Part shown: positions 1 to 64,000 of the stretch, one piece after another
How positions within the stretch are numbered: the stretch's first letter is position 1
How the letters are laid out: the number at the start of each line of letters is the position of its first letter
DNA from: Acidobacteria bacterium 13_1_20CM_3_53_8
GTDB lineage: Bacteria > Acidobacteriota > Blastocatellia > Pyrinomonadales > Pyrinomonadaceae
Length of the DNA: 64,000 bases
Assembly: GCA_001920415.1 (NCBI GenBank)
Contig: MNJR01000064.1
Location: 1 to 64,000, forward strand
Direction of reading: 5' to 3'
Notes under the pieces: generated by a model
Seen by the model: the letters and a program-made list of their open reading frames with translations, nothing else
Database searches by the model: none
What the model was told of the DNA's origin: nothing
Position numbers and translations under genes: made by a program

Positions 1-92
1 CGCCTGCGGTAGCGGGCGGGTAGTAGCCGCATCTAAGACCCGCCCGCTACCGCAGGCGGTACTGACCTGTTCGTTCAACTGCGTAACTCCTA
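1..92. mobile_element. Partial MITE, right part, copy 1
   Basis: A perfect 21-bp inverted repeat (arms 1-21 and 38-58) is followed at 75-92 by TCAACTGCGTAACTCCTA, identical to the right terminal inverted repeat of the complete element at 63592-63797. The left terminus lies outside the window, so its target duplication cannot be checked. The internal part differs from the other copy: the palindrome centre here is a short loop, not a heptamer block. No transposase is present. Confidence 0.75.
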
Positions 93-114
93 TCTACTAT
101 CTAATCTGACATAA

Positions 115-924
115 TTACTTTCGCGCGGTGATGATGACGTTCCAGCCCAATGTACGACGCAAGGCGCGGAACAGAGATTCCGGGATGATCCGACTGATGA
201 AGCGCAATTCGGGGCGAGTCAATTGTTCGACCTCTATTTTTATTTCACCAAATGGTTCAAAGAGGGCGCGCGCCTGTCTTCGACTGTAAACTTTGACGAG
301 TGGGTTGCCGCCATGCTCTGAATATTCAACCCAACGGCTCAATACCTGAGCAACCGTTCGACCGCGAAGAAACTCGCCTCCAAGAACGCCGCGACGAAGC
401 ACAAGCTCGCCCCAGTAGGCCAGCGAGTCTCTGTGATAGAGCATAACTTTTGCGATGCCGCCCGGCACGAGTACGCGATGAATTTCGCGCACAGCCCCAG
501 ACGTGTCCGGCGTGTGATGAAGAACGCCGTTCGAGTAAACCACATCAAAACTTTCATCCCCGAACGGCAGGCGCTCGCCATCTGTGACTAGAAATGTGCC
601 GCGCTCGCCGTAGAGACTAAATCTGCGGCGTGTGATTTCAAGAGAGCGAGGCGTGAGATCAACTCCTGTGACCCGCGCACCGCCGCGCGCAAACTGTAGG
701 AGGTCTGTGCCCATCCCGCATCCGACTTCCAGCAGACGCTTTTCAGGGAACTTGTCAAACCCCATCACCTCCGGCATCCACGGCGCGTACTCCGTATAGC
801 GATGCCGCTCGACCGCATCGAAAAATTCGCGCGTGCCGAACTCGTGCTCCTCGCCGTGCACAGCGCCGCAAGGGTCTTCTCCCCATTGCTCACGCGCGCG
901 TTGTTTCGCTTCCTCTAAAAGCAT
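115..924 (-). CDS. Class I SAM-dependent methyltransferase (Methyltransf_11 type)
   Basis: A soluble 269-residue methyltransferase, probably acting on a sugar or lipid-linked glycan given the surrounding polysaccharide genes; the substrate cannot be read from the sequence. Motif I is EVGCGMGTD (residues 66-74), the acidic ribose-binding loop is GVDL (87-90), and the motif III/post-II stretch DVVYSNGVLHHT follows at 127-138. It is a paralogue of the methyltransferase at 2077-2970: both share the N-terminal pattern WxxxPCG, GTRxF and the EHRY/RHRY block, with the SAM motifs at the same residue numbers. The start ATG sits just after a heptamer repeat, so there is no clear Shine-Dalgarno sequence; the start is taken from alignment to the paralogue. 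Confidence 0.88.
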   Translation of the reverse strand: MLLEEAKQRAREQWGEDPCGAVHGEEHEFGTREFFDAVERHRYTEYAPWMPEVMGFDKFPEKRLLEVGCGMGTDLLQFARGGARVTGVDLTPRSLEITRRRFSLYGERGTFLVTDGERLPFGDESFDVVYSNGVLHHTPDTSGAVREIHRVLVPGGIAKVMLYHRDSLAYWGELVLRRGVLGGEFLRGRTVAQVLSRWVEYSEHGGNPLVKVYSRRQARALFEPFGEIKIEVEQLTRPELRFISRIIPESLFRALRRTLGWNVIITARK

Positions 925-930
925 CTTGAT

Positions 931-1064
931 AAGAAGGCAAAAGGCAAAAGTAAAAAGGTAAAAGGTAAAAGGGATAAGGCGAAAAGCATTTAATTAAAAA
1001 TTTAAAATGGTTTCAGCCGCACTTTTGCCTTTTTACTTTTACCTTTTGCCTTCCTTTCGCCTTA
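931..1064. repeat. Heptamer palindrome, AAAAGGC/AAAAGGT family, copy 1
   Basis: The left arm consists of AAGGCAA, AAGTAAA and AAGGTAA type units in tandem (period 7). The right arm is the reverse complement (CTTTTGC, CTTTTTA, CTTTTAC units), and an AT-rich spacer separates them. The right edge contains the TAA stop codon of the downstream-annotated epimerase (minus strand). Confidence 0.85.
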
Positions 1065-2012
1065 CTTGCTGAACCATTCAACAAAGCGTTTGATTCCCTC
1101 TTCAATCTGCGTGTGTGGGTCGTAGCCCAGAAGTTTTCTTGCCTTCGTTATGTCCGCGAAAGTCTGTGGCACGTCGCCGGGCTGAACGGGCTGGCGATCA
1201 ACGACAGCATGCCTGTCAAGCTCTTTCTCAAGAAGCGCTATAAGCTCGCGCAACTCAACTGTGCGCGATTCGCCCAGATTGAAAACTTCGTAATCGCTCG
1301 CGTCATAATCAATCGCCGCGCGCACGCCCCCGATGATGTCGTCAATGTATGTGTAGTCGCGGCGGGTCGTTCCATCACCAAAGACAGGAATCGGCTCGCC
1401 CCTGCTAATCAGCCGCGCGAACTTATGAATTGCCAGATCGGGACGCTGGCGCGCGCCGTACACTGTGAAGAAGCGAAGGCAGACGCAACGCAAGCCGTAA
1501 AGATGCGAGTAGGTATGGCACAAAAGCTCGCCCGCAGCTTTCGTCGCGGCGTATGGCGAAATCGGATTCCTAATTGGGTCGTCTTCCGAGAAAGGTACTT
1601 TCGCATTGACGCCGTAAACTGATGATGACGAGCCGAAGACAAACTGTTTTATGTCGCTCTCTCTTGCAAGTTCCAACAGATTCAAAGTGCCGTTGATGTT
1701 GGTCTCTGCGTAAAGCTGAGGCTCTTTCAAAGAGGGACGAACACCGGCGCGCGCCGCAAGGTGAACGATAACATCGAAACTCATTTCATCGAACAGGCTT
1801 ATCAAGCCCGCGCGGTCGCGTATGTCTACTTCGACCAGACGGTACGCCGAATTCTCCAGGTGCCCTGAAACGTTCGCGCGCTTCACCGAGGGGTCGTAAA
1901 AGTCATTAAAATCGTCAACCGCAACGACGCGCCACTCCTTTTCAGCAAGCAGACGATCAACCAGATGCGAGCCTATAAAACCTGCGCCGCCCGTGACGAG
2001 AATGTTCTTCAT
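1062..2012 (-). CDS. NAD-dependent UDP-sugar epimerase (UDP-glucuronate 4-epimerase-like)
   Basis: Extended short-chain dehydrogenase of 316 residues, predicted to epimerise a nucleotide sugar (most likely UDP-glucuronate to UDP-galacturonate, or a close relative) to feed polysaccharide synthesis. The Rossmann glycine motif is GGAGFIG (8-14), followed by the SSSSVYG segment (128-134) and the catalytic YxxxK pair at Y154/K158 in PYAATK. The substrate-binding segment RFFTVYG and the motif DYTYIDD are typical of the GalE/LspL group. Flanked by two paralogous methyltransferases on the same strand, with small repeat-filled gaps, so probably co-transcribed. Its stop codon lies inside a heptamer repeat. 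Exact sugar specificity is inferred. Confidence 0.9.
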
Positions 2013-2017
2013 AAAAG

Positions 2018-2079
2018 CAGTTTTTAGTTTTTAGTTTTCAGTTTTCAGTTCGCGGCTACCGGCTGAAAACTAAAAACTA
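2018..2079. repeat. Heptamer palindrome, CAGTTTT/TAGTTTT family, copy 1
   Basis: Tandem units CAGTTTT, TAGTTTT and CAGTTTT face the arm CTGAAAA CTAAAAA CTA. The last CTA of the right arm is, read on the minus strand, the TAG stop codon of the adjacent methyltransferase. Confidence 0.85.
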
Positions 2080-2970
2080 TTTTTTAGCGTAAATCCACAA
2101 ATGCCAGCCCCAATGCGCGGCCAACTTTGATTCCATAGAGCGTGGCAGAAAAGTTCCTATCAGGGGCAGCCAGCGTTTGTTGAGAAAATAGGTTTTTAGT
2201 TCTACCGAATCAAACTGGCTGAAAAGTTTTCGAGCATCTTCGCGCGAATAGACACGAGCGAGCGGATTGCCTGCGCCGTCCGTGTTCTGATTCAGAAACT
2301 CGCCCGGCGCTAAATAATTTTCAGAATCTGCTTTTATTCGTCGCGCATGCTCGCGCAAACTCTCTACAGGTTCATTCGTCAGACGGTGCACAAGTTTCAA
2401 TCCCGCTTCCCATTTCAAGAGATGCGCGCCCGCGCGCCGCAGCAATCGAATATTGACGCGATAGTTGTACGAGTCCCTGTGATAAAGCATCACAACGGCG
2501 CGCCCCCCAGGCTTTAACACACGATGAATCTCGCGCACAGCCCCAGATGTGTCCGGCGTGTGGTGAAGAACGCCGTGCGAATAAACCATGTCGAAAGAAT
2601 TTTCCTGGAAATCCAGATTCTCTGCATCCGCAACGCGAAAGCTTCCCGGCAGATTGAAAAGCTCGAAACGCTTGCGCGCAAGCTCCACAGCAGCGTCCGT
2701 CAGATCAACGCCCGTGTAATCAGCCCCTGCCTGCGCGAACTGCGCGCCGTCCGTGCCCAACCCGCAACCTATTTCAAGCACCTTTTGCCCGCGCGCGCCC
2801 GAGAAGCCTGCGGCCTCCCGTATGTGCCACTCCTTCGCGTAGCGGTGCTCCTCCACGCGCTCGTAGAAAGCTCGCGTGCCCGGCTCCGCATCAGCGAACT
2901 TAGTGCCGCACGGGTTCGCTTGCCAGAAGGCACGCACGCGCTCTTTCAAATTTTCAGCCGTACTGGACAT
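2077..2970 (-). CDS. Class I SAM-dependent methyltransferase, paralogue
   Basis: 297-residue methyltransferase. Motif I is EIGCGLGTD (66-74), the acidic loop GVDL is at 87-90, and MVYSHGVLHHTPD runs from 128 to 140, the same positions as in the gene at 115-924. It carries an extra insertion of about 30 residues after residue 170 that the paralogue lacks, so the two probably modify different acceptors or positions. Position beside a UDP-sugar epimerase suggests O-methylation of a glycan, which is inference. The TAG stop codon is formed by the edge of a heptamer repeat. Confidence 0.88.
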   Translation of the reverse strand: MSSTAENLKERVRAFWQANPCGTKFADAEPGTRAFYERVEEHRYAKEWHIREAAGFSGARGQKVLEIGCGLGTDGAQFAQAGADYTGVDLTDAAVELARKRFELFNLPGSFRVADAENLDFQENSFDMVYSHGVLHHTPDTSGAVREIHRVLKPGGRAVVMLYHRDSYNYRVNIRLLRRAGAHLLKWEAGLKLVHRLTNEPVESLREHARRIKADSENYLAPGEFLNQNTDGAGNPLARVYSREDARKLFSQFDSVELKTYFLNKRWLPLIGTFLPRSMESKLAAHWGWHLWIYAKK

Positions 2971-3108
2971 TACAGGAAGAACATATCATGGTGGCGCGCA
3001 CGGTCAGGCTCTAACCGCACCCGAAGCTTATAGAGAACAGTATGATGCCCCCCGCAAAAGATTGAAAGTAGCACGCCACGCCTTGCGTGCTCAAGCGAGC
3101 ATGAAAAG

Positions 3109-3184
3109 CAGTTTACAGTTTTCAGTTTTCAGCAAAAGCATTTTGCTCTTCTTCTGAAAACTGAAAACTAAAAACTGTAAACTA
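3109..3184. repeat. Heptamer palindrome, CAGTTTT family, copy 2
   Basis: CAGTTTA CAGTTTT CAGTTTT faces CTGAAAA CTGAAAA CTAAAAA across a short spacer. The terminal CTA forms the TAG stop codon of the minus-strand PEBP gene. The rest of the 2971-3181 gap shows nothing recognisable. Confidence 0.85.
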
Positions 3185-3766
3185 TTTTTGATACTTTCCC
3201 ATCAACTCGCCCTGAGCCAGTATGTGTCCGTCCATAGCTGCTTCGACCTGTGATTTGGTCGCGCCGTCGTCCAATGCAAGGTTTGCGTTCAAAGCGTAAA
3301 GCTTGAAGAAATATCTGTGCGTTCCGCTCGGTGGACACGGACCGCCGTAGCCGTTCTTGCTGAAATCATTTTTGCCCTGACGACCTGCGCCCTCAATCGT
3401 TCCTCGCGCCACGTTCTCCGATAAACTCTTCGTGGTCGCAGGCATGTTGAAGACAACCCAGTGCGTGAATGTTCCGTCGGGCGCGTCCGGGTCATCCGCT
3501 ATGAGCACAAGACTCCTGGCCTCCTGCGGCACGCCCGACCATTCGAGCGGCGGCGAAACATTCTGACCATCGCAAGTGTACTGCTTCGGGATCATCCCGC
3601 CTTCCTGAAACGCAGAACTTTTAATCTCCATCTTCTTCACCTCCGTCTTTGCAGGACTCGGCTGCGCATTGCTTTGAGTAGAGTTCGACTGCCTCTCGTT
3701 TCTGCACGAGCAAAGAAATAGAACTAGGAGAAGCAGAGTTACTATTCTTAAGCCCGTCTTTATCAT
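3182..3766 (-). CDS. YbhB/YbcL family (PEBP) lipoprotein
   Basis: 194-residue member of the phosphatidylethanolamine-binding/Raf-kinase-inhibitor-like superfamily. The N-terminus is a lipoprotein signal: a hydrophobic stretch (about 8-18) ending in the lipobox LCSC, followed by a Ser/Gln-rich linker. The PEBP ligand-pocket motifs are present: DDPDAPDGTFTHWVVFNMP (about 91-109) and GTHRYFFKLYAL (about 148-159). Function in bacteria is not well defined; it binds small anionic ligands or acts as a putative inhibitor. Probably anchored in the inner or outer membrane facing the periplasm. It sits just downstream of a DUF1028 gene on the same strand (gap about 23 nt), so likely one transcript. Confidence 0.9.
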   Translation of the reverse strand: MIKTGLRIVTLLLLVLFLCSCRNERQSNSTQSNAQPSPAKTEVKKMEIKSSAFQEGGMIPKQYTCDGQNVSPPLEWSGVPQEARSLVLIADDPDAPDGTFTHWVVFNMPATTKSLSENVARGTIEGAGRQGKNDFSKNGYGGPCPPSGTHRYFFKLYALNANLALDDGATKSQVEAAMDGHILAQGELMGKYQK

Positions 3767-3789
3767 TCACTCCTTTTTCATCCCTTCGA

Positions 3790-4839
3790 CTATCTCTGAT
3801 TCGCAACCGAAAGTATTCTGTCAATCACCTGCGGATTGTCCGGCAGCAAGCCCGTTTTGACTATGCGCGGCACAAGCACAGCCCAGTTTCTGTCCATCGT
3901 AAAGGCGCGGCGGAAGAGTGGGAGGGATTCTTCGACGCGGTGCATGTTGACCAGCGCGACGGCGTGCCAGAAGACCATTTCGGCGTTGTCGGGGACTAGG
4001 CGTTCGGCAGCGCCGTATTCGCGCAAGGCAGCTTCGTTGTCGTGGCGTTCGACAGCAGCGTCGCCAGCGTTCATGTGATTGTAAGCGCGTTGCAGGTTGA
4101 CTAGGCGGCGAAGCTCGCGCAACGGTTCTGGGCTATCGTCAACGCGCAGGTCGAAGATGCGATCCTGCCAGGGCTTGCCGGAAGGTTTACCCGCAACAAC
4201 TATCAAGGCTGCGGACTGGCGGCCTCGTATGTCTCCGCCCGCAGCTTGCGCCGCGTCTAATGCAGCGAGCATTCGCTCGGCAAGATCGCCGCGAGTTCTT
4301 TCAAAAGCGCGAGCCATAGCGGGCCACACTTGATCGTTCGACATAAGGTTGGCCTGCGCGGAATAGTTTCGTCCGACGTGATGCCCTGCCGATTGAATGT
4401 TCTTCGCGCCCGTCCATGCGTCAACGCGTCCTTGCGCATCAATCATAGCCACTTGCCGCACGTCGCGCCCGTCGTCTCCTGCTAATAACGCGCGCAATGC
4501 TTCGGGCGCGCTCTTGCCTGCGCGCATCAGGTCTAGACCTAATTTTCCGTAAGAAGGATCGGCGAATGACTGCGTTGCTATAGCTCCGACGCCGGACTCG
4601 GCCCAGGGCACAATCGAGCCTACGGAGAACCAGTGCGATTGCACGGCCACGCCAAGCTCGCCCGTTACGGGGTCGCGCGCCACAATCGAAAAAGTGTGCA
4701 CAGGGCGCAGGCCGCTAGAGCATTCTACCGCTTGCGCTCTGCCGCGTTGTGCGCCTGATTTTATCGTCATCAACAATAGAAAAGATGACGCGGCCATAGC
4801 AAGCGTCGTTATCTCCAGCATGCGTCTCATCTTCATCAT
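3790..4839 (-). CDS. DUF1028 (Ntn-hydrolase-like) protein with C-terminal TPR-like region
   Basis: 349 residues. A signal-like hydrophobic segment (about 9-27) is followed by the DUF1028 domain (about 46-225), starting at the motif HTFSIVARDPVTGELGVAVQ, a family related to N-terminal-nucleophile hydrolases. The domain is followed by a helical repeat region (about 245-330, NLQRAYNHMNAGDAAVERHD onward) that looks like TPRs. DUF1028 proteins are usually annotated as possible peptidases or amidases; substrate unknown. Secreted or periplasmic location is inferred. It heads a probable two-gene unit with the PEBP lipoprotein. Start chosen at the first ATG of an MMKMRRM cluster; a start at a later Met is possible. 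Confidence 0.85.
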   Translation of the reverse strand: MMKMRRMLEITTLAMAASSFLLLMTIKSGAQRGRAQAVECSSGLRPVHTFSIVARDPVTGELGVAVQSHWFSVGSIVPWAESGVGAIATQSFADPSYGKLGLDLMRAGKSAPEALRALLAGDDGRDVRQVAMIDAQGRVDAWTGAKNIQSAGHHVGRNYSAQANLMSNDQVWPAMARAFERTRGDLAERMLAALDAAQAAGGDIRGRQSAALIVVAGKPSGKPWQDRIFDLRVDDSPEPLRELRRLVNLQRAYNHMNAGDAAVERHDNEAALREYGAAERLVPDNAEMVFWHAVALVNMHRVEESLPLFRRAFTMDRNWAVLVPRIVKTGLLPDNPQVIDRILSVANQR

Positions 4840-4879
4840 CCCTCCTTAAACAGCGACACAGATGCTATTCCAAAACCAT

Positions 4880-5000
4880 CTTTGCGAGCTTATCTCTTCT
4901 CTTTGCGCCTTTGCGCGAACCCTCAATTTTCTTGACACTTAAGATTGAAAAGAGTTGCAGTTTCACGCAAAGGCGCAAAGAGGAAAACTTAAGCTCGCAA
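4880..5000. repeat. Long palindrome, GCGCCTTTGCG family, copy 1
   Basis: An imperfect inverted repeat of about 120 bp. Outer arms are TTTGCGAGCTTA and TTAAGCTCGCAA; inner arms are CTTTGCGCCTTTGCG and CGCAAAGGCGCAAAG; the variable centre contains TTGACACTTAAGATT. It fills the gap between the DUF1028 and GT39-like genes. Confidence 0.85.
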
Positions 5001-5037
5001 GCGGGTTGAGCATCTGCTTTCGATTTTGAATCTTCTC

Positions 5038-6933
5038 CTAATTATTCCTCTCTTCATATTTAACTTCAAAACTTTTCTTCCTTAATCCCGACCACAACAT
5101 CACAGCAGAACAGTAGAGCGTTACTGCGACCAGCATGAAGAGAAAATAGTTGACGGCCAGCACGTATCTGTACTCTGTGTGAAGGGGCGATTGAAAACAG
5201 AAGTAATAGAAAGGCACGGCCAGCACTATGATGACTGCGCGAAAGAGCCTGCCGCGAATCAGCAACAGAAGTCCTATCAATTCGAGCGGGAGCATGACGG
5301 CTGTGAGGTAAAGCTGCTGCGCCGCGTGAACCAGCATGCGTGGGTAACGCGTCCAGAGTAGAGATGCAGACCCAAGATGGAACAATTCAACACGCCCCAG
5401 TTCAGCCGCCACCTGCGGAGGTTTCGCATCGCCTCTGACAAGCGCCACTCGCACCTCGTTCGTGTTATAGCTAACGAAAGCTATCTCGGCTGTGGTCACG
5501 GGCTGCTCCGTCAATGCCGCGTCCTGCTCAGTATGAAGCACAGGCGTTGCTCCCAAAAGTCTCTTCTGCGTAGCGTCCGTCACGCTTAGAATAGCGCCGC
5601 CTTGCTCCACCTTAACGGGAATCCTGAGCACGTAATCGCTGTTTCTTTCAACTGCAACGGGCGGCGAGGTGAACAGAGTTCCCGCTGAACTGCCGTCGCT
5701 GACTACGCGCAGTGCTTGTCCATCGTCTGCCGTAGAAGCTTCAACACCCTGCGCGATCATTACGCCGTTCGTCATCAGTTCCGCAGCAGATGCAGACCAT
5801 GCGGGCGTTGCGCCGGATGCCACGAACGGAGAATGCGTCACGGGCGCTTCCGGCGAGATGCGACGCGACCGCTCAAGTCTGAACATGGAAGAGCCGCGCC
5901 GTAGCATTATGGATAAGAACCAAACGGGATGTGATTTAATCACACTGAAGCCGCGTGCCAGACGCATGCGCTCGCGCCGGACGCCATCCGGGTTGAAAAG
6001 TGTGCTGTAATAATCGGGGCGATTGTTAAGTTCAGCTTCCATCCTCATCACGCCCATGTCCGTCGCTGGCATTCCGAATCTTCCTTCATGGTCGTAATCG
6101 GCTATGCCTTCAATCAAGGTCTGGCCTGCGCCTAGCGAGACAGGGACGAAGTAGCCAAGCACCACAGCGTTTCTTATTGTGAGCGGCGCGATGACAAGTA
6201 GAGCGCCGCAAAGAATCGCCGCTGAAGATTTCAATCGCATGCCGCGCTCGAACAGTATTAGAGCAACGGCGGCGAGCATGGGCGCAAAGAAAAGAGCATT
6301 TGCCCTCAACCAGCATGAAACACCTACAAGCGCGCCTGCGATTATCAGCGTCACAAGTCGAGGGCGTTTGATTGCGCGCACTAACAAATAGACTGCTAGA
6401 ATAATTGGAAGAACTGCCAGAGAATCTGGCAGCAGCAGCACAGAGTTGTAAGAAAGCTGAGGCGCGAGCGCTACGAGTATTCCTGCCGTGACGGCGATTC
6501 CTGTGGGCAGCAGTTCCCCAACAATTAAGAAAATAAATACGGCGGCCACAGAGTCGCAGACCACCTGCACGAACTGAATAGTCGCGTCCCCTTCACCGAA
6601 AAATCTGTAAATAGCCGCGAGCAGGAATGAATAGCCGGGCGGATGTCCCAGCCTGTTCGGATCACTCAAGGGCGATCCTTTGGCGAAGAATGAGCCGAAC
6701 CCGTCACGCGAAATGAGTCGCGCCGCCTGCCTGTAATCTTCCGAAACCCACGTTTGAACTTTTTCGACATCAAGCCGCGTGTCCTGCCACGAGAAGATTC
6801 TGACCGTGAGCGCGACCAGAAATATCAGGGCGATTATGGCCGAGAGCGTTGCAAATGATTTCGTAGACGCGACTGGCGCGTTCGTGTCCGCATGAACATA
6901 CAGTCGCTTCAATGTTTGACTAAGCAAACTCAT
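5038..6933 (-). CDS. Integral membrane glycosyltransferase, GT39/PMT-like (PMT_2)
   Basis: 631-residue polytopic membrane protein predicted to transfer a sugar from a polyprenyl-phosphate donor on the periplasmic side. After a short cytoplasmic N-terminus there is a first membrane helix (about 27-48), then a periplasmic loop with HPPGYSFLLAAIYRFFG (about 96-112), typical of the ArnT/PMT_2 fold, and a series of hydrophobic helices up to about residue 275. A large extracytoplasmic domain (about 290-520, beta-rich) follows, then two or three more helices near the C-terminus. It sits alone between two palindromic repeats. The acceptor is unknown; a role in glycan or lipid decoration is inferred from context. 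Confidence 0.85.
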   Translation of the reverse strand: MSLLSQTLKRLYVHADTNAPVASTKSFATLSAIIALIFLVALTVRIFSWQDTRLDVEKVQTWVSEDYRQAARLISRDGFGSFFAKGSPLSDPNRLGHPPGYSFLLAAIYRFFGEGDATIQFVQVVCDSVAAVFIFLIVGELLPTGIAVTAGILVALAPQLSYNSVLLLPDSLAVLPIILAVYLLVRAIKRPRLVTLIIAGALVGVSCWLRANALFFAPMLAAVALILFERGMRLKSSAAILCGALLVIAPLTIRNAVVLGYFVPVSLGAGQTLIEGIADYDHEGRFGMPATDMGVMRMEAELNNRPDYYSTLFNPDGVRRERMRLARGFSVIKSHPVWFLSIMLRRGSSMFRLERSRRISPEAPVTHSPFVASGATPAWSASAAELMTNGVMIAQGVEASTADDGQALRVVSDGSSAGTLFTSPPVAVERNSDYVLRIPVKVEQGGAILSVTDATQKRLLGATPVLHTEQDAALTEQPVTTAEIAFVSYNTNEVRVALVRGDAKPPQVAAELGRVELFHLGSASLLWTRYPRMLVHAAQQLYLTAVMLPLELIGLLLLIRGRLFRAVIIVLAVPFYYFCFQSPLHTEYRYVLAVNYFLFMLVAVTLYCSAVMLWSGLRKKSFEVKYEERNN

Positions 6934-7001
6934 GGGCGATAGTCTCTGAGGCCGGGTTGTTAAATCGGCCTGCGTATCTTATCAGAATGAAACGCTAGAC
7001 G

Positions 7002-7126
7002 CCTTAGCGAGCTTTGCTCTTTTCTTTGCGCCTTTGCGAGAACCTTCAATTCTCTTGATACTTAAGATTCATGTGAATTGCAGGTTCTCGCAAAGGCGCA
7101 AAGGGAAATACTTAAGCTCGCTAAGG
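7002..7126. repeat. Long palindrome, GCGCCTTTGCG family, copy 2
   Basis: The outer arms CCTTAGCGAGCTT and AAGCTCGCTAAGG are perfect inverted repeats. The inner arms TTTGCGCCTTTGCGAGAACC and its complement flank an AT-rich centre. This is the best-preserved copy. It lies between two divergently oriented genes, so it may hold promoter elements for one of them; none is clear. Confidence 0.88.
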
Positions 7127-7160
7127 AGATTTTGAAAAGCGCTCTTAGTATTCCGACAAG

Positions 7161-9314
7161 ATGAAACAGATTCTTAGAGATTCAAAGACTGGCGAAGTGA
7201 GAGTCGCGGACGTGCCCGCGCCCGTAGCGCAAAGGGGGCGCGTGCTGGTTCGCACGCACGCTTCGTTGATAAGCGCTGGCACTGAGCGCATGGCCCTTGA
7301 CGCGGGCAAGAAGAGTTTGCTTGGCCGTGCGCGCGAGAATCCAGACCTTGTAAGACAGGTGATTGAGAGGGCGAAGAACGAGGGCGTCATCAACACAGTC
7401 AACGCAGTGCTCGCAAAACTCGGCTCGTTCTCATCGCTAGGCTACAGTGCTTCCGGCATCGTCGTTAATGTAGGTGATGATGTCACAAACTTTCGCGTCG
7501 GCGACCGCGTTGCGTGCGCAGGTCTGGGATTCGCTTCGCATGCAGAAGTCCTTTCGGTTCCGAAGAACCTATGCGTGCGCATGCCTGATGAAATCAGTTT
7601 CGACGAGGCAGCTTTCGGCACGCTCGGCGCTATTGCGCTTCAGGGCGTGCGTCTGGCAGAGCCTACGTTGGGGGAATCGGTCGTTGTAATCGGTCTGGGA
7701 TTGATAGGCCAGATAACAGTTCAACTATTAAAGGCCAACGGCTGCCGCGTCTTCGGAATTGACCTGGACGAGAAGAAGATTGAGTTGGCCCAATCGTTAG
7801 GCGCAGACGGCTGCGGAGTGTCGGACGACGACATCAAGAGAAGAGTCGCAGAGTGGACGCGCGGGCGCGGCGCAGATGCTGTCGTCATCACTGCGGCCAC
7901 AGCGTCTAACCAGCCAGTAGAACTCGCTGGCGAGATTTCAAGAATGAAAGGGCGCGTCGTAGCAGTCGGCATGGTTGGCACGAACGTTCCGCGCGATATT
8001 TATTACAGGCGCGAGTTGACGCTGAAAATTTCTATGTCATACGGGCCCGGTCGTTACGATCCTGAGTATGAAGAGCGCGGGCACGATTACCCGTTTGCAT
8101 ACGTGCGCTGGACAGAGGGGCGCAACATAGAATCTTTTCTGGATTTGATTGCAACGGGTCGCGTCAACGTCGAGCGACTAATAACACACCGCTTCTCAGT
8201 CGAAGATGGCGAGCGCGCTTACCAGTTAATAACGGGCGAATTGAAAGAGCCTTATCTTGGCGTAGTCTTGCAGTATGACGCTGAGCGCGAGCTTCCCCGG
8301 CGCATAGAGATTTCGGGGAAGACCAAAACCTCTACGTCTGCGAAGAACGTTCGCATAGGTATGATTGGGGCGGGCAACTACGCTAAAGGAATGCTCCTGC
8401 CGAATTTCAAGTCTGCGGGCGCGGAGTTTCAATCAATCGCTACGGCTTCAGGCATCACGGCGCGCGAGATTGGCGAGCGCTACGGTTTCCGCCACTGCGT
8501 TTCGGGCGCGTATGAAGTTATTGAAGAAAAGGATGTGAACCTTGTGGTGATAGCGACGCGCCATGATCTTCACGCGGAGCTTGCGCGTCGCGCGCTTGAG
8601 CTAGGTCGTCACGTCTTTGTCGAAAAACCGCTCGCGCTAAATGACAAAGAGCTTGACGGTGTTATGCTTGCGGCCAATCAGTCTGAAGGGCGATTGATGG
8701 TCGGATTCAACCGGCGTTTCTCGCCGCTCGCTCGCGCCGCGAAACAGTTTTTCGACGGGCGCAGCGACCCGCTCTCAATCAGCTACCGCGTGAACGCAGG
8801 TCGCATCCCGCGCTCATCATGGATTCAAGATGCGCGCGAAGGCGGCGGTCGCATCATAGGCGAAGTCTGCCACTTCGTTGACTTCATGCAATTCTTAACA
8901 GGCTCGCTCACAACACGCGTCTACGCCGAATCAATCACAAGCCGCAACCAAGAGATAGTTGATGAAGATTCCGTCTTCATAACGTTGCGATTTGCAGACG
9001 GCTCGAACGGCTCAATCGCTTACATAGCGGAAGGCAATAAGGCCATGCCTAAAGAGCGCATAGAAATTTTCGGCGGCGGTAAAAGTTTTATGCTGGATGA
9101 TTTTCGCAATGCGATCTCTTACAAAGATGGGCGTGAAGAGAAGACCAAGCTTCGCATGCAGGACAAGGGACAAAGAGACGAAGTGCGCGCCGTATTCAAC
9201 GTAGTGCTCGAAGGCAGCGACGCTCCCATAGCTCTAGAAGACCTTGCAACCACGACGCGCGCCACGTTCCGCATTAGAGAGTCATTGCGTACAAGGTTGC
9301 CTGTGGGAGTTTAA
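7161..9314 (+). CDS. Bi-domain oxidoreductase: MDR alcohol dehydrogenase-like + Gfo/Idh/MocA
   Basis: 717 residues, a fusion of two dehydrogenase modules. The N-terminal half (about 1-370) is a medium-chain zinc-type dehydrogenase fold with the nucleotide-binding motif VIGLGLIGQ (about 176-184) and an acidic residue after the second strand (FGIDLDE). The C-terminal half (about 395-715) is a Gfo/Idh/MocA oxidoreductase with GMIGAGNYAKGMLLP and the substrate-pocket motif EKPLALN. Such fusions occur in exopolysaccharide clusters beside heparinase-like lyases and AsnB enzymes, as here, and probably oxidise or reduce a sugar intermediate; the reaction is not established. It is the only plus-strand gene in this part of the cluster and converges on asnB. 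No clear ribosome binding site. Confidence 0.9.
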   Translation: MKQILRDSKTGEVRVADVPAPVAQRGRVLVRTHASLISAGTERMALDAGKKSLLGRARENPDLVRQVIERAKNEGVINTVNAVLAKLGSFSSLGYSASGIVVNVGDDVTNFRVGDRVACAGLGFASHAEVLSVPKNLCVRMPDEISFDEAAFGTLGAIALQGVRLAEPTLGESVVVIGLGLIGQITVQLLKANGCRVFGIDLDEKKIELAQSLGADGCGVSDDDIKRRVAEWTRGRGADAVVITAATASNQPVELAGEISRMKGRVVAVGMVGTNVPRDIYYRRELTLKISMSYGPGRYDPEYEERGHDYPFAYVRWTEGRNIESFLDLIATGRVNVERLITHRFSVEDGERAYQLITGELKEPYLGVVLQYDAERELPRRIEISGKTKTSTSAKNVRIGMIGAGNYAKGMLLPNFKSAGAEFQSIATASGITAREIGERYGFRHCVSGAYEVIEEKDVNLVVIATRHDLHAELARRALELGRHVFVEKPLALNDKELDGVMLAANQSEGRLMVGFNRRFSPLARAAKQFFDGRSDPLSISYRVNAGRIPRSSWIQDAREGGGRIIGEVCHFVDFMQFLTGSLTTRVYAESITSRNQEIVDEDSVFITLRFADGSNGSIAYIAEGNKAMPKERIEIFGGGKSFMLDDFRNAISYKDGREEKTKLRMQDKGQRDEVRAVFNVVLEGSDAPIALEDLATTTRATFRIRESLRTRLPVGV

Positions 9315-9347
9315 GAATCTTATAGGCGCTTCATCACAGCTTCCTAT

Positions 9348-11285
9348 TTACTTGGAATCAATAAACGTGCTATGCCAGAGTTCCAGCGTGAGAAGTTGAA
9401 GAACGTGCAGCGCGTAATCTTCTCTGCCGGAAAGATTGGCGGCAACGATTCGTTGCACCTCTTCGGGGCGAAACAGCCCGCGCCGTTTGACGGTTTCCTC
9501 TGAAAGCAAATCTTCTACCATCGGGCGAAGCGGCCCGCGCAGCCAGGAGCGAATAGGCGCGCCGAAGCCTGCTTTCTTTCGCCACACAACATCGCGCGGC
9601 AAGATTGTTTCCGCCGCTCGCTTCAAAATGTATTTTCGTTGAAGACCGCGAAGCTTCAAACGGGGCGGCATGCGTGCGGCCAGTTCCACCATCTCTTGAT
9701 TGAGAAAAGGCACTCGCACCTCCAATGTCGTCGCCATAGAGGTCTTGTCCGTGTAATCCAAGTTGAGACACGGCAGGAAAGTTTTCATGTCAACGTACAG
9801 CAGACGATTGAGCGGCGCAGCATGTGAGGCGCGCGAGAAATAGCGACGATGCTCGCTGTAAGCGTCCATGCCGCGCGTGGCTTCGCGCAAGTCTTCGGTG
9901 AAGAGAGCCTGCTTCGCTTCGTCCGTGAAATAGGTTTCGTATCCAAGATAGCGATTCTCGAAATCGAGCGCAGCACTTCGAGCAAACTTCTTCGCGTTGC
10001 GAAGAGGCGCTGTAAGTTTTCCCGGAAGACCGCCGGGAAGAGCATGCGCCAAGGTCTTCATAACTGAACGACGAAAGACGCCCGGCACAACGTCCAGCGC
10101 GCCCGCCAGAGCCATAGCCATCTGGCGCGGGTAGCCTGCAAAAACTTCGTCGCCGCCCATACCTGACAATAGGACTGTGAGAGTTTCCCTTGCGGCGCGC
10201 GAAACCAGATAACTGCTGATTGCCATGTCTATCACAGGCATCTCCATGTGATAGACCATTTTTGGCAGAAGCGCTGCCACGTCCGGCTTCAACATTATCT
10301 CGTGGTAATCAGTCTCGAAAAATTTTCCGACTCGGCGCGCGAAAGGTAGGTCGCTCGGTATTATGTCGTAGTGTAAATCCTCTTGCTCGATTCCGATTGT
10401 GTAGGTCGAGACGGGGCGACCATCCGAATGTCGCTTCATCATCCCCACGATCATTGAGGAATCAACGCCGCCCGAAAGAAAAGAGCCAAGCGGCACGTCC
10501 GCGACCATCTCCATCTTCACCACACGGTCAAATGTTTCCAAGATACGTTCACGCCAGTAAGCTTCGCTTCTTCCTTCTTCAATCTCGTCGAAAGAAACGT
10601 CCCACCACTCGCGCACTGTCACCTGTCCATCTCGCCAGGTCAGGACGTGCGCAGGCGGTAGCTTCTTGATTCCGCGAAAGAGCGTGTGAGGGTCTGGCGT
10701 CCACAAGAATGTCAGTTGTTGATTGAGACCTTCTAAGTCAATCGCGCGCTCGACCATGCCGGAGGCTAGAATCGCTTTGATTTCTGAAGCGAAGACGAAG
10801 GATTGGTTTGCGCCTTCCATTGGAGTCGCGTAGTAAAGCGGCTTGATGCCTAATCGGTCGCGCGCAACCGTCATCACTCGTTCGCGCTCGTCCCAGATGG
10901 CAAACTCAAACATGCCGTTCAAGCGATTGAGACAACCCGTGCCCCACTCCGCGAAAGAGGCTAAGAGAACTTCCGTGTCCGTGTCGGTTTGAAAGCTTGC
11001 CCCGCGCAACTCCAACTCATCGCGCAATTCGCGGTAGTTGTAAATCTCGCCATTGAAAGTTATCCAGTAGCGCCCCTCAGCGTAAGACATAGGCTCGTGC
11101 CCGGCAGGACTCGTATCAATAATCGCCAGCCTGCGATGACCCAGACACGCGCGCTGTCCCTCGTCCGTAATTTCATCGAAACTGCGCACACCTTCATCGT
11201 CGCGCCCACGATGCTCAATCGCCTTCAGCATCGCGCCCATGCGCGCCTCTGTTTCAAAACTTACGAGTCCTGCTATCCCGCACAT
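9348..11285 (-). CDS. asnB: Glutamine-dependent asparagine synthetase-like amidotransferase (copy 1)
   Basis: 645 residues. The class II glutaminase domain starts with MCGIAGLV, so Cys2 is the nucleophile after Met removal and the start is fixed. The glutaminase half (to about 195) carries GHRRLAIID and NGEIYNYRELR. The synthetase half carries the ATP-pyrophosphatase loop LSGGVDSS (about 264-271) and the GMGGDE motif (about 375-380). In polysaccharide clusters such enzymes usually amidate a uronic acid or other sugar carboxylate and do not make free asparagine. A second, divergent copy lies at 17024-18955. Convergent with the fused dehydrogenase (33-nt gap). Role in glycan amidation is inferred. 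Confidence 0.92.
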   Translation of the reverse strand: MCGIAGLVSFETEARMGAMLKAIEHRGRDDEGVRSFDEITDEGQRACLGHRRLAIIDTSPAGHEPMSYAEGRYWITFNGEIYNYRELRDELELRGASFQTDTDTEVLLASFAEWGTGCLNRLNGMFEFAIWDERERVMTVARDRLGIKPLYYATPMEGANQSFVFASEIKAILASGMVERAIDLEGLNQQLTFLWTPDPHTLFRGIKKLPPAHVLTWRDGQVTVREWWDVSFDEIEEGRSEAYWRERILETFDRVVKMEMVADVPLGSFLSGGVDSSMIVGMMKRHSDGRPVSTYTIGIEQEDLHYDIIPSDLPFARRVGKFFETDYHEIMLKPDVAALLPKMVYHMEMPVIDMAISSYLVSRAARETLTVLLSGMGGDEVFAGYPRQMAMALAGALDVVPGVFRRSVMKTLAHALPGGLPGKLTAPLRNAKKFARSAALDFENRYLGYETYFTDEAKQALFTEDLREATRGMDAYSEHRRYFSRASHAAPLNRLLYVDMKTFLPCLNLDYTDKTSMATTLEVRVPFLNQEMVELAARMPPRLKLRGLQRKYILKRAAETILPRDVVWRKKAGFGAPIRSWLRGPLRPMVEDLLSEETVKRRGLFRPEEVQRIVAANLSGREDYALHVLQLLTLELWHSTFIDSK

Positions 11286-11295
11286 ATTTGAAAAA

Positions 11296-11419
11296 GTCTG
11301 GAGTCTGGAGTCAGATTAATTTTAGATTTTCGATTTTAGATTTTCGATTTAAGAGTTTTCCGCATCTTCCAATCGAAAATCGCAAATCTAAAATCGAAAA
11401 TCCCTAGACTCCAGACTCT
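11296..11419. repeat. Heptamer palindrome, TTTTAGA/TTTTCGA family, copy 1
   Basis: GTCTGGA units, then TTTTAGA TTTTCGA TTTTAGA TTTTCGA, a spacer, and the complementary arm ending in AGACTCCAGACTC. The right half is translated: it encodes the last residues and the TAG stop of the glycosyltransferase on the minus strand. Confidence 0.88.
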
Positions 11420-12569
11420 CTATCAACGTGCTGATCCATTCGGCGCGTGCGTCCCACGTGCCGTTTATGACTGATGCCTGTCGCGCGCGTGCTCTTTCGT
11501 CGCCGCGCTCGTTGAGGGCCTCTTCTATCAACCGAAGAAAGTCGTCGCGGGTGCGAGCTATGCGAATCACGTCGCTCATCGGTTCGTACTCTGGCAGTGG
11601 CGCTATGACTACGGGTTTGCCCGTTGCAAGATACTCGCGCACTTTTATAGCGGAGCCGTAGCTGGTGAAAGTCTGCTCGGCTTCCCAGGGCAGCACGCAT
11701 ACGTCGAAGCCTGCGGCATAGCGCGGCAAATCGTCGTAAGGGACTGCCGGGAGGAAATGCACGTTCGGCAAGTTTTCTATCTCAAGCCCGCGCGAGCGAT
11801 TGCCAATAAAAATCCAATGCCAGAGCGGGCGCTCGCGCGATGCACGCTTTATCAACTCCTGATCTACCAGCCAGGGTTCTATAGCGCCGAAGTAGCCCAA
11901 GCGCGGACGCTCGATAGCAGCGATTTCAGGCGCGACCTCCATCTCACCGACGCGCGACCAGTGCTCGAAGTCAACCGCTTGCTCCAACAAATATGATCGC
12001 TCACGAGCGCGCGTAGCCTCTGCTAAAAGCTTGCGACCTGAATAGAAGATTAGATCAGCCGAGTCAATAGCGCGCTCGTGCATGCGGCGAATAAGCTCCG
12101 GGTCGGTCGCGTGATCCATAGTGTTCGCGTCATACTTGTCCGACACATGATAGATCACGAGCGATTCATTGAATTGACCCACCATGTCCACTGCTGTCGG
12201 TATAGCTATCCACAGAACGGGTCGCGTCATGCCACGCCTGCGGGCGAGCGCTCCTATCTGCGCTCTGAGTAATTTGCGATTGGTCGCGCGTGCCGCCCGG
12301 CTTCCAAAGAATGGCAGGGCTGCTGGCGAGACTACCGTGATGCCTTCATCAGTTTTTCGGGCAAGCTTCGCATAGCTTCTTAATTTTCTCACAACTCGCG
12401 GCAACAAATCCTTGTTCGTTATCGAAGCCATGCCCATAGAGATGGAGTTGACGAATATCACCTTGTTGCCCGCGCGAGCGAACCTTCGCATCAGATGGTT
12501 CTTCGAATGCGGGTGGTGATACCACCAGTCCTCGCCGCCAAAGCATATAATGGATTTTCCCTGCAACAT
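11388..12569 (-). CDS. Glycosyltransferase, GT-B fold (GT1/GT4-like)
   Basis: 393 residues. The N-terminus contains FGGEDWWYHHPHSKNHLMRR, typical of a group of exopolysaccharide glycosyltransferases that handle hexoses. The C-terminal Rossmann half holds the donor-binding region, with GSAIKVREYLATGKPVVIAP (about 307-326) followed by EYEP. It should be a cytoplasmic, membrane-associated transferase extending the repeat unit. The last residues, ESLESRDFRF, are encoded by a heptamer repeat, so the native C-terminus was probably altered by repeat insertion. Donor and acceptor are unknown. Confidence 0.88.
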   Translation of the reverse strand: MLQGKSIICFGGEDWWYHHPHSKNHLMRRFARAGNKVIFVNSISMGMASITNKDLLPRVVRKLRSYAKLARKTDEGITVVSPAALPFFGSRAARATNRKLLRAQIGALARRRGMTRPVLWIAIPTAVDMVGQFNESLVIYHVSDKYDANTMDHATDPELIRRMHERAIDSADLIFYSGRKLLAEATRARERSYLLEQAVDFEHWSRVGEMEVAPEIAAIERPRLGYFGAIEPWLVDQELIKRASRERPLWHWIFIGNRSRGLEIENLPNVHFLPAVPYDDLPRYAAGFDVCVLPWEAEQTFTSYGSAIKVREYLATGKPVVIAPLPEYEPMSDVIRIARTRDDFLRLIEEALNERGDERARARQASVINGTWDARAEWISTLIESLESRDFRF

Positions 12570-12854
12570 TAAAGGGCTTTCGCTGTTCTACCCTGGTTTA
12601 GACCTATTTCGGAATAGATCAAGGTAACGAAGTTCGCCTCCGAAATACTAACACGCAAACAGAGGCAGCCGCACAAGCCGCGTAAAAGCCCGGAAACTTT
12701 TCAGACGCAGGTTGCTGCGCCTGCAATACACAGTCGCTCTAAAAACAGAGCGCGAAAAGCTGCCCGTGAGAAATCCCGCGCTGCTCTTCTTTTAACTCTT
12801 GCCCTGCCCTTTCGTTAGTGCTAACTTTAGGCAACAAACAAGGAGTAAAAGACA
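12570..12854. other. Non-coding gap between divergent genes, with hairpins
   Basis: No credible gene. The stretch holds several inverted repeats: ATTTCGGA/TCCGAAAT near 12608-12650, GCAGG/CCTGC near 12710, and a bulged hairpin AGAGCGCG...CGCGCTGCTCT followed by TCTTTT near 12745-12790 that resembles an intrinsic terminator on the plus strand. A small RNA or structured leader for the following gene is possible. No clear promoter was found. Confidence 0.4.
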
Positions 12855-13313
12855 ATGAACTACGCAATACGTCTTTCAGTCTCTCTACTAACCTTCATCA
12901 TAGGGCTTAGCTTGGTTACCGTTCTAAAACCCCTACATGCCGCCGACGCTCAAGCCGAACAGGAAATCCTGCAAGTGGAGCATGCGTACATAGAGGCCAA
13001 CCTGCAACGCGACATAGTGACCTTAGACCGCATCCTTGCAGACGAGTTCACCATTCGCTCTTATTGCAGAGTGATTACTAAAGCGCAGCGATTAGCCTTG
13101 TTGCAGAATCCTGATTTCGCTTTTGAATCAATCGAAACCAATGACGTAAAGGTCGAGGTCAACGGCGACACGGCTGTGGTGACGGGAGAGGCTATTTTAC
13201 GGGAAAGCTATCAGGGCGAACGGTTCTACAGCCCGCGTTACAGATTTATCCGAAAATATGAGAAACGGCAAGGGAGTTGGCAGATTGTTTCCGTGCGAGT
13301 AGCGCGTGGTTAG
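12855..13313 (+). CDS. Secreted NTF2-like (DUF4440/SnoaL-type) protein
   Basis: 152 residues with an N-terminal signal peptide (hydrophobic 9-24, probable cleavage after LHAADA) and a single cone-shaped NTF2-like domain. Features of the family are the first helix EQEILQVEHAYIEANLQRD, the DRILADEFTIRS strand, and the C-terminal YRFIRKYEKRQGSWQIVSVRV. Members bind small ligands or act as unknown enzymes. Strong ribosome binding site: AAGGAG nine nucleotides upstream of the ATG. Divergent from the glycosyltransferase upstream. Export to the periplasm is inferred from the signal peptide. Confidence 0.85.
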   Translation: MNYAIRLSVSLLTFIIGLSLVTVLKPLHAADAQAEQEILQVEHAYIEANLQRDIVTLDRILADEFTIRSYCRVITKAQRLALLQNPDFAFESIETNDVKVEVNGDTAVVTGEAILRESYQGERFYSPRYRFIRKYEKRQGSWQIVSVRVARG

Positions 13314-13516
13314 AGTTAATCCGTTAGCTTCCAGGTGAAGAGCAGAAAGGGAGACTTGAGCGGGAGAAATATTACAAGGTTCAAGCCTCTCTTTCGCCTG
13401 ACTCACTCCACAAGCCATACTCTTCATAGAGCGTAGGCTCGCTGAAAGTGAGAGTGGTGCTACAGGGGCGAGTGCTAGCATCTTTGCACGACACCACAAC
13501 CAAAGCAAGGAGAAAA

Positions 13517-13595
13517 ACAGTTTTCAGTTTTTAGTTTTCAGTTTTCAGTTTTCAGAAAGAGGCGAAAAGTTTTTTACTGAAAACTAAAAACTGTT
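13517..13595. repeat. Heptamer palindrome, CAGTTTT family, copy 3
   Basis: Tandem CAGTTTT/TAGTTTT units (13517-13556) face an arm of CTGAAAA CTAAAAA CTG. It lies just upstream of the small-RNA promoter at 13607. The preceding 13314-13516 stretch holds a hairpin (GAGACTTGA / TTCAAGCCTC) soon after the DUF4440 stop that may serve as its terminator. Confidence 0.85.
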
Positions 13596-13606
13596 TCAAT
13601 CTGCTA

Positions 13607-13635
13607 TTGCCATGTGGCGCAGAGTCATGTATAGT
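13607..13635 (+). promoter_or_regulatory. Sigma70-type promoter of a small RNA
   Basis: The -35 box is TTGCCA (13607-13612), spacing is exactly 17 bp, and the -10 box is TATAGT (13630-13635). Each box has one mismatch to consensus. A transcript should start near 13642 and run into the hairpin RNA and terminator described below. No open reading frame follows on this strand. Confidence 0.7.
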
Positions 13636-13641
13636 TCAAAT

Positions 13642-13755
13642 TAATTAGGGCGGTGGGTGAATCCTTCCGCCTCGGTGGTTGCTGGGGTGAGGACAGTAAC
13701 CACTTAAGAATAGGCGCGATAGCTTCCAAAGCGGTCGCGCCTATTTGTTTCTTTT
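13642..13755 (+). ncRNA. Candidate small RNA with two GGGTGA loops
   Basis: A compact transcription unit of about 114 nt with its own promoter and terminator and no reading frame. Hairpin 1 is GGCGG/CCGCC (13649-13653 with 13667-13671). Hairpin 2 is GTGGTTGCTG paired with CAGTAACCAC (13675-13684 with 13694-13703). Both terminal loops carry the same hexamer GGGTGA. The third hairpin is the terminator. The order (two decorated hairpins, then terminator) resembles protein-sequestering or base-pairing sRNAs, but it matches no family I can name: not SRP RNA (no GGAAGGAAGCA segment), 6S or tmRNA. Its 3' end stops 18 bp before the end of the convergent glycosyltransferase gene. Confidence 0.65.
13709..13755 (+). 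terminator. Intrinsic terminator of the candidate small RNA
   Basis: An 11-bp perfect stem (AATAGGCGCGA with TCGCGCCTATT, 13709-13719 and 13735-13745) continues into an inner GCTT/AAGC pairing and is followed by TTGTTTCTTTT. The GC-rich stem plus T-run is a strong Rho-independent signal. Confidence 0.85.
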
Positions 13756-13773
13756 GGGAAATTCCAGAAAGTT

Positions 13774-15417
13774 TCAATCTGCCAGCGAGCGGTAGGCGTC
13801 CAGGACTCGTGCAGCATTGTGCGCCCATGTGTGGCGCTCGATTGCCGCGCGACGCGCCGATTGGCCCAATGTAGCGCGCAACTCGACGGATTCGGCCATA
13901 CGCATGATAGCGCGGCTCAGTTCGCCAGCGTCTCCAGGCTCTACCAGCAACGCAGTCTCTTCATCCTCCAGCACGTCGCCGATCTGCCCCAACCGGCTCG
14001 CTATAATTCCCTTGCCCATAGCCATGTACTCGAAGAGCTTCGTGGGCGAGCCGAAGAATAGGCTTCCGTCTGCTAGCGGGACGTGCGGCGAAACCAGCAC
14101 GTCGCATGCGTCCAGAAGCGCAGGCACGCGGTCGTGCGCGACTTGCCCGGTGAAGATTACTAACGGGCACGCGCCCGTTTCGCTTAAACTCCTTTCGACA
14201 TCGCCGCGCAGTTTCCCTTCACCGACCAGAAGAAATCGCACGCGCGCATTTTCGGGAATCATCCCTATAGCTTCTGCAAGCGCCATCACACCGTGCCAGG
14301 GGCCGAACGTGCCTATGAACCCAACCAGAACTTCGTCTTTAGCGATTCCAAGTTTTGCTCGTTCCGCTTCGCCTCCGACGTGCGGGCGAAATTTTTCCGT
14401 GTCAACTCCGTTCGGATTCACGACTATCTTTTCGTCTTGAACATTCATGCCCAAAAGATTCTGACGCTCAACCTCTGAGACTACGAAGATGCGCGCGGCG
14501 GCTTTCAGGTTCAGACGCTCGAAGCGCTCAAGCAACGGGAACATGCCAGCGTCGTCCCAGTGCTTGCCAACCCAGACTTCTGAGCCGTTGTATTCAAGAA
14601 AGAGCGGCACGCTCGCCTTCATGCTCGCTTCGACTCCAGCCCACGTGAAGCGGCTGTAGCGCTGGTATATGAAGTCTGGCGGCTTAGCTTCGATCTCACG
14701 CACAGCGCCGCGCGTGAAGATAAGATTGTTGCGCAGGTCGAAGGCCGAGCGCGTTGTGCCCGCAGGCTCAGGCTCTACGATCTTCACAGGTGTGCGACTC
14801 TCATCCAGACCAGCAATCCTGTCGTTGCTAATCAGACGCACGCTTGCGCCGAGCGTCGTCGCGGCGTTTATGAAACCGTTGATGTGGCTGCTTGCTCCGC
14901 CGTAATGCGTGCCCACGCCGGGTGTGGCGCGCAGGTAAGCAATCGAAAACAGATAATCATCAACGCGGCGCTCTGTTGCTCGTTCTGCAACTCGAACGGT
15001 CACGCCATCCTTTACTTCACGCTCAAGCTCGCGCAGTCGTAGCATTGATTTCATTACGGCTGCAGCGCTCTCTGCGGCTTCAAGCGTGATTCGTGCCGGC
15101 GAGCGCAAGATTACTTCGGCGCGTGTCTCTTCTCTCAGCGCGCCATGCATGTCCAATAGTATGATGCGTCGCGCGCCTGCGAGAGCGCCGAAGAGCATCA
15201 GTTCGCTCTGGCTGCGCTGCAAGGCCAGGCGCTCGTTCGAGACTGCGAACACATCTGGGCGAAGACTGCGAAGATGCGCTAGCCTGCCAACGAAACCACT
15301 GCGCTCTACCTCATCGCGCGAGAGCGTTTCTATCTCGGCCTGCGGGAAGCGTTCGCGCAAAATTTCGCTCGCACGTTGAAGACTTCCGCCGAGCGCGAGT
15401 AGAACGACTTTCATCAC
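13774..15417 (-). CDS. Glycosyltransferase family 4 protein
   Basis: 547 residues. The GT-B fold's C-terminal half contains the hallmark GT4 region: GFIGTFGPWHGV (about 370-381), then FLLVGEGKLRG and the donor-sugar motif SPTKLFEYMAMGKGIIAS (about 464-481), with the EX7E-type acidic pair. The first 170 residues precede the usual GT4 N-domain and may be a fused accessory segment. It should add a sugar to the lipid-linked repeat unit in the cytoplasm. It overlaps the upstream flippase by 4 bp (ATGA), indicating translational coupling. Donor unknown. Confidence 0.9.
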   Translation of the reverse strand: MMKVVLLALGGSLQRASEILRERFPQAEIETLSRDEVERSGFVGRLAHLRSLRPDVFAVSNERLALQRSQSELMLFGALAGARRIILLDMHGALREETRAEVILRSPARITLEAAESAAAVMKSMLRLRELEREVKDGVTVRVAERATERRVDDYLFSIAYLRATPGVGTHYGGASSHINGFINAATTLGASVRLISNDRIAGLDESRTPVKIVEPEPAGTTRSAFDLRNNLIFTRGAVREIEAKPPDFIYQRYSRFTWAGVEASMKASVPLFLEYNGSEVWVGKHWDDAGMFPLLERFERLNLKAAARIFVVSEVERQNLLGMNVQDEKIVVNPNGVDTEKFRPHVGGEAERAKLGIAKDEVLVGFIGTFGPWHGVMALAEAIGMIPENARVRFLLVGEGKLRGDVERSLSETGACPLVIFTGQVAHDRVPALLDACDVLVSPHVPLADGSLFFGSPTKLFEYMAMGKGIIASRLGQIGDVLEDEETALLVEPGDAGELSRAIMRMAESVELRATLGQSARRAAIERHTWAHNAARVLDAYRSLAD

Positions 15418-16808
15418 GACCGATTGCCCGCCTCTTCAATACTCTTCTCGTGCCTGCGTGCGACAGGGCGCGCAGCCGCGAATAGCTCGCGCACTTCGTA
15501 GCCCCGCAGCAGCAACGCTTCTGAGAGCGGCTGGCCTGTACGCTTGCGAAAGTAGTAGGCAACTAGAGCGAAGATCATCGCGTAGCTCAAGGTCGAAGCA
15601 AGGCCAGCGCCTCGCGCGCCGAGCGCGGGCACGAGCGCGAGCGTGAGCGCAAGGTTAACGACAAGCGTTGCGACCCAGAACAGAGGAATGGCGCGCGGCA
15701 GACCCGCCGCGTTGAAATGCTGAACCATGACCGATTCTATACTTACCAGATAGACGCCCGGCAGAAGTATAAGCAACTGCACGGCCACGTCAGCGAATCC
15801 AGCGCCGTAGAACAGAGGCAGAGTAAAGCTCAAAGGCGCTACAAGGGCGCAGACCAGAAGCATCACGAACGCTGTGTGGCGCGCGACACGGCAAATGGTC
15901 TGGCCTTTCAAATCCTGACCAGAAGCTATGCGCGGAAAAAGCAGCGTTGCTATGACTCCGGGCAGAAGCATCAGCATCAAAGAGACCTGCGAAGCTACTG
16001 CGTAGACGCCAGCCTCGCCCGCTCCGCGAAAATGGTTGACGATCAAAAGGTCTGCGCGAAAGATTATTATTCCTGCGAGCGCGGCGACATGAAACTTCAG
16101 GCCGTAGCCAAGCATGCTCTTGAAAAGAGAGAGGTCTGGACGAACGCGTCTTGCGCCGTCACCTTGCTCTGCTGCGTATCCGGCGACTGAGAATACTATC
16201 AAGATACTCAACGCAACGTTCGCAGCCGTGTTCAGAGCAACTAGCGTCCACAGCCCTGAGCGCAAGACGAGCAACACGAGCACAGCGTTAATCGGTATAA
16301 AAGTCTGCCCCATCAGTTCCAGAAGATTGAAGCGCCCGATTCTACCCAGAGCCAGAAAGATGTTTAGGCCGAGCAGGCTGATGAGTTGAAACGGAATCGA
16401 GATGGCCGCGAGGCTGACGAGCGAGGGCGAGACCGTGCCGAACAGTCCGGGCTGCTGTAGCGCTGCGATGTAAACCGAGAGCGCTAGCAGGCCGCCAGCC
16501 ACAAGAGCGAACGTGAATGAGTTTATGGCTACGGGCGCGAGTCTTCGGTTGTCCTGCGCGATAAAATAAACGCTGGACGAAGGCAGGCCCAGGCTTCCCG
16601 TTTGAACGGCCATAGCCGTCGTGACGTTGAGCACAGAGAGTTTTCCTAATCCGTCTGCGCCGAGCCAGCGCGCGACTATGATGCTCGCCGCAACGCTGTT
16701 GACGGCCATCAAGATTCGCACTGCGAGCGTCCATGCAACGTGCGCGGAGAAACGGCGGCGCACCGAGACGGTGGATAACGATTCTCGCTGAATAACTTCG
16801 CTAGACAT
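15414..16808 (-). CDS. Wzx-type oligosaccharide flippase
   Basis: 464-residue membrane protein of the MVF/MATE-like polysaccharide-transporter superfamily, with about twelve to fourteen hydrophobic helices. The typical N-terminus is recognisable: AHVAWTLAVRILMAVNSVAASIIVARWLGADGLGKLSV (residues about 23-60, in two pieces: a helix, then the ARWLGADGLG turn found in Wzx proteins). It should flip the lipid-linked repeat unit to the periplasm. The stop codon overlaps the start of the GT4 gene by 4 bp. No Wzy polymerase or initiating phosphoglycosyltransferase is seen in the window. Confidence 0.9.
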   Translation of the reverse strand: MSSEVIQRESLSTVSVRRRFSAHVAWTLAVRILMAVNSVAASIIVARWLGADGLGKLSVLNVTTAMAVQTGSLGLPSSSVYFIAQDNRRLAPVAINSFTFALVAGGLLALSVYIAALQQPGLFGTVSPSLVSLAAISIPFQLISLLGLNIFLALGRIGRFNLLELMGQTFIPINAVLVLLVLRSGLWTLVALNTAANVALSILIVFSVAGYAAEQGDGARRVRPDLSLFKSMLGYGLKFHVAALAGIIIFRADLLIVNHFRGAGEAGVYAVASQVSLMLMLLPGVIATLLFPRIASGQDLKGQTICRVARHTAFVMLLVCALVAPLSFTLPLFYGAGFADVAVQLLILLPGVYLVSIESVMVQHFNAAGLPRAIPLFWVATLVVNLALTLALVPALGARGAGLASTLSYAMIFALVAYYFRKRTGQPLSEALLLRGYEVRELFAAARPVARRHEKSIEEAGNRS

Positions 16809-16866
16809 TTACTTAACAATCAACTTACTTCTCAAAGACTATTTCAAGACCCATACACCTGCTCAA

Positions 16867-16999
16867 CCCCTTTGCGGTCTTTGCTCTTTTCTTTGCGCCT
16901 TTGCGTGAACATGCAATTCACTTAATTCTTAAGATTTATGTAGAGTTGCATGTTCACGCAAAGGCGCAAAGAGAAATGCTTAAGCTCGCTAAGAAGGGT
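16867..16999. repeat. Long palindrome, GCGCCTTTGCG family, copy 3
   Basis: Same organisation as the copies at 4880 and 7002: CTTTGCGCCTTTGCGTGAAC and its complement around a short AT-rich centre, with an outer AAGCTCGCTAAG. It fills the gap between the flippase and asnB copy 2. Confidence 0.85.
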
Positions 17000-17023
17000 T
17001 TGAATGACACTCTTAGCATCCAA

Positions 17024-18955
17024 CTATCCGCGATCAATCCATCGCTCGTACCACAGGCTCAGGTTGAGCAGCCCCCACAGGTGCGCGCTCCAGTCGCGTG
17101 CGCCGCGACGATGCTCGTCAACCAGCCGCGCTATGAATGTGTAGTCGAAGAAGTCGCGCCTGCGCATTGTCGAATTTAGCAGATGCTCGTCCAACCATTT
17201 CCCTAAGGCCGCGCGGAACCATTCGCGCACGGGCGCGCCGAATCCCCGCTTCGGACTGTAGAGCAAATCGCGCGGCAGAATCTCTTCCAGCGCACGCTTC
17301 AACACGTGCTTGCCGCTCGCGCCTTCAACTTTCAGAGAGCGCGGCAGACCCATAGCGTATTCGACCAGATGATGATCCAGGAAGGGGACGCGCGCCTCAA
17401 CCGATGTCGCCATAGTTATCTTGTCAACGCGCATCAGCAGCAGTTCCGGCAAACGAAGTTTCAGTTCCAGATAGATCATACGCGCCAGAAAATCAGAACC
17501 GGGGCGCACGCTTCCTATATGCTCTAGATATGAGTTGACGACTTCAAGCGACGAGCGACCTTGCCAGCGTGCGCGCATCTGGGGCGAAAGCGCGCGCGGC
17601 TTCATGCTGTCGTCGTAGATTACTACGCCGCCCCAGAATAGAGGTTCGTCCGCGCCCAGGCGACGAATGAGTTCGATCATTATGCGCTTTCTGCCCGTCG
17701 CTTCTAGCAGAGGACGCGCAACAGCGCTTGCTGCTGAGCGCATCGCCAGTGGAAATTTTTCCGCGTGCTGCCAGAAACGCTCGTAGAGTTGCAGGTGGCG
17801 AACGTAGTTGGCGTAGCCGCTGAAAATCTCGTCCGAGCCTTCTCCGACCTGAACCACTATTGTGCCCGAATCGCGCGCAAGTTTTGATACATAATAGAGC
17901 GGCACGCACACAGGGTCTGCAATCGGTTCGTCCTGATGAAAAACCAGATCGGGCAGAAAGCTGAGCGCGTCCTGTTCGTCAATTATTATCTCGTGATGGT
18001 GCGTTCCAAATCTTTCGGCTACCTCGCGCGCCGAGTCGAGTTCGTTCAAATACTCCTGGTCGCGGAAGCCAACGGTGAAAGTTTCTACGGGGCGCGACAT
18101 CTGTTCCGCCATCAGCGCCACGTTCGTAGAAGAGTCCACGCCGCCCGATAGGAAGACGCCAAACGGCACGTCCGACATCATACGTTTCTTTATAGAAGCG
18201 CGCAGAAGGCGAAGAATTTCTGCATGATGCTCCTCTTCGCTTCTAGTTTCATTCGTTTGCTCCGGCGGAAGCGCGTCCCAGTATTGGCTTATGTTTACTT
18301 CGCCATCGCGCCCAATGACAAGCATGTGGCCTGCGGGCAGTTTCTTTATGTCTCGGAAGAGAGTGCGCGGCGCGGGCGTCGTCATGAAAGTCAGATAGTG
18401 GTAGAGCGATTCTTCGTCAACGTCTGCGGTAACAGCAGGGTGTTGCAGTATAGCTTTTATCTCAGAGGCGAAGATGAAGCGACCCTGCTGTTGGTAAAAG
18501 TAGAGCGGCTTGACGCCAATGCGGTCGCGCACCAGCACTAACTTTTCACGTCGCGCATCCCAAAGCGCAATAGCGTAATCGCCCTCTATGTCATGAACGA
18601 AATCAAGCCCGCGCTCCTCGTAAAGATGCAGTATCGTTTCAGAATCTGTGCGTGAAGCATAACGGTGTCCGCGCTGCTCCAGACCTTCGCGCAAAGAGGC
18701 GTGATTGTAAATCTCTCCGTTGAAGACCAGCCACACGTCATCCGTGCAGCCGCGCATGGGCTGGTGTCCTGCTTCCGACAGATCAATGATGGAGAGACGG
18801 CGAAAGCCAAGGCCGCCGCGCCCGCCATCGAAGATTAACTCTCCGGCATCATCCGGCCCGCGATGCGTCATCTCGTCGCGCATGCGCTCAACCAGCGCAC
18901 GCTCTAATTGGCCGCCCGCCGCACCGTATTCCCAGACTCCGCAGATTCCACACAT
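17024..18955 (-). CDS. asnB: Glutamine-dependent asparagine synthetase-like amidotransferase (copy 2)
   Basis: 643 residues when started at the Met of MCGICGVWEYG; an in-frame ATG 51 nt further upstream lies in repeat sequence and would bury the catalytic Cys2, so it is rejected. Glutaminase features: Cys2, GFRRLSIIDLSEAGHQPM, NGEIYNH. Synthetase features: LSGGVDSSTNVALM and GEGSDEIFSGY, the latter replacing the GMGGDE form of copy 1. The two AsnB enzymes are clearly diverged and bracket the glycosyltransferase/flippase block. Predicted to amidate a sugar acid in the polysaccharide; asparagine synthesis cannot be excluded. Confidence 0.92.
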   Translation of the reverse strand: MCGICGVWEYGAAGGQLERALVERMRDEMTHRGPDDAGELIFDGGRGGLGFRRLSIIDLSEAGHQPMRGCTDDVWLVFNGEIYNHASLREGLEQRGHRYASRTDSETILHLYEERGLDFVHDIEGDYAIALWDARREKLVLVRDRIGVKPLYFYQQQGRFIFASEIKAILQHPAVTADVDEESLYHYLTFMTTPAPRTLFRDIKKLPAGHMLVIGRDGEVNISQYWDALPPEQTNETRSEEEHHAEILRLLRASIKKRMMSDVPFGVFLSGGVDSSTNVALMAEQMSRPVETFTVGFRDQEYLNELDSAREVAERFGTHHHEIIIDEQDALSFLPDLVFHQDEPIADPVCVPLYYVSKLARDSGTIVVQVGEGSDEIFSGYANYVRHLQLYERFWQHAEKFPLAMRSAASAVARPLLEATGRKRIMIELIRRLGADEPLFWGGVVIYDDSMKPRALSPQMRARWQGRSSLEVVNSYLEHIGSVRPGSDFLARMIYLELKLRLPELLLMRVDKITMATSVEARVPFLDHHLVEYAMGLPRSLKVEGASGKHVLKRALEEILPRDLLYSPKRGFGAPVREWFRAALGKWLDEHLLNSTMRRRDFFDYTFIARLVDEHRRGARDWSAHLWGLLNLSLWYERWIDRG

Positions 18956-18960
18956 GAGTA

Positions 18961-19060
18961 ATCTTCGATTTTGGATTTTAGATTTTGGATTTTGGATTGA
19001 AGGCAAGGATGCCGTGACAGTGTGCCCTCAATCTAAAATCCAAAATCTAAAATCCAAATT
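18961..19060. repeat. Heptamer palindrome, GATTTTGG/GATTTTAG variant, copy 2
   Basis: TTTTGGA and TTTTAGA units face an arm of AATCTAAAATCCAAAATC type. It fills the gap between the two genes and ends at the heparinase stop codon. Confidence 0.85.
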
Positions 19061-21271
19061 TCACTTGCCATCTCTTAATTTCGCTATCAAGCTTAAACGA
19101 TCTTCGTCGCGCTCCGTCGCGCAGACAGGGATTATAGCCCAGCGAAACGTTCTCGGAACGTCGGCGCGCGCAGTCCAGCATGCGGCAGTGGAAGCAGACC
19201 TTGCGCCGTAATCGCGCGACGTGAATTGCTGCTCAAGCGTGGGCGCATTTTCGATGTCGAGCGCGCATACGAACAGGCGCGCGTTCGTAGTATTGTCGCT
19301 GGCAAGAATGATTCTCTTATCGCTCACTTTTGTCTCAATCTTTTCTCCGAAGTGAAAACGAAGATGAAAGAGGTGCTCGCCCTCTCCTATGAAAGAGTCT
19401 TTGATGAGCCAGAAACGCTCGCGCTTGTCGAACCGAACGGCGCGGGCGTGCGTGACGGGTTTTCTCAATCTTCTATAGCCGTAGTGCTCCGCAACGATCA
19501 GATCATGCTCCGTTGTAGTCTCCCATCGCAACACCTTCGGCTCGGCTTCGTTTCCAATTATGAAAGGCAACTCTTCATCAATCGTGTTCTGCTCGACATC
19601 ATCCACCTCTACGGTCGAATGATAACGAGTTGAGCGAAAGTGGTGGCGATCCTGAAGGTTTCCTCTGTAAACAAACGTTCCCGGATCAACTATGAAGGCA
19701 GTGCCGCAAACGGACACTTCTATACTGAGCGCGTCATTGTGGCCGTGCGAGCCTCGCCCGCCGACGCCCGCGCCGCTCGCGTTGAAGAGCAGATAAAGGT
19801 CTCTGTCACGACAGATATACGTGCCCGCATCTGCGAAAGCCTGCGAGACCACATTGCTCTCGTCGCATTCCAAATTCTGAAAGGCACGCACACCATCTTC
19901 GCCCAACACCCACAGCAACTCTTCCGTCATGGGCCAATCACGCGATTTGAAGCGCGCGTCAGAAAATAGCGCCGCGCCAAGCGCCAGCAGGTAAGAGTGA
20001 TCGTCAGCCGCGCGATGCGCTATGGGCAATACCTGTCCACTGTCCGTGTCGCCTATGAGCGGCGCGCGCCCGTCTGGCCTCAGATAAGCGCGCATGTAAT
20101 CGAACATGGCGTGAAGCTTACGCCAGTACCTCTCTTCAATCTCTATATTGTTGGCGCGGGCTGCTATGAATGAGTATAGGAAGAGTTCCAGCACGAAGCG
20201 ATGATAGCCCGTTGAAGATTCTGCGTCCGCTCCGTCGGCAAGAATCTGTTTATCCATCTCGCGCTTGAGTTCTTTAAGTGCGAACTCGCGCCAATCTCTT
20301 GCGGCCTTCAACTCCGGCAGCATCAACCCAAGCCACAGCAGGCCAACCACGTCCGACAGATAATGATTGCTAGTAGCAATATAAGAGAACTCAAGGTTGC
20401 GCAGTATGTGAGCGCCGTGCTGGTCGAAGATAGCCAGTAATAACTGAAGCCGCTCTTCATTCAATTGAGGCGAACGCCGGAAAATCTCGAACGCTGCGAG
20501 CAGGTTCATAGCGCGCAACGCCACCTCCATAGCGCAAGCCCAGTTCGGGCCTGAGCCTACTGGATTCTGCTCGCGCCAGCTTTCCACCTGAGCGAAAAAA
20601 GCGGACGCAAGCCGCTCATCTTCCGTGACAACGAAGGCGCGAGCGAGCGTGATGAGATGCGACAGGCGATTCAGTTCCCAGACTACTCGAATGTCCGAGC
20701 CGTCCATGTGCTGGTAATTCGTATCAGCATGAAAGCGTAGCGGCCACTCCATGCCCGAACGCGGGTCGCGCCTCCATTCTATCTCGCCAGCGCCAAACCT
20801 TTGTTCTTCATAACCCATCAAAGCCCATCGTTGTTCACCCGCTATTCGCGCAGCGCGCTCTATCAGTTCTTCTGTCTCTGCCGGGAAAAGCGAGCGCTGA
20901 GAGATTGAGAGCTTATCTGTTGGAGAGGCGAAGCCCGGAAGAAATTTCGGGGACGAGCGTAGACGAAAGTGGTTTAGCAATTCCGACGGCGTAAGACGCG
21001 CGAACTCCGTGCGAAGATGCGCGCCCTCCTCATTAAATCTCGTCAAGCTCGCGCGCTCGCGCCTGCGCCGAAGCGCCGCGCGGCTGCGACGCAATAGCTC
21101 CAACGCCGCCGCACGCACATTGACTTCGCCGCGCAGAGCACGATGCAACTTAGGAATAAAGGAGAGACGCGTAGACGCGGAGACGCGGAGACGCGGAGAG
21201 AAAAACAGAAGAAGTTCTTTCAGTCGCCGCGTCTCCGCGTCTCCGTGTCTACGCGTCCCTTCATCCCTCAT
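19061..21271 (-). CDS. Heparinase II/III-family polysaccharide lyase
   Basis: 736 residues as drawn. An N-terminal all-alpha toroid domain (about 75-400) carries the segment ESWREQNPVGSGPNWACAME. A C-terminal beta-sandwich (about 420-730) carries GRGSHGHNDALSIEVSV, which contains the His of the Heparinase_II_III family, and DPGTFVYRGN. No signal peptide is visible. Such lyases sit in exopolysaccharide clusters with AsnB and fused dehydrogenases and probably trim or depolymerise the product. The first 45 or so residues are translated from a tandem repeat (GACGCGGA and GGGATGA units), so the true functional start may be downstream (a TTG near 21149 is possible). ATGA overlap with wecB. Confidence 0.85.
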   Translation of the reverse strand: MRDEGTRRHGDAETRRLKELLLFFSPRLRVSASTRLSFIPKLHRALRGEVNVRAAALELLRRSRAALRRRRERASLTRFNEEGAHLRTEFARLTPSELLNHFRLRSSPKFLPGFASPTDKLSISQRSLFPAETEELIERAARIAGEQRWALMGYEEQRFGAGEIEWRRDPRSGMEWPLRFHADTNYQHMDGSDIRVVWELNRLSHLITLARAFVVTEDERLASAFFAQVESWREQNPVGSGPNWACAMEVALRAMNLLAAFEIFRRSPQLNEERLQLLLAIFDQHGAHILRNLEFSYIATSNHYLSDVVGLLWLGLMLPELKAARDWREFALKELKREMDKQILADGADAESSTGYHRFVLELFLYSFIAARANNIEIEERYWRKLHAMFDYMRAYLRPDGRAPLIGDTDSGQVLPIAHRAADDHSYLLALGAALFSDARFKSRDWPMTEELLWVLGEDGVRAFQNLECDESNVVSQAFADAGTYICRDRDLYLLFNASGAGVGGRGSHGHNDALSIEVSVCGTAFIVDPGTFVYRGNLQDRHHFRSTRYHSTVEVDDVEQNTIDEELPFIIGNEAEPKVLRWETTTEHDLIVAEHYGYRRLRKPVTHARAVRFDKRERFWLIKDSFIGEGEHLFHLRFHFGEKIETKVSDKRIILASDNTTNARLFVCALDIENAPTLEQQFTSRDYGARSASTAACWTARADVPRTFRWAIIPVCATERDEDRLSLIAKLRDGK

Positions 21272-21290
21272 CCCTCATCCCTCATCCCTT
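21163..21290. repeat. GACGCGGA octamer palindrome plus TCATCCC heptamer array
   Basis: GACGCGGA repeats (21171-21198) face a complementary CTCCGCGT arm (21226-21256), followed by four exact tandem TCATCCC heptamers (21261-21288). On the minus strand the heptamer reads GGGATGA, so it holds a start codon and a TGA stop in every repeat. The wecB stop and the heparinase ATG both lie in it. Confidence 0.9.
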
Positions 21291-22380
21291 GAATGGCGTC
21301 CAGGATGCGGTCAGCCGTGTGGCCGTCCCACAGGGGAGGCACACGGCTTGAAAATTTCTCGCGCGGCGTGTCAAGCACTTCCAGCGCGGCGCTCACAATC
21401 ACGTCAGCATCCGTGCCAACTATCTTGTTCGTGCCCATAGAGACCGTGATGGGGCGTTCTGTGTTTTCGCGCAATGTGAGACAGGGGATATAGAGCGCAG
21501 TTGTCTCTTCCTGAATCCCACCCGAATCCGTAAGAACCAGTCGCGCGCCGCTGTAGAGTCTGAGGAAATCCAGATAGCCAAGCGGTTCTATTAGATGAAG
21601 ATTCTCTGCGCGCGCGATTCTTTCATAGAAGCCGAACGCTTCTATTGCTTTCTGTGTGCGCGGGTGCGCGGGGAAAATTATCTTGATTCGCTCGCACAAT
21701 CTTTCGAGCGCGAAGAGTATGCCCGAAAATGTGTCGCGCTCGTCAACGTTGGAAGGCCTGTGTAGCGTGACGACCGCATAATCTTCACCCGTAACGCCAA
21801 GCGTCTCGCGCACGGTTGAAGTTTCCGCTCGTTTCAATTGCGCGAAGAGTGAATCAATCATCACGTTGCCCACGAGTTTGATGCGCTCTGGCGGTATCCC
21901 TTCGCGTGCGAGATTTTCGTCCGCGTCGTGCGAGGGCGTGAGCAACAGGTCTGCGATTCTGTCTGTCAGCAAGCGGTTTATCTCTTCCGGCATCGTGCGG
22001 TCGCGGCTGCGCAAACCCGCTTCTACGTGCGCGACCGGGATTAAAAGCTTGGCGCAGACTAAAGCGCAAGCCAGCGTGGAGTTCACATCGCCCACGACTA
22101 CGACCCAGTCCGGCCTTTCTCTTAAAACCACAGGCTCGAACGCCTGCATCACGGCGGCGGTCTGCGCGGCGTGCGTGCCAGAGCCTACGCCCAGGTAAAC
22201 GTCCGGTCTAGGCAAGCCCAGATCGCGGAAGAATGCGTCCGACATCTGCTCGTCGTAATGCTGCCCGGTGTGAACGATGAGCGGCGCGAACGCGGATGCG
22301 CGCCGACGCATGGCCTCCACAATCGGCGCGACCTTCATAAAATTCGGCCTCGCGCCGACAACGTTGATTACTTTGAGCAT
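21268..22380 (-). CDS. wecB: UDP-N-acetylglucosamine 2-epimerase
   Basis: 370 residues, full length for the non-hydrolysing family that converts UDP-GlcNAc to UDP-ManNAc. Signature segments: VVGARPNFMKVAPIVEAM (4-21), HTGQHYDEQMSDAFF (37-51), VVGDVNSTLACALVCAKL (96-113), HVEAGLRSRDRTMPEEINR (118-136) with the active-site Asp/Glu/His residues, and LTDSGGIQEETTAL near 283-296. Directly upstream lies wecC, and the two should supply UDP-ManNAcUA. The stop codon is in a GGGATGA heptamer that also starts the lyase gene. Confidence 0.96.
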   Translation of the reverse strand: MLKVINVVGARPNFMKVAPIVEAMRRRASAFAPLIVHTGQHYDEQMSDAFFRDLGLPRPDVYLGVGSGTHAAQTAAVMQAFEPVVLRERPDWVVVVGDVNSTLACALVCAKLLIPVAHVEAGLRSRDRTMPEEINRLLTDRIADLLLTPSHDADENLAREGIPPERIKLVGNVMIDSLFAQLKRAETSTVRETLGVTGEDYAVVTLHRPSNVDERDTFSGILFALERLCERIKIIFPAHPRTQKAIEAFGFYERIARAENLHLIEPLGYLDFLRLYSGARLVLTDSGGIQEETTALYIPCLTLRENTERPITVSMGTNKIVGTDADVIVSAALEVLDTPREKFSSRVPPLWDGHTADRILDAIQGMRDEG

Positions 22381-22385
22381 GAAAA

Positions 22386-22464
22386 GATGGCAAATGGTAA
22401 ATAGTAAATGGTAAATGGAAGAACTGCTTCCTTCTATTTACCATTTACCATTTACCATTTACCG
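22386..22464. repeat. Heptamer palindrome, AAATGGT/ATTTACC family, copy 1
   Basis: AAATGGT AAATAGT AAATGGT AAATGG, a short spacer, then ATTTACC repeated four times in the opposite sense. It lies in the gap between wecB and wecC. Confidence 0.88.
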
Positions 22465-22468
22465 CTTT

Positions 22469-23806
22469 TTACAATCTAATTATCCTCGCGTGGCTTGTGC
22501 GGCGCAGGTCGCCGTTCAGCGCGTTGCGTGTGTCAACGATGAGCGAGGAGAGTTCGCAGACTCTTTTGTAATCAATGTCGGAATGGTCTGTGACGATGAC
22601 GACGCAATCCGACGAGCTTAGCTCTTTGTCCGTCAGAGGAACGCTTGATAGTGGCTCGCTGCTGCCTTCTGTGTGCGCGTCGTCAAAGCGCACTTGAGAT
22701 ACGAACGGGTCGTGATAGCAAACCTGAGCGCCTTTCGCGCGCAGCCGGTCAATGATAGAGAGCGCAGGGCTTTCGCGCACGTCGCTAACATCCCGCTTGT
22801 AGGCGACTCCGAGCAGTAAAATTCTAGACCCTTTCAACGCTTTCCGCTCGTCATTCAATCCATCCGAGATGAGCGTGACGACATGCTCAGGCATATGTGA
22901 GTTTACGTCTTCGGCCAAACCTATGAAGCGTGAATCCAATCCATGCTGTCGCGCTTTCCAAGAAAAGTAATGCGGGTCTATTGGGATGCAGTGACCACCT
23001 ATGCCCGGGCCTGGATAGAAGGGCATGAAGCCGAAAGGTTTCGTGGCTGCGGCGCGTATCACTTCCCATGTGTCTATGCCTAGCGCATAACAGAGGCGCG
23101 CCATCTCGTTCGCCATGCCTATGTTGACCGCTCGAAATGTGTTTTCAAGAAGTTTGGCGGCTTCGGCCACGCGCGCGCTAGAAACCGCGTGCACATCTTT
23201 AACAATCTGCGAGTAGAGATGCGCCGCCGCGAGCGTTGAATCTTCCGTGCAGCCTCCTACGACTTTTGGTATGTTGTGCGTCTGAAATTGCGGGTTGCCG
23301 GGGTCAACTCTTTCGGGCGAGAAGGCAAGCAGGAAATCCCCGTCTAGTTTCAGCCCCGTTTCCTCGAACATCGTTAGCAGTATCTCGTCGGTCGTGCCCG
23401 GATAGGTGGTTGATTCAAGCACGACTAGCTGGCCGCGCCGAAGGCGATTGCGAATCTCTTCTGCGGCGGCGAGTATGTATGACACGTCCGGCTCTTTCGT
23501 CTTACGAAGCGGCGTGGGCACGCAGATGATTATGGCGTCGCAATCTTTCAGATGACTGAAATCCGTCGTAGCCCGCAGCCTATCAGCCGTAACCAACTCT
23601 TCAACGGCGGACGATTGCACGTCGCCAATGTAGGAGCGCCCCTGGTTTATCTCGTCGGCTTTTCGCTCGTCAACCTCGAAGCCTGTCGAGATAAAACCTT
23701 TTCGGGCGAACTCTACTAGAAGAGGCAGGCCAACATAACCCAGGCCAATGACGCCCACGCGCGCACGCTTCTCTGTTATCAAACTCACAATGTCGTCTTT
23801 AATCAT
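22469..23806 (-). CDS. wecC: UDP-N-acetyl-D-mannosamine dehydrogenase / nucleotide-sugar dehydrogenase
   Basis: 445 residues from the Met of MIKDDIV; an in-frame ATG 45 nt upstream gives a non-conserved extension. UDP-glucose/GDP-mannose dehydrogenase family, oxidising the C6 hydroxyl to a carboxylate. NAD motif GVIGLGYVGLPLLVEFARKG (about 18-37). The catalytic region is FMPFYPGPGIGGHCIPIDP (about 241-259), with the Cys nucleophile in GGHCIP. The C-terminal domain has LLLGVAYKRDVSDVRESPAL. Next to wecB, so UDP-ManNAcUA synthesis is likely; a UDP-GlcNAc or UDP-Glc specificity is the alternative. Confidence 0.94.
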   Translation of the reverse strand: MIKDDIVSLITEKRARVGVIGLGYVGLPLLVEFARKGFISTGFEVDERKADEINQGRSYIGDVQSSAVEELVTADRLRATTDFSHLKDCDAIIICVPTPLRKTKEPDVSYILAAAEEIRNRLRRGQLVVLESTTYPGTTDEILLTMFEETGLKLDGDFLLAFSPERVDPGNPQFQTHNIPKVVGGCTEDSTLAAAHLYSQIVKDVHAVSSARVAEAAKLLENTFRAVNIGMANEMARLCYALGIDTWEVIRAAATKPFGFMPFYPGPGIGGHCIPIDPHYFSWKARQHGLDSRFIGLAEDVNSHMPEHVVTLISDGLNDERKALKGSRILLLGVAYKRDVSDVRESPALSIIDRLRAKGAQVCYHDPFVSQVRFDDAHTEGSSEPLSSVPLTDKELSSSDCVVIVTDHSDIDYKRVCELSSLIVDTRNALNGDLRRTSHARIIRL

Positions 23807-23904
23807 GATAGTCTTAATCTCTCGAAAAAGTAGTGGGCTGACGCCGATCATCGAAGGCAGGAATTTCCCGTCACCATCCGACCATCAAGACTAGGCGAGA
23901 GAAA

Positions 23905-24022
23905 GAAGAAAGTCAAAAGTAAAAAGGTAAAAGGCAAAAGGAAGGCCGAAACCACTTTTAATTAAAAGATTGGCTTCCCCTCACTTTTTACTTTTACCTT
24001 TTTACTTTTGACTTTCTTCCGC
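23905..24022. repeat. Heptamer palindrome, AAAAGGC/AAAAGGT family, copy 2
   Basis: AAAAGTA AAAAGGT AAAAGGC units on the left and the complement on the right, around a spacer that shares TTTTAATTAAAA with the copy at 931. It marks the end of the polysaccharide region. Confidence 0.88.
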
Positions 24023-24188
24023 CTTGCTCTTGACAGTCTCTCGCGTGACGGTTTATACACGCCGGACAAGCCGTCTCGAAATTTGAAGGTTAGAGAGTTT
24101 CGGCATGAGACCGTCTTGGCCCAACTCGCAGGGCAAGCCGCCGATTAAAGCTATGCGCCAAAAGACCCTGAAAGGAAACTTAACAGCT

Positions 24189-24776
24189 ATGCCTAACAAG
24201 GAGAGAGCGAACGCGGCACTTGCGCTGGTGCTGCTGGCCTCAGTAACACTCGCGTGCAGCGCGCTGAAGAATCTGACAGGCGGCGGTGCCCGCACGGAGG
24301 CCAACAAGCTTGTCACGCAGGCTCAGCAGGAGCTTGCAGAAGTTGATAGGATTGATACAGAGAACGACAGCAAGCTCAGCGACCTCAACCGCGCCGAAGA
24401 CGAGAATAACGCGGCTGATGTGAAGCGAATATTAGAGGAGTCAATGAAGGCGCTTGATGAAGGTCTTCAGCATGGCGAGAACGCCGCGCAGAAGATCGAG
24501 CAGGCATCGAAGCTAGACATAGACCCCATCTACAGGGACTACCTTCAACTGAAGGCGCAGGCATTCCGCAAACAGATAGACGCCTACAAACGTCTACGCG
24601 ACGCCGCACAGATCATGCACGATAACTACGGCAAAGGCGGCTCCGCCGAGACGCAGGCGAAGGCAGATTTTCGCAAGGCGAACGATGACTATCGAAAGCT
24701 GCTAAACGAAGCGCGCGACCTTCACCGCAAGGCTGACGCCATCGCTCGCCAGAACCCGCAGAAGATAGGAGTTTAG
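24189..24776 (+). CDS. Small helical lipoprotein, unknown function
   Basis: 195 residues from the Met of MPNKERANAA. Further upstream in-frame ATGs exist but would push the lipoprotein signal inside the protein. Residues 8-22 are hydrophobic and end at the lipobox LACS, so Cys is the likely lipidated residue. The mature part is charged and helical, rich in Glu/Lys/Ala (about 40-190), and could form a coiled coil. GGAAACTT about 10 nt upstream is a weak ribosome binding site. I do not recognise the family. Membrane-anchored, periplasm-facing location is inferred. Confidence 0.75.
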   Translation: MPNKERANAALALVLLASVTLACSALKNLTGGGARTEANKLVTQAQQELAEVDRIDTENDSKLSDLNRAEDENNAADVKRILEESMKALDEGLQHGENAAQKIEQASKLDIDPIYRDYLQLKAQAFRKQIDAYKRLRDAAQIMHDNYGKGGSAETQAKADFRKANDDYRKLLNEARDLHRKADAIARQNPQKIGV

Positions 24777-24783
24777 AAAAAGA

Positions 24784-24861
24784 GCAGTTTTCAGTTTTTA
24801 GTTTTCAGTTTTCAGTTAAAGCCAGTTCGCCTCTTTCTGAAAACTGAAAACTAAAAACTGT
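24784..24861. repeat. Heptamer palindrome, CAGTTTT family, copy 4
   Basis: CAGTTTT CAGTTTT TAGTTTT CAGTTTT type units face CTGAAAA CTGAAAA CTAAAAA. It lies between the lipoprotein and the permease genes. Confidence 0.85.
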
Positions 24862-24870
24862 TTTTATGCG

Positions 24871-26412
24871 ATGAGCGAAGTTAAAGGCAAAGCTGAAAAG
24901 CTTGTGCGCAGTCTGGGGCTTCTGGACGCGACGATGATTGTCGTTGGCTCCATGATAGGCTCCGGCATCTTCATCACTTCGGCAGAATCTTCCAGGCTGG
25001 TAGGCTCGCCCGGATGGCTTCTGGCTGCGTGGGCGCTCGCCGGTGTGTTGACGATAACAGGCGCGCTCTGCTGCGCTGAACTCGCCGCAATGATGCCACG
25101 CGCGGGCGGGCAGTACGTCTTCCTGCGCGAAGCTTACGGCCCGGCGCTCGGTTTTCTTTTCGGCTGGTCGCTCTTTCTTGTGATGCAGACGGGCACGATT
25201 GCTGCGGTCGCCGTAGCCTTCGCCAATTTTACGGGCGTGCTGCTGCCGCAGATTTCCGGCGACAACTATCTTATAGCGCCGCACCGCGCGGGCGGCTACG
25301 CCATCAGTCTTTCAACGCAGCAACTCGTAGCAGTTCTCCTGATAATTCTGCTCACGTGGACGAACACGCGCGGGCTTAAAACGGGGAAACTTATACAGAA
25401 CACTTTCACGTTTACGAAGACCGCTGCGCTCGTCGGATTGATAGTCGTCGGCCTCACATTAGGATGGAAAGTTGGAATGGCAAACGGCGCTGCGGCTTTT
25501 ACTTCTTCTTGGTGGAACCCTTGGGCTAACGGGTGGTCTTCGCAAACAGCGCAAGCAGATTTACGAGCGGCTGGAGCGCTCGCGCTCATTATGCTTTTGG
25601 GAAGAGCAATGACTGGGCCGCTGTTTGCGCAGTCGGCCTGGAACAATGTGACGTTCACGGGCGGCGAGATAGAGAATCCGGGAAAGAATTTGCCGCGAGC
25701 GCTTCTTATAGGTTGCGCAACGGTCGTAGGCCTTTATCTTCTTGCGAATCTGGCCTACGTCGTCACGCTGCCGCTCAAAGCGATTCAGACAGCGCCGCAG
25801 AACCGTGTGGCTACGGCAACGATGCAGGCAATATTCGGCGCGCCCGGCACTGTGATGATGGCCGTTGCGATTATGATTTCCACTTTTGGCTGCAACAACG
25901 GTCTTATACTGGCTGGCGCGCGTGTCTATTACGCTATGGCGCGCGACCATCTATTCTTCGCGCGCGTAGGCACTTTGAACGCGCGCCACGTTCCGGCAAT
26001 CGCGCTCATAACGCAAGGCGTCTGGGCATCGCTGCTGACCTTGCCGCGCACCGTAACCGTAGACCCGCGCACGGGCGCAGTTGCATACGGCAACGTCTAC
26101 ACACAACTGCTCGAATACATAGTCTCGGCTGATCTTATTTTCTACATGTTGATGGTCGGAGCGGTCATAGTCATGCGCCACAAAGCGCCGAATATGGAAC
26201 GACCGTACAGAACTTACGGCTACCCCGTTGTGCCAATACTTTATATATTCATTGCTGCGCTCTTCGTGCTTGATCTTGCTTACCTTGTGCCCTGGACTTC
26301 GGGCATAGGCTACCTGATTGTATTCACAGGCATCCCCGTCTATTTCATCTGGCGTAGCAGTGCGGCGCGACAAAGGAAAGCAGAGACAATCGTAAGTAAC
26401 ACAGGAGGCTGA
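24871..26412 (+). CDS. APC-family amino acid permease
   Basis: 513 residues, about 12 to 14 membrane helices. The first helix holds the family signature: SLGLLDATMIVVGSMIGSGI (14-33), the unwound GSGIF substrate-site loop. Helix 2-3 region: PRAGGQYVFLREAYGPALGF (76-95). Probably a proton-coupled amino acid uptake system or exchanger; the substrate is unknown. A second APC permease lies at 62078-63547 and is not closely similar. Start ATG follows the heptamer repeat by a few bases. Confidence 0.9.
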   Translation: MSEVKGKAEKLVRSLGLLDATMIVVGSMIGSGIFITSAESSRLVGSPGWLLAAWALAGVLTITGALCCAELAAMMPRAGGQYVFLREAYGPALGFLFGWSLFLVMQTGTIAAVAVAFANFTGVLLPQISGDNYLIAPHRAGGYAISLSTQQLVAVLLIILLTWTNTRGLKTGKLIQNTFTFTKTAALVGLIVVGLTLGWKVGMANGAAAFTSSWWNPWANGWSSQTAQADLRAAGALALIMLLGRAMTGPLFAQSAWNNVTFTGGEIENPGKNLPRALLIGCATVVGLYLLANLAYVVTLPLKAIQTAPQNRVATATMQAIFGAPGTVMMAVAIMISTFGCNNGLILAGARVYYAMARDHLFFARVGTLNARHVPAIALITQGVWASLLTLPRTVTVDPRTGAVAYGNVYTQLLEYIVSADLIFYMLMVGAVIVMRHKAPNMERPYRTYGYPVVPILYIFIAALFVLDLAYLVPWTSGIGYLIVFTGIPVYFIWRSSAARQRKAETIVSNTGG

Positions 26413-26506
26413 ATATCGCTCGAAGCTTTATCCGTGCGGCGACGAGCGCGCGGTGATACAATTCAGGTTCGAGCTAACGAGAGAGGCTTTAGTTCAGGCG
26501 GGAATT

Positions 26507-26617
26507 ATGGGAGACAAAATCTTTTCTGTCGTATCTGCTCTTATATTGCTGCTCGCGCTCGTCCTTCTGGTCTTCGCGCTGCTCGTAATGTCTGGCAAGC
26601 TTCCGCATCTTGGATAG
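26507..26617 (+). CDS. Predicted 36-residue single-pass membrane protein
   Basis: Short open frame starting MGDKIFSVVSALILLLAL and ending in GKLPHLG. Residues about 6-28 form one long hydrophobic helix, with a Lys near each end. A weak GGCGGGA ribosome binding site lies directly upstream. It follows the permease on the same strand. Hydrophobic composition and proper ends argue for a real small protein, but no family is recognised, and a chance frame cannot be excluded. Confidence 0.5.
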   Translation: MGDKIFSVVSALILLLALVLLVFALLVMSGKLPHLG

Positions 26618-26626
26618 AGCATTATT

Positions 26627-26748
26627 AAAAGGCAAAAGGTAAAAGTAAAAAGGCAAAAGGAAAGCTGAAACCATCTTTTACTTAAACTGCTTTTCGCCTT
26701 ATCCCTTTTGCCTTTTTACTTTTACCTTTTTACTTTCCTTTTGCCTCA
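26627..26748. repeat. Heptamer palindrome, AAAAGGC/AAAAGGT family, copy 3
   Basis: Left arm AAAAGGC AAAAGGT AAAAGTA AAAAGGC AAAAGG, right arm the complement in the reverse order. The TGA stop of the minus-strand DNA polymerase overlaps the right edge. Confidence 0.88.
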
Positions 26749-28527
26749 CTTCACCCACGCGTCCGCGACTTCAGTCTCCACCTTCACAGGGACTTTCTTC
26801 AAATACTCTTCGCCCGCAGCGCACATAGCGTCTTCAACTCTCCTTGCAATCTCTTCGGCCTGACCAGCATCAGCTTCAACAACAATCTCATCGTGGATGA
26901 CGTTGACAATCTTCGCAGTCGTGCCCTGCAATTTGTCGTGAAGAAGACGAAGAGCACGCTTGCAAATGTCAGCCGAACTGCCCTGCACCGGCGCGTTTTT
27001 TCCGTTGCGTTGGGCCAATGACATTGCTTGCTTGTCTTCTGGGTCGAAGCGAAAGCGTGCGATGCGTCCCGAAGCTGTGCGCGTCATCCTATCGCGCACG
27101 GCTCGCATAGCAGCTTCGCGCAGCCACGCATCAAGCTGGCGATAAGTTGCAAAGTAGCGGCGCAGCACATCTTCGGCTTCGGTCTGCTTCATCCCCGTCA
27201 GCATGGCGAAACGTTGCGCGCCTATTCCGTAAACCACGCCGAAATTTAGTCGCTTCGCGGTAGAACGCTGATCGGGCGTCACTTGATCTAATGGCACGTT
27301 GAAAACCTGCGCTGCTGTGGCACAATGCAAATCCGCGCCTGAGTTGAATGCGTCAATGAATCCTTTGTCGTTTGTGAACTCCGCAAGGATGCGCAACTCC
27401 ACCTGCGAATAATCTGCGATCACAAGCTTTCTTCCTTCGGGCGCGCGGAAGCAGCGACGATATTCAATCGAGTGCGGAACCTGTTGAATATTAGGCGAGT
27501 TGCACGCCATCCTTCCGGTCGGCGCTCCTATCTGCCGGAAGTCCGCGTGTATGCGCCCGGTCGCGGGGTTTATCTCTTCCAGAATATTTTCGCCGTAGCT
27601 GGTCAAAGCCTTCTGCACTGTTCTGTATTCGAGAAGCGTCTTCACGACCGGGTAATCGTTCGCAAGGGGTTGCAGTTTCCAATTTCTTGTTGAATCCGGC
27701 ACGGGCACGCCCAAGCGTTTGAGGGCTTTCGTCAGTTGAACATGCGAATCAAGATTTATCTCCTCGCGCACTGGGCCGCCGAAGAGCGAGAACTGCGAGG
27801 ACTCTTCCGCCAACACCTCTTGAAGCTCTTTGGCGAGCGCTTCGCGCCGTCGCTCGACCACAACAAGCTGCTCGCGCCAGCGATGCTTATCCAGAAAGAT
27901 TCCAGCAAGCTCAAGCGAGGCGATGGGAATGACGCATTCAAATTCAAGCTGCGCGCAACGAAGAAGCGCGTCCGCCTTTAAACGATCAATCATCTTCTCG
28001 CGCAAAGGCGGCAACACCATTGCATCGCGCGCTGCGTATTCGAGTTGCGATTCTGTAAGCTCGGCAGACCAGTCGCTCAACCGCTCGGCCTTGTCTATTG
28101 TCTCGTTCAGAAAACGCGCTGCGACTGCATCCAACCCTTGCCGCTCTTCCAAATCACCCGCAGAGATAATCTGGCTCGCCAGCAGAGTGTCAAAGACGGG
28201 CGCGACTTCTATGCCTAGAACATGCTTTATCCATTTCGCATCAAACTTCGTGTTGTGCGCGATTTTCACGGGGCGCTGCGCTGTGAGCAGTTCGCGTAAA
28301 GGCTTGAACTCGTCGCTGCGCGCGGGGTCAATTCCCTGAAAACGATCCATGTCAATGATTCGCACGCCGTCGGGCGCTGCGAACTGAATCAGGCGCAGGC
28401 GACCGTTGTAAGGATCAAGCGAAGTCGTTTCACAGTCGAAGCCTATGGCTGCGTGCTTTGATAATTCTTCAGAAGCCACGCGCAATTCTTCGGCAGATGT
28501 AATTAACTTGTAGTCTGTTGCAATCAT
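26746..28527 (-). CDS. polA: Family A DNA polymerase with 3'-5' exonuclease (no 5'-nuclease)
   Basis: 593 residues, against about 930 for standard Pol I: the N-terminal 5'-nuclease domain is missing. The 3'-5' exonuclease (about 1-185) has intact motifs DCET (Exo I, about 31-34), AHNTKFD (Exo II) and YAARDA (Exo III). Polymerase motif A is DYSQVELRILAEFT (about 371-384), motif B RSTAKRLNFGVVYG (about 425-438) and motif C IHDEIV (about 544-549). It should do proofreading DNA synthesis in repair or primer removal, with the nuclease supplied by another gene. The cupin gene ends immediately before its ATG, with no gap (TAG then ATG), so they are coupled. Confidence 0.93.
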   Translation of the reverse strand: MIATDYKLITSAEELRVASEELSKHAAIGFDCETTSLDPYNGRLRLIQFAAPDGVRIIDMDRFQGIDPARSDEFKPLRELLTAQRPVKIAHNTKFDAKWIKHVLGIEVAPVFDTLLASQIISAGDLEERQGLDAVAARFLNETIDKAERLSDWSAELTESQLEYAARDAMVLPPLREKMIDRLKADALLRCAQLEFECVIPIASLELAGIFLDKHRWREQLVVVERRREALAKELQEVLAEESSQFSLFGGPVREEINLDSHVQLTKALKRLGVPVPDSTRNWKLQPLANDYPVVKTLLEYRTVQKALTSYGENILEEINPATGRIHADFRQIGAPTGRMACNSPNIQQVPHSIEYRRCFRAPEGRKLVIADYSQVELRILAEFTNDKGFIDAFNSGADLHCATAAQVFNVPLDQVTPDQRSTAKRLNFGVVYGIGAQRFAMLTGMKQTEAEDVLRRYFATYRQLDAWLREAAMRAVRDRMTRTASGRIARFRFDPEDKQAMSLAQRNGKNAPVQGSSADICKRALRLLHDKLQGTTAKIVNVIHDEIVVEADAGQAEEIARRVEDAMCAAGEEYLKKVPVKVETEVADAWVK

Positions 28528-28833
28528 CTACTTTCTCGCGCCGATTAAATAGACGACGCCCTCGTCGCCGGGAACGAATGCGGAATGAACCGTGTGCGCC
28601 GGAAGGAAATCGCGGTCGCCCGCACGCAACGTATAAGTCTCGCCGCCCACTGTTAACTGAAGCGCGCCGCTCACTATCCAGTGCGATTGGTCTTCAGCAT
28701 GCCTGTGCGTAGCATAAGTTGTACCGGCAGCATCCGCCCACTGAAAGACATGAAAGCCCTCGGCTTCCATGCGCCTTCGCAGATCATCTGCATCGGGCGC
28801 GACCGCTTCGTTCCATCTTTCGACTTTAAGCAT
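28528..28833 (-). CDS. Small cupin-domain protein
   Basis: 101 residues with one cupin fold: a GTTYATHRHAEDQSHWIVSG metal-ligand type motif (about 36-55, His-His-Glu) and the second motif RAGDRDFLPAHTVHSAF (about 70-86). Such small cupins bind a metal and small ligands; function unknown. It is cotranscribed with the downstream polymerase (adjacent codons). No signal peptide, so cytoplasmic. Confidence 0.82.
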   Translation of the reverse strand: MLKVERWNEAVAPDADDLRRRMEAEGFHVFQWADAAGTTYATHRHAEDQSHWIVSGALQLTVGGETYTLRAGDRDFLPAHTVHSAFVPGDEGVVYLIGARK

Positions 28834-28841
28834 AAAAGAAG

Positions 28842-28962
28842 TCTGGAGTCTGGAGCCGGAAGAATTTGCGATTTTAGATTTTGGATTTTCGATTTAAAAG
28901 CTTTCCGCCTCTTCCAATCGAAAATCGCAAATCTAAAATCTAAAATCAATCTGACTCCAGAC
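28842..28962. repeat. Heptamer palindrome, TTTTAGA/GTCTGGA family, copy 3
   Basis: GTCTGGA GTCTGGA, then ATTTTAGATTTTGGATTTTC type units face the complementary arm, ending in GACTCCAGAC. It lies between the cupin and DinB genes. Confidence 0.87.
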
Positions 28963-28980
28963 TATTTTCTGGCATCTGCG

Positions 28981-29526
28981 TTAAAATTCTTTCGTATGCC
29001 CTGTGAGCAAACGCTTCAGCATCAGAATCTGTCCCTTGTGCTGTGCCTCGTGGTCAACAAGGTGATGAAGAATCCAGCGCAAACTGAATTCGTACTTATT
29101 CTCGCGTCTCTCCATATGAAAGAGTTTTCCATCAAGATCGTCATCATTAAGAGAAGCGAGCTTTGCCCTTGCTCCCTCACGAATTTCGCCGACAACTCTC
29201 AGGCAATCTTCAGCCGAAAAATTCAGCCGACCGAACTTCTCCGGGTCTTTGAGCACGTCCCAGAACTGGCTGTTCTTATCCTCATCCGTGAGCTTGTGGC
29301 CGCCAATAACGCACTCAATCCAGTACCATTCGGCTTCGCCTATGTGAAGCACTAGCGCGCCGATTGAATGCGCGCCCTCGACCGCTCGCTCGGCCACTTG
29401 CTCACGAGTCAAATCACTCACGGCCTCGCGCAATTGTTCGCGCACTTCGTTCATCTCAGCAAGATAGAAACCTATTTCATTTGAAACTCCGGCAACAGGT
29501 TCAATCACATTGCGCTCGATTGCCAT
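28981..29526 (-). CDS. DinB/YfiT-like four-helix metalloprotein
   Basis: 181 residues from the Met of MAIERN; GGAGAA seven nucleotides upstream supports this start over an upstream one. DinB fold: helix one with EVREQLREAVSDLT, a first ligand His in GALVLHIGEAEWYW (about 57-70), and the C-terminal HHLVDHEAQHKGQI (about 150-163), which holds the remaining His ligands. Members act as thiol transferases or metal-dependent hydrolases. Located 22 nt after the MFS transporter on the same strand, so probably co-transcribed with it. Confidence 0.85.
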   Translation of the reverse strand: MAIERNVIEPVAGVSNEIGFYLAEMNEVREQLREAVSDLTREQVAERAVEGAHSIGALVLHIGEAEWYWIECVIGGHKLTDEDKNSQFWDVLKDPEKFGRLNFSAEDCLRVVGEIREGARAKLASLNDDDLDGKLFHMERRENKYEFSLRWILHHLVDHEAQHKGQILMLKRLLTGHTKEF

Positions 29527-29548
29527 CTCAAGTTTCTCCGTTATCCGT

Positions 29549-30850
29549 TCAGGAAGTAGCGCTTTGCTCCGTACGCGTTCGCACAAGCGTTAGCAGAAGC
29601 AGTGCGGCACTCGCGCCTAAGCATCCGCTCAAGATGAAGGCTGTAGTTGCCCCGCGCCAGTCCCAGATAAATCCCATCAGAAGCGAGGCTGGAAGCACTG
29701 TGACGCTGAAGGCAAGATTATACAACCCGAAGGCCGTACCGCGCTGCTCCGGGCGAACGAGGTCTGCGACGAGCGCCTTTTCAGTTCCTTCGGCCAGTCC
29801 GAAATAGATGCCGTAGATTAAGAAAAGCATCCACGCCTCGCCCGCAGAAGAGACGAATGCGAAGCCAGTGTAAACCGCCGCGTACAGAAACCACCCTGCG
29901 GCTATCATAGTCTTTCGCCCCAGACGATCCGAAAGGTCTCCGCCAACGAGCGAGCTTAAAACTTTGCTAGCGTGCAGCGCCGCCCACAGAAGCGGAATCG
30001 AAAGCGCAGAGACGCCCACATCGCTCGCGCGCTTGATTAAGAAGGCATCCGACGAATTCGATAGAGTGAAGAGCGCCACAACTACCAGAAACTTTTTGAA
30101 GTTGGAATCGAACCCCGTCAAGGAGAGGCGCAAGCTTATGCCAAGCGTATGAGCTTGCGGTTTCTCTTCCCTCTCGCGCAGGAAAATCGCCGCCACCAGC
30201 ACAGCCGCCAGCGCTGGCACTGAAGCTAGCAGAAAAATCTTCGTGTAGTCGTGAGCCGTAAGCCGGTTTCTGTCTGCGGCGAAAAAGTATATGAAGAGAA
30301 AGCCTATGAGCGGGCCTATCATAGCGCCCGCGTGATCCATAGCGCGATGAAAGCCGAACGCTATGCCTCGCTCTTCCGGTCTCACGGCGTCAGCAATCAG
30401 CGCGTCACGCGGCGCAGTTCGCACCCCTTTTCCTACGCGATCCGTCAAGCGAATTGCCAGAACCTGATACCAACTCGTAGCAAACGCCAGCAGTGGGCGT
30501 ACCGCGTTCGCAACCGCGTAGCCGAAGACAACAAAACCTTTTCTACGACCACGACGGTCGCTGAAATATCCCGCAAAAAGTTTTAGAAGGCTTGAGATTG
30601 ATTCCGCAGCGCCTTCTATGATGCCTATGACTTTCGGGGAAGCGCCTAAGACAAGAGTGAGGAATAGCGGCAGCAGCGGATAGATTATCTCGCTCGAAGC
30701 ATCGTTCAATAAACTAACGAGTCCGATTGTAAAGACGTTGCGCGGCAGCCTGCGATAACGCCGCCACATCCCCCGTATTCCTTCGTCATGCATCTCAGCG
30801 CTCGTGCGAGCGTCGAATTCGTTTGCGGCATCACGTTCGGTCTCTGCCAA
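29549..30850 (-). CDS. MFS transporter
   Basis: 433 residues, twelve predicted helices. The loop 2-3 signature is GYFSDRRGRRKGFVVFGYAV (about 93-112), of the GxxxDRxGRR type; the corresponding second-half loop is GGDLSDRLGRKTMIAAGWFL (about 298-317). Probably a drug or metabolite exporter; substrate unknown. It is in a unit with the DinB-like gene downstream and starts soon after the small membrane protein gene at 30874. Confidence 0.9.
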   Translation of the reverse strand: MAETERDAANEFDARTSAEMHDEGIRGMWRRYRRLPRNVFTIGLVSLLNDASSEIIYPLLPLFLTLVLGASPKVIGIIEGAAESISSLLKLFAGYFSDRRGRRKGFVVFGYAVANAVRPLLAFATSWYQVLAIRLTDRVGKGVRTAPRDALIADAVRPEERGIAFGFHRAMDHAGAMIGPLIGFLFIYFFAADRNRLTAHDYTKIFLLASVPALAAVLVAAIFLREREEKPQAHTLGISLRLSLTGFDSNFKKFLVVVALFTLSNSSDAFLIKRASDVGVSALSIPLLWAALHASKVLSSLVGGDLSDRLGRKTMIAAGWFLYAAVYTGFAFVSSAGEAWMLFLIYGIYFGLAEGTEKALVADLVRPEQRGTAFGLYNLAFSVTVLPASLLMGFIWDWRGATTAFILSGCLGASAALLLLTLVRTRTEQSATS

Positions 30851-30873
30851 AGTCTTTACCTTGCTCTGCGGAT

Positions 30874-31098
30874 TCAGCGCGCATTGCCCCGCCTGGGCGC
30901 GGCAGTCGGATGCGTCTCTCTAGGCTTCGATGAATCAGACGAATACCACCACGCCACCACGCCGCCAATCAGAAGGACTAGAATCAACATCCCTGCCAGC
31001 GTCAAACGAACTGCCCATCGAAGTATGCGCCGCGCTATAACGAAAAAGAGCGAGACGGCAGCGATGCCTATGATGACTGCAACGATTAAAGGAGTCAT
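30874..31098 (-). CDS. Small two-helix membrane protein
   Basis: 74 residues with two membrane helices (about 3-22 and 32-51) separated by RRILRW, and a basic/Pro-rich tail. Directly upstream of the MFS gene on the same strand (gap of about 23 nt). Not recognised; accessory membrane subunit or unknown. Confidence 0.6.
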   Translation of the reverse strand: MTPLIVAVIIGIAAVSLFFVIARRILRWAVRLTLAGMLILVLLIGGVVAWWYSSDSSKPRETHPTAAPRRGNAR

Positions 31099-31106
31099 AA
31101 GAATTC

Positions 31107-31256
31107 AGTGACGAGTGACAAGTGACAAGTGACAAGCAAGAATCACTTTTAATTTTTCATTCAGATTAATAAATAGAAGTAATCAGCTTCTTTCTGTAAA
31201 CTTAAAAGATTGAATTAAAGATTAAAAATTCTTTCTTGCTCGTCACTTGTCGCTGC
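31107..31256. repeat. Heptamer palindrome, AGTGACA family, copy 1
   Basis: AGTGACG AGTGACA AGTGACA AGTGACA on the left; the complementary TCACTTG-type arm follows after an AT-rich spacer. The right arm supplies the last residues and the TGA stop of queF on the minus strand. Confidence 0.87.
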
Positions 31257-31704
31257 TCTTATAGCTTGCGCGCACGGTCGTCTTAATGTTGCCGCGCACG
31301 TTGAAGTCGCCTTCGATCTCTACGGCGCGGGGATCGCAGGCGCGCACGAAGTCTTCCAGGATGATGTTGATGACGTGCTCGTGAAAAATTTTTATCTGCC
31401 GAAACGAGTTGATGTAAAGCTTCAGACTCTTCAATTCTACGCAACGCTCGTTCGGCACATACTCAAGGCGTATCGTTGCGAAATCGGGAAAGTCCGAGAA
31501 CGGGCAGACGCATGTAAACTCCGGCATCTCGAATTTTATTCTTATCTCACGCCCCACGAACTCGTACGGGAAAGTGTCCAGCGGGTACAGATTCATCTCC
31601 TCGCGCGGCGTCGAGCGTATATCAAGCCCTTGTTGGTTCGCGTGTGGAAGCTCTTTCTCTGAAATAGCCATTCTTGAATTCCTGCTCCTTAAAGCTTGAG
31701 TCAT
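31243..31704 (-). CDS. queF: 7-cyano-7-deazaguanine (preQ0) reductase, QueF type I
   Basis: 153 residues, size of the unimodular NADPH-dependent nitrile reductase making preQ1 for queuosine. The active-site region is CPFSDFPDF (about 69-77), with the catalytic Cys and the conserved Asp of the PDF segment. The NADPH-recognition motif ELKSLKLY (about 90-97) is present. The tail KSSDK is encoded by a heptamer repeat, so the C-terminus may have been replaced. An internal start at M12 (31671) is possible. No other queuosine genes are seen nearby. Confidence 0.93.
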
Positions 31705-31811
31705 AAATCTTACCTAAGTGCGGCGCATATCAGCAACCAAAGTTGATGAAGGTTGACAGAAAAGCTGACGACTTCTCAACCGCAGAAAGCGTAATTATAG
31801 GGCATGACGCT

Positions 31812-31869
31812 GCATAACACTCCAAATGAGCGTGTTATACTGCCCTTAAGCCGTATCACTTAGTTATGC
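31812..31869 (+). other. attC-like recombination site 1
   Basis: A core pair GCATAAC (31812-31818) and GTTATGC (31863-31869) brackets an imperfectly palindromic stretch, with a weaker pairing of TGAGCG and CGTATCA. The layout fits the R''-L''-L'-R' plan of integron attC sites, but the inner boxes pair poorly, so on its own this site is weak. Confidence 0.5.
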
Positions 31870-31915
31870 GCTAGCTTGTTTAAATAACTGGGCGTACTAA
31901 AGGACTCAAAGTGAG

Positions 31916-32704
31916 ATGAAAGGAAAGAATCGAGGAATCAAACTATCTGAAGTATTACCCAATTTAAAAAAGGAGATTGAAAAGGCGGGCAAATCCATAA
32001 GACCGATAAATCAAAATTCACGATGGAGTAAAAAGCGTGCTTATACGTTGCTTCTTCTTGAGAATTACATTGAAGTGCTTTTAATATTTAAGAGGATTCT
32101 TGACAGCTTAAACGAGCTGGCAGATATAAAAAGTCGAGTAAAATTCGACGAAATCCCAGAAGACGAAAGGGCAGAAAGGGAGGCGCTTATGATGAGAACT
32201 TTTGATCTACTAGCATTCCTGCGGCTAGACATAAAAGCTCTATACATTTGGACGGCACAGATTACTGACATTTTTAAGGATAGCGGAGTGAAGATCGACC
32301 TAGAAGAACTAAACAGAATTTCTCTCTTCCGGCATAAGCTCATTACACATGTTCATGAGACGCCCTTCTTCAAATCTTCTCTAACAACGAAGTCAGGTAC
32401 AACTTATAATCCTAAAGAGGAATTTATCGAAGATATGTATCTTCCATTCGATTTTAGAAATAGTAGATTTGTTGGACTACAGACATTAGTAAGAAAAGCA
32501 ACTTCTTTTATACCTGAACTTGGGCAAGAGAAAAATCGCTTTGAAAGAATTAAGATTCTATACCGTCAAGTTAATAAAATTGCTGACAATGAGCTTAAAA
32601 GAAACGTGAAAAAGTTTATCTTCAAAGTTGGCCTTCCTACTGATTCACCAGGGATTATAGCAGTGGCTTTATTACAGGCGCTTAAGAACTATCGTCGTAG
32701 TTAG
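31916..32704 (+). CDS. Unknown cassette gene, 262 residues, charged helical
   Basis: An AT-rich gene (base composition unlike its neighbours), placed between two attC-like sites. The product is rich in Lys/Glu/Ile/Leu and apparently all-helical, with no signal or membrane segment, and resembles no family I know. An N-terminal positively charged stretch (MKGKNRGIKL) and a central YIWTAQITDIFKDSGV segment are visible. Its composition and position suggest acquisition as a gene cassette. AGGACTC and a weak AGTGAG lie before the ATG. A function cannot be named. Confidence 0.75.
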   Translation: MKGKNRGIKLSEVLPNLKKEIEKAGKSIRPINQNSRWSKKRAYTLLLLENYIEVLLIFKRILDSLNELADIKSRVKFDEIPEDERAEREALMMRTFDLLAFLRLDIKALYIWTAQITDIFKDSGVKIDLEELNRISLFRHKLITHVHETPFFKSSLTTKSGTTYNPKEEFIEDMYLPFDFRNSRFVGLQTLVRKATSFIPELGQEKNRFERIKILYRQVNKIADNELKRNVKKFIFKVGLPTDSPGIIAVALLQALKNYRRS

Positions 32705-32721
32705 GGTTTCTTTAATGTCGC

Positions 32722-32828
32722 GCATAACAACTCATTCAACCGGAGCGCGGATTGAATGGCTTTCATCATCGTTCTTCCGATGTGTATTGAATGCTGTTCG
32801 CCGCGCTCGGCTAATTCGGGCGTTAGCT
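32722..32828 (+). other. attC site 2 (integron-type recombination site)
   Basis: Good attC structure: R'' GCATAAC (32722-32728), spacer AACTC, L'' ATTCAACCGGAGCGCGG. After a variable loop comes CCGCGCTCGGCTAATTCGGGC, then R' GTTAGCT (32822-32828). The two strands pair with a single extrahelical G in the L'' arm (CCGGAGCGCGG against CCGAGCGCGG), the known hallmark of folded attC. The 107-bp size is usual for cassettes of chromosomal arrays. Confidence 0.85.
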
Positions 32829-32864
32829 GGCTCTCTTCAGCGCCGCAAATAGAGGTCATGGATT

Positions 32865-33413
32865 ATGATTACTGATAGAATACTGAACCTGTTTGTTCCC
32901 TCTCTCATTGCAATCATCTCCATCGTTATCTTTTTCCTTGTCCATCCAGCCCAAAAGTTCTCTTTCGTACCCGCAATGGTCGTGGCATTTGTTTGTTACT
33001 TGCTCACCAGCTATCGTGTGATGCCCAAAGTTGAGCGCGTTCTGCCCGTCTATCTAATCGCTCTTGCGATACAGTTCTTGCACTTCACAGAGGAATACGT
33101 TTACGGCTTTCAGTTCAAGGTCACTGAAATTATGGCTGGGATGCCTCCTTTCAATGTGAATGTGTTTGTGGCTTTCAATATGATTGCCTACTCTCTGTTC
33201 TTATTAGCTGGGATAGGGATGTATAAAGGAATGAAATTTCCAATGATTATTGTTTGGTTCTTTGCCATCTGTGTGATGGGCAACGCGATTTGGCATCTAC
33301 TGCTTACGCTCAGGGTCGGCGGCTATTTCCCCGGCTTGTACACCTCATTTGCAGGCTGGATTCTGGGGCCAATTCTCTTGAAGCGACTTTGGAGGCAAGA
33401 AAGCGTTGCCTGA
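32865..33413 (+). CDS. HXXEE-domain membrane protein
   Basis: 182 residues with about five to six membrane helices. The name-giving motif is HFTEE (about 71-75); a later NMIAYSLF and a further [12 protein letters not shown] segment are also typical of this family. Function unknown; often carried by cassettes and other mobile elements. AGAGGTC lies 8 nt before the ATG. It lies between an intact attC site and a half-site, so it was probably acquired as a gene cassette. Confidence 0.85.
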
Positions 33414-33419
33414 CGCCGA

Positions 33420-33441
33420 GCCTAACAACTCATTCAACGCG
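33420..33441 (+). other. Half attC-like site 3
   Basis: GCCTAAC AACTC ATTCAAC, matching the 5' half (R''-L'') of attC site 2, directly after the HXXEE stop codon. No matching R'/L' half (GTTAGGC) was found in the following 250 bp, so the site is truncated. This would be the right edge of the cassette array. Confidence 0.65.
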
Positions 33442-33669
33442 GACAGCTACACGCGAAAGCGTGATAGCAAAGATTGCATGCGCCGCATGGGACTGGAGCG
33501 TAAAGTCGCAGCAACGGATTCATTAGTGAACTGTAGGCGCTTGCGCCGCGCCGCAGATAATTCGCCAAATAAAGCGCGACGCGAGCGCCCCTCTCGTGAT
33601 ACTTTCTCTGCCCAGCCTGAACCATATCTCGCGCGCAGGCAGCTTCGTCCAGCGCTCGACAGGAGCATT

Positions 33670-34998
33670 ATGAAGACTACGACCAGATCAAACATTTCTA
33701 CTACTGATACCGCGACGCTTCCGGCGGGATCGGCAACCGAAGTGGGCGATCCGCTTGGCGGTGTGACGACCACTACAACTGATCGCCTTTCATCTAGTAC
33801 GACGCGGCGGCGTCTGGATTCGATTGACCTGCTGCGCGGGCTTGTGATGGTCATAATGATGCTGGATCACACGCGCGAGTTCTTTCACAGCGAGGTGCCG
33901 AACTTCGATCCGCTCAATCTGACGAAGACGAGCGCCATGCTCTTCTTCACCAGATGGATAACCCATTTCTGCGCTCCTGTCTTCGTCTTTCTAGCCGGCA
34001 CGGGCGCGTATCTTCAATTCTCGCGCGGCAAGAGCAAGACTGAATTGTCGAAATTCCTGGTCACGCGCGGCCTGTGGCTCGTCTTCCTTGAACTGACAGT
34101 TCTGCACGTTCTCATATGGTTCAACCTCGACTGGCACTTCGTAGGGTTGCTGCAAGTCATCTGGGCTATAGGAATTTCTATGATCTGTCTGGCTGCGCTG
34201 ATTCATCTGCCCGTGCGCGTCATTGCAGCGTTCGGCATCGCTATGATTGCGCTGCACAATCTTCTGGACAAGATTCAGGTGACACAATGGCAGGGGCCGG
34301 GCACGCCTACGCCCAATTTTTGGGAGGGCATCTGGATGGTGTTGCACCAGCCGGGAATAATCTTTTTCGGTGACGGAGTTTACGCGCTGGCTCTTTATAC
34401 GCTGATTCCCTGGATAGGAGTGATGGCTGCGGGTTACTCGTTCGGCGCGCTCTACAAAATTGAGGCTGAAAGACGCCGAAAGATTCTGCTCATGCTCGGC
34501 GGTGCGCTCACGCTTCTTTTCATCATCATTAGGGCTACGCGCCTTTATGGCGATCCGCAAGAGTGGAGCAGCCAGAAAAATCTTCTCTTCACTGTTCTCT
34601 CGTTTCTGAACGTCACGAAGTATCCGCCCTCGCTCTTATTCCTTTTGATGACGCTTGGGCCTGCCATAGCCGCGCTCGCAGTGTTCGAGAAGATGGGGCG
34701 TGGGCCAATCAGCCGCGCGCTGATTACGTTCGGGCGCGTGCCGCTCTTCTTCTACCTTTTGCAGTGGACGGCAGCGCACACGCTTGCGGTCATAGCAGGT
34801 TTACTGGCAGGACAGCCCGTCGCCTATCAATTCGTAGACATACTCAACAAGCCCCGTTCTAATCCCGGCAACTTCGGCTTCAGCCTCCCGGTCGTCTACA
34901 TCTTCTGGATTGCAGGCGTGGCTTTGCTCTATCCGCTATGTCGCTGGTTCGCGGGCGTGAAGCAGCGACGCAGGGATTGGTGGCTGAGTTATCTATGA
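33670..34998 (+). CDS. DUF1624 / heparan-alpha-glucosaminide N-acetyltransferase-like membrane protein
   Basis: 442 residues when started at the ATG preceded by an AGGAGC ribosome binding site 5 nt upstream; longer in-frame starts would add a low-complexity extension across the degenerate cassette edge. After a 60-residue Thr-rich cytoplasmic tail comes [20 protein letters not shown] (about 57-76), the DUF1624 signature with a conserved His/Asp, then about ten membrane helices. Related enzymes transfer acetyl groups across the membrane; the bacterial substrate is unknown, but glycan acetylation would fit the cell's polysaccharide metabolism. Confidence 0.85.
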
Positions 34999-35032
34999 CA
35001 TGAGCGGCACCAGGTAATTAAAGCATTTTCAA

Positions 35033-35122
35033 TTTGCGATCTTCTTAGCGTCTTTGCGTCTTGGCGTGAAATCTTCCTCACGCAAAGACGCTAAGAGAAA
35101 AGCAAAGACCGCAAAGAGGTTT
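35033..35122. repeat. Palindrome, GCGTCTTTGCGTCTTGGCG variant, copy 4 of the GCGC family
   Basis: The arms TTAGCGTCTTTGCGTC and GACGCTAAGAG share the TTTGCG core of the long palindromes, but here the loop is short. It lies in the gap between the DUF1624 gene and glpD. The rest of the 34999-35256 gap shows nothing else clear. Confidence 0.75.
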
Positions 35123-35256
35123 TAATTGTTCGACGCGTGCACGGCAGATTGTGGCAGTTGGAAAAGTGATACAGTGCTGATGGCCGCGCCTTTGTTCAAG
35201 CATCTACACTTCGCCCGAAGATAAAGGACTAAACTGCGGAAGCGGCGCGCAAGTGG

Positions 35257-36879
35257 ATGAGCAAAAAAATTTCCCTTTCACAATTCACGCACACATGGCG
35301 AGAGCTACGCTTCAAGCGTCTGGCTGAAGAGCGTTTCGACGTGCTTGTCATAGGCGGAGGAATTACAGGAGCCGCCGTTGCTCTCGACGCTTCGTGCGCG
35401 GGTCTAAGCTGCGCCCTCATAGAGCAGAATGATTTCGCAAGCGGCACGAGCAGCCGCTCTTCGCGTCTGATTCACGGCGGGCTGCGATACTTGAAGCAGG
35501 GGCAGGTTGGGCTGGTCTATCGCTCTGCGCGTGAACAGCAACGGCTAGCACTTCTTGCGCCTCATCTTGTGCGCCCTTTGAATCTACTCTTCCCTCTCTA
35601 CCAAAAATCTTTTACGAGCAGGCTGGCGCATCGCGGCGGGATGATTGCTTACTCGGCACTGCAACCCTTCGACTCGAAACTTCGACACCAAAGGTCTGGC
35701 GCGAAAGATTTGTTAAGCCTTGAGCCACAGCTACCCGCGAACGGATTACAGGACGGCTTCATCTGCCGCGAATACCTGACTCACGACGCGCGGCTTGTAC
35801 TGGAAACAACGCTGGCCGCTTGTAACGCGGGCGCGTGCGCCGTCAATTACGCGCGTGTCATGGACCTTCTTTTCTTACGTGGCCGCGTAGTCGGCGCTGT
35901 TGTGAATGATGAGATGACCGGGCGAAGCTTTGAGGTTCGCGCGCGTGTTGTGGTCAACGCGGCGGGGCCTTGGGCTGATCGTCTAATAAATCGCGCCGCT
36001 CAGGCGAAGCGCCGTCTCCGCCTGAGCAAAGGGGTTCATATAATCATCCCGCGCGAGATTTTGCCGCTTTCGCACGCTGTAATCTTCTTCTCTCGCAGAG
36101 ATGAAAGAGCGCTCGTTGCAATTCCGGCAGAAAACTTTGTAATGGTTGGGCCAACCGAAACCGAGTACGAAGGAGCGCCTGAGTGCGCCGCGCCCGAACG
36201 CGAAGATGTTGATTACCTGCTCGAAGCATTGCGTGATTTTTTCTCGCAATTGAAAATAGAGAATGAAGACGTTATAGCTGCGCGCGCAGGAGTGCGGCCA
36301 TTGTATGACAAGGGCGTGCGAGCGGCGGGCGAGGTCAGCCGCGCGTACCACATAGAATGGCAACGCGACAGGCTCCTATCAGTGCTCGGCGGAAAATTGA
36401 CGCTTCATCGCCGCGCGGCGGCTGTGACGACGCGTCTCTTAACGCGCGAGCTTAAAATCAATCCGGGCGTCGCCCGTCTGAATGCAACCAAAAATCCTTT
36501 GCCCGGCGCAAACTGGAAGAATTTTTCGGAGGAAGAGACGAAAGCTCTTCTCATGAGACTGAGTATCGAAGAAGAGAGCGCAGACCACTTGATTCGCGCT
36601 TACGGCAGCCGCTCGCTTCTGTTCGCTGACATGCTTACGGAAGAACGGGAACTCGCGCGACGCATTACCCCTTCTCTTCCGCACATCGCAGCCGAAGTAC
36701 CCTTCTCAATTCGTTACGAGATGGCCGTTCGCCCACAGGATTTTTTCGAGCGGCGCAGCGACCTTGCGCTCTGCCTGAAAGCCGAAGGCGAAACATGGCC
36801 GCACGAGTTGATGAAATTCTGGCACGAGCCGCGTGAAAAGTTTTTTCGAGCAGCGCAGACCGAAGAGGTTCTGGCATGA
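35257..36879 (+). CDS. glpD: FAD-dependent glycerol-3-phosphate dehydrogenase
   Basis: 540 residues; oxidises sn-glycerol-3-phosphate to dihydroxyacetone phosphate at the membrane and passes electrons to quinone. The FAD dinucleotide-binding motif is VLVIGGGITGAAVALDA (about 29-45). The conserved SSRSSRLIHGGLRYL follows at about 66-80, a catalytic-site His/Arg region. The C-terminal DAO_C-like domain (about 420-520) is full length, including ADMLTEERELARRITPSLPH. The stop overlaps the next ATG by 4 bp (ATGA), so the two are translationally coupled. Confidence 0.92.
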   Translation: MSKKISLSQFTHTWRELRFKRLAEERFDVLVIGGGITGAAVALDASCAGLSCALIEQNDFASGTSSRSSRLIHGGLRYLKQGQVGLVYRSAREQQRLALLAPHLVRPLNLLFPLYQKSFTSRLAHRGGMIAYSALQPFDSKLRHQRSGAKDLLSLEPQLPANGLQDGFICREYLTHDARLVLETTLAACNAGACAVNYARVMDLLFLRGRVVGAVVNDEMTGRSFEVRARVVVNAAGPWADRLINRAAQAKRRLRLSKGVHIIIPREILPLSHAVIFFSRRDERALVAIPAENFVMVGPTETEYEGAPECAAPEREDVDYLLEALRDFFSQLKIENEDVIAARAGVRPLYDKGVRAAGEVSRAYHIEWQRDRLLSVLGGKLTLHRRAAAVTTRLLTRELKINPGVARLNATKNPLPGANWKNFSEEETKALLMRLSIEEESADHLIRAYGSRSLLFADMLTEERELARRITPSLPHIAAEVPFSIRYEMAVRPQDFFERRSDLALCLKAEGETWPHELMKFWHEPREKFFRAAQTEEVLA

Positions 36880-37886
36880 AGGACGAAACGTTCCATTTTG
36901 AGGCCGCAATCAATCCTTACGGCTGCTCTGCGAAAGTTGTCGAAGCCGTCGAACGATTCGCGCGCTCGAAACAGTATCGCTTCTATGGCGAACCGGACGC
37001 GGCCAGTTTGCGCGAACTGCTTGCGGCTCATCACAATCTCTCGCCAGAAAATTTCGTAGTCTTCAACGGCGCAGGCGAAGCGCTCGCATGGACTTTTCTA
37101 CTAAACCTGGTCATGCGCCCCGGACGATTGATTGCGCCTCATCCGTCTTACGAACGTTTCGTAGAAGCTGGAAAGCGATATTCTGCGGAGTTGATTGAAG
37201 TCCCGCTCGACGAACAAAATTTCTCACTCTCCGTTAATGAGTTGATTGATGCGTGCCGGACGAGCCGCGCCACACTCGGACTCGTCAGCAATCCGAATAA
37301 CCCTTCCGGCAACACGCTCATTGACGAAGCTGGCATGGCGAAGCTTTTGGACGACACGCCCGATTGTTTATGGATTATAGACGAAGCTTATGCTGATTAC
37401 GCCGGGCTAAGTTTCGCGTCGTGGGTGCAAGAGCGCACGAATCTAATGGTGCTGCGAACCTTCTCGAAAGCTTACGGGCTGGCGGGTTTGCGTGTAGGGT
37501 GCGCTGTGGCTCACGCCTCAGTTGCCCAAAAATTGGCGCGTGTGCGCTTGCCTTGGGCTGTCAATTCCATGTCGCTTGCGGCGGCGCAGGCGGCCATTGA
37601 AGATCAAGATTACTTGAAAGAGATTTTAGGGCGAATACGCAACGATTGCGAAAATTTTTATTCCGAACTCTGCAAGATTCCTTTTTTCCACGTTCACCCT
37701 ACAGCGGCCAACTTCTTTCTCATACGACTGTCAGGCATTGAGCCATCACGTTTGAAAAAGCATCTCGCCGCGCACCGCATTCAAGTCAGAAGCCGCCCAG
37801 ATATGCCGGAGTACATTAGAATAACTTCAATGCTCCCGCAGGAAAATCAGCACTTGCTGAATGTCTTGCGCGAGTTCGAACCATAG
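36876..37886 (+). CDS. PLP-dependent class I/II aminotransferase, HisC/CobD-like
   Basis: 336 residues, fold type I. The N-terminal INPYGCSAKV motif is of the HisC/CobD group. SNPNNPSGN (about 136-144) is the PLP-region turn. The Lys Schiff-base segment is RTFSKAYGLAGLRVG (about 189-203), and the C-terminal Arg lies in YIRITSMLP. It may be a histidinol-phosphate aminotransferase or a threonine-phosphate decarboxylase; the short sequence without other his or cob genes leaves this open. Overlaps glpD by 4 bp, an unusual coupling. Start is the ATG of the ATGA overlap. Confidence 0.87.
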   Translation: MKDETFHFEAAINPYGCSAKVVEAVERFARSKQYRFYGEPDAASLRELLAAHHNLSPENFVVFNGAGEALAWTFLLNLVMRPGRLIAPHPSYERFVEAGKRYSAELIEVPLDEQNFSLSVNELIDACRTSRATLGLVSNPNNPSGNTLIDEAGMAKLLDDTPDCLWIIDEAYADYAGLSFASWVQERTNLMVLRTFSKAYGLAGLRVGCAVAHASVAQKLARVRLPWAVNSMSLAAAQAAIEDQDYLKEILGRIRNDCENFYSELCKIPFFHVHPTAANFFLIRLSGIEPSRLKKHLAAHRIQVRSRPDMPEYIRITSMLPQENQHLLNVLREFEP

Positions 37887-37919
37887 AGAGCGTAAGCAAA
37901 AAAGTAGATGCTAGTAGAA

Positions 37920-38043
37920 AGTCTGGAGTCTGGAGCCAGAAGAATTTTCGATTTGCGATTTTGGATTTTAGATTTAAAAGCACTCCGCATCTTCCAATCG
38001 AAAATCGCAAATCTAAAATCTAAAATCAATCCGACTCCAGACT
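37920..38043. repeat. Heptamer palindrome, TTTTAGA/GTCTGGA family, copy 4
   Basis: GTCTGGA GTCTGGA, then TTTTCGA/TTTTGGA/TTTTAGA units, spacer, complementary arm ending in GACTCCAGAC. Nearly identical in layout to the copies at 11296 and 28842. Confidence 0.87.
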
Positions 38044-38062
38044 TTTTTCTGACATCTGCTTT

Positions 38063-38821
38063 TTAGTAGCCAACCGGCGCTTGCCCGCTTCCGCGACCGA
38101 TGGCAAAAAATTTGACGAGTATTAATCCGGCTATGAAGCCGCCAATGTGCGCGGCGTATGCTACGCCTCCGCCAGCCTCTGGCCCACCGCCTAGCGCTCC
38201 GAAACTTTCAATCAACTGCAACACGAACCAAAGCCCTATTGCCACGTAAGCCGGAACGGTCGTGATGAAGCGCACCAGAATGACGCGCACCTGATTGCGC
38301 GGGAAGAGCAGGATGTATCCGCCCAACACTCCAGAGATTGCGCCCGATGCGCCCAGACTTGGTATGTACGGATTCGCCCCGAACATTATCGTAGAGAAGA
38401 CGTGCGTGAGCGACGCTATCACGCCGCAGACAAGATAGAAGATTAAATACCTGGCGTGTCCGATTCTGTCTTCAACGTTGTCGCCAAAAATCCACAGGAA
38501 GAGCATGTTCCCGAAAATGTGCATGAAGCCGCCATGCATGAACATAGAGGTGATGAGCGTCAGATAGACTGAGCCGGGTGTTGGCTGAAGATCAATTCTG
38601 CCTACTTCCGCGCCCGCATCGCCCTGTATGACGACCGGGCGTGCAACGTCGCGCCCCGTCGCTATCTCTGCCGGCACGGTCGAGAACGCATACGTGAAGC
38701 GGTCGTTCGACCCAAACCCTTGCAGAAAGACGAAGACGAGCACGTTTATAGCTATGAGCAGGTAGTTCACAACGGGCGCGCTCGTTCGCCCTGTGTCATC
38801 GTCGCCAAGTGGGAAAATCAT
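38063..38821 (-). CDS. Rhomboid-family intramembrane serine protease
   Basis: 252 residues, six or seven membrane helices. The catalytic Ser is in GASGAISGVLGGY (about 160-172), GxSG form. The catalytic His lies in the helix with AYAAHIGGFIAGLIL (about 222-236). The loop motif MFMHGGFMHIFGNMLFLW (about 93-110), with HxxxN, is well conserved. Cleaves membrane proteins within the bilayer; physiological substrate unknown. Stands alone on the minus strand. Confidence 0.92.
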   Translation of the reverse strand: MIFPLGDDDTGRTSAPVVNYLLIAINVLVFVFLQGFGSNDRFTYAFSTVPAEIATGRDVARPVVIQGDAGAEVGRIDLQPTPGSVYLTLITSMFMHGGFMHIFGNMLFLWIFGDNVEDRIGHARYLIFYLVCGVIASLTHVFSTIMFGANPYIPSLGASGAISGVLGGYILLFPRNQVRVILVRFITTVPAYVAIGLWFVLQLIESFGALGGGPEAGGGVAYAAHIGGFIAGLILVKFFAIGRGSGQAPVGY

Positions 38822-38923
38822 TTAATCTTCCTCCTCTAGCTGAAGATTACACGCTCACGATTTACGAAAGTGTCGCGCCATTCGTGAAAAGCAATGTAAA
38901 GAGAAAAGCTGTTTGGTTTTATC

Positions 38924-38972
38924 TCCGCGTCCCCGCGTCGCCCCCTCGCCGCGTCTCTTCTTCCCCGCGTCT
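38924..38972. repeat. CCGCGTCTC/CCCCGCGTC tandem array
   Basis: Tandem units CGCGTCCC, CGCGTCGC and CGCGTCTCTT are related to the octamer block at 21163. It lies between the rhomboid and symporter genes. No complementary arm is visible nearby. Confidence 0.6.
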
Positions 38973-38974
38973 CT

Positions 38975-40351
38975 TCATTGCTCTCCGTGCGCGGCGGCTT
39001 CTGCAAAGGCAATCTCGCCAGCTTTGATGTCAAGCTCTACCTCGCGTGGAGTGCCAAAGGCGGCGGCGCGATGGTCGTCAAACTCACCTTCCCAGCGCGC
39101 TATGACGACCGTAGCAAGACAATTACCTATGACGTTGACGCTCGTGCGCCCCATGTCCATCAATTCGTCAATGCCGAAAATTAGGCCCACGCCAATTGGC
39201 CCAATGTCGCCGGGCAGAAAACCGCTCAGAGTTGCGAGCAGTATGACAAGCGCGGCGCGCGGAACACCTGCCACGCCTTTCGATGTCACCATGAGTGTGA
39301 GCATCATGACAATCTGGCTACCGAAACCCATGTGCTGTCCCGTAGTAGCTTCTGCGGCCTGCGCTATGAAGACCGAAGCCATAGCCAGATAGAGCGTCGT
39401 TCCATCCAGATTGAAGCTGTAGCCCGTAGGCATCACGAACCCAACTATGCGCGGCGGCACGCCCAAACGCTCCATCACTTCCATAGCTTTCGGCAGAGCC
39501 GATTCGCTGCTCGTAGTCGCAAACGCAATCGTCGCAGGCTCGCGCACAGCGCGTATGAACTGCATGATAGGAACGCGCGCGATAATCATGACGAGGCCGA
39601 ACACGACTATGACGAAGACGGCTAGAGCTAGATAGAGTCCGCCAATGAGTTTGCCGAAATTGAGTAGAACTTTTGGACCCTGCCCGGCGATTGTGTGAGC
39701 CATAGCCGCGCCGACGCCTATGGGCGCGAACATCATCACGTAGCTGGTGAACCTGAACATTATCTGTGAAAGACTCTCGCACGCGCGCAGGATTGGTCTT
39801 CCCCTTTCGCCTATGGCTGAAAGCGCCATCGCAAATAGAACTGAGAACGCAACTATCTGAAGCACGTCGCCGCGCACCATTGCATCCAGAATGCTGGACG
39901 GAAAGATGTGAGTGATGATGTCGCTGAATCCTTGCGCGTGCGTCTGCTGAATCTGCGCAATCGAGCTAGGATTCGCCGCGAGCACAATGCCAACGCCCGG
40001 CTTAATCAGATTCACAACGCCAAGACCTATGAAGAGCGCTGCGGTCGTCACAACCTCAAAATAGACGAGCGCCTTCACACCCATGCGGCCCACTTTTTTA
40101 AGATCGCCCCCGCCCGCTATACCTACGACCAACGTAGAGAAGACCAAGGGTGCTATGATTGATTTGATTAGATTGAGAAAGATGTCGCGCAGAAAATAGA
40201 TAGCGTTGCCCCACTCAGGCTTGAGCCATCCCAGAAAACCGCCCACCACAAGAGCAACCAGAATCTGCGTCGTCAGCGACGGCCAATACCAAGGACGACG
40301 CGCCTGCGCCCTCGCCTCCGCCTTCAACTTTTTGTTGATTTCTTCAGCCAT
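38975..40351 (-). CDS. Dicarboxylate/amino acid:cation symporter (DAACS family)
   Basis: 458 residues with the eight-helix/two-hairpin architecture of the GltPh/DctA family. The HP1 segment carries AFATTSSESALPKAMEVM (about 290-307), the serine-rich re-entrant loop. The helix 7 motif NLDGTTLY (about 331-338) and HP2 KGVAGVPRAALVIL (about 371-384) are present. Imports dicarboxylates or acidic amino acids with Na+ or H+. Orphan on the minus strand, with no regulator beside it. Substrate cannot be settled from the sequence. Confidence 0.93.
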   Translation of the reverse strand: MAEEINKKLKAEARAQARRPWYWPSLTTQILVALVVGGFLGWLKPEWGNAIYFLRDIFLNLIKSIIAPLVFSTLVVGIAGGGDLKKVGRMGVKALVYFEVVTTAALFIGLGVVNLIKPGVGIVLAANPSSIAQIQQTHAQGFSDIITHIFPSSILDAMVRGDVLQIVAFSVLFAMALSAIGERGRPILRACESLSQIMFRFTSYVMMFAPIGVGAAMAHTIAGQGPKVLLNFGKLIGGLYLALAVFVIVVFGLVMIIARVPIMQFIRAVREPATIAFATTSSESALPKAMEVMERLGVPPRIVGFVMPTGYSFNLDGTTLYLAMASVFIAQAAEATTGQHMGFGSQIVMMLTLMVTSKGVAGVPRAALVILLATLSGFLPGDIGPIGVGLIFGIDELMDMGRTSVNVIGNCLATVVIARWEGEFDDHRAAAFGTPREVELDIKAGEIAFAEAAAHGEQ

Positions 40352-40355
40352 TTAA

Positions 40356-40450
40356 CTACAGTTTTCAGTTTTTAGTTTTCAGTTTTCAGTTAGTTGTTAG
40401 CAAAGCTCCTCGCTTTTTCTGAAAACTGAAAACTAAAAACTGAAAACTGC
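40356..40450. repeat. Heptamer palindrome, CAGTTTT family, copy 5
   Basis: CAGTTTT/TAGTTTT units face CTGAAAA CTGAAAA CTAAAAA CTGAAAA CTG, across a spacer that shares no sequence with the other copies. It fills the gap between nadK and the symporter gene on the minus strand. Confidence 0.87.
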
Positions 40451-40451
40451 T

Positions 40452-41333
40452 TTATCTCCCCCACCTCAATTTATCTCGCAAGACCTCGAAGTAATTTCTA
40501 GTGGTTGGCTGCACTAGGTTGAATGTCGTGCGGCTCTTACTGATATGGACGTGGTCTTCTGCTTTCAAGGGGAAACCGACCTGGCCGTCCAGTGTGAGCG
40601 CGACATCTTCGTCGGGCGTCTTAAAAATAAGTTCTATCTCCGCATCGTCTGGCACGACAATGGGACGGTTTGAGAGAGTGAAAGGGCAGATGGGCGTCAA
40701 CACTATAGCGTTCATAGAAGGATAGATGATTGGCCCACCTGCGGAGAGATTGTAGGCGGTCGAACCCGTTGGCGTGGAGACTATCAAGCCATCTGCGCGG
40801 AAAGAGTTGACGAATTGATTATTTAGGCGAGTTTCGATCTCTATGATGCGCGCCAGTGCGGATTTATTTATGACCACATCGTTGAGCACGCGGTTGCGCG
40901 TGATTACTTCATCGCCGCGAAAAAGTTCTGCTGTGAGCATCACGCGCCTGTCCAGACGAAAGTCGCCCGCGAGCACAGTCTCAAGGCCAGCGTACAACTC
41001 TTCTATACGAAACTCTGCGAGGTAGCCCAAGCCACCGTAGTTCACGCCAAGCACGGGAGTTTCCTCGTCGCCCATCAAACGAGCCGCCGAAACGATTGTG
41101 CCGTCGCCGCCGAGCACTACTATGAGATCAACGCTGGCCGCAAATTTCTCTTCATCTACGACTTCTATGGCGCAGCCCGTCTCGTGTTCAATTCGCTCCT
41201 GCTCAATCTCCTGCGTGCCCACGAGCGTCAGCCCATGCTCATGCAGCCACTCTACCATCCGGCAGATGACCTTCAACGCATCCGTCTGATGCGGCTTGAC
41301 CAGAACACCCACGCGTCTTATTGCGTTAGCCAT
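40452..41333 (-). CDS. nadK: NAD kinase
   Basis: 293 residues; phosphorylates NAD to NADP with ATP or polyphosphate. The catalytic GGDGT motif is in VVLGGDGTIVSAARLMGD (about 72-89). The second core motif is LNDVVINKSALARI (about 149-162), then STPTGSTAYNLSAGGPI (about 186-202), all in usual positions. Single gene with no clear operon partner. Start chosen at MANAIRR, which keeps the first beta strand VGVLVKP. Confidence 0.95.
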   Translation of the reverse strand: MANAIRRVGVLVKPHQTDALKVICRMVEWLHEHGLTLVGTQEIEQERIEHETGCAIEVVDEEKFAASVDLIVVLGGDGTIVSAARLMGDEETPVLGVNYGGLGYLAEFRIEELYAGLETVLAGDFRLDRRVMLTAELFRGDEVITRNRVLNDVVINKSALARIIEIETRLNNQFVNSFRADGLIVSTPTGSTAYNLSAGGPIIYPSMNAIVLTPICPFTLSNRPIVVPDDAEIELIFKTPDEDVALTLDGQVGFPLKAEDHVHISKSRTTFNLVQPTTRNYFEVLRDKLRWGR

Positions 41334-41529
41334 GAATTGAATGTGACAGGGAAACGCGCTTTTTCAGTTGACGACAAAAATTCGAGTTGCGCCGCGAGCG
41401 ACGTGTCCGTGCTCAGTTTCTAATGTTCGATTGCTTTGAAAGACGTGCGGGATTATCTCGCGCGCTCGCGCGGAGTGTCAACGCGGTTCGCGTTACTCAA
41501 TCTGATTCAAAACCGCGAATCGGCATTCA

Positions 41530-41640
41530 ACCCTTTGCGAGCTTAAGCATTTCCCTTTGCGCCTTTGCGTGAACCCTCAACTATCTCTAACTTGAGCTTT
41601 AATAGAATTGCATGTTCACGCTGGAGGCGCAAAGAGTTTC
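41530..41640. repeat. Long palindrome, GCGCCTTTGCG family, copy 5
   Basis: CCCTTTGCGCCTTTGCGTGAAC faces a diverged complementary arm (GTTCACGCTGGAGGCGCAAAG), so this copy has begun to decay. It lies in the gap between nadK and the following gene. The rest of 41334-41737 shows nothing clear. Confidence 0.8.
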
Positions 41641-41737
41641 TATTTCCTCGTATAAGAAATCAAAGTTAGTTGAGCCGAGCGCGCACGAACGATGCTAAAC
41701 TTATTCTCTGTTAACGAAACCATTCAAAGGAAAAGAT

Positions 41738-42316
41738 ATGCGAAAACTGATACTCACCTGCGCCATGCTGCTGGCCGCCTTCGCCGTGATAGCTGCACGA
41801 AGTTTTGACCCCAACGCTCAAAGCAGACAATCGTTCTCATCTCCCGGCTCTTCTTTACCAGCCGCTGAAAACGAGCGCGGCACGAGCACGCTCTGCAACG
41901 CGAACGAAGATGTCATCTTCAACTGCGAGATCGCGGGCAGAAGGAAGATAGTGTCGCTTTGTAGCTCAAAACAGCTTGATCGCCAGCGTGGATATTTGCA
42001 GTACAGGTTCGGACGACCCGGCGCGATTGAACTGGAATATCCGCATGAGCGGCAGAACACGCAAGCCGCTTTCAAATATTCTCGCTACACGCGCCCGCTC
42101 GTCACTCTACTCACAGTCAGATTTGAGACCAACGGCTACACCTACGAACTACACGACGACGACAATAGCGAAGGGCGACCCACACGAAGAGACTTCTACC
42201 TAACCATCACGCCGCCCGGAGCGAACCAGAACTCAACGGACATGCGCTGCCACGCGCCCGTCACCAGCCATTTAATCGAGCTTGAAGATGTCGTTCCGAA
42301 TGAGGAAGCACCGTAA
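41738..42316 (+). CDS. Secreted protein, unknown function
   Basis: 192 residues with a signal peptide (hydrophobic 4-20, probable cleavage after FAVIAARSF or nearby). The mature part has a beta-rich look with four Cys residues (including TLCNANEDVIFNCEIAGRRK), which could form disulfides. AAAGGAAA sits 6 nt before the ATG. I do not recognise the family. Periplasmic or secreted location is inferred. Confidence 0.72.
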   Translation: MRKLILTCAMLLAAFAVIAARSFDPNAQSRQSFSSPGSSLPAAENERGTSTLCNANEDVIFNCEIAGRRKIVSLCSSKQLDRQRGYLQYRFGRPGAIELEYPHERQNTQAAFKYSRYTRPLVTLLTVRFETNGYTYELHDDDNSEGRPTRRDFYLTITPPGANQNSTDMRCHAPVTSHLIELEDVVPNEEAP

Positions 42317-42380
42317 AATTAGATTCAAACGGGAACTAAAATCCAGTCACTCCATTCGAGTGAAAACATACAAGCGTTCT

Positions 42381-42409
42381 TGACGTAGTTACGTTATGTA
42401 GTTACACTC
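42381..42409 (+). promoter_or_regulatory. Promoter and possible operator of brnTA
   Basis: -35 TTGACG (42381-42386), 17-bp spacer, -10 TACACT (42404-42409). A start of transcription about 7 nt further falls on the ATG itself at 42416, so the mRNA may be leaderless. Two direct repeats GTAGTTAC (42386-42393 and 42399-42406) overlap the promoter and could be the BrnA binding site. Confidence 0.6.
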
Positions 42410-42415
42410 TTATTT

Positions 42416-42691
42416 ATGGAGTTTGAGTGGGACGAAGCAAAACGTAGATTGAATCTCCATAATCATGGCATTGATTTCGTTGGAATCGAACAGGTATTTC
42501 AGAGAGAGACGGTCACAATTCTTGATGATCGCTTCGATTATGGCGAAGAACGCTTTGTCACGTTCGGATTGCTCAATGGTCGCGTGGTAGCGATTGCCCA
42601 TACAGAGACCGACGAAGTGATACGCATTATCTCCGTGAGAAAGGCTACGAAATATGAAGAAAGCAGCTACTTCAAAGAGATCTCGGACTGA
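42416..42691 (+). CDS. brnT: BrnT-family toxin
   Basis: 91 residues, a RelE-like ribonuclease fold. Typical start MEFEWDEAKRRLNLHNHGID (1-20), then FVTFGLLNGRVVAIAHTE (about 47-64) and RIISVRKATKYEES (about 70-83), as in BrnT. It should cleave RNA when free and is blocked by BrnA. Its 3' end overlaps brnA by 38 bp. A putative direct-repeat operator covers the promoter, consistent with autoregulation by the complex. Confidence 0.9.
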   Translation: MEFEWDEAKRRLNLHNHGIDFVGIEQVFQRETVTILDDRFDYGEERFVTFGLLNGRVVAIAHTETDEVIRIISVRKATKYEESSYFKEISD

Positions 42692-42932
42692 CTGGAAGCG
42701 CGTAGATGCGCTGAAGGATGAGGACATTGATCTCTCCGATATACCGGAAGTGTCTCCAGAGATGTTTGCACGGGCAATAGTGCGACGGGGCTTGAAGCCA
42801 GTGCCACGTAAAGCACAGTTGACGTTGCGCGTGGACAGTGATGTGCTGAACTGGTTCAGAAAGCAAGGGCAAGGCTATCAGACGAAGATTAATGCATTGC
42901 TAAGGGCATATATGGAGGCGCATAAAGCATAG
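42654..42932 (+). CDS. brnA: BrnA-family antitoxin
   Basis: 92 residues with the BrnA signature at the C-terminus: KAQLTLRVDSDVLNWFRKQG (about 59-78), followed by GYQTKINALLRAYMEAHK, a ribbon-helix-helix DNA-binding module. The N-terminal acidic segment wraps the toxin (DLSDIPEVSPEMF). Start ATG lies within brnT, giving a 38-bp overlap. The complex should repress the promoter at 42381. Confidence 0.9.
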   Translation: MKKAATSKRSRTDWKRVDALKDEDIDLSDIPEVSPEMFARAIVRRGLKPVPRKAQLTLRVDSDVLNWFRKQGQGYQTKINALLRAYMEAHKA

Positions 42933-43008
42933 CTGGGCTGCTTCGCTTTAGATCGAAATCCTTCCTTGAAAATTAAAGATCGGATGATTAATGCTGAGGT
43001 GATCGGAG

Positions 43009-43446
43009 ATGAATCTTGTTCTTCTCGTTCCACTGCTAATTACAACTATCGTTGCTATCTTAAGTTGGATAGTAGCACATCGCTTGACTGCTAAACGTGA
43101 GATTGCTGGCAAACGGCGTGAGTTGAGAGTCAAATATTTGATTGATGCTTATCGGCAGCTTGAAAGTGTTGGTAATCGAGAACTCTCTAGCAAGTGGTCA
43201 GAAGTGTTAGAGTCTGCAATCGCAGACATTCAATTACTCGGAACACCGAAGCAGGTTGAAATGGCGAAACGTTTTGCAGATGATTTTGCAAAGAATCGAG
43301 CTGCGTCGTTTGATGAATTGCTCTTTGACCTTCGGGAGACATTGCGTATCGAACTTCAATTAGAGCCAGTAGAATCTAATATAGTGTTCTTAAGAATCAG
43401 TCAAACGCAATCTAATAATCCATTATTCGAGCGGATGCGGCGATAG
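43009..43446 (+). CDS. Small protein with N-terminal membrane anchor, unknown
   Basis: 145 residues. A single membrane helix (about 3-23, LVLLVPLLITTIVAILSWIV) is followed by a helical, charged cytoplasmic domain. GAGGTGAT and GGAG lie close to the ATG. Base composition is lower in GC than the flanking genes, like the genes in 31916-33413, hinting at transfer. Family unknown; similar small anchored helical proteins occur in accessory regions, but I cannot name one. Confidence 0.7.
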   Translation: MNLVLLVPLLITTIVAILSWIVAHRLTAKREIAGKRRELRVKYLIDAYRQLESVGNRELSSKWSEVLESAIADIQLLGTPKQVEMAKRFADDFAKNRAASFDELLFDLRETLRIELQLEPVESNIVFLRISQTQSNNPLFERMRR

Positions 43447-43505
43447 CTTCCCCAGATAATGATTACTCGCGTGCAGTATTCCGACGCTAATAGCCCAAAA
43501 TGAAA

Positions 43506-43939
43506 TTGCGCTGCATCCACCGAAGTGAAAGCAGCGCAACCTCATAATTCCTCTGAAATCGCCCGAAAGCGACTCGGGGAATAAGTTGGCGACAATGCAT
43601 GTACACGCTTATTGTCGCCGGTTTGTATCCCGAAGCGTGACTGGCGGTCAGTCAACCTCCGGTCGGCACGCGGTCTGTTTTCACGAATCTTGCGATCCCT
43701 TTCCACAAACCTCGCATTCTTTTTAGGGAATGCGGTGCCGTTTGGTTTTTGTTGTGGTGGCTTTTCCTCCACCGCCGGTTACGTCCCCGGCAACGAGGCT
43801 CAAAGGTCGAAACCCTTGAGCGACTTCGGCTCCCCTCCGTCGGGTCCTTCTCGGAAGGGTGCATTCGGTTTTTATCCCGAATGCTTAGTGGAAGTTTTGC
43901 AACCTCCACACAGCCCAAGCCTTTCGGCTTCAGCGAGAG
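43506..43939. ncRNA. Candidate large structured RNA (strand uncertain)
   Basis: Over about 430 bp without a convincing gene, at least nine hairpins follow one another: TTGCGCTGC/GCAGCGCAA (43506-43514/43531-43539), GGCGACAAT/ATTGTCGCC (43588-43596/43611-43619), GACTG/CAGTC (43639/43649), CGCATTC/GAATGCG (43713/43728), GGTGG/CCACC (43756/43769), GCTCAA/TTGAGC (43798/43816), CCTTC/GAAGG (43846/43854), GCATTCGG/CCGAATGC (43861/43877), GTGGAAGTT/AACCTCCAC (43888/43901), AAGCC/GGCTT (43917/43926). This density is unlike the surrounding repeats, which have long period-7 arms. It is not RNase P RNA or tmRNA (their core motifs are absent). An IscB/HEARO-type omega RNA is one untested possibility. The strand is inferred as plus only because some reading frames there fail. 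Confidence 0.55.
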
Positions 43940-44158
43940 GTGTTATAAGTAGAGCGAACCGCTCCGCTTCACTTCTCAAGCGATATGTTACCACATCGCA
44001 GCCTATCCTCTTGCTGGTCACAATGCCCGTGAGCGTCGTAACGTGCTGCGTGTTATACGCGCGCTCATCAGACAAGTCAAGCAGAAAATACTTTAACTTT
44101 TTTAGGTTTTTGTGACATGTGCCTGTGGAAAAATCTGTGGAAATCTTTCGTCCATTTT

Positions 44159-44842
44159 TTATCTGATGACAGGCAAAACTTTGCGCTGATGAGAACTCGA
44201 TTTGAAATTTAATTGACGCGCACTATACGCAGAAAATTTTTTATTTTTTAGTTCTTGACTGCTCCACTCGCGCTCTAATTTTTTCAACTCAACGCCGTCT
44301 GACTCTGGATCAACGAGCGTGAGCCAGACAGGAAGCGGCAGCCAAGCCCACGCCGCGCCGTAAATTTCAATATTCAATTTTTCGACGTGATGCTCTGTTC
44401 TGGTTTGCAACGAAAGAGGCGGCAAATCCTCCCAGTTTTCATAACAGGCGTGCTGTATGCACGGTGCTGGCTTGGCTCGACGGTGAACCAGACAGCCGAA
44501 TTTACGGGAGAAAAGCGGGCAGGAATAGGTTTGTTGAAAAGTGTCGCCCGTTGCGCTCAAGCTATAACGCTTGACCGTTTCCCGCGCTCGGCTATAAACC
44601 TCGCGCTTCTCTTCACAGGTCAGGCGAGGCGTGCGCGCTATAGTCTCACGAATCGCTACGGCTTCTAATCGTGTGATGTTAACGTTAACGAAATGCGCGT
44701 CCGTGCAGCACGAGCCGCGCGCAGGGCACGAGCGGCAGTCCTTGGCCGCTTGCTCGTAATTTAATTTAATGAATGTCTGGTAAGAGGCTTTTAGACGCTG
44801 CAATTGCGCTAGCGCCTCCGCCTCGCTTCGCCTGCTTATCAT
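44159..44842 (-). CDS. YkgJ-type cysteine-cluster protein
   Basis: 227 residues from the Met at MISRRSE, a position that avoids an N-terminal extension made partly of repeat sequence; the longer form is possible. Cysteines fall in CRSCPARGSCCTD (about 36-48), then CPLFSRKFGCLVHRRAKPAPC (about 107-127, as in YkgJ/Fe-S or zinc clusters). The family is thought to bind a metal cluster; function not established. Minus strand, just downstream of tlyA. Confidence 0.75.
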   Translation of the reverse strand: MISRRSEAEALAQLQRLKASYQTFIKLNYEQAAKDCRSCPARGSCCTDAHFVNVNITRLEAVAIRETIARTPRLTCEEKREVYSRARETVKRYSLSATGDTFQQTYSCPLFSRKFGCLVHRRAKPAPCIQHACYENWEDLPPLSLQTRTEHHVEKLNIEIYGAAWAWLPLPVWLTLVDPESDGVELKKLEREWSSQELKNKKFSAYSARQLNFKSSSHQRKVLPVIR

Positions 44843-44904
44843 TTGAAACTCTCGCGTTGGCTTCACGGCTAAATCCAAGCATGCTGGATTGGCGCGCGCG
44901 AGCC

Positions 44905-44990
44905 ATAAGTGATCCACGCGCATCACACGAAGCCGCACGAAACTGATTGAGTTTTCTTCGTGTCGTTTAGTGTGGCTTCGTGGATCATCT
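44905..44990. repeat. Inverted repeat, CACGAAGC / GCTTCGTG type
   Basis: TGATCCACG...CACACGAAGCC...CACGAA faces a complement ending in GTGTGGCTTCGTGGATCA. The tlyA TGA stop sits at its right edge. Built of 8-9 bp near-tandem units, so probably a further member of the same class of elements. Confidence 0.65.
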
Positions 44991-45770
44991 TCTTTTCATT
45001 TGTCCCAGCATCGTCGGTTTTGATTTAGCGCGTTCGTACAGAGCTAAAAACTCAAGGTTTCCGTCAGCGCCGCGTATGGGCGATTCTATTACGCCGCGCA
45101 CATTCAAACCTACATCGCGCGCAGCCGCGTTCACTTCTTCTACGACGCGTGCGTGTTTCGCAGGGTCGCTCACTATGCCGCCTTTGCCTACCTCGCCGCG
45201 ACCAACCTCGAACTGCGGTTTTATCAGCGTAATCAGTCGCCCCGTTTCGGTCAACAGCGGCGCAATCGCCTGAAAAATTTTCGTGGCCGAGATGAAAGAA
45301 ACATCCATCACCGCCAGGTCGAATCTTTCGGGAAAATCTTCGGGCGTCAGGTGGCGTGCGTTGATGCCTTCTCTAGCTTCAACGCGCGGGTCGTTGCGAA
45401 TCTTCCAATCAAGCTGGTTGTGGCCTACGTCTATGGCTACAACGCGACGAGCGCCGTGCTGAAGAAGGCAGTCTGTGAATCCCCCTGTTGAAGCGCCTAT
45501 GTCCAGACAGAGAAGACCGTTGACATCAACGCTGAACTCTTGGAGAGCCGCTTCTAATTTCAGCCCACCGCGCCCTACGTAGCGCGCCGCAGGATCGCCC
45601 GCACCCTTGATACGAATCAGCGCGTTTTCCGAGAAAATCTCCGAAGGCTTTTCGACGCGCTGCTCGCCTACGAGCACAACGCCTGCCATTATCATAGCCT
45701 GTGCGCGCGTGCGCGATGCGGCAAGCCCGCGCTCGACCAGAAGTTTATCAATTCGCTCGCGCTTCATCAC
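44985..45770 (-). CDS. tlyA: TlyA-family rRNA (cytidine-2'-O)-methyltransferase
   Basis: 261 residues. N-terminal S4 RNA-binding domain (about 3-60, RIDKLLVERGLAASRTRAQA). FtsJ-like methyltransferase domain from about 80: DIGASTGGFTDCLLQHGA (about 92-109) is motif I. The catalytic Lys lies in LIKPQFEVG (about 180-188). Methylates 16S and/or 23S rRNA cytidines; other TlyA proteins are also annotated as haemolysin. The stop lies at a repeat edge. Confidence 0.93.
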   Translation of the reverse strand: MMKRERIDKLLVERGLAASRTRAQAMIMAGVVLVGEQRVEKPSEIFSENALIRIKGAGDPAARYVGRGGLKLEAALQEFSVDVNGLLCLDIGASTGGFTDCLLQHGARRVVAIDVGHNQLDWKIRNDPRVEAREGINARHLTPEDFPERFDLAVMDVSFISATKIFQAIAPLLTETGRLITLIKPQFEVGRGEVGKGGIVSDPAKHARVVEEVNAAARDVGLNVRGVIESPIRGADGNLEFLALYERAKSKPTMLGQMKRR

Positions 45771-46193
45771 TGCGACACTTTACAACGAAACACGCATCGC
45801 GTGGAAAAGGTTGATGGAATGTTCGGAAGAGGAAGCTAAGAATTCACGTACGCGAACCATTTCAGCCCACGAAAGTGGGCGGCAGAATAAAGCCCAGTGC
45901 GTAAGCGCTCTCGTTAAGAGCAAGAAGAATATTAATAGAGCTATCGAAGATAGCGACAGCCTGTGGTAATCAAAGGGCTGTCGCCCGCTCACACGGGCTT
46001 TGTAATCTTTGTTGCTATCTGTTCCCGGCGCTTGCGCACCGGGCTTTAGACGGTCGCCGTCTAAAGACGGCTTAATGACTCTCTTATAGTGTAGTATCAG
46101 GGAAAAACAGAAAGGCCAGAGTTGCAATGAACTCTGGCCTTTCTTCGAAAGAATATTCTGACGGCAAAGCTTATCCGTCCTAAATAAGCTTTA
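45771..46193. other. Gap with serial hairpins and a terminator
   Basis: No gene. Several hairpins run in series: CCCACGAAAGTGGG near 45868, GCGACAGCC/GGCTGTCGC near 45952-45990, GCCCGCTCACACGGGC near 45992, CCCGGCGCTTGCGCACCGGG near 46024 and TTTAGACGG/CCGTCTAAA near 46046-46066. They are short, stable hairpins of a type seen in many intergenic spaces, with a shared TTTAGCCC-like flank. Function unknown. Confidence 0.6.
46111..46150 (-). terminator. Intrinsic terminator downstream of the Pro-rich membrane protein gene
   Basis: 13-bp perfect stem AAAGGCCAGAGTT / AACTCTGGCCTTT (46111-46123 and 46130-46142) with a 6-nt loop. Read on the minus strand it is followed by CTGTTTTT, so it ends the gene at 46194-46790. 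Confidence 0.8.
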
Positions 46194-46790
46194 TCACTCC
46201 GGCGGCTGTTGCGGCTGCTGTCTTCCCTCGAAGATTTCTCGTATGCGATTTAGTTCGCGCCCTGCGCGCTCTACTTGACGCTGAACCTCTTCCGGGCCGT
46301 ACTCGTTGTCGTTTCTGCGCCGCCTCTCTGCCCTACTCTTCTTCGCTGCGCGATCACCCGCGCCAGGCTCGTCTCGCGTCCAACTGTCATCATCGCCTGT
46401 AGCGCGCTCGTCCGGCGAAGGCTTAGGCTTAGCCGGAACAGTGGCTTGATGATCTTCGATCTTCGGGGGCGCTACATTCTCTTGAGATGGCTCAGGCTGA
46501 GTCGCCTGCGGCACTGGAGCAGGAGCGTTAGCTGGCTGCTGTGCAACGGGCGCGTTCTGGTGCGTATGATTCCTGAAAGAGTCGAATGCGAGCGCAGCAG
46601 CAGCGCCTACCAGTGATGCTGCGACGACGACGAGCACCAGCAACAGATTTGTACGCGCAGGACGTTGCGCCTCTACGAGCGGAACTACTGGGCGCGCCAG
46701 CAGCGTCGCTTCCGTGTCAAACTGTGGAACGGGAAGCGAATGGTCGCGCTCTACGCCTGTGGGTATAATTATTCTTCTTCTCTCTTCCAT
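46194..46790 (-). CDS. Single-pass membrane protein with Pro-rich periplasmic segment
   Basis: 198 residues. Cytoplasmic N-terminus (1-46), membrane helix (about 48-70, NLLLVLVVVAASLVGAAAALAF), then a Pro/Ala/Gln-rich stretch (about 80-150) and a basic and Gln-rich tail with a helix (about 155-190). Unknown function; may be an envelope or cell-division accessory protein. A terminator follows directly downstream. Confidence 0.7.
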   Translation of the reverse strand: MEERRRIIIPTGVERDHSLPVPQFDTEATLLARPVVPLVEAQRPARTNLLLVLVVVAASLVGAAAALAFDSFRNHTHQNAPVAQQPANAPAPVPQATQPEPSQENVAPPKIEDHQATVPAKPKPSPDERATGDDDSWTRDEPGAGDRAAKKSRAERRRRNDNEYGPEEVQRQVERAGRELNRIREIFEGRQQPQQPPE

Positions 46791-47004
46791 CTTCAGTTAA
46801 ATCGTGATCTTAAAATTTCGCACCTTCTTTATTGCGATTCAGTTATCCTGCTCTATCCCATGAAAATTCTACTGCAAAACCGGGGCCAGGCGCACGGCTT
46901 ATTTCAAAGAAGCTCGAAAGCCCGGCAACCCGCCGCGCAACCTATTTGATGCCTGAAAGCCTTGGCAAGTACGCTCGCTCCGTAGACCGCTTCCTCGCCC
47001 ATAA

Positions 47005-47640
47005 TCGTGCATAAACGGAGCGCGCCCGTCATCCTTTGAGGTTGGCAAACGAAAGCTCTCTTCAATCGAATACTATAATGAACTGGGAAATCTTATTAAG
47101 ACTCTCTTTTACGACTATCAAGGTAATCCCTTCGACATAACCGTATATGGTTATCTGGACGGAAACAGAGTTTCTAACTCGAGGACAATCAGGTATGAGT
47201 ACGACCCGCCGCCTATGATGATAGCTGCTGTGCATGGACAGCCAGCACCGAAGTATGACCCGCGATATTCGCACAAGTACAAGTATAGATATGACGAGAG
47301 AGGTAATCTGATTGAGGAAATGATGCACATGAGCAACGGAAGTATATGGCAGCGCACCGTCCGTAAATTCAACGGTAATCAGATGGAGGAGTTGATCTAC
47401 GACGAGAACGGCGCGCTCAATCAGAAGTCTCGCTACACGTTTGATGAAAGAGGGAATAAAGTAGAGGAGATTATGTTTGACCCACAGGATGGCTCGGTCA
47501 AAAACAGATACTCATACGCCCATGAGTTTGACTCTACTGGGAACTGGATAAAGCAAACGACATCTGAGTGGGTGACGAAGAATGGCAGGTCATTTTTCGA
47601 GCCTACAGGGATAACTTACCGCACTATCGTTTACTACTAA
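47005..47640 (+). pseudogene. 5'-truncated YD-repeat-like protein fragment
   Basis: The frame is open from 47005 and reads in the correct phase through SIEYYNELGNLIKTLFYDYQ to the ATG at 47215 and on to the stop, with YD-repeat-like units (YDERGNLIEEM, YDENGALNQKSRYTFDERGN). But it has no ATG, GTG or TTG before residue 70 and its first usable start, at 47215, falls inside a repeat unit. The 5' part of the gene is missing. It precedes a WG-repeat gene by 43 nt. I call it a truncated relic; a short protein starting at 47215 is possible. Confidence 0.65.
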
Positions 47641-47683
47641 CGCACATCTCTGAGTGACATCTGTAGTTTGAGGAGCGAAGAAT

Positions 47684-48757
47684 ATGAAGCAGCCCGTTGT
47701 TCGTCTCACCTTGATGTCCCTTATTATCTTATTTAACTGTGCTATGCCTCACCTATTCGCCAGTGCGCAGGAGCAACAGAGAGCAAGTGGCGCATTGTTT
47801 CCTGTAGAGCAAAACGGTAAGTGGGGCTTCATTAATAGCGCAGGCAAAGTAATCATCAAGCCGCAGTTCGAATTCGCTTACGAGTTCTCGGAAGGGCTTG
47901 CAGCCGCCAACTCTGACGGGAAATATTTCTATATTGATTCCACAGGCAATATTGTTATCCATTTGGACTCTCCTAGCTCAGAACCATTCAGCGAAGGGCT
48001 GGCCGCAATATGTGTAGACAATCTGTGGGGTTACATGAATAAGAGCGGCGAGATTGTTATCAAGCCGCAGTTCGAAGAAGACCAAACATACTGGGAAATG
48101 AGACCCGCCAGAAGATTCTCCGAAGGATTAGCTGCTGTAGTAGTGAACGACAGGTGGGGCTACATTGACAAATCCGGGAAGATGGTAATCGAGCCGCAAT
48201 TCGAGAGCGCCGAAGAGTTCTCGGAAGGGTTGGCCGTGGTCAAGATAAACGGCAAGGAGGGCTACATTGATAAATCAGGCAAAATTGTTATTCCGCCTCA
48301 TTACGACTTGGCTGTGGGATTCTCAGAGGGGCTGGCTAGGGTGAATTTCGGATTCAATTACATAAACAGCACCGACGTTGGATATAACGCTGCCAAGTGG
48401 GGGTTCATTGACAGGACTGGTAAGGTCGCCATCGCTCCGCAGTTCGCCATAGCTGGCACTTTCTACGAGGGGCTAGCACCGGTAGCCCTAGAATCAGGTA
48501 AGCAAGGCTACATTGATAAGACTGGCAAGATAATCTTCACCGTTAACTGTGACGCTTCGGGCTTCTTCTCCGGTGGCTTCGCCTCAATAGAGATTCGGGC
48601 TAAAAGGGGGTTCATTGACAGAACGGGTCGAGTCGTAATCCCACCACAGTTCGATGAGGTAAGGCACTTCTCTGATGGAATAGTTTGGGTGCGTGTCGGA
48701 AACGTTTGGGGCTACATTAACAGAGCGGGCGAGTACGTTTGGAAATCCACAGGGTAA
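47684..48757 (+). CDS. WG-repeat protein, secreted
   Basis: 357 residues, signal peptide (hydrophobic about 8-26), then about seven WG repeats (consensus GKWGFINSAGKVIIKPQFE, with FSEGLAAV), each a small beta motif. Secreted or periplasmic beta-solenoid-like protein, ligand unknown. GAGGAGCGAAGAAT precedes the ATG. It follows the YD-repeat fragment and may be part of the same accessory block. WG-repeat proteins are sometimes linked to interaction with host or phage; that is not shown here. Confidence 0.85.
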   Translation: MKQPVVRLTLMSLIILFNCAMPHLFASAQEQQRASGALFPVEQNGKWGFINSAGKVIIKPQFEFAYEFSEGLAAANSDGKYFYIDSTGNIVIHLDSPSSEPFSEGLAAICVDNLWGYMNKSGEIVIKPQFEEDQTYWEMRPARRFSEGLAAVVVNDRWGYIDKSGKMVIEPQFESAEEFSEGLAVVKINGKEGYIDKSGKIVIPPHYDLAVGFSEGLARVNFGFNYINSTDVGYNAAKWGFIDRTGKVAIAPQFAIAGTFYEGLAPVALESGKQGYIDKTGKIIFTVNCDASGFFSGGFASIEIRAKRGFIDRTGRVVIPPQFDEVRHFSDGIVWVRVGNVWGYINRAGEYVWKSTG

Positions 48758-48897
48758 AGTATATGCGTAGATTCCTCATTTACAGCATCACTGCATCTCT
48801 TGAAAACGGTAGGTACGTCTCGCAGTACGTTCAGATTGAATACAACTTCCGCCTGTACTAAATCTGGCGATTGTACCTTCATCCAGAGTCTAGTCTT

Positions 48898-50820
48898 TTA
48901 CCCCATCACCTTATGTCGTTTTACACGCTGTCCGTCTAAAACTTCCATAGTCTCCTTAACCTTCGTGTAGATTCCATCCGCGTCCAGGCCGTATTTAGCA
49001 AGAAGTAGTTTCGGGTCGCCGTGCATGATTATGCGGTCGGGCACTCCCATGCGAACCAGGCGCAGGCGATCTTGCAGGCCATTCTCTTCCAGAAGCTCCA
49101 TGACGGCAGAGCCGAAGCCGCCAGCAAGATAAGCTTCTTCTATAGTGACTATGAGCCGCTTGGTTTCGCCCAGGGCCAGGAGCAGACTTGAATCTAGCGG
49201 CTTGGCGAAGCGCGCATTGACGACCGTTGTTTCTATACCGTCTTGCGCCAGAAGCTCTGACGCTTTCAGCGCCGGATGAGCCATAGAGCCGTAAGCTACG
49301 ATTGCAATGTCACCGCCATCACGAAGAATCTCCGCTTTGCCTATCTCAAGAAGCTCAGGGTCGCGCTCTATATCAACCCCGAAACCATTGCCGCGCGGAT
49401 AACGCATGGCGGCTGGCCCCGTGTGCTCAATCATTGTGTAGAGCATGTCGCGCATCTCGCCCTCGTCTTTTGGAGCCATTAGGATGATGTTGGGAATTGC
49501 GCGCAAGTAAGCTATGTCTAAAAGCCCGTGATGAGTTGGCCCATCGCCGCCCACTATGCCTGCGCGATCCATGCAGAATTTCACGTTCAGGTTCTGTATG
49601 CAGACATCATGAACGAGTTGATCGTATCCGCGCTGCAAGAACGTAGAGTAGATTGCGGCCACAGGCTTCAAGCCTTCGCATGACATCCCTGCGGCGAACG
49701 TAACGCAGTGCTGCTCTGCTATGCCAACGTCGAAAGCGCGCTCAGGGAATTTTTCAAGAACTTTATCAATACCCGTGCCGTCAGGCATAGCCGCTGTAAG
49801 CGCAACGATTCGTTCGTCCCTCTCCATCAACTCGCACATGGTGTCACCGAAGACAGCAGTGTAGGCCGGAGAGCTGGGCTTCGCTGGCTTTATAGGCTGA
49901 CCCGTAGCAAGATCGAACGGGCCTGTGGCGTGCCATGCATAATAATTTTTCTCTCGCGCAGGGAAGCCTTTGCCCTTGGTCGTCAATGCGTGAACGATAA
50001 CGGGGCCGTCCTGAATCTTTTTGGCCTCTTCGAGAGCGCGAACGAGCGCGCCCGTGTCGTGGCCGTCAATGTAGCCTATGTACTTGAAGCCTAGTTCGTT
50101 TACTAGCGCGCCCGGCAACACTGCCGCAGCAATTGCGTCTTTCACTGTCTTCGCCGCGTGATGGAAGCGTTCGCTCACCCATCTTAAGGTTTCGCCAACT
50201 TCATCCTTGAAACGATGATAGCCTTGAGCTTCGCGTATACGATTTAAGTAACCAGTCAAAGCGCCGACCGCAGGCGCGATTGACATCTCGTTATCGTTCA
50301 ATAGAACGATAAGCCGGGTCTTCAAATGTCCGGCCTGATTGACAGCCTCCATAGCCATGCCGCCAGCTAAGCTTGCATCGCCAATAAGAGCTACGACGTG
50401 ATGATCTTCTCCTTTACGGTCGCGCGCAATCGCCATCCCCAGAGCAGCGCTCAGAGAGGTTGAAGCGTGACCTGCGCCGAAAGTGTCGTACTCCGATTCA
50501 TCGCGGCGAAGAAACCCGGAGAGTCCGCCGTACTGCTTGATCGTAGGCAGTTGGTCGCGCCTTCCTGTCAAAATTTTATGGGCGTAAGCCTGATGGCCTA
50601 CGTCCCAGACCAGGCGGTCGCGCGGCGTGTCGAAAGCGTAGTGGAGCGCTACGGCCAGTTCCACAGCGCCAAGACTTGCGCCCGTGTGGCCGCCAACGCG
50701 CGACATAGTTTCAAGAATGTATTGACGAATCTCGTCTGCGACCGCTTGCAGTTCGTCCACACGCAAGCGGCGCAGGTCTTCGGGCGAGTTAATCTGATCC
50801 AGAAGTTTCATTGTGGGCAC
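48898..50820 (-). CDS. dxs: 1-deoxy-D-xylulose-5-phosphate synthase
   Basis: 640 residues, full length for Dxs. Condenses pyruvate with glyceraldehyde-3-phosphate in the MEP isoprenoid pathway using thiamine diphosphate. TPP motif region: GDASLAGGMAMEAVNQAGHL (about 147-166), with LLNDNEMSIAPAVG following; catalytic His segment VWDVGHQAYAHKILTGR (about 71-87). Pyrimidine-domain motif KFCMDRAGIVGGDGPTHHG (about 414-432). M4 (50811) is an equally plausible start. Single gene. Confidence 0.95.
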   Translation of the reverse strand: MPTMKLLDQINSPEDLRRLRVDELQAVADEIRQYILETMSRVGGHTGASLGAVELAVALHYAFDTPRDRLVWDVGHQAYAHKILTGRRDQLPTIKQYGGLSGFLRRDESEYDTFGAGHASTSLSAALGMAIARDRKGEDHHVVALIGDASLAGGMAMEAVNQAGHLKTRLIVLLNDNEMSIAPAVGALTGYLNRIREAQGYHRFKDEVGETLRWVSERFHHAAKTVKDAIAAAVLPGALVNELGFKYIGYIDGHDTGALVRALEEAKKIQDGPVIVHALTTKGKGFPAREKNYYAWHATGPFDLATGQPIKPAKPSSPAYTAVFGDTMCELMERDERIVALTAAMPDGTGIDKVLEKFPERAFDVGIAEQHCVTFAAGMSCEGLKPVAAIYSTFLQRGYDQLVHDVCIQNLNVKFCMDRAGIVGGDGPTHHGLLDIAYLRAIPNIILMAPKDEGEMRDMLYTMIEHTGPAAMRYPRGNGFGVDIERDPELLEIGKAEILRDGGDIAIVAYGSMAHPALKASELLAQDGIETTVVNARFAKPLDSSLLLALGETKRLIVTIEEAYLAGGFGSAVMELLEENGLQDRLRLVRMGVPDRIIMHGDPKLLLAKYGLDADGIYTKVKETMEVLDGQRVKRHKVMG

Positions 50821-51215
50821 ATTCTAGCGCGCCCGGCTCAGGAATGCCACGCGCGAAAAGTCCATTTACGAAGAGAGCCGACAGCCGGGCTGTCTTAAAA
50901 CATCAGGCCAAGAAGCACAGGTTTTCAATTGTAGAATCCGGGCCATCGCTTGAAGCTCACGAACAATCACATACTATACATATCAGTTTTTCTTTGTAGT
51001 GTAAAGTGCTTTGCTCTTAAAACCAGAAGGTGAAGTGTGCGGTCTTTTCAGGTATGAGGAGGGTGCAGGCTGTTTATCAGACCAAATGCGAGTTTGAGGC
51101 GTCTAAACAGACGAGGCATCTAAAGCTTTGCCGCACGCTCGGATGGGAGGAAATCTTGCCGCTTGACGTGCGAGCTTTTTATCAATTCAAAATTGAGCAA
51201 GGAGCACTTTTGATT

Positions 51216-51719
51216 ATGAGATGGAAGAACGGAATAAGCGCGATTGCGCTCTGCATACTCTTCGCCGCTAGCGCAGCCGCGCAGCCGCAAGCTACGGCAC
51301 AGACGCCCAATTCACGACCTGAGAATATGGAACGCAGGCATGGCAGGGGCGAACATGCAGGGGCGGAGATGGGGTTCATGAGACACGCCCTGCGCGAGTT
51401 GAATCTGACGGACGCACAGCGCCAGCAGGTTCACTCTATCGTAGAGCGCTTCATGACGAGCACAAAGGCGCAGCGCGACGAGTTGCGCCAGCTTCATGAG
51501 CAGAGAGGGCAGAATGGCACGTTCACGCCAGAGCAGCAAGAGCGGGCGCGTCAGCTTCATCAACAGATGATGGAAGCCAATAAGAGCATGAACGATGAAA
51601 TCATCGCCACGCTCACGCCAGAGCAGCGCACACAGCTAGATCAGATAAGGGAGAACTTCAGGGCACGCCGCGAAGAGAGGCGCGAGCGTCGCCGTGGCGG
51701 TCAGCTTCCCCCGCAGTAG
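51216..51719 (+). CDS. Spy/CpxP-like periplasmic protein
   Basis: 167 residues from the ATG preceded by AGGAGC; an in-frame earlier ATG would extend it without a signal peptide. Signal peptide about 1-23 (AIALCILFAASAAAQ), then a Gln/Arg-rich helical protein with two LTPEQ-like motifs (LTDAQRQQV and LTPEQRTQL), typical of the LTXXQ/Spy family. Chaperone-like or metal-sensing role is known for relatives; not proven here. The terminator at 51743 follows. Confidence 0.85.
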   Translation: MRWKNGISAIALCILFAASAAAQPQATAQTPNSRPENMERRHGRGEHAGAEMGFMRHALRELNLTDAQRQQVHSIVERFMTSTKAQRDELRQLHEQRGQNGTFTPEQQERARQLHQQMMEANKSMNDEIIATLTPEQRTQLDQIRENFRARREERRERRRGGQLPPQ

Positions 51720-51742
51720 TAGAAAAGTTCTGAACAGAGAAT

Positions 51743-51790
51743 AAAGAAGAAGCCTCTTACGGACTGAACTTCGCAAGGGGCTTCTTCTTT
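51743..51790. terminator. Bidirectional terminator between Spy-like gene and arsI
   Basis: A 14-bp stem with one G-T pair (51743-51756 and 51777-51790), GC-richer at the loop side, with A-run on one side and T-run on the other, so it should end both converging transcripts. Confidence 0.85.
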
Positions 51791-51800
51791 TATCTTTCGG

Positions 51801-52292
51801 TCACTGGCAGCAAGTAGCTGCGGTGCTAACCTCGTTCGACTGCGAAGTGAGTTGCGCCCCCGCCGTGCCCGCGCAACATGATGCCGTCTCCGGCAGGTTA
51901 TCTTCGAGCACTACGAAAACTTCCCATTCGTTGCCGTCTGGATCGCGCACCCATGCCTTGTCTTGAATAGCATAGCAGCAGTTCGTCTGCATCTCGTCGC
52001 GCGTCAGAAGCCCTGCCTGAATCCATCTCTCACGCACGGCCAGCACGTCTTCAGTTGAAGCGACCTGAACGCCCATGTGCGAGAGAGCGCCACGCGATTG
52101 AAAGGGATGCTGGTTGAGCGTCAGGTTGAGCGGCGGGTTCAAGACATCGAACTTGGCATAGCCCGTGCGCACTTTGCTAGGCTCTATGCCCAGCATCTTT
52201 CTATAAAACTCCATGCTCTCTTCAACGTTCCTCACATTGAGCGCCAGATGAGCCTTCAACGCATTCACATTCTTCTCGGCCTTGCTTTCCAT
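51801..52292 (-). CDS. arsI: ArsI/CadI-family glyoxalase-fold C-As lyase
   Basis: 163 residues, VOC (glyoxalase) fold. ALKAHLALNVRNVEESMEFY (11-30) is the first metal-ligand strand. The organoarsenical-binding vicinal cysteines are present in TNCCYA (about 104-109). RDPDGNEWEVFVV gives the second ligand region. ArsI cleaves the C-As bond of trivalent methyl- or aromatic arsenicals. The C-terminal tail carries two extra CC pairs (SCCAGTAG, TCCQ), which may bind metalloid. SD GGAGAG sits before the ATG. Divergent from an ArsN-like acetyltransferase with a palindromic operator between. Confidence 0.88.
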   Translation of the reverse strand: MESKAEKNVNALKAHLALNVRNVEESMEFYRKMLGIEPSKVRTGYAKFDVLNPPLNLTLNQHPFQSRGALSHMGVQVASTEDVLAVRERWIQAGLLTRDEMQTNCCYAIQDKAWVRDPDGNEWEVFVVLEDNLPETASCCAGTAGAQLTSQSNEVSTAATCCQ

Positions 52293-52314
52293 ATCATCTC
52301 TCCTTTAGAATCAT

Positions 52315-52330
52315 ATTCGCTTAAGCGAAT
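52315..52330. promoter_or_regulatory. ArsR-type operator palindrome
   Basis: A perfect 16-bp palindrome, ATTCGCTTAAGCGAAT, lies in the 121-bp gap between the divergent arsI and the GNAT gene. It is the right size and shape for a winged-helix ArsR/SmtB dimer, and the ArsR gene is nearby. Confidence 0.75.
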
Positions 52331-52413
52331 TTGTAGAGAGAGTAAACCCTAGCCACATATATGTCAAGGCGTATCTGTCATGGATGGTAAATTTTTGCGC
52401 CTGCATGTTTGAT

Positions 52414-52920
52414 ATGAGCTTTGTGATTGACGAAATGCGCGCGGAAGATTGGGAGCAGGTGCGCGCCATCTACATGGAAGGCATAGCGACGGGCGATGCC
52501 ACGTTCGAGGTGGAAGCTCCTACGTGGGAGCGCTGGGATGCTGCTCATCTAGCTTGCGCGCGGCTAGTCGCGCGAGACAATCAAATCAAAGGCTGGGCCG
52601 CGCTCAGTCCTGTATCCAGCCGCCGCGTTTATGCGGGCGTTGTTGAGGTGAGCGTTTATGTGTGCAAGGAGTTCAGGGGCGAAGGCATTGGCCGTGCGCT
52701 GCTTGAAGCGCTCGTCAAAGCTTCAGAGCATGAAGGAATCTGGACGTTGCAGGCTAGCATCTTCCCTGAAAATCAGGCGAGCATACGGCTTCACCTGCGT
52801 TGCGGTTTTCGTGAAGTGGGCAGGCGCGAGCGAATAGCGAAATTGAACGGCCAGTGGCGTGACACAATTCTTCTTGAGCGAAGAACTAAAGAAGTGATTA
52901 GAGCAGTTTTCAGTTTTTAG
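52414..52920 (+). CDS. GNAT acetyltransferase, ArsN1/phosphinothricin-acetyltransferase type
   Basis: 168 residues from the Met of MSFVIDEMRAEDW (an ATG 30 nt upstream is possible). GNAT fold: RAEDWEQVRAIYMEGIATGD (about 9-28), as in PAT/ArsN1 enzymes, core strand VEVSVYVCKEFRGEGIGRAL (about 80-99) with the acetyl-CoA loop. Enzymes of this type acetylate arsinothricin or phosphinothricin. Neighbourhood (ArsI, ArsR) favours the arsenic-containing antibiotic arsinothricin. The C-terminal AVFSF and its TAG stop are made by a heptamer repeat. Confidence 0.85.
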   Translation: MSFVIDEMRAEDWEQVRAIYMEGIATGDATFEVEAPTWERWDAAHLACARLVARDNQIKGWAALSPVSSRRVYAGVVEVSVYVCKEFRGEGIGRALLEALVKASEHEGIWTLQASIFPENQASIRLHLRCGFREVGRRERIAKLNGQWRDTILLERRTKEVIRAVFSF

Positions 52921-52986
52921 TTTTCAGTTTTCAGAAAGAAACGAAAAGCTCTTATCTGAAAACTGAAAACTAAAAACTGAAAACTG
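52903..52986. repeat. Heptamer palindrome, CAGTTTT family, copy 6
   Basis: CAGTTTT/TAGTTTT units face CTGAAAA CTGAAAA CTAAAAA CTGAAAA CTG. It provides the stop codon of the acetyltransferase and lies just before arsR. Confidence 0.87.
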
Positions 52987-53001
52987 CGAACGGAGTGAGC
53001 G

Positions 53002-53391
53002 ATGGCGAGAGAATTTTCGATGGAGACTTTTTTCAAGGCGCTGGCGGATAGAACTCGTCTGCGGCTGCTTCACCTGATGGGCGACGAAGAGTTGTGCGTC
53101 TGCTTCTTCGTGGAAGTGTTGAAGACGAATCAGCCGAAGATTTCGCGCCACCTGGCGTACCTGCGCAGGGCTGGCGTTGTCTCTGCGCGGCGCGAGGGCA
53201 AGTGGATGCACTATCGCGTGACGGAGCCGCCGCACGAGCACGCCGCACGAATCTTCCGAGAGGTGCGCGTGTGGTTACGGGAAGAGCCTGAGATGCTGCG
53301 CGACCGCGCGCGTCTAGCCAAAGTTTGTTGTGCGCTGCAACCTCCAGTGCAACTCAGAAGCGCGCCAAGACCTGCAAGTTTTTCAGCTTAG
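53002..53391 (+). CDS. arsR: ArsR-family arsenic-responsive repressor
   Basis: 129 residues, winged helix. FFKALADRTRLRLLHLM (10-26) and the recognition helix in KTNQPKISRHLAYLRRAGVV (about 41-60) are typical. As(III)-binding cysteines are C32 and C34 in ELCVC; the third usual Cys at 37 is Val here, but a CC pair lies near the C-terminus (KVCCAL), so an ArsR variant with C-terminal metal ligands is possible. It should repress the operator at 52315. The 53392-53592 gap holds only a palindrome. Confidence 0.9.
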   Translation: MAREFSMETFFKALADRTRLRLLHLMGDEELCVCFFVEVLKTNQPKISRHLAYLRRAGVVSARREGKWMHYRVTEPPHEHAARIFREVRVWLREEPEMLRDRARLAKVCCALQPPVQLRSAPRPASFSA

Positions 53392-53420
53392 AGTTCAATT
53401 CAAGCAATAAACGAGCAATC

Positions 53421-53556
53421 AATTCTTTGCGAGCTTAAGTATTTATCTTTGCGCCTTTGCGAGAACCATCAATTCTCTTGACACTTCAAGATTCATGAAA
53501 GTTGCAGTTTCTCGCAAAGGCGCAAAGGAAAGAGATAAGCTCGCAAAAAGATTTTG
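53421..53556. repeat. Long palindrome, GCGCCTTTGCG family, copy 6
   Basis: TTTGCGAGCTTAA and its complement (outer), GCGCCTTTGCGAGAACC and complement (inner), centre with TTGACACTTCAAGATT. It lies between convergent arsR and the metallophosphoesterase gene. Confidence 0.87.
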
Positions 53557-53592
53557 AGCTTTGGTCAGGGAGCTTTACTCGCGCTCTTAAGC

Positions 53593-54435
53593 TTATTCGG
53601 TTTTGCGTCTTAATTTGAGCACGGCTATCTCTGGCCGTGCACCAAGACGAACGGGCAGGCCTATAGTCCCCGTGCCGCGCGAGACGTAAAGTTGAGTCCC
53701 GTCTCGTTGATATAGCCCGCGAATGTACTTCATCTCTTTGCCGAAGCGGGCGAGCGCACCCAATATGGGCAAGCTCACCTGACCGCCGTGCGTGTGACCG
53801 CTTAAGATTAGTGAAAAGTTTTTCGCTTCGGGAAGATCGAAGACGATGGGCTGATGAGATAGAAGCACTGAAGTTTTTTTCACATCCATTCCATAAGATG
53901 CACGAGGCCAGTCGGCTCCCGCCCATGACCAATCGTCAATGCCAGCGAGTTGCAGCACATCGCCGCCTCGTTTGATTTGCGTGTTCGCGTTGTTGAGTAC
54001 GTTGATCTGTTTTTTTTCAAGAGAGAGCGCCGTCAATCGAGGGTCTGTGTTATGGTCGTGATTGCCCAGCACAGCCCAGACGCCTTCCGGTGCGCTTAAT
54101 GCGCCGAGCGCTTCCGCGCAAGGCTCTATGTAGCGGCGATAAGCTGTAGTGTAATCGCCGGTCAAAGCTATAAGGTCTGGCCTTGTCGCCTGGGCCAACT
54201 CAACAACACGCCGCACCTCTTCAATGCCTACGATACGGCTGTGATGAATATCCGAGACCTGCGTTATGCGAAATCCGTCGAAGCCATCTGGCAGGTCGCG
54301 TATAAAAATGTCCGTCTCCGTCACTTCATAGTCGTGCGGCTCGACCAGGGTCGCGTATGCGGAAGTTGCAGACACGGCCACTAGCGGCGCTGCCACTAAG
54401 CTGCTCAAGAATCGTCTTCGCGTAAAACCAGCCAT
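53593..54435 (-). CDS. Tat-exported metallophosphoesterase
   Basis: 280 residues from the Met of MAGFTRRRF, which places a twin-arginine signal (TRRRFLSSLVAAP, about 4-16) at the N-terminus. The longer start would add 13 residues. Calcineurin-like motifs: SDIHHS (about 60-65), GDYTTAYRR, GNHDH (about 123-127), and GHTHGGQV (about 214-221), all five metal-binding blocks. Phosphodiesterase or lipid-A/UDP-sugar hydrolase-like activity, periplasmic. Divergent from the tRNA gene. Confidence 0.88.
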   Translation of the reverse strand: MAGFTRRRFLSSLVAAPLVAVSATSAYATLVEPHDYEVTETDIFIRDLPDGFDGFRITQVSDIHHSRIVGIEEVRRVVELAQATRPDLIALTGDYTTAYRRYIEPCAEALGALSAPEGVWAVLGNHDHNTDPRLTALSLEKKQINVLNNANTQIKRGGDVLQLAGIDDWSWAGADWPRASYGMDVKKTSVLLSHQPIVFDLPEAKNFSLILSGHTHGGQVSLPILGALARFGKEMKYIRGLYQRDGTQLYVSRGTGTIGLPVRLGARPEIAVLKLRRKTE

Positions 54436-54512
54436 CACGGAAGAAGATTGTAACACTGGTTCAAGCCTTGACAATCTCTACTCAGCAGTTAGAATAATTT
54501 CCGGTCTTTAGG

Positions 54513-54603
54513 GGAGATGTGGCCGAGTGGCTGAAGGCGGCGGTTTGCTAAACCGTTAAGGGTCAAAAGCCCTTCACAGGTTCGAATCCTGTCATCTCCG
54601 CCA
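54513..54603 (+). tRNA. tRNA-Ser (GCT anticodon)
   Basis: Acceptor GGAGATG (54513-54519) pairs with CATCTCC (54593-54599), discriminator G, and an encoded CCA (54601-54603). The anticodon stem GCGGT/ACCGT holds loop TTGCTAA with anticodon GCT, so it reads AGC/AGT codons. Long variable arm (AAGGGTCAAAAGCCCTT) as required for tRNA-Ser; T-loop TTCGAATC is canonical. Confidence 0.95.
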
Positions 54604-54624
54604 TAATTTTTCTGAAAAAAGCGA

Positions 54625-54672
54625 ACGGGCTGCTTGATTCAAGCCGAAGAGATCAGGTAGCCCGTCTCTCTT
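54625..54672 (+). terminator. Hairpin downstream of tRNA-Ser
   Basis: ACGGGCT (54625-54631) pairs with AGCCCGT (54659-54665), followed by CTCTCTTTA. A modest terminator for the tRNA transcript. Confidence 0.55.
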
Positions 54673-54771
54673 TACGCGTGCGCCGGTCACGCTTCGCGGC
54701 CTTGCGCGTCCGAGCCAAAAGCGTCTAAAACATTCCGGTCTCGAATTCTCCTCAAAAAACAGATGTAAGAA

Positions 54772-54880
54772 AAGTCTGGAGTCTGAGGTCAAAAGCAAAT
54801 GGCTGGTAGCTGACAGCTATTAGCTATCAGCTCCTTATCTTCTGACTCCAGACTCTAGACTCCAGACTCCAGACTTTCTA
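54772..54880. repeat. GTCTGGA heptamer palindrome with TAGCTGACAGCTATTAGC core
   Basis: GTCTGGA units face tandem GACTCCA units at the other end; the centre holds AGCTGACAGCTATTAGCT and its self-complement. Occupies the gap upstream of the DUF421 gene. Confidence 0.8.
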
Positions 54881-54936
54881 CTATCATCTGACATCCAGTA
54901 TCCGCTTTTTCAATACGCCGTAAGGAGAAACACGAA

Positions 54937-55533
54937 ATGTTTCCTGTGCTATGGAGTAATCAGACGTTGCCGGACATGTTCAACCTCGCGCTGCCCATCG
55001 CCGAAAAGATGCTGCGCCCAGCTATCGTCTACGTTTTTTTGGTCGTTGTGCTCAGAATATTCGGCAAGCGCGAGTTGGCACAACTGAACCCGTTCGATCT
55101 GGTGGTGCTGTTGTCGCTATCGAACACAGTGCAGAACGCAATCATTGGCGACGACAACTCTGTGACGGGCGGTATGCTCGGCGCGTTCACGCTGCTACTT
55201 ATCAACTACCTTGTGGTACGCTTCCTCTTCAAGCACCGCCGCCTTGACCAATTCGTCGAAGGCAAGCCGACGACTTTGATAGAGAACGGGCGCTTGCGCA
55301 AGAAGGCATTGGCGAAGGAGCTTTTGACCGAGTCGGAGCTATTGACGGTCGCGCACCGGCAGGGCTTTACGAGCACAAAAGACGTGGAGCTTTGCGTGCT
55401 CGAACCCGGCGGCACGTTCTTCCTGCAAGGCAAACAGCCGCCCCTCGCCGAGCAGCGCCACAAAGAACTATCTGAGAAATTGGACGAACTAGCTCGCATG
55501 ATCGCAGAGATAAAGAAGGAGAAAAGCGGGTAA
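54937..55533 (+). CDS. DUF421 (YetF-like) membrane protein
   Basis: 198 residues. Three membrane helices (about 27-45, 52-70, 78-98), then the C-terminal cytoplasmic DUF421 domain: LRIFGKRELAQLNPFDLVVLL (about 39-59) is the signature. Further TTLIENGRLRKKALAKELLT (about 112-131). Function unknown; some homologues affect stress and membrane properties. AAGGAG sits about 9 nt before the ATG. Its TAA stop lies inside a heptamer repeat. Confidence 0.9.
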   Translation: MFPVLWSNQTLPDMFNLALPIAEKMLRPAIVYVFLVVVLRIFGKRELAQLNPFDLVVLLSLSNTVQNAIIGDDNSVTGGMLGAFTLLLINYLVVRFLFKHRRLDQFVEGKPTTLIENGRLRKKALAKELLTESELLTVAHRQGFTSTKDVELCVLEPGGTFFLQGKQPPLAEQRHKELSEKLDELARMIAEIKKEKSG

Positions 55534-55604
55534 ATGGTAAATGGTGAATGGTAAATAGAAGACTGCTTTTCACTATTTACCATTCACCATTTACCATTTA
55601 CCTT
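55532..55604. repeat. Heptamer palindrome, AAATGGT/ATTTACC family, copy 2
   Basis: AAATGGT AAATGGTG AATGGT AAATAG, spacer, then ATTTACC units reversed. Nearly the same as the copy at 22386. It ends 10 nt before the gltX ATG and includes the DUF421 stop codon. Confidence 0.88.
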
Positions 55605-55614
55605 CTCATCACTT

Positions 55615-57108
55615 ATGTCTGTCCGCGTTCGTTTCGCACCATCGCCGACGGGTTATCTGCATATTGGGGCTGCGCGCTCGGCGCTTTTCAACTGGCTATA
55701 TGCGCGCCACATGGGCGGCAAGTTTCTGCTTCGGATTGAAGACACAGACTTGCAGCGCTCAACCGATGAATCAACGCGCTCGATTCTTGAAGGGCTTGCG
55801 TGGCTCGGTCTGGATTACGACGAGGAGTTGGTCTTTCAGTCGGACAATGCGCCGAAGCATAGAGCGGCAGCGTTGCGTCTTATTGAAGAAGGAAGGGCTT
55901 ACAGGGATTTCACGCCAAAGGCCGAGCGCACGGACTCGAACATCAAGCAGGAGATTGCCGAGCGTGCGCGCGCACACTCCGCGACAGGCTTTGATCATCG
56001 CAGCAATCCTTTTCGTGATCTATCGAAAGAGGAATCCGACCGCCGCGCCGCAGCGGGCGAACCTTTCGCTGTTCGTTTGAAAGTTCCGCGTGAAGGCTCA
56101 TCTAGATTCACGGACGCCGTTTATGGCGAACAGGAGCGCGACTTTTCAGAGATTGAAGATTTGGTGCTGCTGCGGTCTGATAGTCACCCACTCTACAATC
56201 TATCGGTTGTGCTTGACGACATAGAGATGGGCATCACGGATGTGATTCGCGGGCAAGACCACCTGACCAACACGCACAAGCAGGTTCTGATTTATGATGC
56301 TTTGGGCGCGCGCGTGCCACGCTTTGCTCATCTTCCGCTCATACTCGCGCCGAACAAAGCTAAGCTCTCGAAACGAAAGCACGGCGAGGTCGTTAGTCTC
56401 ACAACTTACCGCGACCGTGGATTCGTGCCCGCAGCTTTCAGAAATTTTCTGGCTCTACTGGGCTGGTCGCCGCCCGAAGGCAAAGAAATAATGACGAAGG
56501 AAGAGATGATCGAAAACTTTTCGTTAGAAGCGATAGGCCGCGCCAACGCCGTCTTCAACTTCAGCGAAACAGACCCGCGACAATGGACTGACGCGAAAGC
56601 CATCTGGATGAACGCGGAGTACATTCGCACTATGCCCATGCAGGATTTGCTGCCAATGGTTCGCGCAGAGTTGGAATCTAGCAAGCTCTGGCGAGATGAG
56701 TATGCGGATGAGAAGCAAGCGTGGTTCGAGAAAACAGTTGACCTGATTCGCCAGCGCTTCTTCACGCTCAAAGATTTTTCGGGACAGGGGCGCGCATACT
56801 TCGCTGACGATTTCGAGATGGACGAAGCGGCTGTGAAGAAGAATTTGAAGAAGGAGCCGCGATTGAAAGAGCTTCTGCCTGCTCTGGCTGAACGCATGGA
56901 AAAGGTAGAGCCTTTCACGGTCGAGACCAGCGAGGCTGCGCTCAGAGATTTTGCGGAAAGTACGGGCGTCAAAGCCGGGCTATTAATCAACGCCGCGCGC
57001 ACGGCTCTCACAGGCCAATCGGTCGGCCCGTCAATGTTCGATGTGTTCGCAGCCATAGGGCGCGAGCGATCAGCCCAACGATTACGACGCGCCGCAGAGA
57101 TTATATAA
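55615..57108 (+). CDS. gltX: Glutamyl-tRNA synthetase
   Basis: 497 residues, class I synthetase that charges tRNA-Glu (and tRNA-Gln in organisms using the indirect route). HIGH-type motif: FAPSPTGYLHIGAARSALFN (about 6-25). KMSKS-type motif: KLSKRKHGEV (about 245-254). Anticodon-binding helices are complete to the C-terminus. Single gene between two heptamer-palindrome regions. The start MSVRVRFAPSPTG is the usual family start. Confidence 0.96.
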   Translation: MSVRVRFAPSPTGYLHIGAARSALFNWLYARHMGGKFLLRIEDTDLQRSTDESTRSILEGLAWLGLDYDEELVFQSDNAPKHRAAALRLIEEGRAYRDFTPKAERTDSNIKQEIAERARAHSATGFDHRSNPFRDLSKEESDRRAAAGEPFAVRLKVPREGSSRFTDAVYGEQERDFSEIEDLVLLRSDSHPLYNLSVVLDDIEMGITDVIRGQDHLTNTHKQVLIYDALGARVPRFAHLPLILAPNKAKLSKRKHGEVVSLTTYRDRGFVPAAFRNFLALLGWSPPEGKEIMTKEEMIENFSLEAIGRANAVFNFSETDPRQWTDAKAIWMNAEYIRTMPMQDLLPMVRAELESSKLWRDEYADEKQAWFEKTVDLIRQRFFTLKDFSGQGRAYFADDFEMDEAAVKKNLKKEPRLKELLPALAERMEKVEPFTVETSEAALRDFAESTGVKAGLLINAARTALTGQSVGPSMFDVFAAIGRERSAQRLRRAAEII

Positions 57109-57110
57109 AG

Positions 57111-57266
57111 CAGTGACGAGTGACAAGTGACAAGCAAGAAAGAATTTTTAATCTTTAATTTAAATTTTCAGTTTATAGAGATAAGCTGATTGCTTTCTCT
57201 TATTAATCTGAATAAAAAATTAAAAGTATTTCCTGCTCGTCACTTGTCACTTGTCACTCGTCACTG
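57111..57266. repeat. Heptamer palindrome, AGTGACA family, copy 2
   Basis: AGTGACG AGTGACA AGTGACA on the left, TCACTTG repeated on the right, around an AT-rich spacer. Follows the gltX stop. Confidence 0.87.
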
Positions 57267-57283
57267 CTCTTAGGAGGTTATTA

Positions 57284-57949
57284 ATGCTGAAAAGATTTCT
57301 CTTCATCATAGTGCTATTTCTCGTGTCAGCATCGCTGTGCATGGCGCAAACTGAGAATGCAAACGTGACGACTACGCGCCAGCGCACGACCACAACGAGA
57401 CGCGCCGGACAGAACACCGTAGCGCAGCCGACGCAACAACCCGCCCAAACGCACGCGCGCACGTCATCAACCAACCAGAGCAATGCGGGCGCTAGCGACC
57501 CAACGTCGCGCGGCGTGCTCGCAGCATTCAACGCGCTGCTCGAAGGCATTCGTCATAGTGATGTCAACGCGGTGGCGAACGCTTACTGGAACTCGCCGCA
57601 ATTGATACTCTTTAACAACAACGGCTCGGTCACGCGCGGATGGGAAACCATGCGCGCCAATCGAGCAAGTTCTTATCCGAACATTCATGACGTTAAATTG
57701 GACGTGCGCGATCTGCGCGTGACTATGCTGGGGCGCGACGGCGCGCTCGTCACCTGTCTCTGGACGCAAACGCAAACCGCTAACGGCCAATCCGAGACCG
57801 CTTCGGGTCGCATGACGCTCGTCTTCAAGCGCATAGGCAACTCTTGGAAAGCCGTTCACCTGCACACCTCGCCCGACAAGCCCAGTCAATCGAACGTGCT
57901 CCCTTCAGAGCGTACAACTCAACCGAACACTCCGCAGCAACCTGATTAA
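57284..57949 (+). CDS. Secreted NTF2-like (DUF4440-type) protein with Thr/Gln-rich linker
   Basis: 221 residues from the ATG behind an excellent ribosome binding site (TAGGAGG, 6 nt). Signal peptide about 1-19, then a low-complexity Thr/Arg/Gln linker (about 22-75) and a DUF4440/SnoaL-like domain (about 80-195) with LLEGIRHSDVNAVANAYWNS. Ends in a Ser/Thr/Pro tail. Small-ligand or hydrolase function unknown. A strong terminator follows. Confidence 0.8.
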   Translation: MLKRFLFIIVLFLVSASLCMAQTENANVTTTRQRTTTTRRAGQNTVAQPTQQPAQTHARTSSTNQSNAGASDPTSRGVLAAFNALLEGIRHSDVNAVANAYWNSPQLILFNNNGSVTRGWETMRANRASSYPNIHDVKLDVRDLRVTMLGRDGALVTCLWTQTQTANGQSETASGRMTLVFKRIGNSWKAVHLHTSPDKPSQSNVLPSERTTQPNTPQQPD

Positions 57950-57977
57950 AGAAGAGAGCAAAACCTTTTCTCAGATG

Positions 57978-58030
57978 AGAATAGAAAAGCCTGCTTGAAG
58001 AAGATCGGTCAAGCAGGCTTTTTCTATTCT
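57978..58030. terminator. Strong bidirectional terminator
   Basis: 14-bp perfect stem AAAAGCCTGCTTGA / TCAAGCAGGCTTTT (57985-57998/58009-58022) that extends outward into AGAATAG/CTATTCT. It should end the plus-strand gene and act in the other direction too. Confidence 0.85.
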
Positions 58031-58045
58031 TAAGATACTGTCACT

Positions 58046-58093
58046 TGAAAAGAGAAGAACCGCTCACACGAACGTTCGTGCGTGAGCGGTTCT
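58046..58093 (-). terminator. Intrinsic terminator of the candidate small RNA
   Basis: 12-bp stem AGAACCGCTCAC / GTGAGCGGTTCT (58056-58067 and 58082-58093) with a further self-complementary centre ACGAACGTTCGT, followed on the minus strand by TTCTCTTTTC. Confidence 0.8.
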
Positions 58094-58281
58094 CCGGTGA
58101 ACTGTTGGGATTGACCTTGTAGCTGCTCTGTGCGGCCTACATTGGAAGGAGGCGCTACACAGTGAACCTACTCGGAAAGACAATCCGAACAATCTCGAAT
58201 TATCTGAAGTAGGCTAGGTCTCAGCCACCTCACTGTGATTAAAACTCATATATTTTTGGATCACCTCCTTTCCAGTGTTAC
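58046..58281 (-). ncRNA. Candidate rod-shaped small RNA
   Basis: A transcript of about 235 nt from a near-consensus promoter, with no long reading frame and a terminator at its end. The predicted fold is one long rod: P1 pairs 58262-58278 with 58139-58154 (16 bp, one bulge); P2 CACAGTGA/TCACTGTG (58230-58237 with 58158-58165); P3 CCTACTT/GAGTAGG (58207-58213 with 58167-58173); P4 AATTCGA/TCGGATT. A 24-nt one-sided internal loop separates P1 and P2. P1's 5' strand contains GGAAAGGAGGTGATCC, complementary to the 16S 3' tail; it is paired in the fold. An 11-codon frame from 58249 (MSFNHSEVAET) is possible, so a tiny peptide cannot be excluded. Confidence 0.65.
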
Positions 58282-58286
58282 TTTAG

Positions 58287-58315
58287 ATAATAAATGACAA
58301 TCGGTTGTGCGTCAA
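58287..58315 (-). promoter_or_regulatory. Sigma70-type promoter of the rod RNA
   Basis: Read on the minus strand: -35 TTGACG (58315-58310), 17-bp spacer, -10 TATTAT (58292-58287). Each box has one mismatch. The -35 box overlaps the hutI stop codon TGA, so the promoter lies at the exact end of that gene. Confidence 0.75.
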
Positions 58316-59583
58316 GAACTTATTTTGCCCTGAAATGTTGTGCCACGTCGGAAAGATAAACGCCCTCCAACGTAAACAGCTTCCGCGTGCTCAAGGCCGA
58401 AGAAGTAGCCTATCTCTCTGAAATCATCGCAATCGTGAATGACGAAATCCGCACGCTTCCCTGCTTCCAATGAGCCTATCTGGTCGCCTAGATTGAGACT
58501 GTAAGCGGCGTTGATTGTGGCGGCTGTGATTGCTTCGGCGGGCATCATCTTCATCTGTGTAGAGGCGAGCGAGAGAACCATTTGCATGGAAGTGGTTGGA
58601 GACGAGCCGGGATTGAAATCTGTAGCAAGCACTACAGCAAGCCCCGCATCAATCATCTCGCGCGCCGCCGGGTAACGATTTAGTCCCAGAGCATAGACGG
58701 AAGCAGGAAGAAGCACGGGCTGAACGCCAGCACTTTTAAGCGCGGCGATGCCTTTCGCGTCTGTGTGTTCAAGATGATCTGCGGTCGTCGAGCCGAGTTC
58801 CGCTGCGAGTTGTGCGCCGCCCGAAAGAGAGAGTTGATCAGCGTGAAGGCGAAGCCCCATTCCATGACAGCGCGCGGCTGATAGTATGCGCCAAGCTTCA
58901 TCTGTGGTGAAAACTTTTTCTTCGCAGAACACATCGCAGTATTCCGCAAGATGCTCCCCGGCAACGGCGGGCAGCATCTCTTCTATTATGAGCGCGACAT
59001 ATTGCTCGCGCCGCGCGCTGTACTCTTCAGGCACATCGTGAGCGCCCAAAAATGTAGGCACAAACCCGAGCGCTGTTTCCTCATTCAACTTTTTAATCGC
59101 CCGCAGGATTTTCAACTCATCTTCGAGCGAAAGGCCGTAGCCGGATTTCGCCTCAACGGTCGTCGTGCCGCCGCGCAGAAACCATTCGCTATATTTTTTC
59201 CCAGCCTCAACCAATTCATTCAATGCAGCGCCGCGCGTGCGCCTCACAGTTGATTTAATTCCGCCGCCACGCGCAGCTATCTCTTGATAAGTCGCGCCGC
59301 TCGCTCGCATCTCGTATTCGTCCGCACGCGTTCCAGCGAAGACCATGTGCGTGTGCGCGTCAACAAAGCCGGGCATCACGACTCGTTTGCGCGCGTCCAG
59401 AACTTCGCAGTCCTGTTCAATCAGGGCTTCTATCTCGCTTCGCTTACCTACGCGAACTATGCGACCGTCGCGCACGATCATCGCGCCGTCCTCAATTATC
59501 GAAAGCTCGCGCATCTCCCCAAAACGGCGCGGACGCGCTTCCCCTTTGAGCGTTACAAGTTGTGAGCAGCCGACGACGAACAT
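58312..59583 (-). CDS. hutI: Imidazolonepropionase
   Basis: 423 residues. Amidohydrolase-fold enzyme of histidine breakdown (4-imidazolone-5-propionate to N-formimino-glutamate). Metal ligand HTHMVF (about 77-82) lies after GFVDA. Signature of the family: [20 protein letters not shown] (about 150-169), [13 protein letters not shown] (about 246-258), and DFNPGSSPT (about 322-330). No hutU, hutH or hutG is seen in the window. Its stop codon overlaps the promoter of the rod RNA. Start is the first ATG of the [12 protein letters not shown] strand. Confidence 0.94.
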
Positions 59584-59586
59584 AAA

Positions 59587-59705
59587 GAGTCTGGAGTCAG
59601 ACTGGATTTGCGATTTTGGATTTGCGATTTTCGATTGGATAAGAAACGAGCTTTAATTCTTTTGTCCTCTTCCAATCGAAAATCCAAAATCGCAAATCGA
59701 AAATT
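59587..59705. repeat. Heptamer palindrome, TTTTAGA/TTTTGGA family, copy 5
   Basis: GTCTGGA, then GATTTGCGATTTTGGATTTG type units face the complementary arm, about 50 bp apart. It lies upstream of hutI. Confidence 0.85.
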
Positions 59706-59717
59706 CTTCTGGCTGTT

Positions 59718-61760
59718 TTATTTCATATAGCGATCAAGGAAGTCTGCAATCGCTGGATAAAGTTTCAAGCGGTTGGCGAGTTTTACTATGCCGTGGCCTT
59801 CGTCAGGGAAGAGCATATATTCGACCGCCGCGTTGCGAGCGCGCAGGCTGTTCACTATCTGCTCTGCTTCGGTATAAGGCACGCGCGGGTCATTTCGTCC
59901 TGCGACGACCAGGAGCGGCGCTTTGATGCGATCAACTTTTGCAATCGGCGAGATTGTATGAAGAAAATCGAGATCGCGTTCGAGCGAACCGTATTCGACC
60001 TCGCGCAACTTGCGACGATAACCTTTCGTCGTCTTCAAAAAACTCTCGAAGTTGACTATGCCGTACTGCGCTATGGCCGCAGCCCACAGGTCTGGATAAA
60101 GAGTCACAGCGGCGTAAGTCATGTAACCGCCGTATGAGCCGCCCATAACGGCTATGCGATGCGCGTCTGCGCCGCCCTGTGTCTTTAACCATTCGACAGA
60201 CGCCGCCAAATCTCTGACAGAATCTTCACGGTGACGCACATCGTCCAGATGCGTATAAGATTTGCCGTAGCCAGTGCTCCCCCTGACGTTCGGCGCAAGC
60301 ACAGCATAGCCGCGCGACAGATAATATTGGGTCGTGTCGCTGAATGTTGCTTGCGTCTGCCCTTCTGGCCCGCCGTGAACCAGAACTATGACGGGAAGCC
60401 CCGCAGCGCTCTGTCTTGCGGCTACGACCGCGACATTCAGGTTCGCCTGCTGGCTTGGCGTCGTCGCTTCGCAGCCGCAATTGTCATTCGATTGATTGAG
60501 TCGCGCCGCCAGATTAGCGCCTGAAGCTTGCGGGCGATAGTACCAGGCGGGAATCTCAATCCCGTCGAAAGTTTTGTAGTGAATCAGCTCAGGCTCTACG
60601 AAACTCGTCTGCGGTATGCCAGCGCGCGAGCTATGTGTCACTTGCGAGAGTTTGCTAGTTCCCAGATCATAGACCCAGACATCCGAATTGAAGCGCGGGC
60701 CGCTGAAGCTAAAAGCGAGTTTAAGATTATTGTTCGCAGGCTGAACACGGTCCTGTGAAAAATCCAGTCCGGTCACAACGCCTTTGCCCGGAAGTTCCAG
60801 GGGGGCGCCCTTGGCTCCAAGCGTTCCGTCCGCATTCACTTCCCTCACATAAAGCTCGCTCATGCCGTCGCGATTAATCGCGTAAGCTATCAATCGAGCG
60901 TCCGACGAAATATGGAAGCTACTTACGTCCCACTTCGTGTCGTCAAGAATTTCAATCTTCTTCGTCTGCAAACCCATGCGTGCGAGCGACAGAAATTCGC
61001 GGCTCACGTTCGTGGAGAGAAGTATAGAGCGGCCATCGCGCGTGAAGTGTATGCGCTCGAACTGCGAAGCGTCGTCGTGCGGCGTCAGATGCGTGGCCTG
61101 CTTAGTGGTTAGATCAACCAAGTAGAGATCGTTATTCAAACTCAACCGCTCGTCCTCATGCGAGACTATCATCTTCGTTCCGTCCAAGGACCATGCCTCT
61201 ACGCTGTTCGATCCGTCCTGCTGATAGACCATCTCCTCGCGCCCCGTCGCAACGTCCATCACGTAGATGTCAAAAAAATCCGGGTTGCGCTTGTTCGATG
61301 CGTAGCCGATCCGTTTCCCGTCATGCGACCACGCGCCGAAGTTGTAGCGAACCTGCGGATTGTTCGTCAGCGCTTTCGCTTGCGAACCGTCCGGCGCTAG
61401 CCAGTAAAGCTGCGCGTTCTCGTCGCCGCCGTGCGCTTTGCCAAAGACTAATCCTGAGCCGTCCGGCGACCATTGGACGAAATCAACGCGGTCTTCGTAA
61501 GAGGTCAACTGGTCAGGCCAGCCGCCTTGAGAGTTGACCGACCAGATTTGATTCGTTCCCGTAATGTTCGTCAAAAAAGCCACGCGCTCGCCCGCAGCAG
61601 AGAAAGTAGGCGCGCTCGCGCTGCGAATGTTCAGATAACGGTCAATCGTGTAAGCGCCCGGCCTCGCGCTGGTGTTTGCATTTTGCGTTTGAGCCGGGAT
61701 GATAGGAATAAGGAGAGATAGAAGTGCGAGTATCGGAATAAGGCTTTTAAGTTTCAGCAT
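59718..61760 (-). CDS. S9-family serine peptidase (prolyl oligopeptidase-like)
   Basis: 680 residues, signal peptide (about 1-23). Beta-propeller/TolB-like domain (about 40-390) with repeated WSPDGS/WSHDGK segments, then alpha/beta-hydrolase. Catalytic Ser in GGSYGGYMTY (about 553-562). Asp in GRNDPRVPY, His in DEGHGI near the C-terminus. Cleaves short peptides in the periplasm or outside. A Gln/Ala insertion near 440 lies in the linker to the hydrolase. Single gene. Confidence 0.92.
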   Translation of the reverse strand: MLKLKSLIPILALLSLLIPIIPAQTQNANTSARPGAYTIDRYLNIRSASAPTFSAAGERVAFLTNITGTNQIWSVNSQGGWPDQLTSYEDRVDFVQWSPDGSGLVFGKAHGGDENAQLYWLAPDGSQAKALTNNPQVRYNFGAWSHDGKRIGYASNKRNPDFFDIYVMDVATGREEMVYQQDGSNSVEAWSLDGTKMIVSHEDERLSLNNDLYLVDLTTKQATHLTPHDDASQFERIHFTRDGRSILLSTNVSREFLSLARMGLQTKKIEILDDTKWDVSSFHISSDARLIAYAINRDGMSELYVREVNADGTLGAKGAPLELPGKGVVTGLDFSQDRVQPANNNLKLAFSFSGPRFNSDVWVYDLGTSKLSQVTHSSRAGIPQTSFVEPELIHYKTFDGIEIPAWYYRPQASGANLAARLNQSNDNCGCEATTPSQQANLNVAVVAARQSAAGLPVIVLVHGGPEGQTQATFSDTTQYYLSRGYAVLAPNVRGSTGYGKSYTHLDDVRHREDSVRDLAASVEWLKTQGGADAHRIAVMGGSYGGYMTYAAVTLYPDLWAAAIAQYGIVNFESFLKTTKGYRRKLREVEYGSLERDLDFLHTISPIAKVDRIKAPLLVVAGRNDPRVPYTEAEQIVNSLRARNAAVEYMLFPDEGHGIVKLANRLKLYPAIADFLDRYMK

Positions 61761-61833
61761 TCTAGAATTTCCTTGGGATTAGATGAAAAAGAGTTTTGCG
61801 CGCGAAACTTATTCTACATGAAGCGTGTGCACA

Positions 61834-62048
61834 AATCAGAGCCGCGCTAGCGGCGCGGTGACTTTAGCCCGGCGTTTCAACGCCGGGAAAGAGCGTCATC
61901 GCAATTGTCGCGTCGCGCGAGCGACGATTGAATCACATCTCAATCTTCTCTCTCAACCGTCGCTCGCGCGACGCCTACAAAATCTGACATTTTCTCCCGG
62001 CGTTGAAACGCCGGGCTAAACTCAAGCCGCCGCTAGCGCGGCTGATTT
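61834..62048. repeat. Nested palindrome of about 215 bp
   Basis: A long inverted repeat made of palindromes: outer AAATCAG...CTGATTT, then GCCGCGCTAGCGGC and its complement, then TAGCCCGGCGTTTCAACGCC and its complement, and an inner GTCGCGCGAGCGAC/GTCGCTCGCGCGAC. Element boundaries are not certain. It resembles a MITE, but no clear target duplication is seen. It lies between the S9 peptidase and the permease genes. Confidence 0.8.
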
Positions 62049-62077
62049 GCGCGAGTGCTTTACATTAATTTAGAGAT

Positions 62078-63547
62078 TCAATCCGCCGCGACGCTCGCCG
62101 CTTCCGCATCCGCTTTGCGCTTTCTTTCAGCGAAGATGAAGATGGCTGCGCCTATTATGTTGGCGACGACGATGATGGCGGTAATCTTCGCCGTGAAAGC
62201 GGCGTTGCTGGTCACTTGAATGATAGGGAAAATTGAGAGCGTGACATAGAGCAGCGTCATCAAAAAACCTGAGAGCGCGACGAGGCGCAGCCACATGTGC
62301 GGTCGCTCTTTCAGACTCTTTAATCCGAAGAGTGGAATGGCAAACATCACCAGATAGGTCAGCGCATAGAAGATGCCGCCAGCGTTGAAGAGCAGTTGAA
62401 AAGCCTCCTGCTGCCCTACGCCTATCAGGCTCACCAACCCCAGGCTGAGCGTGATTAGTCCGGCAATGATGATGGAGTTGATGGGCGTTCTGTATTTAGC
62501 ATGCAGGCGCGTGAACCATTGCGGCATTAACCTATCCCACCCCGCGACCATAGGCAGGCGCGTGATGGCCGTAAACGTCACGCTAGCCTGCGCGAACCTG
62601 AGCAGGAGCATCATCATAATCACAAGCGAGACTATGTAAGCGACAAATCCGAACGAGCGAAAGCCTAAGCTCAAGACCTGCGGGATTGGCCCAATCAAGT
62701 CAATGTCGTCGGGTCGCACGAAGGCAAGCACAGAACTTGTGCCCAGTATAAACATCAGCGCGATGATGGGCGCAGCAAACATTACAGAACGGCCTATGGT
62801 GCGCGCAGGGCTGCGACATTCTCCGGCGAGTATGGCTACGTACTCGAACCCGCCGAGCGCTCCAAAGCCCATCTTGCCAAGGATATTCAGGCTGTTGAGG
62901 GAGATTTTCGGTGCGGCGGGCGTGAGCGGATGGTACTCTGTGATTGTGCCGCGCGCCAGATTCAAGAGTGGCAGCGCAATCAGCGTGACGAAGATCAGAA
63001 GCATGATGACGCCGCCCACGTTATGCACCCATTTGCCTACGCTCAACCCTAGCGTTGAAATCAGCGCCAGCAACCCTATCGCCGTACAACTTGCCGCCGT
63101 AACGAACAGCTTATTCCCAGTCAGCCAGGCAGAGTTCGGTCCGAGCGCGTATGAGATATAGTTTGTCGTCTGTAGACCTAGCTCCGAGGTGTTCAGCATC
63201 ACGAAGAGCCAGAGATTCCACGCTACCATAAAGCCGACCAATTCGCTGAAGCCCAGTTTGGCCCACTGGTACAGCCCGCCTTCTAGCGGCATCAATCGGT
63301 TCAGATGTATGACGACAATGGCCGAAGGGATGTAGAAGAATGCAATCGCAAGGAGCCAGAAGATTATGTGCGACGGGCCTAGCTTTCCGGCAACGCCCAC
63401 CCATGCAAGCCCTACTATGAAGAGTATCTGTGTGAGGACTAGGCTGCCCAGGCCAAGCTCTTTCTTCAGAGCTTTGCTTCGCTCTTCGACGCGCTCTTCC
63501 TCGTGCTGAAATTCTGCGGTCGTGATTGCGCGAGCTTCTTCTGACAT
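62078..63547 (-). CDS. APC-family amino acid permease, second copy
   Basis: 489 residues, twelve predicted helices, preceded by a charged cytoplasmic N-terminus (1-30). The early helices show GSLVLTQILFIVGLAWVGVA (about 34-53), related to the GltC/YjeM glutamate-type branch of the APC superfamily; the later LPLEGGLYQWAKLGF type segment (about 90-104) matches the helix 2-3 region. Substrate unknown. It differs from the permease at 24871. Confidence 0.88.
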   Translation of the reverse strand: MSEEARAITTAEFQHEEERVEERSKALKKELGLGSLVLTQILFIVGLAWVGVAGKLGPSHIIFWLLAIAFFYIPSAIVVIHLNRLMPLEGGLYQWAKLGFSELVGFMVAWNLWLFVMLNTSELGLQTTNYISYALGPNSAWLTGNKLFVTAASCTAIGLLALISTLGLSVGKWVHNVGGVIMLLIFVTLIALPLLNLARGTITEYHPLTPAAPKISLNSLNILGKMGFGALGGFEYVAILAGECRSPARTIGRSVMFAAPIIALMFILGTSSVLAFVRPDDIDLIGPIPQVLSLGFRSFGFVAYIVSLVIMMMLLLRFAQASVTFTAITRLPMVAGWDRLMPQWFTRLHAKYRTPINSIIIAGLITLSLGLVSLIGVGQQEAFQLLFNAGGIFYALTYLVMFAIPLFGLKSLKERPHMWLRLVALSGFLMTLLYVTLSIFPIIQVTSNAAFTAKITAIIVVANIIGAAIFIFAERKRKADAEAASVAAD

Positions 63548-63591
63548 ACAGGCGGCCTCTGTAAAAATTTTCAGCGCTTCAAAATTTATTG

Positions 63592-63797
63592 TAGGAGTTA
63601 CGCAGTTGAACGAGCGTGTCAGTACCGCCTGCGGTAGCGGGCGGGTCTGTTAGCAAAGTAAAAAGGCAAAAGGCAAATAAAAAGATTGGCTTCTTCTCAC
63701 TTTTTACTTTTACCTTTTTACTTTGCTAACAGACCCGCCCGCTACCGCAGGCGGTACTGACTTTTGCTGCACTTTCCTATCAACTGCGTAACTCCTA
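63592..63797. mobile_element. MITE, complete, with target duplication
   Basis: 18-bp perfect terminal inverted repeats (TAGGAGTTACGCAGTTGA at 63592-63609 and its complement at 63780-63797) flanked by the 5-bp direct repeat TATTG (63587-63591 and 63798-63802). Inside is a 49-bp perfect inverted repeat of the CCGCCTGCGGTAGCGGGC type that surrounds a heptamer block of the AAAAGGC family. No coding capacity; it must have been moved by an outside transposase. A second, partial copy is at the left window edge. Confidence 0.92.
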
Positions 63798-63834
63798 TAT
63801 TGAATAACTCTACAGCCTCGCGCATGGATTCCGA

Positions 63835-64000
63835 TTACGACTCTGAAGGCGCAGCGGACGATGACGATGACGAAGTGTGATCCAGCACTATGCGCCACAG
63901 CCCGCGCGCCGTGCGGCGCAGGATTAGAGTGAAGCGACCGTTAGGGCGGTCGTCTGCGCGCACCAGTTCCCATCGCCCAACGACGACCGCAGAGTTAGGG
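63835..64000 (-). CDS. DUF4440/NTF2-like protein, C-terminal part (truncated by window end)
   Basis: The reading frame continues beyond the right edge. The visible part, VVVGRWELVRADDRPNGRFT, then LILRRTARGLWRIVLDHTSS, matches the last strands of the DUF4440 domain (usual GRWxLVR...GRFTLxxR...WRIVxDHTS). It ends in a Ser-rich tail. Upstream part and start are outside the window, so family size and signal peptide cannot be judged. Confidence 0.8.
   Translation of the reverse strand, partial: PNSAVVVGRWELVRADDRPNGRFTLILRRTARGLWRIVLDHTSSSSSSAAPSES

Follow-up and report, generated by a model that had tools for sequence, protein, structure and literature searches.

Between queF and a rhomboid protease gene, the window (the whole stretch of 64,000 nucleotides analysed here, from a soil member of Acidobacteriota) carries a small array of gene cassettes, in which an attI-like head, a cassette encoding a 262-aa protein, a cassette encoding an HXXEE protein, and a truncated attC follow one another in this order (Table 1). 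The left junction of the array is the recombination point G(31863)/TT within the R' box GTTATGC. This box is the exact reverse complement of the R'' box GCATAAC, both belonging to the first cassette, as expected for a single excisable unit. Both genes are co-directional with the attC, their stop codons lying 17 and 6 nt ahead of R'', and the GC content of the cassette stretch is 41.6% versus 52-54% in the flanks. Together with the family assignment of the HXXEE protein, this bears out an earlier note on this DNA, which had described two AT-rich, cassette-like genes.

The protein of the first cassette has no match in Pfam, NCBIfam, or PADLOC and no homologue in 60 relatives, in genome_contigs, or in plasmids; its AF2 model is mostly helical with a pLDDT of 53, and gave no usable fold match. 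A HEPN-like R-x5-H motif (RHKLITH) in this protein was a by-eye sighting only, is unsupported, and was set aside. The HXXEE protein shares 45% identity with a protein encoded on a Haloferax plasmid and is sparsely distributed, with distant matches in five other genomes of the phylum sample.

In relatives, the gene order at this locus is NADK, a DAACS-type carrier (in most), rhomboid, queF, and MFS, and the gap between rhomboid and queF is as short as 36 bp in L168 (genome G025) and 224 bp in L165 (genome G197). In the window, 6.3 kb lie between the two genes, comprising the array and the HGSNAT-, GlpD-, and HisC-like genes; neither the array genes nor these three were found at the queF-rhomboid locus in relatives. 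In several further relatives the interval spans 0.7-4.9 kb, which makes this spot variable. No attC was found at queF-rhomboid in relatives, the sole matches lying 8-11 kb off, in L172. The window also contains imperfect dispersed repeats of ~145-155 bp (31106-31254/57119-57266, 28839-28982/37919-38062, and 6999-7151/16866-17019), which are MITE- or REP-like and have long inverted arms in at least one case.

Table 1. Features of the cassette array and its chromosomal surroundings (positions in the window).
Feature	Position	Strand	Remarks
queF, left chromosomal flank	31243-31704	-	PF14489, E 5e-34; present in 29/30 genomes searched
attI-like head	31788-31869		resembles the divergent intI/attI intergenic region of Pyrinomonadaceae integrons
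R' box GTTATGC	31863-31869	+	exact reverse complement of R'' at 32722
Cassette 1 (TTATGC ... attC ... G), 959 bp	31864-32822	+	limits from junction 31863 and attC 32722-32828
Cassette 1 gene, 262-aa protein	31916-32704	+	ORF; relatives not detected
Complete attC, 107 nt	32722-32828	+	structured on the bottom strand; 45.1 bits, E 5e-9
Cassette 2, 3' end truncated inside attC	32823-33443	+	starts TTAGCT at 32823; attC cut after ..AACGCGGAC at 33443
Cassette 2 gene, HXXEE protein, 182 aa	32865-33413	+	PF13787, E 3e-7
Truncated attC (R'' GCCTAAC and L'' only)	33420-33443	+	R''-L'' score 26.0, second in the window
HGSNAT-type acyltransferase gene, first of three non-cassette insert genes	33670-34998	+	PF07786
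GlpD-like gene, insert	35257-36879
HisC-like gene, insert	36876-37886
Rhomboid protease gene, right insert edge, ancestral queF neighbour	38063-38821	-	adjoins queF in relatives

attC sites in the window and across the family

The attC at 32722-32828 is genuine. Its R'' (32722-32728, GCATAAC), L'' (32734-32750), L' (32801-32815), and R' boxes (32822-32828, GTTAGCT) are in register, and the L''/L' stem has two extrahelical bases. For reference, we used 8 class 1 attCs, taken from annotated integrons, and others from intI-adjacent arrays in genomes of the same phylum. Of such sites, 18, with the window attC left out, went into a home-made covariance model of the bottom strand, distinct from that of IntegronFinder, with which we searched the 64 kb. 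The site aligned across all 60 model positions at 45.1 bits, versus 11.5 bits for the runner-up in the window, the same model giving 20-61 bits to sites of intI-linked arrays and 50-64 bits to class 1 sites. A sequence-plus-stem score amounts to 52.0 for this site, versus a maximum of 27.0 in 40 shuffled windows and 20.3 for the next independent site of the window, and contig C66 of this genome carries an attC that matches the site with 95.7% identity over 94 nt. When the bottom strand of the site is folded without constraints, its minimum-energy structure is an alternative to the canonical one (z -1.55), so that folding by itself would have missed it. Rfam at gathering thresholds returned only a tRNA and no attC in the window, and a plasmid BLAST with the attC region gave no match.

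The half-site at 33420 represents an attC that stops past R''-L'': the R''-L'' score ranked directly below it in the window, both strands considered, is 18.0, and 20 of 22 nt are shared with 32719-32740, while no L'/R' partner was found. Both sites had been named as such in the earlier note, and its proposal that this lineage has captured cassettes agrees with the two tests attached to it, since the attC model scores the site at 32722 and the rhomboid gene of relatives adjoins queF without the array genes.

Across the genome, the covariance model detects ~91 attCs, 82 of which score at least 27 bits. They belong to a single homogeneous type specific to the family and are spread over ~20 contig regions, some wholly within contigs and many running off contig ends, and the combined size of the array contigs far exceeds the estimated contamination. 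All 39 records of genome_contigs that contain an exact 22-base attC core are from Acidobacteriota, Blastocatellia, or Pyrinomonadaceae, and attC matches were found in 46 of 60 genomes, this one counted. In arrays L089, L101, L095, and L096 of the same genome, we observed genes for TIR proteins, a CAP12/Pycsar-type TIR, an FRG-domain protein, an AAA_21/AAA_15 ATPase and, by eye, an Mrr-like endonuclease; these cassette genes are likely anti-phage defence cargo.

Array heads and dispersed attI units

In the complete integrons of the family, the stretch from intI to the first cassette contains palindromes (TTAnnC..GnnTAA) that end about six bases ahead of TA/GTT, often with a mirrored copy facing intI. 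The window head is palindromic (GCATAACACTCC..GAGCGTGTTATAC) and has a right-going core CACTTA/GTTATGC. With an nhmmer profile of 11 intI-linked attIs, window excluded, its left-going (mirror) half scored 13.3 bits, the best match in the 64 kb, versus a maximum of 8.2 in 20 shuffled windows; its right-going, cassette-facing half scored only 4.3 bits, with the TA/GTT core present at the junction. A first attI PWM had not ranked the window junction, and the palindrome-aware profile ranked it via the mirror half. This left-going half is also found in L141, L155, L158, L160, L123, L131, L115, and L135, and BLAST aligns the window head to L160, L112, L123, and L131 with 88% identity over 26-27 nt. 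Among the heads examined, that of the window diverges most. Given its mirror half, its TA/GTT core, and its position, and with its right-going half weak, we designate the sequence at 31788-31869 as attI-like with moderate confidence. The site at 31812 that had previously been read as an attC has no L stem, leaves the attC model silent, and resembles the intI/attI region of the family, and we no longer count it as an attC.

Repeated attI units stand at the heads of other arrays of this genome. Group A heads (contigs C61, C103, C44, and C23) are 90-99% identical over ~110 nt, while group B heads (C60, C127, and C97) share a left edge and are 96-98% identical over 105-197 nt. The group A unit is 77% identical over 75 nt (E 2e-10) to an intI-linked attI of genome G404, and a genome-wide search with it gave eight matches of 79-100% identity (C61, C23, C44, C103, C152, C127, C97, and C60 of this genome, G000), all directly at array heads and none beside intI. 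The heads of C24 and G399_C67 are unlike the repeated units, and every array head of this genome with an assembled left flank is without intI. A recurring cassette of ~285 bp without obvious long ORF directly follows the attI unit in several arrays (L089:3492-4064 and 6827-7398; beside the unit in L101, L105, L097, and L100).

A comparable arrangement occurs in relatives that do have an integrase. Two copies of the intI-linked attI of G407 (93-94% over 91-100 nt) stand at the head of intI-less arrays on other contigs, and behind both comes a cassette with an R' that fits the following R''; a like pattern was recognized by eye in G419 (L182 vs L115 and L135); L115 and L135 were assigned to G419, and L112, L123, and L131 to G407, by identical sequences. 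Such copies at intI-less arrays, in genomes that have one intI-linked attI, suggest that several attI-headed arrays are served by one integrase in trans.

Integrase search and origin of the array

Neither the window nor the assembly contains a match over cut-off to the integron-integrase family TIGR02249, in keeping with the lack of a visible integrase noted before. The assembly has 13 matches to a generic tyrosine-recombinase family; its best TIGR02249 matches are split and under cut-off, with profile positions ~180-240 unmatched, and a family IntI query gave short matches only, in tyrosine-recombinase-type proteins. XerC/D-like proteins on C70 and C41 were ruled out as IntI, being below cut-off and missing the IntI-specific stretch. 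A tblastn search for intI relics near the arrays of this genome returned very weak matches only (best E 0.001, 22-26% identity). As the genome is a MAG (6.10 Mb in 155 contigs, 95.9% complete, 3.9% contamination), intI may have been lost or may be missing from the assembly. Among family genomes, intI over cut-off was detected in 16 of the 30 tested, with broken pieces in four; G197 (98% complete, 40 contigs) and G075 (100%, 60 contigs) possess many attCs, and intI was not found in them. The broken or split genes lie at G383:C6:448-1711, G403:C11:39-976, G413:C1068:2-836, and G399:C17:4999-5936. In the phylum sample, 113 of 396 genomes have intI over cut-off. With the attCs found genome-wide and the attI copies at other heads, the system is of wider scale than the single array described in the earlier note. 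We also noticed an identical intI at G396:C299:18949-19890 and G411:C216:18949-19890, with an attC at 36865-36951 in both, in supposedly different species; shared or cross-binned contigs are a possible explanation.

In established integron biology, IntI recombines attI, at G/TT, with the bottom strand of attC in its folded form, so that the cassette nearest the head is the last inserted. We consider it highly probable that the locus is a remnant or an outlying array of an integron system native to Pyrinomonadaceae. In this scenario, IntI, acting in trans or formerly in cis, would have joined the bottom-strand attC hairpin to the attI-type site between 31863 and 31864, and cassettes 1 and 2 would both have been inserted there, the attC of the last cassette having afterwards lost its 3' half. 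No intI adjoins the array now: either an intI left of 31788 would have been deleted, or IntI would have acted in trans from a locus since lost or unassembled. The sites, their boundaries, the insertion relative to relatives, and the dispersed attI-type heads are direct observations, whereas catalysis by IntI, the choice between deletion of intI and a supply always in trans, and any expression driven by the attI region are inferred.

The deletion version supposes that a complete integron stood here and that queF now abuts its intI/attI intergenic region. The divergent region is indeed kept to ~85 bp from the start of the queF ORF, where intI would begin, and broken intI genes occur in relatives (G383, G403, G399 C17, and G413). 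Against this, the search around the arrays of this genome turned up no intI fragment, and in G407 and G419 attI units of the same design head intI-less arrays beside an intact intI-linked attI elsewhere, so that intI need never have stood at the window locus; we therefore hold a deletion here to be possible, with the odds somewhat against it. It is compatible with an origin from a native integron system. A rival to that origin would be a classical CALIN, for which an IntI encoded elsewhere would have put the cassettes into some arbitrary site of the chromosome (attG), the likeness of the head to attI being coincidental. Off-target insertion is a known proposed route to CALINs (PMC8618304), and the divergence of the window head, as well as the heads of C24 and G399_C67 that differ from the repeated units, would fit it. 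Yet the divergent palindromic head, mirror half included, resembles intI-linked attI regions and is the best profile match in 64 kb, and the eight repeated attI units all stand at array heads, which makes insertion at an arbitrary site unlikely. A chance attC-like sequence that is no part of an integron has in its favor the non-canonical minimum-energy fold only, and is refuted by the 45.1 bits of the site, its 96% identity to another attC of the genome, the match of R' and R'', and two properly placed genes.

For the family as a whole, we lean slightly towards a distributed integron, in which arrays at separate loci would each have their own copy of the attI region (~100-195 nt), copied between loci, and would be served in trans by one IntI, none being assembled here. 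If true, attI-headed arrays at many loci would offer several first positions at once, changing cassette position, expression, and reshuffling, and would represent a new route to intI-less arrays. The data also provide attI sequences outside class 1 for a phylum common in soil, and likely anti-phage defence genes are among the cassettes.

Comparison with known integron systems

Acidobacteria were already known to have integrons, and attC models for these exist (PMC8618304; PMC8352920). An integron typically has a single attI located near the integrase, and attI is said to be poorly described outside class 1 (PMC9024848). A search of the literature, of which our coverage was partial, returned no relevant papers on multiple or orphan attI. 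The gene that marks a complete integron, intI with the IntI-specific region, is not found in this assembly.

CALINs average almost 6 attCs, their counts are inflated by draft genomes, and the default rule of IntegronFinder 2 calls for at least two attC sites (PMC9024848). The window array resembles a CALIN in its attC-bounded cassettes with no intI nearby, and differs from it by having one complete and one truncated attC and an attI-like head, which lies outside the CALIN definition. The earlier description of a CALIN-like array is thus retained as regards the missing integrase, and abandoned both for the strict CALIN of IntegronFinder 2, given a single complete attC, and for a left end formed by an attC, since the head of the array is attI-like.

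Like the sedentary chromosomal integrons of the Vibrio and Xanthomonas type, this genome has many homogeneous, lineage-specific attCs and cassette genes mostly co-directional with attC; in contrast, its attCs occupy ~20 contig regions, intI was not found, and many arrays have an attI-type head each, where the sedentary type has a single attI next to intI. With class 1 integrons (aadA, qacL, and cmlA1 cassettes), the window attC shares its architecture, its spacing, and two extrahelical positions, but its loop is longer (107 nt vs 60-70). The attI of class 1 integrons has R-like repeats upstream of the core, as does the attI-like head here, but differs in sequence, the palindromes being divergent here. 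Hence, the attC and cassettes are of a known kind, whereas multiple attI-headed arrays per genome, as seen in these MAGs, appear to be new.

Follow-up and report, generated by a model that had tools for sequence, protein, structure and literature searches.

A minus-strand gene for a structured noncoding RNA of ~550 nt underlies a hairpin-rich stretch of the window, the window being the whole 64,000 nucleotides of DNA that were analyzed. A sequence-only reading of this DNA had noticed consecutive hairpins at 43506-43939 and proposed a candidate large RNA, possibly an orphan. The hairpins are present, including GGCGACAAT/ATTGTCGCC (43588-43619) and GCATTCGG/CCGAATGC (43862-43884), and they fold beyond shuffled sequences. 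The interval had to be extended, given that it lacks the 5' fifth of the RNA and the promoter; the whole unit spans ~44045 to 43497. The proposal itself is borne out by covariation, by a conserved promoter and terminator, and by occurrence in at least 82 genomes. The features of the gene and its control region, including putative binding sites of DnaA, which initiates chromosome replication, are as follows in 5' to 3' order.

44136-44144, minus strand: DnaA-box-like site ATTTCCACA with one mismatch, 3 bp from the box below and forming with it a tandem 'double box'
44124-44132, minus strand: DnaA box TTTTCCACA, an exact match to TTWTNCACA, with a position upstream of the promoter that is conserved in homologues
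44075-44080, minus strand: -35 element TTGACT
44052-44057, minus strand: -10 element TATAAC, 17 bp from the -35 element
43497-44045, minus strand: structured noncoding RNA gene, from the predicted start site to the end of the terminator T-run (ends predicted, unmapped)
44017-44042, minus strand: helix 1, the 5' hairpin, with two-sided changes in 6 of 9 pairs
43931-44016, minus strand: helix 2, in which 44016-44007 pairs with 43940-43931, with two-sided changes in 7 of 9 pairs
43917-43930, minus strand: hairpin GAAGCCGAAAGGCTT with an invariant GAAA tetraloop, 100% of cells paired
43890-43907, minus strand: hairpin GGAGGTT/AACTTCC, with two-sided changes in 6 of 6 main pairs
43861-43884, minus strand: hairpin GCATTCGG/CCGAATGC with the near-invariant loop GATAAAAAC
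43833-43859, minus strand: hairpin CCCTTCCG/CGGAGGG, with two-sided changes in 5 of 8 pairs
43798-43821, minus strand: hairpin GCTCAA/TTGAGC, with two-sided changes in 5 of 6 pairs, 98.5% paired
43734-43803, minus strand: most conserved core, a three-way junction GTT[CCGGGGACGTAACCGG][GGTGGAGGAAAAGCCACC]..AAC followed by the A-rich ACAACAAAAACC
43664-43740, minus strand: helix CGGCAC/GTGCCG, which closes a length-variable domain, with two-sided changes in 3 of 7 pairs
43630-43662, minus strand: helix CCGGAGG.../...TTCGGG with an inner ACCGCC loop
43588-43619, minus strand: hairpin GGCGACAAT/ATTGTCGCC with a conserved apical UGUACA palindrome
43549-43581, minus strand: hairpin with apical GTCGCTTTCGGGCGA; two-sided changes in 4 of 4 apical pairs, outer part weak in alignment A1
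43497-43544, minus strand: hairpin of the intrinsic terminator, together with its TTTCATTTT tail; 17 of 19 pairs show two-sided changes

Computation shows that the RNA has a fold of about 18-20 helices, which selection has maintained. When positions 43480-43960 were compared with dinucleotide shuffles, the z-score was -8.80 on the minus strand against -5.35 on the plus strand, which corrects the strand of the earlier reading; on either strand, none of 100 shuffles folded as well as the native sequence. The minus strand has an unusually well-defined minimum-energy structure, with an ensemble frequency of 0.001 for 481 nt and a centroid that is almost the same. RNAalifold predicted 100 pairs on alignment A1, which comprises 22 full-length sequences, and 70 of these pairs have compensatory changes. 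A consensus structure was also derived from 67 sequences and then counted on the 22 of A1, where 83.7% of cells are paired and two-sided changes occur in 92 of the 138 pairs. Two-sided changes fill 410 cells, compared with a mean of 150.7 (sd 11.9) after shuffling and at most 182 when partners were slid. The structure came from overlapping sequences and the slid control on paired cells is therefore biased in its favor; the counts of two-sided changes are the stronger argument. APC-corrected covariation, calculated from the 67 sequences, independently peaks at the same helices.

Several parts of the fold are conserved in sequence as well as in pairing. Helix 2 encloses two more helices and so forms a 5' multibranch domain (43931-44016). 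The core at 43734-43803 retains 85-95% identity across genera by blastn, contains many invariant columns, and is the basis of covariance model R1. Hardly any variation occurs in the loops GATAAAAAC and GATACAAA or in the GAAA tetraloop. The UGUACA loop of the 43588-43619 hairpin is self-complementary, with wobbles allowed, in all but five of 67 rows, and the changed forms UGCGCA and UUGGCCAA still are; the palindrome has been lost in one subclade, and in most rows it is simply identical. This largely kept self-complementarity of an apical loop hints at dimerization of the RNA. One homologue (L021 / L083, on G001:C185) is shorter by ~115 nt in its 3' half, where the hairpin with the palindromic loop is missing, and keeps the promoter, core, and terminator; this represents either a natural deletion or an assembly error.

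Both predicted ends of the RNA are conserved among homologues. The sequence TTGACT-17-TATAAC constitutes a sigma-70-type promoter, and the RNA is predicted to start near 44045 on the basis of these elements (44080-44075 and 44057-44052) and the 17 bp between them. Promoter scores of at least 9/12 were obtained in 61 of 65 loci, compared with ~12% of shuffles. At the 3' end, a long hairpin (43544-43501) overlaps TTTCATTTT at 43505-43497, and the terminator is kept in all full-length alignment rows. A strict terminator scan was positive in 28 of 64 loci and 3 of 320 shuffles; it misses the terminator of the window itself, where the T-run is interrupted, and the alignment was therefore used as evidence instead. 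A terminator-like hairpin, GATTGCGCTGC...GCAGCGCAGTTTCGTTTT, also occurs in a genome that does not have the RNA (L026, G004:C136:4945-4990), so this type of terminator may be a repeated element in the family. As this match comprises the hairpin only, it was excluded as a homologue of the RNA.

In everything searched, the RNA family is restricted to the Pyrinomonadaceae, a family of soil and water bacteria. Searches with blastn detected the RNA in 24 of 36 other genomes of the same family (23 if the terminator-only match is scored as absent) and in none of 23 genomes from other families of the same class. A covariance model of the core, 149 positions long, detected it in 82 of 119 Pyrinomonadaceae genomes at 112-162 bits, with nothing weaker, normally as one copy per genome, and in 0 of 43 sister-family genomes added by a class search. 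The RNA is not essential to the Pyrinomonadaceae, as it is missing from the remaining 37 of the 119. When 84,980 species were scanned for an exact pattern, 73 stretches matched, of which 71 are titled Acidobacteriota (Pyrinomonadaceae, Blastocatellia, 'gp4') and one only 'bacterium'; a match in Nocardioidaceae (L109) is due to chance, having no homology beyond the pattern. Covariation and conservation in relatives, on which the sequence-only reading had staked its proposal, were thus both found.

Some occurrences depart from this distribution. Two matches each were found in genomes G006 and G130. The G006 pair lies near contig ends. The G130 copies (G130:C215:9050-9192 and G130:C157:6587-6730) are divergent and the genome has 5% contamination, which leaves contamination or a real duplication as explanations. 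Phage and plasmid collections gave no match to the RNA. Two IMG/VR contigs of 3.5 and 4.1 kb that are filed as viral (L131 and L132) carry the RNA core; on its 5' side, both look chimeric or as if the sequence had been replaced, and they are probably mis-binned bacterial DNA.

The neighbors of the RNA gene are common within subclades and different between them, which argues for vertical inheritance of a free-standing chromosomal gene. In the clade of the window, they are a TlyA-like S4-FtsJ protein (methyltransferase) and an NAD kinase. Other clades have L27 upstream and/or Obg downstream of the RNA, as named by reading the protein sequences. With neighbors varying among subclades, there is no conserved partner gene. 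The toxin-antitoxin pair that had been noticed nearby is BrnT/BrnA, which adjoins the RNA gene at 42416-42932 and is not common to other clades. The names 'membrane protein' (43009-43446) and 'ykgJ' (44159-44938) were not confirmed, neither gene having a Pfam match at E 0.001.

The family is apparently undescribed. The Rfam scan that had been suggested, including the HEARO (IscB omega RNA) model RF02033, matched no family, whether run strictly (gathering cut-offs) on the window or permissively on the region and 20 homologues; the covariance models of OLE, GOLLD, and ROOL likewise gave no match in the window, the region, or the homologues. The RNA is not a 'missing' housekeeping RNA, as RNase P, 6S, and tmRNA were located at G000:C146, G000:C33 (a match slightly below the cut-off), and G000:C75. 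Acido-1 (RF01686) and Acido-Lenti-1 (RF01687) are candidate noncoding RNAs of Acidobacteria (PMC2864571) and in this respect comparable; their Rfam models do not match this RNA. No noncoding RNA of Pyrinomonadaceae was described in the full-text literature searched, which included few subscription journals. That the family is real, with its structure and membership secure, we regard as practically certain.

DnaA control of the RNA promoter appears likely from the motifs upstream of it, an array absent from the sequence-only reading. Boxes of the form TTWTNCACA number 1.87 per 370 bp upstream of the core, compared with 0.014 elsewhere in the same loci. At least one box is present at 46 of 64 loci against 2 of 501 random 210-bp stretches, and at least two at 35 of 64 against 0 of 501, although the loci are phylogenetically related and these counts are not independent events. 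The boxes are arranged regularly: 110 lie on the same strand as opposed to 5 on the opposite one, a start-to-start distance of 12 bp, equivalent to a 3-bp gap, is the most frequent (25 cases), and the arrays lie ~45-170 bp upstream of the -35 element. E. coli DnaA prefers, and binds in vivo, double boxes 2-3 bp apart (PMC11317965), a spacing that the tandem boxes at the RNA promoters match. Among 11 whole genomes, there are 25 exact box pairs within 30 bp, comprising 13 at dnaA, 7 at the RNA, and 5 scattered. In G002 and G029, there are no boxes at the RNA and no such pair at dnaA either. The scattered pairs (G013:C6:3463, G000:C94:16416, G060:C2:383285, G094:C9:294535, G101:C1:46992) are in non-recurrent places, with one upstream of a 294-aa gene resembling hslO, and are possible further DnaA targets.

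DnaA control is not universal, given that one group of genera has no boxes. In these (L094, L101, L102, L104, L108, L111, L112, L120-L122), a nearly invariant AAAATAAAACACACAAAAA abuts the -35 element instead, so that control of the RNA has been rewired between clades. The box-bearing clade has another conserved element, AACTTAAAGTATTTTCTACTTGAC, placed between the boxes and the -35 element (L006-L009, L013-L018, and similar loci); this is perhaps an UP element or the site of another regulator. A location at oriC is not supported, as dnaA is on other contigs and has its own box cluster in G000, and the GC skew of the window makes no sharp turn. In six of seven genomes, unpaired segments of the RNA paired with the translation start of dnaA no better than shuffles did; the one genome that beat its shuffles was treated as noise.

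Some explanations of the locus conflict with its structure and distribution. Chance or GC-driven hairpins, or an unrecognized protein gene, can draw on the open frames of up to 167 aa that overlap the region (e.g. 43612-44115, plus strand). The indels of homologues relative to the window (126, 1035, and 481 of length 0, 1, and 2 modulo 3) break any such frame and leave no conserved one in the region, so a protein-coding gene was rejected, in agreement with the view of the sequence-only reading that no frame is credible. With covariation far above the shuffled and slid controls and a fold z-score of -8.8, both forms of this explanation are already refuted, and the probability that we leave to them is negligible. 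A cis-acting leader, 3' UTR, or attenuator of a neighboring gene would suit the position of the RNA between genes, but is highly improbable for a unit with its own promoter and terminator and with downstream genes that vary in identity and orientation among homologues. We judge equally improbable the association with mobile elements that had been proposed from the sequence (HEARO/IscB omega RNA, GOLLD), whether the RNA is taken as the omega RNA of IscB/IsrB, a TnpB guide RNA, a group II intron, or GOLLD/ROOL. Such RNAs are similar in size and hairpin density, yet the association fails on every feature tested. Rfam offers no match in the window or the 20 homologues. No iscB or isrB is adjacent to the RNA, where the window has BrnT/BrnA, the S4-FtsJ methyltransferase, NAD kinase, and unassigned genes, and no IscB/IsrB, other nuclease, reverse transcriptase, or transposase was recognized among the neighbors examined. 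The RNA is normally single-copy with clade-wise synteny, and it is absent from the phage and plasmid sets.

Two other explanations turn on the DnaA boxes. The locus might be a DNA-level site for DnaA titration or reactivation, as are datA and DARS of E. coli, that merely adjoins an unrelated RNA gene. Dense same-strand boxes outside oriC fit this, whereas their fixed distance just upstream of a conserved promoter does not; moreover, the adjoining sequence evolves as an RNA structure, so that the boxes would be explained and the RNA would not. We consider this very unlikely. A weightier alternative, still doubtful in our estimation, is that this is a housekeeping or stress RNA (a ribozyme, ribonucleoprotein scaffold, or protein sponge) for which the boxes are one interchangeable promoter input and whose function is unrelated to replication. 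It is favored by the retention of the RNA while its control region was rewired between clades, and by the separate presence of 6S, tmRNA, and RNase P, which implies that this RNA has a role of its own. Against it, these genomes have few other pairs of DnaA boxes away from dnaA, and in the clades without boxes at the RNA (G002, G029) the pair is missing from the whole genome; this suggests that the RNA and DnaA are specifically linked.

The reading that we prefer, and think probable, is that the structured RNA acts in trans and that DnaA couples its transcription to the initiation of replication. In most lineages, DnaA would bind the tandem array upstream of the -35 element and control the promoter, as the box arrangement strongly suggests. 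Activation or looping seems more plausible than simple occlusion, because the boxes lie so far upstream of the -35 element. RNA output would then follow the level or ATP-state of DnaA, and hence replication initiation or growth rate. The RNA may act in trans as a folded molecule, either a scaffold or a ribonucleoprotein and perhaps a dimer, and not in the manner of a short antisense RNA, since conservation is strongest at junctions and A-rich loops within a rigid fold. A bolder version, which we advance as speculation and hold to be unlikely, is that DnaA turns on a large ornate RNA around initiation and that this RNA, dimerizing through its palindromic loop, is a cell-cycle RNA or ribonucleoprotein machine.

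Parallels exist for parts of this proposal. OLE, GOLLD, and ROOL are large ornate bacterial RNAs (PMC12286853), and OLE, at about 600 nt (PMC9723947), is similar in length to the RNA described here. Like them, this is a stand-alone large RNA with many helices, conserved loops, and a function not obvious from its neighbors; unlike them, it matches no Rfam model and has a DnaA-box promoter in most lineages. CcnA of Caulobacter crescentus has its gene within oriC, and CtrA is its presumed activator (PMC8959179). It too is a noncoding RNA with transcription tied to a regulator of replication and the cell cycle, a tie that in our case is to DnaA and putative; this RNA differs in being away from dnaA, in having DnaA boxes, and in its large rigid fold. 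In Sinorhizobium meliloti, the small RNA EcpR1 is induced by stress, acts in trans, and is linked to cell-cycle control (PMC4414408), whereas this RNA is large and folded and has no convincing pairing to dnaA. Promoters of the E. coli DnaA regulon share the tandem boxes 2-3 bp apart beside the promoter (PMC11317965). Here, by contrast, the target is a large noncoding RNA, the organisms are Acidobacteriota, and the DnaA sites are putative.

Rfam has no entry for this large covarying RNA family, which occurs in dozens of species from a family that is abundant in soil. Away from the dnaA region, these genomes contain very few pairs of DnaA boxes, and the promoter of the RNA carries one of them. 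Whether the replication initiator controls such an RNA, and what part the RNA plays in the cell cycle, is a testable question. If the bolder version above is true, this RNA would be, to our knowledge, the first large structured one to be assigned to control by the replication initiator.
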